DNA of 22,578 nt, taken from the IMG/VR virus record IMGVR_UViG_3300010330_000023, positions 1 to 22,578 of that record; one strand, 5' to 3'. Of the stretch, positions 1-22,578 are shown in pieces. This stretch comes from a virus. The notes under the pieces were generated by a model. It was not told where the DNA came from, did no database searches, and saw only the letters and a list, made by a program, of their open reading frames with translations. How positions within the stretch are numbered: the stretch's first letter is position 1; each line of letters opens with the position of its first letter. The position numbers and the translations under genes are program-made.

Positions 1-302
1 TGCACATACTCATCATCAGGGTATTTGTGTCCGCGCATTAAATTTTTGAAGATTCTAAAAACCATTTCATGATCGTGTCTCTGAAAATCACGAATCCTGT
101 CATAAGCGGTTTGTAAAATCTTATAAACAAGCTCCGATCTTAATTTTGAACAATAATATTCGTTGATTGGAACATTTTCTGACCATGATACGATGAGAGA
201 GGGAAGGGCTTGAGAAACCCTCCCCTCCTGTATTGCGATGAATGCGCCGTAAGGTAGATAATCTTTTATTTCGATCCAATCGTTGCCGTCAGTAATTATC
301 AT
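1..302 (-). CDS. Tail-assembly-chaperone-like protein, second copy, C-terminus cut by window edge
   Basis: An open frame of 100 codons runs from an ATG at 302 to the window edge with no stop. Its ATG overlaps the TGA of the upstream gene (ATGA), so the two are probably translationally coupled. The protein is a diverged paralogue of its neighbour. W9-I-E-I, followed three residues later by L16-P17, and W40-S-E-N-V-P45 match W27-F-E-V, L34-P35 and W82-S-E-S-V-P87 of the preceding protein, with identical W-to-LP spacing. Its place after the tail tube suggests a tail assembly chaperone, where many siphophages make two related products by frameshifting. Here there are two separate ATGA-linked frames. 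The function comes from position only; the paralogy is visible in the sequence. Confidence 0.65.
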   Translation of the reverse strand, partial: MIITDGNDWIEIKDYLPYGAFIAIQEGRVSQALPSLIVSWSENVPINEYYCSKLRSELVYKILQTAYDRIRDFQRHDHEMVFRIFKNLMRGHKYPDDEYV

Positions 303-679
303 CCCTCTTCTATCAGATCCTCGGGCTTTTCATTAACTATTCCATAGAGTCTCTGCAAATAAGCCCAAAGCTTCCACATTATTGAGGATTTTACTTTTTT
401 CAAATTCTCGATCGTTGGCGGCACGCTTTCGCTCCAGCCTTTTATAACCTGTGCCAAGAACTTGAATGGAATAGCCCCCTGAACATCGCTGAGATCCATC
501 TGGTAGCTTCCATCTTCGAAAACCACAACTTTAGCCCCTGCAAAAGTTTTTCTGAGTTCCATATCCAAGTGTGCTGGAAGCTCTTTTAGAACTTCAAACC
601 ATACACCTGTCTCTTTGCCTACAAGTTTGTCTCCGTCAAAGTAAATTTTAACAGTTTCGTTAGTAGCAAAAAGACTCAC
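299..679 (-). CDS. Tail-assembly-chaperone-like protein, first copy
   Basis: This 126-residue protein starts at a GTG with a good Shine-Dalgarno site (GGGAGGGG) just upstream. It follows the tail tube gene and precedes a paralogous frame that overlaps its stop. The N-terminal half is beta-rich (VKIYFDG, a W27-F-E-V strand, KVVVFEDG) and the C-terminal half is helical. In long-tailed phages the gene after the tail tube usually encodes the chaperone that coats the tape measure during tail assembly, so that role is inferred. No catalytic motif is visible. Size and location fit lambda gpG-type proteins, but I do not recognise the family from sequence alone. Confidence 0.65.
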   Translation of the reverse strand: MSLFATNETVKIYFDGDKLVGKETGVWFEVLKELPAHLDMELRKTFAGAKVVVFEDGSYQMDLSDVQGAIPFKFLAQVIKGWSESVPPTIENLKKVKSSIMWKLWAYLQRLYGIVNEKPEDLIEEG

Positions 680-709
680 CCTATCCCCTCCCGCTTAATT
701 TAAATTTTA

Positions 710-1900
710 TCAATAAGAACCAGTAGTGTTGACATAATCGTAAACTTCTATAACATCGCCAGAAGCAGGAGCAAGTGCTGTGAACGAACCGGTCAATATG
801 AGTTTGCCTGCATCGTTGATGTCGTGGTTGAGCTCGGAGAATCTGACTCTCGGAAGCAGTATCTCGAGTTTATAGGTGTTTCCGCCCTTCTCTTTCTCAA
901 ACACTGCTTTTATCTTCCAATCTTCAAAGTTGACAAATTTTTGTTTATAATCGAACGCAACAGCTTCGTAGTCCATAACTATGTCCAAGCTACCAGTTAT
1001 TTCCAGGTTCGCTGGCATTATGCTGTATCTAAGCCCAGTTCCGTCGAATCTGTAGTCGTCGGTATCGAGATTGTTGTTGATGGTAAGTTCAAAATTGGTG
1101 TATTTAACTGTAGTAGTAAGAGGAGTAGAATCATCACCATACATGAGAGTTATTTCTTTGAAAGTGAATGGATCAACTTCGAAAACCGTCATGCCGGTTT
1201 CATCTACATCAGAATCGAAGTATTCATAATCTGCAGTTATTGTGCCAGTTGGAGCAGTGTTGAATGTAATCTTTCCGGTACCCCAATCCACTGTGTATTC
1301 AGATGGGTCTACGGCAGTGCCATCCTCTTTTACAGTCAAACTGCCAGGAACAACTGGATGGTTGGCTAATGTATAAACAGTTCCGCTTCCACTGACATTC
1401 TCATCGGTCACGGACTGCGTCTCGATAACCTCCTGTCTTCCTACAACATCGATTGAAAGAGTAGGAATACTGCCAACAGAAGCAGCAAGCCTTGCTTGAT
1501 TGAACTTAAGCCCTTTATAGAGCATCGGAATATCGGAATGACTGACCATAACAACAGCACTGGGCAGATCTTCACCTGCCGAGATAGGAGTTATCTTCGT
1601 AACAGTTTCTGTTTCAACAGTGGTTTGCTCGGATTTTCCAAGCACCATGTAAAAGAGAACCCCTGCTGTTTTTGGCCAAAGCTCAATTTCCATTGATCCC
1701 TCTGCACCTTCTCTTCCTGGGATCAATGAGCTTGGAGACCTAGCACCAAGTAGTGCCTCAGAAGTTATTGGATCCATTCGCCTGTTTATGCTTTCTGTTC
1801 TAACAGGCAGCTTATATAAAAGATCGCTTTTCGAACCCTGCCCAAACGCACTTTCGAGACCGAGATAGACTTTACTGAGTGCACCTATAAATGCAGCCAT
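710..1900 (-). CDS. Major tail tube protein
   Basis: The 396-residue protein is built of beta-strands with the look of siphophage tail tube subunits of the Phage_tube_2 type. The start is taken as the ATG at 1900 rather than the in-frame GTG at 1909, because the GGAGG lies only two bases before the GTG but ten before the ATG. Residues about 171-227 form a distinct insert that begins GTVYTLANHPVVPGSLTV and ends TITADYEYF. It resembles a small beta-sandwich module that recurs in phage structural proteins and probably decorates the tube surface. No sheath gene lies upstream, which argues for a non-contractile tail. The call rests on fold impression and position between the gpG-like gene and the chaperone pair. 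Confidence 0.7.
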   Translation of the reverse strand: MAAFIGALSKVYLGLESAFGQGSKSDLLYKLPVRTESINRRMDPITSEALLGARSPSSLIPGREGAEGSMEIELWPKTAGVLFYMVLGKSEQTTVETETVTKITPISAGEDLPSAVVMVSHSDIPMLYKGLKFNQARLAASVGSIPTLSIDVVGRQEVIETQSVTDENVSGSGTVYTLANHPVVPGSLTVKEDGTAVDPSEYTVDWGTGKITFNTAPTGTITADYEYFDSDVDETGMTVFEVDPFTFKEITLMYGDDSTPLTTTVKYTNFELTINNNLDTDDYRFDGTGLRYSIMPANLEITGSLDIVMDYEAVAFDYKQKFVNFEDWKIKAVFEKEKGGNTYKLEILLPRVRFSELNHDINDAGKLILTGSFTALAPASGDVIEVYDYVNTTGSY

Positions 1901-1914
1901 TATCTCCACACCTC

Positions 1915-2373
1915 CTATTTGCCAAAGTTCTCAAAAACCCAACTGATGATATATTTAGCCATGCGTTCTATAACATGTTTGCGTATTATCATGAAATTTC
2001 TTGCTGGCATGTTATGAGTTCCAGTAACATGGTATTGTGCGTATCTTGTTTGTGTGTAATATGTTAACACATTTGTTTTAACTTTGTATCTAATTGAATT
2101 GAGAAGTTTCTTTGTTCTCTGAAGTATCGGATGTGCCGCAAAAGCTGCTCCGAGTTTTCTAGCTCTTTCTTTTCTGGTTGATTCCGCAAGTGGTGCCCAA
2201 CGTTTTACAGCTTCATATCCACTTGCTTCTTCTTTGAAATTAGTTTGCAAAGACTGTAAGCCCCAAGGGGCTATTTTTCTCAAACCTCGCTCAGGATTTC
2301 GAGCTCTTGAAATTACAGAATTTAAATTGCGTTTTAAATTGCCAAAAGAAACGTTTATCTTTACGCTCACCAT
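1915..2373 (-). CDS. Tail completion protein, Mu gpG/virion morphogenesis family
   Basis: The 152-residue basic protein has the hallmarks of the phage virion morphogenesis family (Mu gpG-like). These are WAPLAESTRKERARK, then PILQRTKKLLNSIRYKV, a TRYAQYHVTGT segment and a near-terminal PARNFM. In that family the protein joins the tail to the filled head. It sits directly after the gp36-like connector, the usual order. The Shine-Dalgarno site is weak (GGTGATGTGAA before ATG), so translation may depend on coupling with the gene seven bases upstream. Confidence 0.75.
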   Translation of the reverse strand: MVSVKINVSFGNLKRNLNSVISRARNPERGLRKIAPWGLQSLQTNFKEEASGYEAVKRWAPLAESTRKERARKLGAAFAAHPILQRTKKLLNSIRYKVKTNVLTYYTQTRYAQYHVTGTHNMPARNFMIIRKHVIERMAKYIISWVFENFGK

Positions 2374-2379
2374 TTCACA

Positions 2380-2769
2380 TCACCAATACTCCAATTCCTC
2401 TTCCGTAAAAACCCTTTCATTAGACTGCATGGCTATCTTGGTTGAAGACTCTTGGAGCTGCTGTTCCATGAGCTGTGTCCTGACTTCGGTGAAATACATT
2501 TCCATTTCTCTTTGCCACATCTGCATATACATAGCAGCCATATCAGCGTTTCCAACGTAAGCATACAAACGAGAAATCACGTAATTTCGTGCTGCTTCAT
2601 CCCTAACCGCTTCTGGAGCTTTAGGTAATTTATACTCAAAATACTCATTTGCATTATCAATAATTTCTTGGAGTTTAGTATCATCAATAACACCAGTTCC
2701 TGTTTCGTCCGTAAGATAAGTTAACAAATCATCTGGCAATATTTTCTTTATTTCGTCTAATGTCACCAT
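2380..2769 (-). CDS. Head-tail connector, Mu gp36/DUF1320-like
   Basis: The 129-residue acidic, mostly helical protein opens with MVTLDEIKKILPDDLLTYLT and continues with a helix that includes IIDNANEYFEYKLPKAPE and AARNYVISRLYAYVG. This is the pattern of gp36-like and gp6-like head completion proteins that bind under the portal. The start is an ATG preceded by GAGGTGATAGT. It follows the capsid gene after a strong GC-rich hairpin and precedes the gpG-like gene. The C-terminal 45 residues (a Met/Gln/Glu-rich helix) extend beyond the core. The family call is moderate and the role is supported by gene order. Confidence 0.6.
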   Translation of the reverse strand: MVTLDEIKKILPDDLLTYLTDETGTGVIDDTKLQEIIDNANEYFEYKLPKAPEAVRDEAARNYVISRLYAYVGNADMAAMYMQMWQREMEMYFTEVRTQLMEQQLQESSTKIAMQSNERVFTEEELEYW

Positions 2770-2780
2770 ACTATCACCTC

Positions 2781-2823
2781 AAAAATAAAGAGATACGGGA
2801 GGGGAGGGGGATGCTCCCCTCCC
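2781..2823 (-). terminator. Intrinsic terminator or attenuator after the capsid gene
   Basis: On the leftward strand GGGAGGGGAG and CTCCCCTCCC form a perfect 10-bp stem (2814-2823 with 2797-2806) around a 7-base loop. A U-rich stretch (CTCTTTATTTTT) follows. It stands just after the capsid stop, inside the structural operon, with no promoter seen after it. Partial termination would lower connector and tail expression relative to capsid, and an RNA-stabilising role is also possible. The opposite strand carries four close G runs (2797-2830) that could form a G-quadruplex. Confidence 0.65.
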
Positions 2824-2840
2824 ACGGGGGCACCAATCTA

Positions 2841-3872
2841 TCAGCTAATCGTGACATTGAGTATCTTGACTGCTGCGGAGCTTGCAACATATGGAAGTGG
2901 TCTGGACTGTACAAATATCGCTTTACTTGCACCGTTATTGGTAACATCTTCCCAAACAACCGCTTCGCCTCTGATTGGCCTGCCATCTGGGTTGATCTTG
3001 TAGTTGACAAGTGCTCCGTATGCAAGCCTGAAGAAGCTGGAATCAACGAGTATGATCTTCCCAGTTCCGCCAGATTCATCGAATGGGATGTAGTATTTGA
3101 AGTCTCCGCTGTCGTCGGCATATCCACCAACATAGACGAATATATCAGCTGGGAGACCGTCTATATTGAAGGTCTGTCTGGCGGTCTTGTAAACTTTTAT
3201 GTTGGTTCTCAAGAGCCCGAATCCATTCTTGTTAGCCCACTGCTGAATCTGGTTGTTGGAAAGCATAGCCTTCTCGACGTTTGGAGTAATGATTATCAGG
3301 TCGGGATTGGCTCCGTTCCTTCTCATCTCGTCAGCCATGTCTATAAGATCGCTTGCAACATTGGTGGTGTCTGTGAGAGTATAATCAGTAGCAGTAATTC
3401 CAAAGTCGTAGGTCAGAGATCTGTTACCGTCGCTGTAGGTTATTTTACCCTCAGAGAGGATCTGAGCAAACATGAGCTCAATCCTTCTGGTGACCCTGTT
3501 TTTAAGCTCAGCAGCAACCTTAGCAGCGACGTATTCAATGTTAGAAACAACATCTTTCTCGCTGGTTACGGAGATTATCTTGGGGTTAACTATATTGAAA
3601 ACATCATCTTCGGTTACAACATAGTATTCAAATATCTCAGGCGGCGTGTAGGACACTTCAGAAACGTTTGGAGAAACATTAACAGGCCTTGCAGGATCTC
3701 CGAGTTTCCCGAGTGTCGCAACACTCATTCCGCTTTTGTCAATCCTTATCTTGACAGAGGGTATAGGAGAATACTCCTTAACTTTTCCAAGTCTATCTGT
3801 GAGCAAGAAGGATTCAACAGGAACCTGAGTGTAAACACCAGTCAGGTATTCGTAACTAAGTGCCATTGTCAT
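2841..3872 (-). CDS. Major capsid protein, lambda gpE-like
   Basis: The 343-residue protein resembles the Phage_cap_E family with the HK97 fold. It has an N-terminal YLTGVYTQVPVESFLLTDRL segment and a central YVVTEDDVFNIVNP stretch. A long helix (ELKNRVTRRIELMFAQIL) and the P-domain strand PDLIIITPNVEKAML follow, and the C-terminus holds INPDGRPIRGEAVVWEDV. Length and order (protease/scaffold, decoration, capsid) match the lambda C-Nu3-D-E arrangement. The start is the ATG after GAGGAGGTGTA. It would form the icosahedral shell. Confidence 0.85.
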   Translation of the reverse strand: MTMALSYEYLTGVYTQVPVESFLLTDRLGKVKEYSPIPSVKIRIDKSGMSVATLGKLGDPARPVNVSPNVSEVSYTPPEIFEYYVVTEDDVFNIVNPKIISVTSEKDVVSNIEYVAAKVAAELKNRVTRRIELMFAQILSEGKITYSDGNRSLTYDFGITATDYTLTDTTNVASDLIDMADEMRRNGANPDLIIITPNVEKAMLSNNQIQQWANKNGFGLLRTNIKVYKTARQTFNIDGLPADIFVYVGGYADDSGDFKYYIPFDESGGTGKIILVDSSFFRLAYGALVNYKINPDGRPIRGEAVVWEDVTNNGASKAIFVQSRPLPYVASSAAVKILNVTIS

Positions 3873-3884
3873 TACACCTCCTCA

Positions 3885-4172
3885 TCAAGCATTCTTTCTG
3901 GTCTCTACGAAAATTCCAACCTGCCTAAGCAATGCCTTTACGTCTTCGGATGGTGCAGAAGCCAGTTCGTCCTCATATATAACACCATGGAAAAGAACTT
4001 TCGCCTTAGCAGGAGACTGACCAGAGGTCACAGCTTCCATGAGAACTCCTGCAGGAGTACCAGAAGAATACGGTTTGTAGTAGTGGTTCGTGGAATCATA
4101 TTCCAGAATTGTTCCAGCTTCAATATCAGCCGAAACATCCACAGGAACTATCGCTTCATACTTCTCGAGCAT
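3885..4172 (-). CDS. Head decoration protein, lambda gpD-like
   Basis: The 95-residue protein carries the gpD-type core: PVDVSADIEAGTILEYDSTN, then TPAGVLMEAVTSG, KAKVLFHGVI and a C-terminal VKALLRQVGIFVETRK. Such proteins trimerise on the expanded shell and stabilise it against internal DNA pressure. Both its place just before the capsid gene and its size are typical. The start ATG follows AAGGAGGGATTTGC. Confidence 0.8.
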   Translation of the reverse strand: MLEKYEAIVPVDVSADIEAGTILEYDSTNHYYKPYSSGTPAGVLMEAVTSGQSPAKAKVLFHGVIYEDELASAPSEDVKALLRQVGIFVETRKNA

Positions 4173-4185
4173 GCAAATCCCTCCT

Positions 4186-4581
4186 TCACTCGTTTTCGCC
4201 AGTTAACATTTTTACAGCCGCCTGAACTTTTTCAGACAACACTTTAGAGTCGTCCACTTCGCTCTCAGAAATCTGCTTCGTAAGCTCAGGTTTCTTAAGA
4301 ACTTCAAACATTTCATCAAACACTTTCATCTGCTCGGGCTGTTCAAGAACCACCTTTTTAGCCTTTTCAACCACAGCAGGCACAACGCCTTCGCTAAGCC
4401 ATTTCTTCGCCCAGAGCTCAACCTCCTTCTCTCTTGCTTCCTTTTCTGCCTCAGCAAGTTTCTTCTCGAGCTCGACTTTCTCCTCGGACAGCTTCTTGAC
4501 CTGCTCCTTAAGACCTTTCTTCTCCTCTTCAAGTTTCTTGATCTGATCTTCGAGAGCTATAACTTTGTCCTCAAGTTCCAT
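4186..4581 (-). CDS. Nested capsid scaffold protein, in frame with the protease gene
   Basis: An internal ATG at 4581 (Met460 of the protease) is preceded by AGGAGGTGAT at 4598-4589, a near-perfect Shine-Dalgarno site seven bases from the start. It would yield 131 residues beginning MELEDKVIALEDQIKKLEEE. This is a heptad-rich coiled coil followed by a short C-terminal region that could bind capsid. Independent scaffold from an internal start is well known for lambda C/Nu3 and Mu I/Z, which have the same gene order. The site is seen directly; its use is inferred. Confidence 0.65.
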   Translation of the reverse strand: MELEDKVIALEDQIKKLEEEKKGLKEQVKKLSEEKVELEKKLAEAEKEAREKEVELWAKKWLSEGVVPAVVEKAKKVVLEQPEQMKVFDEMFEVLKKPELTKQISESEVDDSKVLSEKVQAAVKMLTGENE

Positions 4582-5958
4582 CTTCTTAATCACCTCCTGG
4601 AGTTCATCTTCGCTAAGATGGAATTTGGGTGGCTCTTTGTCAAATGCTTTATAATGGGCAACAAGGTGCTTGTAAACCTTTTCCTTATCTTTTACAGGAA
4701 TGTCTACACCGCCTCTTGCACCAAGCAAAGCTGCCATGGCTGCTCTTACACCGCCCCAAACCAAAGTGAGTTTTCCGTTAATTAGTTTGTGATGTGGGAG
4801 TTTATAAGCCTGTTTGTTGTGCGGCAGTCCATCTTCCTGAACCTCATAGTTTTCCTTGTCAACATAAGCGCATGCTTTGGCTAAACCTTCCCACCCAAAT
4901 TTTTCGAGAATAGCATTTCCGTCTCTTGCCCAATCCCAATCCCATCTCGGACTGTCATCCTTAGGAGTATTAACAACTTTCGGAACCATAAGCTTCACCT
5001 CCGCCTCTTCATCCTCGGCAGCCACCAACTTCATTTTCATACCTGCTTGAAAAGCTTGTTTCACCATTTCGACTATCTCATTGTAAAGTTCAGAAAGCTT
5101 AATGGGATTCATTTTTGGATGCGCGGGTCGATTTGTAAGTGCCACACCAAGTAAAACCGGCCCAACATCTTCGCCTGTTTCTTTGTTTACATAATGCTCC
5201 GTGAACTCAGCAGATAAATACTCAAACCTTTTTGCTTCTAAAAGCTTTGCACCATCTTGGGTAAGCGCTATCTTTGCCCAAAGCCCGTCTTCTCTTGCTT
5301 CAACCTCGACTATATCCCCAAACTTGCCGTGAATATCTTCATGAGAAATATTGACAGGCGGTTTGTAATGCGGTATACCGTTCTTGAAATTTTCAGCCAT
5401 TTTTTCTACCATTTCTTTAGTTATGTTGACTTCGCCATATCTTGGATCATAAAATTTTCCGATAGGCAAAATGTTATGCCAGAATTCTTTTGTGTATTCT
5501 TCGAGTTTAGTCACCCGAACATAAGACTCCTGATACGGCCCAACATACACATTAACTGTTTCTGGCACGGTATCGCCTCCTAACTTCATTCGCTTAAATT
5601 TAGCTAACGCGCGTTTTTGTTCCTCAGAACGCTTTTCTTCAGGTATCGCTTTTAAAGCTTCATAAATGATTTGACGTGTTTCCAAACTAACTTCAGCCAA
5701 ATGATCTAAATCATACCAGATAGAAGTTAGAACTGTATGCCCGCCTCTTTTACCTTCCCTAGCAACAATGGCAATGTTGGCTGTAACCCCAGGCTTAATG
5801 TGTTTCTTGCGCCATTCCTTTATCAATCTCTTTGGTGGTTTTCTTCTGAGTTTAAATACTGCTGTGCCTTTGAGTATGAATAAAACCACATCTTCTTTCT
5901 TTCCATCGTCATCTATGTCATATTTTAGCTCTTTACGATAATAAACTTTAATAGCCAT
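4186..5958 (-). CDS. Head maturation protease fused to scaffold, Mu gpI-like
   Basis: The 590-residue protein has four parts. Residues 1-135 are an extra basic N-terminal domain that I do not recognise. Residues about 140-310 resemble Mu gpI-type proteases, with NISHED (H206), EYLSAEF (S249, likely nucleophile) and LLGVALTNRPAHPKM. Residues about 335-445 form a compact module (WDWDWARDGNAILEKFGW, then AYKLPHHK and AAMAALLGARGG) that I recall from other phage proteins. Residues 460-590 form a long coiled coil, the scaffold. It lies between the gpF-like and decoration genes. The protein would shape the procapsid and then digest the scaffold. Catalytic residues are assigned by motif position, not by alignment. 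The start ATG follows GAGGTGATAAT. Confidence 0.8.
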   Translation of the reverse strand: MAIKVYYRKELKYDIDDDGKKEDVVLFILKGTAVFKLRRKPPKRLIKEWRKKHIKPGVTANIAIVAREGKRGGHTVLTSIWYDLDHLAEVSLETRQIIYEALKAIPEEKRSEEQKRALAKFKRMKLGGDTVPETVNVYVGPYQESYVRVTKLEEYTKEFWHNILPIGKFYDPRYGEVNITKEMVEKMAENFKNGIPHYKPPVNISHEDIHGKFGDIVEVEAREDGLWAKIALTQDGAKLLEAKRFEYLSAEFTEHYVNKETGEDVGPVLLGVALTNRPAHPKMNPIKLSELYNEIVEMVKQAFQAGMKMKLVAAEDEEAEVKLMVPKVVNTPKDDSPRWDWDWARDGNAILEKFGWEGLAKACAYVDKENYEVQEDGLPHNKQAYKLPHHKLINGKLTLVWGGVRAAMAALLGARGGVDIPVKDKEKVYKHLVAHYKAFDKEPPKFHLSEDELQEVIKKMELEDKVIALEDQIKKLEEEKKGLKEQVKKLSEEKVELEKKLAEAEKEAREKEVELWAKKWLSEGVVPAVVEKAKKVVLEQPEQMKVFDEMFEVLKKPELTKQISESEVDDSKVLSEKVQAAVKMLTGENE

Positions 5959-5962
5959 ATTA

Positions 5963-6823
5963 TCACCTCAATGCCGCCCCGATTAAGAAATAGTCTATAT
6001 CCCTTCGCGGAGCTTGAGGTGCATCTGGTGGCATCAGCTGAAAGTTGTTTGGAAGTTTGTAAAGCGGAATTAGTCTGCATCGGCAGGAGACGTGGTTAGG
6101 AGGAACATTTGCTAATAATCCCGCTATATCATTAGCCAAAATGATCTTACCGTTTCTACTTAAACACAGTTGACACGTTTTCTCGTCAATGACAGCTTGA
6201 TATCTATATGCCACCACACCAAATTGTCTCGTGGATTTTAAAAGACCTAGGTTATAGAACCTCGCGGTTTCGGTTCTGGCTATTTGTCTCATTCTAACAC
6301 TCATAAAACGTCTTAGTTTGCGATCAAGTTCGGCCATTATCTCCTGTTTAGTAGCTTTCGTTTGCGCTAATTCGTTATACTGTTGTCTCATATAAACCAA
6401 AGCATCTGTTAAGGCTTTTTGTTCGACCTTATCCAAATACGCTAAAAATTCATCTTCAAAATCTCTAGCAACTTTTTCTATACCTAAACTTTCAAACTGC
6501 TTGATTTTGTCTTTAAGGAAGCGTTTTAAAAACCTCTTGTCCTTTTCAAAGATCTTTTCTAACCTATTTAAAACCTGCGGATTATAAATCGGCCTGCCTT
6601 GCACAAACTCCAATATCTGTCTTGTTTCTAAATGCAGCCAAACAGCATAGTTATAAACAGCTAAAAGCATTATATACAAAACCCCATCAATGTCAGAATC
6701 TGGTGTTTCGTAAGGATACTCTAACAGCCTACCTCTGGCTTTTTTAGCCTCCCGATAAAGTGAATATACAGTTCGATTTTCTACTCTATCCAGAAGCTGT
6801 TCATAATCACGTTTCGTTAGCAT
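5963..6823 (-). CDS. Minor head protein, Mu gpF-like head morphogenesis
   Basis: The 286-residue protein ends with the conserved gpF/SPP1 gp7 module: RQIARTETARFYNLGLLK, then YRYQAVIDEKTCQLCLSRNG and PPNHVSCRCRLIPL, with Cys and His positions that suggest a bound metal. The N-terminal two thirds are helical. Such proteins sit inside the head at the portal and act in DNA packaging or ejection. The ATG at 6823 is preferred (GGTGAGG upstream). The gene overlaps the end of the portal gene by 17 bases, and the protease gene follows after four bases. Confidence 0.8.
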   Translation of the reverse strand: MLTKRDYEQLLDRVENRTVYSLYREAKKARGRLLEYPYETPDSDIDGVLYIMLLAVYNYAVWLHLETRQILEFVQGRPIYNPQVLNRLEKIFEKDKRFLKRFLKDKIKQFESLGIEKVARDFEDEFLAYLDKVEQKALTDALVYMRQQYNELAQTKATKQEIMAELDRKLRRFMSVRMRQIARTETARFYNLGLLKSTRQFGVVAYRYQAVIDEKTCQLCLSRNGKIILANDIAGLLANVPPNHVSCRCRLIPLYKLPNNFQLMPPDAPQAPRRDIDYFLIGAALR

Positions 6824-8015
6824 CCTCACCGCCACCAAACAAAGAATCGTAAAATTCAGCTAACTCTTGTTCTGTCTCAGGTTGTTTTGCACTTTCAAGT
6901 ACCTGCTGCCTTGGAGCACCAATCATTGCTCTAATCCAGTTACCATCTTCAACAGGATCAAGCACCCCTGCGCCAACCAATTGATTAAACGCAAGAGCCA
7001 ATCTACTCATTTCTTCGGCGCTTGGCTGAGTTCTGAACAGGAACGCACCATAAGAATCTACACCCTCGAAATTGTAAGAGATTATTTTGCTTATGAAATC
7101 GTTCAAAAGCGCTTCGGCTACAATTTTTGCCAGTCTTTCCACGGCACTCATGAAAAGATTCATTTGCACACGTCCAAGTGAATAAGCTCCTGATCTCTCC
7201 GTAGACAAAAGCAGTGGTGGAACAAGTAAAGACCTCGCAATAAGTTGATTGGCGTATTCGATAGCCTCTCTAAATTCTCCTGCTATATTAACCCTTGGTT
7301 CGAGCAATTTAATATCTGTAGATGTGTCGGTTGCTATAACACCATTTATCCAAAGATTTCTTAAATCCTCAACTAATCTTTCGACATCGGTTGTTTGTCC
7401 AAAAAGAATTGGCATCGAGTACCTTTCCATAGCTATTGCCCAGAATTTAAACAAAGCGCTTTTGAATCTATAAGGTCTCCAAGCTCGCCTCAAAGCAGAT
7501 TGTCCAAGAACCCCTTCTCCCATCTTAACAAAAATAACCTTCTCGCGCGGTATTTCAATCTTGTCAAATCCTGTATTCTGAACGAAAGATTCGATATCGT
7601 AATCATTTAATTTGGCGTGAAGTGTATCAGAAGGAATAACCACAACTCGTTTTACCATGTATTTATCGTCGACCACTTCCCAAACGATCTCAGCAACAGC
7701 AAAACCGTAAACTAATGCATTTATCACCAGTTTGGTTATCAAGGCTTCCAAGGGCGTTTCCATGCGTTCTAGGTTTTTTCTAACAAAATCTTGAACCTTT
7801 GAATCGGGATGAATGTAATCTCCTATTTTGTTAGCTGTGTTGTATGCCAAAAACTCCAGAGAAGCAGCAACCGTCTCATCTTTTTCAACCATTTCTTTGT
7901 ATGAAGTGAGAGGAATATCGGAATCACTCCAAACTTCCCCTAGATAAGATGATAAAATTCCAAATGGATTAGCAAGCTGTGTCGTAGAAACAGGCATTTT
8001 TGGCTTTCTACCCAT
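6807..8015 (-). CDS. Portal protein, Mu gp29/DUF935 family
   Basis: The 402-residue protein matches DUF935-type portals. It has LTSYKEMVEKDETVAASLEF near the N-terminus and ALVYGFAVAEIVWEVV. KFWAIAMERYSMPILFGQT is followed by ANQLIARSLLVPPLLLST, then SLGRVQMNLF and AEALLNDFI. The portal forms the dodecameric ring at one capsid vertex through which TerL pumps DNA. The ATG at 8015 is chosen over the GTG at 8024 because AAGGAG ends eight bases before the ATG. The C-terminal tail is acidic and rich in Glu and Gln. It lies between TerL and the gpF-like gene as in Mu-type head modules. Confidence 0.85.
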   Translation of the reverse strand: MGRKPKMPVSTTQLANPFGILSSYLGEVWSDSDIPLTSYKEMVEKDETVAASLEFLAYNTANKIGDYIHPDSKVQDFVRKNLERMETPLEALITKLVINALVYGFAVAEIVWEVVDDKYMVKRVVVIPSDTLHAKLNDYDIESFVQNTGFDKIEIPREKVIFVKMGEGVLGQSALRRAWRPYRFKSALFKFWAIAMERYSMPILFGQTTDVERLVEDLRNLWINGVIATDTSTDIKLLEPRVNIAGEFREAIEYANQLIARSLLVPPLLLSTERSGAYSLGRVQMNLFMSAVERLAKIVAEALLNDFISKIISYNFEGVDSYGAFLFRTQPSAEEMSRLALAFNQLVGAGVLDPVEDGNWIRAMIGAPRQQVLESAKQPETEQELAEFYDSLFGGGEDANET

Positions 8016-8027
8016 CCATATCACTCC

Positions 8028-9332
8028 TTAAATCAGCCAGTCATATTTTCCTGCTGGTAATACTATCCTCGAAGTTGCCACGGTTGCGGGTTTTGTGTAA
8101 GCCGCCAAAGCCAAAGCTATCACCGTATCATCATGGTATCCAGTTCTGGCTTCCATCTTCATGTATCCGCCTTCAGTCATCTTGTATTCAAAGAATCTTA
8201 ATTCATCAATCAATTCTCTTAACATCGGAACAACTATTTCCTGCATTTCCATCTTAGCTCTCAAGTTATCAATCAATTCTTGTTTGGTTTGTGCGGTGAA
8301 TTTAAACGGCTCAAGATACACGCCTCTCGACTTTAAGGCTTCAAAAATCGGATCGCCAACACCAGTCACATCAATATATCCTTTTGGTTGATAACGCTTA
8401 TAGATGGTTTCGATTCTGTTGACCACGTATTGCCAAGACTTCTGGTTAAATCTCTCAAAATAAACCATTCGATATGGTTTTTCTGTCATATCCATAACCA
8501 CGATAACTGTAAAGTCTTGATATTTTGCGACATCCACACCCATGGAATATAAGTGTCCCTGTTTTGGTCGAATCGGCAAACTGTAATCTTCTACAACGCC
8601 TTCGATGATATTCCAAGGAAACACAACATTTTGGTCATCTACAAATTCTGCTTCGTATTCAACGCGCCATCTAAGAGAAGTTTCACCGTATTCAAGCTTT
8701 TTGAGCTCAAGAAACTCTCTCGAAATATAAGGATTCATCCAAGAAGGAAATCTGAATGATTCATAACCCCTTACGCCCTCAAGTCCCTTCATGAAGCTGT
8801 CATAAAAATGGTTTTTTCCGTAAGGGGTTGAAATTTTTATTAAACGCCCGTTATAGTCAGCAAGCATAGGTTCGATAACATCGTACACTGCACTATCTTT
8901 AACAAAAGCAGCCTCATCGAGAATGACTAAGTGCGCTTTTCTGCCCCGCAAATTGTTTGGTTTATCCGAGGAACGGGCGTGAATTTCGCTTTCATGAACA
9001 AATTGGAGCAACGGATAAGGCGAATATTTAACTCTGTTAACTAGCTTGTTAAATGGGCTTCTTCCCAAAAATCTCAAAACTGACTCAAAAATAACTGTAG
9101 ACTGATCGTATGTAGGAGCAATGATGAATATTATTTTTCCTGGCTGTCTTAAAGCTTCGAACAGTGCCATAACTGCCATGGATTCACTCTTCCCAAATCG
9201 CCTTCCTGCCGCAACAGTCAGAAACTGCGCCTTGCTGCGCAGAATTTGCTTCTGACCTTCGTGTGCCTTCCATTTAAAGAAGGTTTCAGCAAATTCAACT
9301 GGATCTTTGAAGGCGTCTTTAGAAATCTGCAT
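8028..9332 (-). CDS. Terminase large subunit
   Basis: The 434-residue protein has every expected TerL motif. Walker A is AAGRRFGKS (41-49) and Walker B is LVILDE (135-140, catalytic E140). The coupling motif is STP (168-170). The nuclease acids are D267 (GVDVAKYQDFT), D321 or D327 (DVTGVGDP) and D401-D402 (HDDTVIALAL). It is the motor that drives DNA into the prohead through the portal and cuts the concatemer. Length is usual for the family. The start ATG follows GAGGTGGATT, and the small subunit gene ends eight bases upstream. Confidence 0.93.
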   Translation of the reverse strand: MQISKDAFKDPVEFAETFFKWKAHEGQKQILRSKAQFLTVAAGRRFGKSESMAVMALFEALRQPGKIIFIIAPTYDQSTVIFESVLRFLGRSPFNKLVNRVKYSPYPLLQFVHESEIHARSSDKPNNLRGRKAHLVILDEAAFVKDSAVYDVIEPMLADYNGRLIKISTPYGKNHFYDSFMKGLEGVRGYESFRFPSWMNPYISREFLELKKLEYGETSLRWRVEYEAEFVDDQNVVFPWNIIEGVVEDYSLPIRPKQGHLYSMGVDVAKYQDFTVIVVMDMTEKPYRMVYFERFNQKSWQYVVNRIETIYKRYQPKGYIDVTGVGDPIFEALKSRGVYLEPFKFTAQTKQELIDNLRAKMEMQEIVVPMLRELIDELRFFEYKMTEGGYMKMEARTGYHDDTVIALALAAYTKPATVATSRIVLPAGKYDWLI

Positions 9333-9340
9333 AATCCACC

Positions 9341-9823
9341 TCAGTTAGCCTCTTCGCTGGCTCCCCACATTTGTTGAAGAAGTTCCATAATACTTTGCTT
9401 GACTTCCTGAGATTTTGTCTTTTCAATGACCGTCTTAATTGCTTGTATGCTGCGTTGAGCTGCGACATTCCATACCTTGCTCCAGACTTCAATGGTTTTT
9501 AAGTCGGTTGAAGACATTAACATTTTTTTGGCTTTCTGTCTAAGCATTTTAGCGTCCTCAATTATTTCAATCAATTCCTCGCGCTCATTTAACTTCATTA
9601 AACGTTGTTCTGCAGAAGTAAGAACTCTATCAACATCGGTAACAGCCTCTATGGCGTTTTTTGGATCAAGATGGGACTCAAGATGCTTTTTTATAGTTGG
9701 AACAGAATATTTAACTCCATAAGTGTTTTCGATATAAACAGCTATCTGCTTCGGAGAATACCCCTCAAAATACATTCTTTCTATTTCCTGACGATAAGGA
9801 GACTTACATATTTCACAGCGCAT
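9341..9823 (-). CDS. Terminase small subunit, HTH DNA-binding
   Basis: The 160-residue protein begins MRCEICKSPYRQEIERMYFE, a CxxC-containing N-terminus followed by a helix-turn-helix (YSPKQIAVYIENTYG, VPTIKKHLESHL). Long helices after it should form the oligomer ring. This layout is common for small terminase subunits, which recognise the packaging start site. The ATG at 9823 is chosen because AGAGGTGATAAT stands just before it; the same ribosome site precedes the protease gene. Immediate adjacency to TerL supports the call. Confidence 0.78.
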   Translation of the reverse strand: MRCEICKSPYRQEIERMYFEGYSPKQIAVYIENTYGVKYSVPTIKKHLESHLDPKNAIEAVTDVDRVLTSAEQRLMKLNEREELIEIIEDAKMLRQKAKKMLMSSTDLKTIEVWSKVWNVAAQRSIQAIKTVIEKTKSQEVKQSIMELLQQMWGASEEAN

Positions 9824-9827
9824 ATTA

Positions 9828-10037
9828 TCACCTCTCAGAAAGCTCTGAACCCGCTTCCTCAACCTCATGCATAATTTCCAACTCGGCTTCTATGTCCTCG
9901 ACAGCGAGTGACCTAAAACAAATTTCGCTGAGCGTCACAAAATCTTCCATATCTTCTGCATACAAATCCCAATCATGAATTAACCAAAGTTCATCTTCTC
10001 TGTCCATCGGTCTCACAGTTATCCCCAACCTTTTCAA
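9828..10037 (-). CDS. Small acidic protein, first gene of the structural operon, unknown function
   Basis: The 69-residue protein is read from a TTG at 10037, preceded by GGAAAGGGGG at a good distance. Longer upstream readings run through the terminator at 10105-10130 and are unlikely. The sequence is strongly acidic (MDREDELWLIHDWDLY, ending in a Glu-rich helix) and shows no recognised domain. Its TGA lies four bases before the TerS ATG. It is expressed ahead of the packaging genes, so a role in packaging or late regulation is possible but unproven. Confidence 0.6.
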   Translation of the reverse strand: MKRLGITVRPMDREDELWLIHDWDLYAEDMEDFVTLSEICFRSLAVEDIEAELEIMHEVEEAGSELSER

Positions 10038-10052
10038 GTTATCCCCCTTTCC

Positions 10053-10068
10053 GTTAAAGTATTTTAAC
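10053..10068. repeat. Inverted repeat GTTAAA-N4-TTTAAC over the -10 of the structural promoter
   Basis: GTTAAA (10053-10058) and TTTAAC (10063-10068) form a perfect 6-bp inverted repeat with a 4-base centre. It covers the proposed -10 element and ends six bases from the Shine-Dalgarno region. It could be an operator or a short RNA hairpin. Only the symmetry is seen. Confidence 0.45.
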
Positions 10069-10086
10069 ATAATCGTAACACGTTTG
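10061..10086 (-). promoter_or_regulatory. Putative promoter of the leftward structural operon with CAAACGTGT element
   Basis: On the leftward strand CAAACGTGT (10086-10078) is followed after 11 bases by TAAAAT (10066-10061), with an extended -10 TGT just before it. The -35 hexamer (CCCCAA) is poor, so an activator may be needed. The same CAAACGTGT plus N11 plus -10 arrangement stands before the leftward gene at 21863, and a close version stands before the dUTPase gene. It lies between the terminator of the upstream operon and the first gene of the structural operon. Confidence 0.5.
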
Positions 10087-10104
10087 GGGGAAATTAAGAA
10101 CATC

Positions 10105-10130
10105 AAAGAAAAAACCGCCCCGAAGGGCGG
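10105..10130 (-). terminator. Intrinsic terminator ending the leftward replication operon
   Basis: On the leftward strand CCGCCC (10130-10125), loop TTCG and GGGCGG (10120-10115) form a 6-bp GC stem followed by TTTTTTCTTTG. This is a classic Rho-independent terminator with a stable UUCG loop. It stands 74 bases after the last gene of the replication operon and before the structural promoter. Confidence 0.88.
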
Positions 10131-10203
10131 CAAAATTCGGAAAATATACAATTCCCGCTCACCCCAAACTCATGAAAGGAGGTCGAGAAGATGGTCACTA
10201 CCA

Positions 10204-10446
10204 TTATTCTTTTTTCTTTCTCACCACCTTTTCTTCAGTCTTCTCCTTCTTACCTGCCAATTCATCCGCAAAGGCTTCAAGAAATTCTCTCGCTTCCTGC
10301 TCCGTTTCAAACATTGCTAACTGAACTGACTGACCATTTATCAATTCCGCAACTACATATACACCTCCTCTTGTCCTTGAAAGATGTAGCCAAGCTATAG
10401 CGTCAGGGTTGATAAGCATATCTTTCTTGGTATACCGAATCCACAC
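10204..10446 (-). CDS. Small beta protein with basic tail, unknown function
   Basis: The 80-residue protein starts at a GTG that overlaps the TAG of the membrane-protein gene (TAGTG) and is preceded by a G-rich Shine-Dalgarno site. The core LINPDAIAWLHLSR, YVVAELINGQSVQLAMF and TEQEAREFLEAF suggests beta-strands and a final helix, followed by a Lys/Glu-rich tail. The core resembles the protein at 18761-18994 (NP..I/V..L, then NG/DG, then T..xA..F/L), which also follows a small membrane-protein gene. The last gene of its operon; the terminator follows. Function unknown. Confidence 0.65.
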   Translation of the reverse strand: MWIRYTKKDMLINPDAIAWLHLSRTRGGVYVVAELINGQSVQLAMFETEQEAREFLEAFADELAGKKEKTEEKVVRKKKE

Positions 10447-10688
10447 TAACTATCACCCCCCTCATCGTCGTCGTAAGGAAAGATATGCTGTTTTTCCAGC
10501 ACTGTCACCCCCTTGATCACCCCCGTAAGTAGAAGCGGATACCAAATAACCACCATAACAATACTCAGAATTACAACATCAAGAAATTTAATTGGCAATC
10601 TGCTAAAACTAACTCTAAAAAGCCATATTATAGTCGTTAATATTCCAAAGCCAAAATAAAACGCTATTAGCCACATCCACCAAGCCAC
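10446..10688 (-). CDS. Small membrane protein with two predicted helices
   Basis: The 80-residue protein has two long hydrophobic stretches, about residues 5-25 (WLIAFYFGFGILTTIIWLF) and 36-58 (FLDVVILSIVMVVIWYPLLL), and an acidic C-terminus (YDDDEGGDS). The GTG at 10688 sits at a better distance from GGGAGGTGA than the TTG at 10691. It is coupled to the small beta protein after it. The pair looks like the one at 18519-18994. Function unknown; it might anchor a replication complex or alter the host membrane. Confidence 0.65.
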   Translation of the reverse strand: MAWWMWLIAFYFGFGILTTIIWLFRVSFSRLPIKFLDVVILSIVMVVIWYPLLLTGVIKGVTVLEKQHIFPYDDDEGGDS

Positions 10689-10703
10689 CAAATCACCTCC
10701 CTC

Positions 10704-11129
10704 TCAGCCATTCAGATCTATTATCTCTTCATCCAAGGCTTCACTTTCATCTTCATCGACCGAAACCTCAACGCCTTCTAACTCATCAGGTATAGCTGTC
10801 GCGGGCTTGACTCTCCTTGCAGAACCTTCAACATCATAATCTCTCTTGCGGGCTTTCTTGGGTGTAAAATCAACTGAGCTCTGACTGCCGCGTGGTATGA
10901 TGTATATAAACCCGTTGCTGATAGTGATTCCTCTCTCATTTGTACTGACTCGTCCTGAAACGTAAACCAAATCGTTTTTTCTGACAGGTATTCTTCCATC
11001 TGCAAATACCATCACCATTCCAAGCTGCTCAAGCTCAGGAGAAGTTACGCCCACCAGCTGTCTTCCATTTTCCATTTTCTTGATATACCTCACATGTCCT
11101 ATAAAATTCAGTTGCGCAAAATATCTCAC
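10704..11129 (-). CDS. OB-fold single-stranded DNA-binding-like protein
   Basis: The 141-residue protein has a beta-rich N-terminal domain, residues about 5-82. LNFIGHVRYIKK, RIPVRKNDLVYVSGRVSTNE and ISNGFIYII read like the OB fold of SSB proteins. A basic linker (KKARKRDYD) leads to a strongly acidic C-terminal tail (DEDESEALDEEIIDLNG). SSB proteins use an acidic tail to recruit replication partners, although the usual final Pro-Phe is absent. It lies in the replication operon with the sliding clamp. The GTG start follows GAGGAGGT. The fold is inferred by eye. Confidence 0.55.
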   Translation of the reverse strand: MRYFAQLNFIGHVRYIKKMENGRQLVGVTSPELEQLGMVMVFADGRIPVRKNDLVYVSGRVSTNERGITISNGFIYIIPRGSQSSVDFTPKKARKRDYDVEGSARRVKPATAIPDELEGVEVSVDEDESEALDEEIIDLNG

Positions 11130-11131
11130 CC

Positions 11132-11857
11132 TTATGACCTCCTCATAAAATTATCAAATTCCGCCTCAGTAATCTGCACAGGTTTTACTCTTGCTCGATA
11201 TTTTCCTCCCTTCTCTAAAAACAAGTTGTAAAAACTGCCTGTCTTGCGTTCGATCGCTGATAATGTTGTAACAACATACCATTCACTTACTCTCAAATCC
11301 GCTGCAATTTCGTGTGTAGTCCACCAATCCGTTCTTAATGCGATTGCTTTAAATATCAAATATTGAGTCCATGTTAATCCTAAAGGTTCGCCTTTGTAAA
11401 AAACATCGTATATTCTGTCGTCGAAAATAAATGGCCCAAATTTAAATGGTGCTGGAATTGCAAACTCTTTAATTTTCAAAAGATATTTCCGCCATTTTTC
11501 TAAGGTTTCTAAAAGAATCTCTGTGTTAAAAGGCAATTCAAAGACCTCTTCAAAACCCATTTTCAAACCATCAAGAACTGTTAATTCTTTGGTAAAAAGA
11601 AACTTTACTACATATCTTGCTCTAAAATCAGCTGCATGTAATTTCAAAAGTTCCTTGCCATCGTTGTATTTCAAATAATCTTCGTCCATAAACAAGAATC
11701 CTGGTAATTCATAAAGCTCTCGCGTATGAAAATATTCTTTCGAAATTTTTATCTCATAATCAGCCCTTTTCAGAAGCTCTGCCAAAAGATAATGCAGTAA
11801 AACATCACCACAAAACAGATTCACCGAATTGAGCACCAAAGCATTAAGTTGAAGCAT
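11132..11857 (-). CDS. OmpR-family response-regulator-like protein with degenerate receiver
   Basis: The 241-residue protein has two domains. Residues about 137-225 match the OmpR/PhoB winged helix: FKFGPFIFDDRIYDVFYKG platform, then LTWTQYLIFKAIALR, WTTHEIAADLRV, a recognition helix SEWYVVTTLSAIERK and a KGGKYRARV wing. Residues about 3-125 look like a receiver: GFLFMD58, FLFT89 and GFEEVFELPF110 fall where the Asp, Thr and KPF of true receivers fall. The acidic pair of strand 1 is replaced by N10-S11 and the conserved Lys by Leu108, so ordinary phosphorylation is unlikely. It probably binds DNA as a phage transcription regulator. It overlaps the preceding gene by 14 bases. Confidence 0.68.
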   Translation of the reverse strand: MLQLNALVLNSVNLFCGDVLLHYLLAELLKRADYEIKISKEYFHTRELYELPGFLFMDEDYLKYNDGKELLKLHAADFRARYVVKFLFTKELTVLDGLKMGFEEVFELPFNTEILLETLEKWRKYLLKIKEFAIPAPFKFGPFIFDDRIYDVFYKGEPLGLTWTQYLIFKAIALRTDWWTTHEIAADLRVSEWYVVTTLSAIERKTGSFYNLFLEKGGKYRARVKPVQITEAEFDNFMRRS

Positions 11858-12185
11858 AGTCTCTTGGTTCCTCCGTCTGGAATCTCACGAGCATGGTTGC
11901 AGTTATTGTATCAGGATCAAAAGATGCAGAAAAAGACATCATCGTAGGAAACTTTTTATTCAATACATTGGCAATTTTTTCAACTTCGTCTCTTAAAACC
12001 GTGGGGGTATGTTGTTTCATATACATAGCAAACTCCCAAGTCAATGTTACTCTGTCAAATGTCTGTGGCATAAAGGAAAAATCAGTCAAAACTAATTTTA
12101 TAGTTCCAGGAATTGGATCATCTACTCTCTCATCTACTACTTTATATCCCGCATCTTTCAAAGCAGTTACGACTTCGTTGTACAT
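11844..12185 (-). CDS. Unknown protein, possible displaced tail terminator
   Basis: The 113-residue protein starts at an ATG (12185) sharing a base with the upstream stop (TAATG), with GGAGGTGA before it. It begins with a helix (YNEVVTALKDAGYKVVDE), then strands IKLVLTDFSF, a FDRVTLTWEFAMYMKQ segment, a helix DEVEKIANVLNKKF and strands to the end. This alpha-beta order and size recall gpU/DUF3168-type tail terminators, and no such gene is seen at the usual place before the tail tube. Its location among replication genes argues against that. Treat as unknown with a structural hint. Confidence 0.5.
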   Translation of the reverse strand: MYNEVVTALKDAGYKVVDERVDDPIPGTIKLVLTDFSFMPQTFDRVTLTWEFAMYMKQHTPTVLRDEVEKIANVLNKKFPTMMSFSASFDPDTITATMLVRFQTEEPRDYAST

Positions 12186-12463
12186 TAATTCACCTCCTTC
12201 CAAATTCCGAATGGCTTCAATCTATTTTCACGAATCAAACGGATTGCATTTATTGCATAACCTGCTATGTCCCGCAATGTGTCCTCCACTGTTTCGTCGA
12301 CTTGTGCTTCTTCAAAACACAAATGTGCCAATCGGCTAACTTTATCCATAATTCTCACGGCTATCCCATAAAGCCCAGCTATCTCTAAATTCGAATCTCC
12401 GTAATCATGATTCTTCCTCTCCAATAATTGGACTATTTCATTAGCAATTTGTTCAAATTTCAT
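12185..12463 (-). CDS. DUF1599/MazG-like nucleotide-metabolism protein
   Basis: The 92-residue helical protein has KNHDYGDSN, GIAVRIMDKVSRLAHL and a DETVEDTLRDIAGYAINAI helix. This is the signature of DUF1599, a family related in pattern to all-alpha MazG-type NTP pyrophosphohydrolases. The Asp and Glu residues in the DExxxDxxxD-like helix could bind magnesium and a nucleotide. The start ATG overlaps the clamp stop (ATGA). Proximity to the ribonucleotide reductase supports a dNTP-pool role. The substrate is unknown. Confidence 0.72.
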   Translation of the reverse strand: MKFEQIANEIVQLLERKNHDYGDSNLEIAGLYGIAVRIMDKVSRLAHLCFEEAQVDETVEDTLRDIAGYAINAIRLIRENRLKPFGIWKEVN

Positions 12464-13545
12464 TGTACCCCTCCATAATACCGAATTGGTGTAGACAGAA
12501 ATTGCCTGTTTTCACATTCAAACAGCAACGCCCTTGAGTTGCTTTCCGCTTTTATGATTAAATCGTCGCCTTTGCAATGAGTCAAAATCGCATACACATC
12601 CCTTGGATTAACCACGATCTTGAAATCCTCACCTGTCTCATTCTCGATCTCTAAATCGTATTTCGCTATACCATTTTCCGATTTTACCATAAGCGTCATT
12701 GTGTTGCCTTCGATCTCTATCATAACGGGTTCGCTCGAGTTGGTTTTACGCAAAAACGCAAATCCATCTTTAAGCTCTTTTTTGTTCACTTTGAACACAT
12801 ACTTCACCTCTGGAAAAGCCCGCTGATAATCTGGAAACTGTTCGTGAGCAATTCTGGCTTTAAAAATTACAGGATAATCTTCGAAATTCCAACTAAAGAC
12901 GATATGATTGTGTGCGACTCCTGCAGCAATGGTTACATCCTTCTCTTTGGAAATTAGTTTTGCTATTCCGTGAAAAATAGCTGGGTTCAAAAGAAAAGCG
13001 TTCTCTTGAGGTGTAGTGATATCTTCTTCTGCCAGCGCCAGTTTAAACCCATCCGAGGAAACAAAGCGCAGTTTTTTGCCTATTTCCATTCTGACAAATC
13101 TTAAACCGCCAAGTTCTTCTTTGGAAACTGCAAACACCACAGCGTTAATCATATCGAGCAGAGTTTTACCATCGATTTCAAACAGCCTTTCAAAGGTTCC
13201 ATTCTCAAATGTATAAGCCATATCCGTCATGAAAGGTAATGTAAGTTCCTTGCTTCCTACCCAAAATATCGCTTGTCTATCAGCATCAAACAAAATAGTA
13301 TCAGCTTTGATGGCTTTAAAAGCCTGTAGTGGTTTCGGATCAACTGCAAAATCCATATCTATCAAGCTCTTGGTTAATTCTACAGCCGCAGTAGATTCAG
13401 AATCTGAAAAATACATATACAGGCTTCCATCTTCAACAGTTTTAAATCCCAAAAACGGTGTGGTTTTTAGAACTGGCGATTTCTTTATCATCAAAGCCGC
13501 TTCAACAAACGCATCGAACACTTTTTTACTTATTTCAACTGCCAC
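12460..13545 (-). CDS. dnaN: DNA polymerase III beta subunit, sliding clamp
   Basis: The 361-residue protein has the length and three-domain beta-alpha repeat of bacterial DnaN clamps. Examples are ALMIKKSPVLKTTPFLGFKT in domain 1, GLRFVRMEIGKKLRFVSSDG and FKLALAEE in domain 2, and FKIVVNPRDVYAILTHC with LFECENRQFLSTPIRY at the C-terminus. The clamp encircles DNA and tethers polymerases. No polymerase or clamp loader is visible in the window, so it may recruit host enzymes. The GTG start at 13545 has a weak AGGGGTGA site. It has its own promoter inside the end of the reductase gene. Confidence 0.82.
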   Translation of the reverse strand: MAVEISKKVFDAFVEAALMIKKSPVLKTTPFLGFKTVEDGSLYMYFSDSESTAAVELTKSLIDMDFAVDPKPLQAFKAIKADTILFDADRQAIFWVGSKELTLPFMTDMAYTFENGTFERLFEIDGKTLLDMINAVVFAVSKEELGGLRFVRMEIGKKLRFVSSDGFKLALAEEDITTPQENAFLLNPAIFHGIAKLISKEKDVTIAAGVAHNHIVFSWNFEDYPVIFKARIAHEQFPDYQRAFPEVKYVFKVNKKELKDGFAFLRKTNSSEPVMIEIEGNTMTLMVKSENGIAKYDLEIENETGEDFKIVVNPRDVYAILTHCKGDDLIIKAESNSRALLFECENRQFLSTPIRYYGGVQ

Positions 13546-13563
13546 ATTCTCACCCCTGTTCTA

Positions 13564-13592
13564 TATATACCACATTTCTTAAAATTTGTCAA
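13564..13592 (-). promoter_or_regulatory. Promoter upstream of the sliding clamp
   Basis: On the leftward strand TTGACA (13592-13587), a 17-base spacer and TATATA (13569-13564) form a consensus sigma-A promoter. The spacer ends TGTGG, giving an extended -10 (TGG before TATATA). It overlaps the last codons of the reductase gene and lies about 20 bases before the clamp start. The same TGTGG-TATA end occurs in the promoters at 17150-17178 and 17652-17682. Confidence 0.8.
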
Positions 13593-16270
13593 GCGTCAGT
13601 GCAAGCACTATACCCACACGCTTTGCAAGAAGCACAACCGCTTTCTATAACAAGAATTTCTCCACATACAGGACATCTCGGATTGCCTTCTTCATCTATA
13701 TAATAGCCTTTTGGTGTAAGAGTCCAGTTGCGCTTCATTTCCTCCAAATCCTTCAAAGCTTGTTTTTTCTTGCCCTTCGCTCTCACAAAGTCAATTATCT
13801 CCATAACAGCGTCAGCCATTATACTTGCTAGTGGATCATACTCATTGCGCCAATTTTTAACTTTTCTGAGCTGTTTAAAAATTTGCTGTTTGTCAACCCC
13901 AGATCTCAATGCCAATGAAACCATTCTGCCAGCGAGATTCATAAACGGTGCAAATTCTTTCGTAGATTCCGTGGCTCTAAAGAAAACTTCAAAAGGTTCG
14001 TTGTTTTCATCAAAACCAACTTCAACATACATTTTCTTGGTCTTTTGATCGCCGTTCAAAGTAAAGCGAACTTCTTTCTTGATTGAATTGATAAATGCGG
14101 GTCTTTGTTTAGGAACAATATGCCCCGTCTTGGTATCAACTGATATATTTAACTTTCCAACCACAAATGTCTTGGTTTTGGTTTCTTCCTTCTTCGCTTG
14201 CGCTTTAGCGCTCAACACCTGAGTTTGCAAAGATCCATCTCTGTAAATGGTCACATCTTTTATGTTCGGATCTTTCATGGCTTCAACGAAGATTTCTTCG
14301 ACATCTTTTATCGTTGCAGAATTCGGTAAGTTGATGGTTTTGGAAACAGCCGAAGAAACATACTCAGAAGCCGCTGAAAGAACCTTGAGATGATCCTTCC
14401 AATGCATTTCGTGGGCTGTGGTAAATGCCTCTCTAATTCTCGGATCTTTAATAACTTTGGAACTTCCATGGTTATTTTTGAGCTGTTCAAGAAACTCGGG
14501 TTTAGAGGCTTCAGGATAGTAAATTTGAAGCAGTTTATTGGAATATTCCAGAGTCTTCCATCTTTGAGTATTCGACTCACGATATTTCCTGATGTAATAC
14601 AGGCTGTAAAATGGTTCGATTCCTTGCCCAACATCCCCGAATATATCAGTTTGCATAAGAATTCCAACTGTTCCAGAAGGCTGAATAGTGGTAAGCGCAA
14701 TGTTTCTATAGGGTAATCCGGGATATGCCATGTTGCCAAACACAGCACTTTTCAACTTATCTCTCTGACGAGCTTCAGATTCCAAAACATACATAACATC
14801 AAACGCTAATTTGGCCATCAGTTCGGGCATAGAAAGTTCTGTGCCGGTTTCAATAAACTGAAGCGCAGTAGCACCAGCCAGAGCGGTGAAACCTATTCCG
14901 ACGTTCCTGAACAACATTGCAGATCTAGCCTGGCCTTCATCTGGAAAAGCCAAAAGATCAAGTTGAAAATCCAAAAATTCATATGCCACACCTGCTAAGT
15001 GAGTAAGCAGCTGAACCACACTGGTTTCGTGCTTAGAAGCATAGTGATAAACCTTAAACAGATCAATGCTCAAGAGATTGCAATTCCCAACGAGATTGTA
15101 TTCATAGCTAGAAATTAGTGGTTGTTCTCCACACACGTTAACACTTTCGATTGGTATCCTGCTCGCAACCGGATTGTCTTTGTTAATCTTGTCCAAGAAA
15201 ACCAAACCTGGATCTCCCGTTTTCCAAGCATGTTCTGCAAGCATTTTGAGTAGCTGTCTTGCTTTAATAGCTTTTTCTTTTACAATCTTGCCATTGAATT
15301 CCATGTTGACATATTCATCGTTTTCCAGCTTCTTCAAAAAGTCTTCGGTGTTGTTAATCACAAAGGAAATATTGAAGTTAGAAAGTTTACTTTCACCATC
15401 ATTATCGCGCTTTGAAGTTATGAAGTCTATCGCATCAGGATGAATTGTAAATTCTCTTTCCCAAAAGTTAGGAAGAGTAAGGTTTCCATATCCATGTGTT
15501 GCCATTCCGGCACCGCGTCTTGTTTTACCGCCCTGCTTTATAGTGGCAAGCATTTTGTCAAACATTTCCAAGAATGAAAGAGATCCAGAAGAAGTTCCGC
15601 CATGAGAGAGCGGAGCGTCTTTGTATCGAAGTTTTCCAAAATTGAGTCCTATGCCTCCACCAGCTTTGGAAATTATAGCCGCTCTATAAAGTGTTCGCAT
15701 AATGCCATCAAGAGAGTCTTCGAGAGATAAAACATTGCACGCAGCAAACTGCAAACGTGGATCAAGGTGTTCAAAAACTTCTTTCAAAACAGGAAAAGGA
15801 TCGTCTAATTTATCGATCTCGGTGTAGACTATTTTAGAATCAACATCGCCTGTAAGAGAACCTGCATTGACAAGGGTTGGTGTGTTTGGAAGAGCAACTC
15901 TGGAAGCAATCATCTTGTAAAATAGCCTCCAAAGCAGCTTTGCGGCCTTTTTTAGAAGTTCTGCTTTCTTGGATTTCGGATTGTAATACAAGCTCAAAGC
16001 GGAAACCACGGTTGTTGCAACACGCTTTGCAAGCATATTCCAATCTTCGCCGGGCCACAGATAGCGCTCTCCGGCTATCTGTTCAGCTTGGTCGGAAGGC
16101 TTGTAAGCAGACCAGTACTCAAAATATGCCATCAGCACATTCCAATCGTCTTCTATTTCCCTAACCCACTCTTTGAGATCTTGCAAGGTAGCTTTCTTGA
16201 AAAAGTGATTCACGTAATGCTCACGAATGGTGGCTCCGCTAACATGAGGATCTAAATAATCAACAGACAC
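13589..16270 (-). CDS. nrdJ: Adenosylcobalamin-dependent (class II) ribonucleotide reductase
   Basis: The 893-residue enzyme reduces ribonucleotides to deoxyribonucleotides using vitamin B12. Motifs include LPNTPTLVNAG (128-137), FAACNVLSLEDS with C178, SKAGGGIGLNFGKLR (201-215), NVCGEQPL with N378, C380 and E382 of the radical-site loop, and TIQPSGTVGIL. A TSCPD-type region and a C-terminal zinc-ribbon/redox tail (CPVCGE, CASCKACGYSAC) complete it. About 30 extra residues (139-170) lie between the PTL motif and C178, where relatives are shorter. The GTG start at 16270 follows GGGAGGGG. It supplies dNTPs for phage replication. Confidence 0.92.
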   Translation of the reverse strand: MSVDYLDPHVSGATIREHYVNHFFKKATLQDLKEWVREIEDDWNVLMAYFEYWSAYKPSDQAEQIAGERYLWPGEDWNMLAKRVATTVVSALSLYYNPKSKKAELLKKAAKLLWRLFYKMIASRVALPNTPTLVNAGSLTGDVDSKIVYTEIDKLDDPFPVLKEVFEHLDPRLQFAACNVLSLEDSLDGIMRTLYRAAIISKAGGGIGLNFGKLRYKDAPLSHGGTSSGSLSFLEMFDKMLATIKQGGKTRRGAGMATHGYGNLTLPNFWEREFTIHPDAIDFITSKRDNDGESKLSNFNISFVINNTEDFLKKLENDEYVNMEFNGKIVKEKAIKARQLLKMLAEHAWKTGDPGLVFLDKINKDNPVASRIPIESVNVCGEQPLISSYEYNLVGNCNLLSIDLFKVYHYASKHETSVVQLLTHLAGVAYEFLDFQLDLLAFPDEGQARSAMLFRNVGIGFTALAGATALQFIETGTELSMPELMAKLAFDVMYVLESEARQRDKLKSAVFGNMAYPGLPYRNIALTTIQPSGTVGILMQTDIFGDVGQGIEPFYSLYYIRKYRESNTQRWKTLEYSNKLLQIYYPEASKPEFLEQLKNNHGSSKVIKDPRIREAFTTAHEMHWKDHLKVLSAASEYVSSAVSKTINLPNSATIKDVEEIFVEAMKDPNIKDVTIYRDGSLQTQVLSAKAQAKKEETKTKTFVVGKLNISVDTKTGHIVPKQRPAFINSIKKEVRFTLNGDQKTKKMYVEVGFDENNEPFEVFFRATESTKEFAPFMNLAGRMVSLALRSGVDKQQIFKQLRKVKNWRNEYDPLASIMADAVMEIIDFVRAKGKKKQALKDLEEMKRNWTLTPKGYYIDEEGNPRCPVCGEILVIESGCASCKACGYSACTDA

Positions 16271-16285
16271 ACATACCCCTCCCTA

Positions 16286-16639
16286 TTATTCCGTGAGTTG
16301 TTCACCTGTTCTTGAAGCGATATCAGCTATCTCAAACTCAATTTCTTCACCATAAGTGGCTACCGCAGCTAGTTTAATAGCTTCCATAACGTAGGAGCGG
16401 GGTATGTGAATTTTCCACGTAGCAATCTCGCCTTTTCCAGTAACAGCCGTCGAAGAAGTTGGAAAGCTAGCTTCAAATTCAATTTTATGCCCTTCAGGAA
16501 GGGTTATGTAAACAGTTACAGGTTCATTTATGTGATACAAATAAACTTCAGCTATTTCTTTAATCTGATTGATAGAAGTTTCGAATTTCGCAATAGCTTC
16601 ATCCTGTTTAAACTCGACTTTCTTCACAATACATCTCAC
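16286..16639 (-). CDS. Unknown 117-residue beta-rich protein
   Basis: The GTG at 16639 overlaps the HNH stop (GTGA), with GGGAGG a suitable distance upstream. The sequence alternates strands (EPVTVYITLPEGHKIEFEA, ATWKIHIP) with a helix (SYVMEAIKLAAVATYG) and has no recognised motif. It lies between the HNH gene and the reductase gene, 16 bases before the latter, in one operon. I do not recognise it. Confidence 0.65.
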   Translation of the reverse strand: MRCIVKKVEFKQDEAIAKFETSINQIKEIAEVYLYHINEPVTVYITLPEGHKIEFEASFPTSSTAVTGKGEIATWKIHIPRSYVMEAIKLAAVATYGEEIEFEIADIASRTGEQLTE

Positions 16640-17013
16640 TTCTTTCGCCTCCCTTTTCTAGATTTTCTTCTCGGCTTTCTAAATCTCTTACCTCTTTTGA
16701 GCGTATCTAAAACTCTCTGAACATGTTCTGGAATCGGAAAAATGCTGCGGCGTTCTTGGTTCTCCCGTATCAAATCCGCACGGTTTAATTTCATCTGCCC
16801 GTTATGTATCTTTAAATGGCACTCATGACATACAGAAAGAAGATTATCGGGATGATGATTTGAAATAGTAGGAGGAACAGCTAAGAAATCAGGTATATGT
16901 GTATTGCGGGGATATATATGATGAACCTCTGATGCAGGTTTACCACATATTCTACATCGATGTTTATCTCTTTCTAGCACATAAGAGCGTATATCAGATG
17001 GTATCTGTTTCAA
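16636..17013 (-). CDS. HNH endonuclease
   Basis: The 125-residue protein has C20-x2-C23 and C62-x2-C65 zinc pairs and the HNH core: EVHHIYP (H31-H32), N57 and H66. The C-terminus is very basic (RKPRRKSRKGRRKK). The TTG at 17013 is chosen because AAAGGAG lies eight bases upstream; an earlier in-frame TTG at 17031 lacks this spacing. HNH enzymes of this size often help terminase cut DNA, but then they usually adjoin the terminase genes. Here it heads the replication operon about 7 kb away, so it may be a homing-type, replication-linked or host-DNA nuclease. Confidence 0.85.
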   Translation of the reverse strand: MKQIPSDIRSYVLERDKHRCRICGKPASEVHHIYPRNTHIPDFLAVPPTISNHHPDNLLSVCHECHLKIHNGQMKLNRADLIRENQERRSIFPIPEHVQRVLDTLKRGKRFRKPRRKSRKGRRKK

Positions 17014-17038
17014 TATCTCATCTCCTTTCAAAACACTT

Positions 17039-17099
17039 CCTTTCGAAGAAAACGGCCGCGGGGACGCGTCAGCGACCCGCGTGCCGTCTCCTCGAAAGG
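17039..17099 (-). other. GC-rich 61-base leader hairpin before the HNH gene
   Basis: CCTTTCGA (17039-17046) pairs with TCGAAAGG (17092-17099), ACGGC (17052-17056) with GCCGT (17083-17087), CGCGGG (17057-17062) with CCCGCG (17076-17081), and CGC with GCG around a 4-base tip. It lies in the 5' leader downstream of the leftward promoter and ends 25 bases before the start codon, near the Shine-Dalgarno site. No T tract follows in either direction, so it is not a simple terminator. GC-rich islands in AT-rich thermophile DNA often mark structured RNA. I do not recognise a riboswitch class. Confidence 0.6.
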
Positions 17100-17149
17100 T
17101 GGGGTTCCCCTACTCTTTCAGATTTTCAAATACCCAATCCGCATTATAA

Positions 17150-17178
17150 GTTATACCACACACCCGTAAGATTTGCAA
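17150..17178 (-). promoter_or_regulatory. Promoter of the leftward replication operon
   Basis: On the leftward strand TTGCAA (17178-17173), a 17-base spacer ending TGTGG and TATAAC (17155-17150) form a good promoter with extended -10. A second possible -10, TATAAT (17148-17143), follows directly. It would transcribe the hairpin leader, then the HNH gene and the reductase gene. Confidence 0.7.
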
Positions 17179-17185
17179 GTATTTC

Positions 17186-17225
17186 AACGTTACAGTTTCG
17201 CTAACTATGTTACAAAAACGTTACA
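17186..17225. repeat. Three GTTACA repeats behind the leftward promoter
   Basis: GTTACA occurs at 17189-17194, 17209-17214 and 17220-17225. The first and last extend to AACGTTACA (17186-17194, 17217-17225). They lie just upstream of the -35 of the leftward promoter, a typical place for an activator or repressor, and next to the AT-rich block. Their use is unknown. Confidence 0.5.
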
Positions 17226-17249
17226 ACGTCATGAAGAAAATTTAACACA

Positions 17250-17437
17250 CAGATATATATATTATATATAATCTATACTCCCGTATGAGATACTGTACCT
17301 GTAATAGAGTTAGGTATTAATGTAATAGCTGTTATATAATAATTCTCACATTCTTCAGAGCTATTATTCTTGTAAACTGTCATACAACGTAATAGTTAGA
17401 TAGTACGTAATAGAGCTATAATACAACGTAATAGTTA
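17250..17437. other. Candidate replication origin: AT-rich block and GTAATAG iterons
   Basis: An AT stretch, almost only alternating A and T (17251-17273), is followed by five direct copies of GTAATAG at 17301, 17322, 17389, 17407 and 17428, and one inverted TAATAG at 17366-17361. Two copies sit in a 17-bp direct repeat, ATACAACGTAATAGTTA (17382-17398, 17421-17437). Spacings of 18-21 bases between neighbours are about two helical turns. With no coding frame here, this resembles an iteron plus unwinding element. A RepA-like ATPase is encoded about 2 kb to the right. Origin function is inferred. Confidence 0.55.
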
Positions 17438-17453
17438 TACCAGATATTTTAAA

Positions 17454-17530
17454 TTTTCTTTCTTTTTCTTTTCTTTTCTTTGCAAGGTTTCTTAAGGAGA
17501 GATTTCTTTTCTTTTCTTTTTCTTTCTTTT
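17454..17530. repeat. Perfect 28-bp polypyrimidine mirror repeat
   Basis: The plus strand at 17454-17481 reads T and C only, with run lengths T4 C T3 C T5 C T4 C T4 C T3. At 17503-17530 the same bases appear in exactly reversed order. A 21-base mixed spacer (17482-17502) separates them. Homopurine-homopyrimidine mirror repeats can fold into intramolecular triplex (H-DNA). It lies beside the iterons in the gene-free region. The symmetry is seen directly; the function is unknown. Confidence 0.9.
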
Positions 17531-17571
17531 CACAAAACTGATTTTCGCTGAATTAGAGCTTAATTGCATTT

Positions 17572-17586
17572 GTTCACTGAGTGAAC
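17572..17586. promoter_or_regulatory. 15-bp palindrome, likely operator
   Basis: GTTCACTGAGTGAAC is a perfect palindrome around one central base, the usual shape of a dimeric repressor site. It lies 66 bases before the -35 of the rightward promoter. Two direct TGCAATG repeats (17613-17619, 17629-17635) stand between them. No repressor gene is seen in the window. Confidence 0.55.
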
Positions 17587-17636
17587 TTAAAAATGAATTT
17601 GCAGTATTTATGTGCAATGCGAGTTTTTTGCAATGG

Positions 17637-17682
17637 TGTCAAAAATAATTCTTGACAAACGTGTCAGAGTGTGGTATATAAT
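17637..17682 (+). promoter_or_regulatory. Rightward promoter for the dUTPase operon with overlapping operator repeats
   Basis: TTGACA (17652-17657) with a 17-base spacer ending TGTGG and TATATA (17675-17680), or TATAAT (17677-17682) with 19 bases, forms the promoter. The -35 is wrapped in symmetry: TGTCAA (17637-17642) with TTGACA, and TGACA (17653-17657) with TGTCA (17662-17666). CAAACGTGT (17656-17664), shared with promoters near 10086 and 21919, overlaps it. The dUTPase ATG is about 30 bases downstream. Confidence 0.8.
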
Positions 17683-17713
17683 ATAGCGGATGCTATTGAA
17701 AGGGGGCGGTTGG

Positions 17714-18139
17714 ATGGAAGAGTTTGTGAGGTATTATTCGGAAATGTTCCCATTGTTCAGGAAGCATGGAGAAGAGGATGCGGGTTTTGATTTGCCAACC
17801 AAAGAGGATTTTACCATCAAGCCAGGAGAGTTGAAAGTTGTTCCGACAGGTATTTATCTTGACATTCCTTCAGGGCTTTATGGACAGATCCTTGGAAGAT
17901 CGGGTTTGGCAGCAAAAGGGATTGTTATTCTTGGCGGGGTTATTGATCCTGGATATAGAGGCGAGGTCAAGGTGGTTATGTATAACGCAGGGCAGGAAGA
18001 ACTCTTTTTTGAAGCTGGAGATAGAATAGCTCAGATTGTTTTTATCAAGATTTATAATGCGCCTGTTGTTTTAGTTTCTTCAAAAAACAGACTGAGCCAT
18101 TCTGTGAGGGGAACAGGTGGTTTTGGTTCAACTGATTGA
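17714..18139 (+). CDS. dut: dUTP diphosphatase
   Basis: The 141-residue trimeric dUTPase has all five motifs: DAGFDLP (22-28), GRSGLA (61-66), GVIDPGYRGEVKVVMYN (75-91), GDRIAQIV (102-109) and the C-terminal RGTGGFGST (132-140). It converts dUTP to dUMP and pyrophosphate, which keeps uracil out of DNA and supplies dTMP synthesis. The ATG at 17714 follows AAAGGGGGCGG; a frame-matched ATG at 17690 has no ribosome site and overlaps the expected start of transcription. It is the first gene of the rightward operon. Confidence 0.95.
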   Translation: MEEFVRYYSEMFPLFRKHGEEDAGFDLPTKEDFTIKPGELKVVPTGIYLDIPSGLYGQILGRSGLAAKGIVILGGVIDPGYRGEVKVVMYNAGQEELFFEAGDRIAQIVFIKIYNAPVVLVSSKNRLSHSVRGTGGFGSTD

Positions 18140-18153
18140 AGGGAGGGGGAAGC

Positions 18154-18504
18154 ATGGTGAAGATCAATGAAGATGTTTTGGAAACTATAAGTAGCATAGT
18201 TGAGAAGGTTAAGAAGTTTTTACCCAATCCTCAAATATTCATTGATATACACGAGGAAGAGATTACACTTAAACTCGTGGAGGGAGAAGGAGACAAAGCA
18301 AAAGAACACAGCGTGCTTGTGAAGATGAATCGCTATGCTACCGTGACCTACTTTAGATACACTGCACCGTACAATTCTAAAGCTACAGACAATGACGAGG
18401 ATAAAGAAATAGCAGATTACATTTTTTGGGAGTTCCCTGGCTTCTTTGATGGTGGAACACCAGTTGTGTTCAGAAAGAGCTTAGAGATAGTTGAAGACCG
18501 TTAG
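18154..18504 (+). CDS. Unknown 116-residue acidic protein
   Basis: The ATG at 18154 follows GGGAGGGGGAAGC, 14 bases after the dUTPase stop. The protein opens with a helix (LETISSIVEKVKKFL), then strands QIFIDIHEEEITLKLV and VLVKMNRYATVTYFRYTA, an acidic stretch and a FWEFPGFFDGG segment. No family is recognised. It lies in the rightward operon between dUTPase and a membrane protein gene. Confidence 0.65.
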   Translation: MVKINEDVLETISSIVEKVKKFLPNPQIFIDIHEEEITLKLVEGEGDKAKEHSVLVKMNRYATVTYFRYTAPYNSKATDNDEDKEIADYIFWEFPGFFDGGTPVVFRKSLEIVEDR

Positions 18505-18518
18505 GGAGGGATGGTGTT

Positions 18519-18758
18519 ATGGATGTTATGATTGTGATAGCGTTAAATATTATTGGTCTTATTGCATTGGCTATCTGGGCACCAATATGGCTTTTAGCAT
18601 ACTTGTTTATTGGGCTAGGATACATGCTATTTGGATGGATTCATGGGCACATTGATTGGCTCATTAGACGTGATTATACATTACTGAACTTCTTTATCTC
18701 CGCTTTGTGTTTGCTGCTTTTCTGGCCGAGTGATATGTTCATCTGGAAGGAGGGGTGA
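18519..18758 (+). CDS. Small membrane protein with two to three helices
   Basis: The 79-residue protein has a very hydrophobic N-terminal half (residues 4-42, with IIGLIALAIWAPIWLLAYLF), a polar turn with HGHIDWLIRRD and a second hydrophobic helix (NFFISALCLLLFW). The start ATG follows GGGAGGG. The downstream gene begins three bases after its stop. The two genes parallel the pair at 10204-10688. Function unknown. Confidence 0.65.
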   Translation: MDVMIVIALNIIGLIALAIWAPIWLLAYLFIGLGYMLFGWIHGHIDWLIRRDYTLLNFFISALCLLLFWPSDMFIWKEG

Positions 18759-18760
18759 GA

Positions 18761-18994
18761 ATGATTGTGTTGGAGGAATTCAAGGAGACGTCAGGTAAAT
18801 TGCTTAGAGCGGCTTTTAACCCTAAGAAAGTCATTGCAGTGCAATTGGATCACAGGGACGTGCAGGTAATTTTTATAGACGGATCCACGCTGAACATTCG
18901 CTGTGATACACCGCAGGATGCTGAAAAGTTGTTCCGGCAAGTAGTTGGCGATCAGGAAATGGTTATGCGAGTTACTAGATCATTTTGGGGGTGA
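18761..18994 (+). CDS. Small beta protein related to the one at 10204-10446
   Basis: The 77-residue protein starts at the ATG at 18761, seven bases after GGAGG; a GTG at 18755 overlaps the ribosome site and is less likely. The core NPKKVIAVQLDHRDVQVIFI, DGSTLNI and TPQDAEKLFRQV aligns by eye with NPDAIAWLHL, NGQSVQL and TEQEAREFLEAF of the leftward protein. The pattern suggests strands plus one helix. It follows a membrane protein gene, as its relative does. Function unknown. Confidence 0.65.
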   Translation: MIVLEEFKETSGKLLRAAFNPKKVIAVQLDHRDVQVIFIDGSTLNIRCDTPQDAEKLFRQVVGDQEMVMRVTRSFWG

Positions 18995-19056
18995 TGAATG
19001 TGTATTTAGAATCAAATATCGTTAAAAGGAAGGAGGTGAATATATGGAGGATCTAA
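18994..19056 (+). CDS. Possible 20-residue leader peptide
   Basis: An ATG overlaps the stop of the previous gene (TGATG), follows a G-rich stretch and opens a 20-codon frame that ends 13 bases inside the next gene. It would bring ribosomes over the next gene's Shine-Dalgarno site. The frame could be chance; no conservation can be judged here. Confidence 0.25.
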   Translation: MNVYLESNIVKRKEVNIWRI

Positions 19057-19328
19057 TAGATTTCCCAGTTAGTGCGGATTGGTTGGATTTTTATCACGAA
19101 AGAGGACTTACACCAAGATCTTCAGGAAGATATTCACCAGCCGAGCGAAGACTTTTAGAAGAAATTGAAAATCTCAGAGCAGATTTCATTAGATTAGCTG
19201 AACAGCAGTCTAAGATAATGCAGATGATCTATGAATTATTGAAGCAGTTGAATAATAAGCCTCTCCCGAAAGTTCAAGAAGAAAAGCAGGATTATGGATC
19301 ACTTCTTTTGGAGGTGAGCGACGATTGA
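19044..19328 (+). CDS. Unknown coiled-coil protein before the RepA-like ATPase
   Basis: The 94-residue acidic protein has a strong ribosome site (GGAAGGAGGTGAATAT before ATG). A short N-terminal region (SADWLDFYHERGLTP) is followed by a long helix with heptad spacing, residues about 30-72 (AERRLLEEIENLRADFIRL onward). Its TGA overlaps the TTG start of the ATPase gene, so the two may be coupled and work together, for instance as a loader or organiser. That role is a guess from context. Confidence 0.65.
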   Translation: MEDLIDFPVSADWLDFYHERGLTPRSSGRYSPAERRLLEEIENLRADFIRLAEQQSKIMQMIYELLKQLNNKPLPKVQEEKQDYGSLLLEVSDD

Positions 19329-20587
19329 GACTGGAAAAACTCCCAAATGGATTCTATGCAGAAGTCCCTGTTGATCAAGGTATGATAGTGGTTCGTTATG
19401 GAAAATTATCCGAGAAAAACGATTCTTTGAGTGGGTTGTTAAACATTAAGCTAAAAGCTGGTTCGCATGTTTTTAAGCTTTATTCAGGACGATGGAATTG
19501 TATGTCAACGAGAACAAGGAAAGATTTAGCCAATTACCTCTCAAGGGTTACTCCAAAAACTTTTGAAATTGATTGGCATGAAATTATTGAATGGTTAGCG
19601 CAGGGTATTCTTGAAAAATATTTCTCATCATCTGAGGTTTTAAGGATAGTTCCTTCCGAGCACGCAGAAGTTGAATTTTTGCTTTACCCAATCCTTCCAA
19701 AGAAGCATCCAACTTTGATTTTTGCTCCTGGAGGCACTGGAAAATCTTTCGTGGCAATGTATCTGGCAATGCTGGTTCAGAACGGAATGAGTTTGCTGGA
19801 AAACACAGAAGCAGAACAAGGTGAAGTTTTATATCTGGACTGGGAAGTGGATTATCAGGAAGCACAAAGACGTTTTGGGATGTTAAGAATGAGTTTTGAA
19901 AATCAGGATTTGGAGTTTCCACTTTATAAGCGCTGTGAATTAACTCTTAAGGACGAAATTGATGATATTCTTCAGGCTGTAGCTGAGAATGGAGTGAAAT
20001 TAGTTATCATTGACTCTGTTGCGCCCGCTGTTGGAGGAGATATAAATGATTCACACAAAGTCTTGAATTTCTTTCAGGCTGTTAGGCAAATTACCACTAC
20101 AGGAGCTTCAGTTATGCTTTTGACACACGTTTCGAAAAAAGACAAAGATGAAGACTCCAGATCTCCAATAGGATCAGTGTTCTTTGAAAACTTATCAAGG
20201 CTTACATGGGAATTGAGATCTGAAATGTTTGATGATGGAATATTCGATTTTGCTTTAATACCGCGAAAATCAAATTTTGGCAAACTTGATCCAGTTGGTT
20301 TAAGGGCTGTTTTTAAGTTTCACGGTGTGCATTTTAGCAAAATTTCTGCTGATCAGGTTATTCAATACGAGAAAGAATTTGTGGTTTATGATCTTCTCAA
20401 ACGTCTGAAAAGTGCTACAGTAAAGGAGATAGCTAATCAGCTTGGTATGCGAAAGGAAAAGGTGTACACAATCTTGACAAAGTTGGAAAAACGTGGTAAG
20501 ATATACTCCGAGGGAGAGCAATGGAAAGTGCGGGAGGTTGTTTTGGAAGACATTCTTGATTTGAACGAGGTGGATTACAATGGGTAA
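19325..20587 (+). CDS. RepA-like hexameric ATPase/helicase with C-terminal winged helix
   Basis: The 420-residue protein has a RecA-fold core of the RepA/AAA_25 type. Walker A is APGGTGKS (134-141), an acidic strand EVLYLDWEVD lies at about 167-176, Walker B is LVIID (226-230) and LLTHVSK (265-271) carries the sensor His. GSVFFENLSRL follows. Residues about 350-405 form a winged helix (ATVKEIANQLGMRKEKVYT, TKLEKRGKIYSEG). RepA-type enzymes unwind DNA at origins, which suits the nearby iteron region. The TTG start overlaps the previous stop (TTGA) and follows GGAGGTGA. A recombination role is an alternative. Confidence 0.8.
   Translation: MRLEKLPNGFYAEVPVDQGMIVVRYGKLSEKNDSLSGLLNIKLKAGSHVFKLYSGRWNCMSTRTRKDLANYLSRVTPKTFEIDWHEIIEWLAQGILEKYFSSSEVLRIVPSEHAEVEFLLYPILPKKHPTLIFAPGGTGKSFVAMYLAMLVQNGMSLLENTEAEQGEVLYLDWEVDYQEAQRRFGMLRMSFENQDLEFPLYKRCELTLKDEIDDILQAVAENGVKLVIIDSVAPAVGGDINDSHKVLNFFQAVRQITTTGASVMLLTHVSKKDKDEDSRSPIGSVFFENLSRLTWELRSEMFDDGIFDFALIPRKSNFGKLDPVGLRAVFKFHGVHFSKISADQVIQYEKEFVVYDLLKRLKSATVKEIANQLGMRKEKVYTILTKLEKRGKIYSEGEQWKVREVVLEDILDLNEVDYNG
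20474..20502 (+). promoter_or_regulatory. Possible internal promoter before the resolvase gene
   Basis: TTGACA (20474-20479), a 17-base spacer ending CGTGG and TAAGAT (20497-20502) lie inside the end of the ATPase gene, 78 bases before the resolvase start. The layout repeats that of the promoters at 13564-13592 and 17652-17680. Being within coding sequence, it could be chance. Confidence 0.5.
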
Positions 20588-20885
20588 ATATGAGCGAAGA
20601 AAGGGGTATCGTGGAGAATATAATCTGGTTAAGAAGTTGAAGAAAATGGGTTTGGACGCAAGACGGGTTCCTTTGTCAGGAAGTGCTGAAGGATTTAAAG
20701 GGGATGTGATAGTTGAGGGAATGACAGGAGAAGTCAAAGTGAGAAGACATTCTTTTAAAAAGCTTTATGAGTGGCTGGAAAATCGGGATTTGTTGTTTGT
20801 TAAAATGGATAGAAAACCATACTTGGTGGTAATGAATTTAGAAACCTTTTCAAAGCTTTTGAAAGGAGGCGAGGAGAGTGAGTAA
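20580..20885 (+). CDS. Holliday junction resolvase, archaeal Hjc-like
   Basis: The 101-residue protein has the PD-(D/E)xK layout of Hjc-type resolvases. E13 lies in RRKGYRGEYNLVKKL, then RRVPLSGSAEGFKGDVIV has D42 and EVKV has E51 and K53, followed by a helix and a VKMDRKPYLVVMN strand. Such enzymes cut four-way junctions, which helps clear branched DNA before packaging. It overlaps the end of the ATPase gene by eight bases. The start ATG has a usable GAACGAGGTGG site upstream. Identification is by motif spacing. Confidence 0.78.
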   Translation: MGKYERRKGYRGEYNLVKKLKKMGLDARRVPLSGSAEGFKGDVIVEGMTGEVKVRRHSFKKLYEWLENRDLLFVKMDRKPYLVVMNLETFSKLLKGGEESE

Positions 20886-21069
20886 GGAAGGAAAATATCT
20901 TGAAAAGCTTATCAACGAGGCAATGGATTTAGATGAATCTCCTGAAACTGTTGCGTTGATTGCTACAGCATTGAGTGTGGCGCGGAAATTGGTTGAGGAA
21001 AAGACTGATATGCTCAAGGAAAGCGAAGCCTATAAATTCTATTATGAATTGGCAAAGTGGCGAGCATAA
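20878..21069 (+). CDS. Unknown 63-residue helical protein
   Basis: The GTG at 20878 overlaps the end of the resolvase gene by eight bases and has GGAGGCGAGGAGA before it. The protein is almost all helix (GKYLEKLINEAMDLDE, TVALIATALSVARKLVEEK). No motif is recognised. The following gene uses the same ribosome site type (GGAGGCGAGGAAAA), which suggests a shared operon. Confidence 0.6.
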   Translation: MSKEGKYLEKLINEAMDLDESPETVALIATALSVARKLVEEKTDMLKESEAYKFYYELAKWRA

Positions 21070-21087
21070 GGAAGGAGGCGAGGAAAA

Positions 21088-21558
21088 GTGAGCGAGGAAG
21101 CTGTCAACTACAGTTGGGAGGATATAGTTCAATCATTTGGAGAATCGGATAGTTTTTCTCTAATATCTCAACATGTGCTAGGGGTAAAATTCGCAATAAC
21201 CTTCAAACTTCTTAAAGCCAAGGAAATAAGAGAAGCGGTTGCTAAAATATCCAAATATGCGCTTACACCAGAAACAGTCAAACACAAATTCGCTAACAGA
21301 GCAGGAACGCTTTTGAGAGATCTGGATAATGCCATCGAAAGGTTAGACAAGTTCAACGACAAAGTAACAGAACTTGCCGAAAACATGGTGTTTGATTCGG
21401 TAAATGCGGTAAAGTTTTACAAACGCTTTACCAAGCTTACTACAAAAATTTTGAAAGTTATCGACAGATTAAATATTTACATAGAAGCTGCTAAAGCTTT
21501 AAAATCACTTTATGATTCGGTCTTTCCTGAAGAAAACAAAGAAGACGCCGAGGAATGA
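21088..21558 (+). CDS. Unknown 156-residue helical protein
   Basis: The GTG at 21088 follows AAGGAGGCGAGGAAAA. The protein is a bundle of Lys/Asp-rich helices (LLRDLDNAIERLDKFNDKV, KFYKRFTKLTTKILKVIDRL), ending in an acidic tail. No family is recognised. Its last 49 bases overlap, on the other strand, the end of the leftward metallopeptidase gene. Confidence 0.6.
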   Translation: MSEEAVNYSWEDIVQSFGESDSFSLISQHVLGVKFAITFKLLKAKEIREAVAKISKYALTPETVKHKFANRAGTLLRDLDNAIERLDKFNDKVTELAENMVFDSVNAVKFYKRFTKLTTKILKVIDRLNIYIEAAKALKSLYDSVFPEENKEDAEE

Positions 21559-21863
21559 ATTATGTAATCAAACAGTTCTGAATTTTGTCTCATTAGACTC
21601 AAAAGATTATGAGATAACGCATTAATCAAGCTTTCATCGTGTTCATCTATCCCCGCGTGAAACAAAGCAACGTGGATGAGTTCGTGAAGAAGGGTTTCGA
21701 TCATTCTGTCCTCACTTTGGGTCTTTCGAATGAAAATATGTGTGTTGCAATAATCAGTTAAACCAAGCTTTTCACCTTCATAAAGATCACTCTCGACCAC
21801 CTCAACGTTCCAATGCATTCCACCAATTTTAATGCCGTTTTTGATCAACTCAACCAACTTCAA
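21510..21863 (-). CDS. Small HExxH zinc metallopeptidase-like protein
   Basis: The 117-residue protein has a zincin motif, HELIHVALFHAG, followed by EHDESLINALSHNLLSLM, where a third Glu or His could bind zinc. The TTG at 21863 is preferred: AAGGAGGTGAT ends four bases upstream, whereas the ATG at 21869 overlaps that site. It is the only leftward gene in the rightward arm and has its own promoter. Small phage zincins include ImmA/IrrE-type proteases that inactivate repressors and SprT-like proteins. Which applies here is not clear. Its 3' end overlaps the convergent gene. Confidence 0.72.
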   Translation of the reverse strand: MKLVELIKNGIKIGGMHWNVEVVESDLYEGEKLGLTDYCNTHIFIRKTQSEDRMIETLLHELIHVALFHAGIDEHDESLINALSHNLLSLMRQNSELFDYIIHSSASSLFSSGKTES

Positions 21864-21893
21864 AAACATCACCTCCTTAGCACTGAGAAAATA

Positions 21894-21919
21894 ATTATAG
21901 CACATTTTAAACACGTTTG
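21894..21919 (-). promoter_or_regulatory. Promoter of the metallopeptidase gene with CAAACGTGT element
   Basis: On the leftward strand CAAACGTGT (21919-21911), an 11-base gap ending TGC and TATAAT (21899-21894) give a consensus extended -10 without a good -35. The arrangement equals that at 10061-10086. The element also overlaps the ribosome site of the divergent gene at 21931, so a bound protein could affect both. Confidence 0.6.
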
Positions 21920-21930
21920 GAGGTGTTTTT

Positions 21931-22200
21931 ATGATAGCTCCTGAATGGCTAAAACAGGGAAAATATTGGTTAATTGTATGCACAGAAGATGTATTCAGAG
22001 AAATGCAGAGGGTTCTTCATTGTTCAAGAAAAAGCGAAGATGTGTATGAAACAAAAGATTTTGAAATCAGGGTGATTAAAAGTCTTAGAAGTGTAAGAAA
22101 AAACATGATAGAGTCAGAGAAAACGGTTATAATTGTAAAAGTTGTAAAAGGGCAACACAGTTGTTATGTTGAAAAGCTGAAAAAGGAGGAATTGAAATGA
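21931..22200 (+). CDS. Unknown 89-residue protein
   Basis: The ATG follows GGAGGTGTTTTT. The small basic protein reads as strands and helices (KYWLIVCTEDVFREMQRVL, DFEIRVIKSLRSVRK, KTVIIVKVVKG). No family is recognised. Its stop overlaps the start of the next gene (ATGA), so the pair is coupled. It diverges from the metallopeptidase gene. Confidence 0.65.
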   Translation: MIAPEWLKQGKYWLIVCTEDVFREMQRVLHCSRKSEDVYETKDFEIRVIKSLRSVRKNMIESEKTVIIVKVVKGQHSCYVEKLKKEELK

Positions 22201-22578
22201 AACTTCAGACACTTCTTGAAGAGTATGGTTTGGAGTTAAGAAATGACGAAATTTACATCAAAAACAGCAACCAAAGAATTGGTGTTTTGCAATGGTATGA
22301 AAAACGCTCGAACGGCGATGTTTACGTGTTTGCATGGAATCCTATGCAAAACGAGCCAGTTACTTTGATTTTGAGAGAAGATTCTCGAAGTGTTCATATC
22401 GTTGCAAAACAGATGTCGGCAAAGCACAGGGTCACTATTTATGGCGAACTTTTAGACAAACTGCTGCGTAAGTATGAAAAATCAGTTATAATTCTAACAG
22501 CAGACGGGGAACAATTTAAGGGCAGATTTTTCGTTCCGGAAAAGAAGAAAGTATATTCTACCCCGCCTCAACCTTCCA
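22197..22578 (+). CDS. Unknown protein, C-terminus cut by window edge
   Basis: An open frame of 127 codons begins at ATG 22197 after AAGGAGGAATTGAA and runs off the window. It overlaps the previous stop. The visible part is mixed: an N-terminal helix (KLQTLLEEYGLEL), several strands (YVFAWNPMQNEPVTLILRE) and a helix (ELLDKLLRKYEKSVIILT), then a basic, Pro-containing stretch. No family is recognised. Confidence 0.65.
   Translation, partial: MKLQTLLEEYGLELRNDEIYIKNSNQRIGVLQWYEKRSNGDVYVFAWNPMQNEPVTLILREDSRSVHIVAKQMSAKHRVTIYGELLDKLLRKYEKSVIILTADGEQFKGRFFVPEKKKVYSTPPQPS

Follow-up and report, generated by a model that had tools for sequence, protein, structure and literature searches.

A possible H-DNA-forming polypyrimidine mirror repeat between the divergent operons of a tailed phage

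Introduction

H-DNA motifs as such are an already known kind of element. Most are simple repeats of a sort that mutation by itself could generate, and for this reason there is a long-standing dispute over whether H-DNA has any natural role under selection. To form H-DNA, a fold-back triplex in which the complementary strand is freed, a sequence must have mirror order on one strand (PMC4666352, PMC9171763), and HSeeker, a current H-DNA predictor, accepts spacers of up to 20 nt (PMC13404959). A survey of prokaryote genomes found mirror repeats normally represented in most phyla (PMC4060949). The TMECO/BoxC intrastrand triplex motifs of bacteria fold within one strand (Y, R and Hoogsteen segments), are G/C-rich and multi-copy, and were not found on phages (PMC4666352). 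Our literature search, with subscription papers mostly outside it, returned no account of T/C mirror repeats between the divergent operons of phages.

Here we analyse a viral sequence of 22,578 nt (IMG/VR record IMGVR_UViG_3300010330_000023, positions 1 to 22,578; hereafter the window) with such a repeat between two divergent operons. Irregular mirror arms that recur at one type of site in unrelated phages, with the mirror kept despite change in the arms, would separate selection for a triplex from slippage, and the elements are short enough for plasmid cloning and arm-scrambling tests.

Results

The mirror element

The initial annotation had described a perfect 28-bp polypyrimidine mirror repeat at 17454-17530, with the C positions of the first tract reversed in the second. 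Coordinates and sequence proved exact, and the reversed run order is directly visible in the letters:

17454-17481, plus strand: left arm of the T/C mirror repeat, T4-3-5-4-4-3 with single C separating the runs; exact reverse of 17503-17530 (mirror alignment p=0.003)
17482-17502, plus strand: 21-nt spacer, the would-be loop
17503-17530, plus strand: right arm of the T/C mirror repeat, T3-4-4-5-3-4; exact reverse of 17454-17481

The left arm reads TTTTCTTTCTTTTTCTTTTCTTTTCTTT and the right arm has the same letters in reverse (not complement) at 28/28 positions, on either side of the spacer GCAAGGTTTCTTAAGGAGAGA; the T-run lengths are those of a metagenome assembly, where errors are possible. 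Two hallmarks of an H-DNA motif are thus present, namely homopurine/homopyrimidine arms (each arm holds only T and C) and mirror symmetry of the arms, whereas the spacer exceeds the HSeeker limit by one nucleotide, a limit which is a convention, so that 21 nt weakens membership in the class without settling the question. Open frames over the element span 32-62 codons and none has a start codon; the element is therefore non-coding, as the annotation's placement of it in a gene-free control region implied, and a coding low-complexity tract (small membrane protein) at 17454-17530 is ruled out.

The two tracts are the only pyrimidine runs of at least 20 nt in the window. Other viral loci, 789 kb in all, yielded just four runs of purines or pyrimidines of at least 22 nt and no mixed T/C or A/G mirror with arms of at least 14 nt and a spacer of at most 60 nt. 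The window tracts themselves are certainly exceptional, beyond chance. Given two tracts, comparison with shuffled T/C tracts, which the annotation had proposed, made their mirror order significant, not overwhelmingly so (p=0.016, run lengths permuted); drawing run lengths independently gave p=0.0034, and counting any exact mirror of at least 24 nt gave p of about 0.04. In a gapped local-alignment test on the same tracts, mirror order reached p=0.003 compared with p=0.32 for direct order. Judged on the window alone, mirror order is moderately significant, which is suggestive and falls short of proof.

These values bear on the simplest alternative, namely that the element is neutral low-complexity DNA in which slippage of a TTTTC-like unit left two T/C tracts that mirror one another by chance. 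In its favour, the runs here are only 3-5 nt long, and near-periodic T4C arms are mirror and direct repeats simultaneously. However, slippage should yield tandem and not mirror order, an argument of the annotation that we judge sound, and direct order is not significant here. This alternative is taken up again below with the wider scan.

The control region and its genes

The element lies in a gap between two operons, with the following features:

16636-17031, minus strand: HNH endonuclease, first leftward gene (PHROG HNH families)
17032-17713: gene-free gap of 682 bp between the leftward and rightward operons (ORF list), with a GC skew sign change at about 17500
17150-17178, minus strand: candidate promoter P-, TTGCAA-N17-TATAAC (read from the sequence)
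17189-17225, plus strand: three GTTACA repeats beside P- (17189, 17209, 17220), spaced by about one and two helical turns
17253-17312: least stable 60-mer of the whole window (nearest-neighbour energies), containing the TATATATATTATATATA palindrome
17301-17434, plus strand: five iteron-like GTAATAG repeats (17301, 17322, 17389, 17407, 17428)
17417-17476: second least stable 60-mer of the window (nearest-neighbour energies), running into the left arm; candidate unwinding site
17572-17586: perfect 15-nt odd palindrome GTTCACTGAGTGAAC, possible operator
17652-17682, plus strand: candidate promoter P+, TTGACA-N17-TATATAAT, whose -35 is overlapped by a pair of TGACA/TGTCA half-sites (read from the sequence)
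17714-18139, plus strand: dUTPase, first rightward gene (PF00692, E=6e-38)
19325-20587, plus strand: RepA-like AAA_25 ATPase whose C-terminal region is winged-helix-like, a possible initiator or helicase (PF13481, E=2e-27; TrmB/MarR-like C-terminus; PHROG primase/helicase families)

The leftward operon carries genes for HNH, ribonucleotide reductase, DnaN-like clamp, terminase, portal and capsid; the rightward operon carries those for the dUTPase, the RepA-like AAA_25 protein with its winged-helix-like end and a RusA-like resolvase. The clamp and a B12-type ribonucleotide reductase are encoded on the minus strand at 12460-13545 and 13589-16270, and a DnaN-like clamp is rare among phages (one weak match in 50,697 phage records).

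Divergent promoters had been proposed by the annotation, and near-consensus sites were indeed found on both sides; P+ and P- have GTGTGGTATA in common, and TGTCA half-sites surround P+. An automatic consensus promoter scan missed both, so the two candidates rest on reading by eye. Between P- and P+ lie the GTTACA and GTAATAG repeats, the two least stable 60-mers, the mirror element and the 15-nt palindrome. No Rfam family, tRNA or intrinsic terminator was found in the control region. Near its left edge, the minus strand at 17040-17099 holds a GC-rich hairpin of high predicted stability (-48 kcal/mol with flanks, z=-4.6) in a gap that is AT-rich elsewhere; the hairpin lies in the probable 5' leader of the leftward operon, and neither a T-run after it nor an Rfam match to it was found.

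Several of these features recall an iteron-type origin. The annotation had placed iterons beside the element, and the five GTAATAG copies (p=0.017 against dinucleotide shuffles), which are short and irregularly spaced, are candidate initiator sites that adjoin easily melted DNA (17253-17312 and 17417-17476). The switch of GC skew is only indirect evidence of a replication start, since divergent gene order alone could also cause it.

The same features support a reading in which the two tracts function as ordinary sites of strand opening or single-strand loading, or else as stiff A-tract-like spacers, next to the iterons of an origin; the T-richness of one strand would then matter and the mirror would be incidental. 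Very unstable DNA adjoins the left arm, iteron-like repeats, the skew switch and the RepA-like gene are nearby, the long spacer disfavours H-DNA, and chance mirror order in the window alone costs only p=0.003-0.04. Against it, the T/C arms themselves are not the least stable stretch of the window (nearest-neighbour energies), and it leaves unexplained the mirrors of other phages described below. We regard this reading as somewhat unlikely.

A further possibility is that the tract acts as RNA, within a leftward transcript whose leader would be GA-rich, or by binding a specific protein, as a platform for a phage regulator. Short repeats and palindromes are dense in the region, and a leftward transcript starting to the right of 17530 would have such a leader. 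Both candidate promoters point away from the element, however, so it is probably not transcribed from P+ or P-; a dimer bound to duplex DNA requires inverted and not mirror repeats, and there is no Rfam match. Such a role appears improbable.

Relatives of the phage

The phage is isolated, with true relatives of its control region absent from the collections searched. A TerL search returned one close relative (L065/L069, 80% identical), which stops 1 kb upstream of terL, before the control region, and two prophage-like contigs (67%) without ribonucleotide reductase or a homologous control region. Clamp, ribonucleotide reductase and helicase queries against IMG/VR gave no near relatives, nor did two TerL scans of GTDB contigs of 84,980 genomes yield any. 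Contigs with a related dUTPase (best 50%) were set aside, having no other gene in common with the window, and a scan with the 17-mer ATACAACGTAATAGTTA was dropped because its four matches are about the chance expectation for such a collection. The terminase is distantly similar to those of Thermus and Meiothermus phages, and by that similarity the host may be thermophilic or the habitat hot, a setting in which negative supercoiling and triplex stability are uncertain.

Paired T/C tracts in other viral contigs

The annotation had suggested that mirror symmetry be sought at the same place in related phages; the search was carried out on unrelated ones. A total of 2.9 million viral contigs of IMG/VR were scanned for CTTTTCTTTTCTTT and, at a distance of 5-35 nt, a stretch of 20 pyrimidines in whatever order; since the pattern constrains only part of the left tract and sets no order in the right one, it favours neither mirror nor direct order. 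The scan returned 63 loci in 35 groups, including the window, most of them inside genes, and loci without an ORF of at least 60 aa covering the tract were taken as the non-coding set.

Clear non-coding, non-periodic mirrors outside the window were found in the related pair L107/L120, in L112 and in L115, all in divergent gaps; this supporting set comprises three families from one pattern scan. The gap in L107/L120 separates a portal operon from an exonuclease operon, that in L112 a terminase operon from rightward genes, and that in L115 a phosphoesterase/exonuclease operon from a glycosyltransferase. Gapped mirror alignments span 43 nt with two differences in L120 (direct p=0.36), 46 nt with four differences in L112 (direct p=0.80) and 22 nt, exact, in L115 (direct p=0.12), each with a mirror p=0.001, the floor of the test, whereas L107 has an exact 21-nt mirror that is not significant by alignment (p=0.23). 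Mirror order is therefore strong in three of the four loci, and none of the four is direct-ordered. Spacers in these phages measure 5 nt, as against 21 nt in the window. L107 and L120, whose flanking proteins are about 50-78% identical and which have the same loop, GCTTC, differ in the run lengths of their arms, yet each is still a mirror.

Where divergent gaps contained a pyrimidine or purine run of at least 20 nt, a mirror of at least 17 nt accompanied it in 4/4 cases (three families), compared with 0/4 convergent gaps with such runs; tandem gaps with such runs were mostly those of a coding family described below. Runs of at least 20 nt were absent from all 42 divergent gaps of loci that had been selected without regard to T/C tracts. 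T/C runs in divergent gaps are rare, but mirror-ordered where present.

In favour of neutral slippage, coding low complexity makes up most of the 63 pattern loci. Counting against that reading are the rarity of long runs in unselected divergent gaps and the irregular arms of L112, L115 and L120, which are mirrors at p=0.001, and we consider it quite unlikely. The strand-opening reading likewise leaves unexplained why L120, L112 and L115 show mirror without direct order and why the related L107 and L120 are both mirrors with different arms.

All four TTATCCACA DnaA boxes of the 13.7-kb L112 locus are perfect and lie in the gap of the mirror, flanking the 46-nt imperfect T/C mirror on both sides (10326-10696); by this arrangement the region is a probable DnaA-dependent phage origin. 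In L115 (1497-1828), the mirror gives way at once to three TGTCGTCA-like repeats spaced at intervals of about 10 nt, an iteron-like layout that recalls that of the window and is not significant alone. No near named phage was found for L107, L112 or L115. Common descent of the element between the families was not seen, and distant descent is formally possible.

The remaining mirrors of the scan were not counted as support. The tract of one family (L086, L089, L090, L100, L102, L121, L127, L130, L131, L134) codes for a small membrane protein, W-[IFN]-R-[YQ] followed by an F/L/S-rich stretch, and an apparent compensating change in L102 was discounted for the same reason. Seven of these contigs (L127, at 10255-10404, and L086, L089, L090, L100, L102 and L121) carry such short Phe/Leu/Ser-rich membrane-protein genes after amidase and holin genes and are related to Flavobacterium phages; mirror repeats in these genes are a coding accident of T/C codons. 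A second family (L113, L119, L132) fits a small membrane protein in a frame common to all three, M[SI]SP.K.K.GV and then F/L/S-rich. The 25-nt mirror of L118 (p=0.001), an irregular T/C mirror at 1363-1426, was left out since its right arm lies within the 3' end of an ORF, at the end of the predicted protein, with the left arm past the stop codon; a perfect hairpin, TTACTTTCTT-GTA-AAGAAAGTAA, adjoins it. Also uncounted were L109 and L116 (periodic, direct order equalling mirror), L123 (a simple repeat), L080 (a weak mirror, p=0.01, in ambiguous gene context) and the T/C tracts of L075 and L137, which are coding and have no homology to those of the first family.

Discussion

The reading we favour, with a probability of roughly 0.4, is that the element is an H-DNA-capable polypyrimidine mirror repeat (intramolecular triplex), located where a tailed phage has its divergent control region and, probably, its origin of replication. 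Mirror order in divergent gaps at three of four loci, together with arms that changed in L107/L120 while remaining mirrors, speaks for selection on mirror order and, by extension, on the capacity to form a triplex. Similar mirror pairs recur in the same type of gap in three or more unrelated viruses, which hints that the DNA at these sites adopts a three-stranded fold.

According to the twin-domain model, transcription from divergent promoters leaves the gap between them negatively supercoiled, and since negative supercoiling drives H-DNA, a divergent gap is a fitting site. Transcription away from both promoters would load the gap with negative supercoils, whereupon one half of the T/C strand could fold back and pair with the purine strand of the other half in T.A*T and C+.G*C triads. 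The triplex would absorb supercoils and leave the loop and some 28 nt of the purine strand unpaired, a possible entry point for helicase or primase in replication. The same structure might insulate the two promoters, keeping them from disturbing one another. Formation of H-DNA, unwinding, priming and insulation are all inferred. Several points count against the H-DNA reading: C+.G*C triads favour acid pH, the spacer is over the HSeeker limit and long beside the 5 nt found elsewhere, mirror order in the window by itself is only moderately significant, the supporting set is three families of one scan with L107 not significant by alignment, and the host may be thermophilic.

A broader proposal is that unrelated phages independently evolved triplex-forming T/C mirrors between divergent operons as supercoil-driven switches, which would serve both to open the origin and to separate transcription programmes, and would constitute a class of functional H-DNA in prokaryotic viruses; we consider this doubtful at present.

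Compared with known systems, the element resembles H-DNA mirror repeats (H-palindromes) in its pure pyrimidine arms, which at 28 nt are easily long enough for a triplex, in its exact mirror and in the negative supercoiling expected at its site. It differs from them in its spacer of 21 nt, where predictors allow up to 20, in its setting in a phage control region and in an irregular run order unlike simple (TC)n or (GAA)n. With the TMECO/BoxC motifs it shares an intergenic position, triplex capability and a prokaryotic setting (PMC4666352), but it is a two-arm T/C mirror in single copy. Like iteron-type origins (lambda ori, plasmid oris), the region combines short repeats with DNA that melts easily, close to a replication operon that encodes a RepA-like ATPase; it departs from them in the shortness and irregular spacing of the repeats and in the mirror order of the adjoining T/C tract, and its initiator and origin are candidates.
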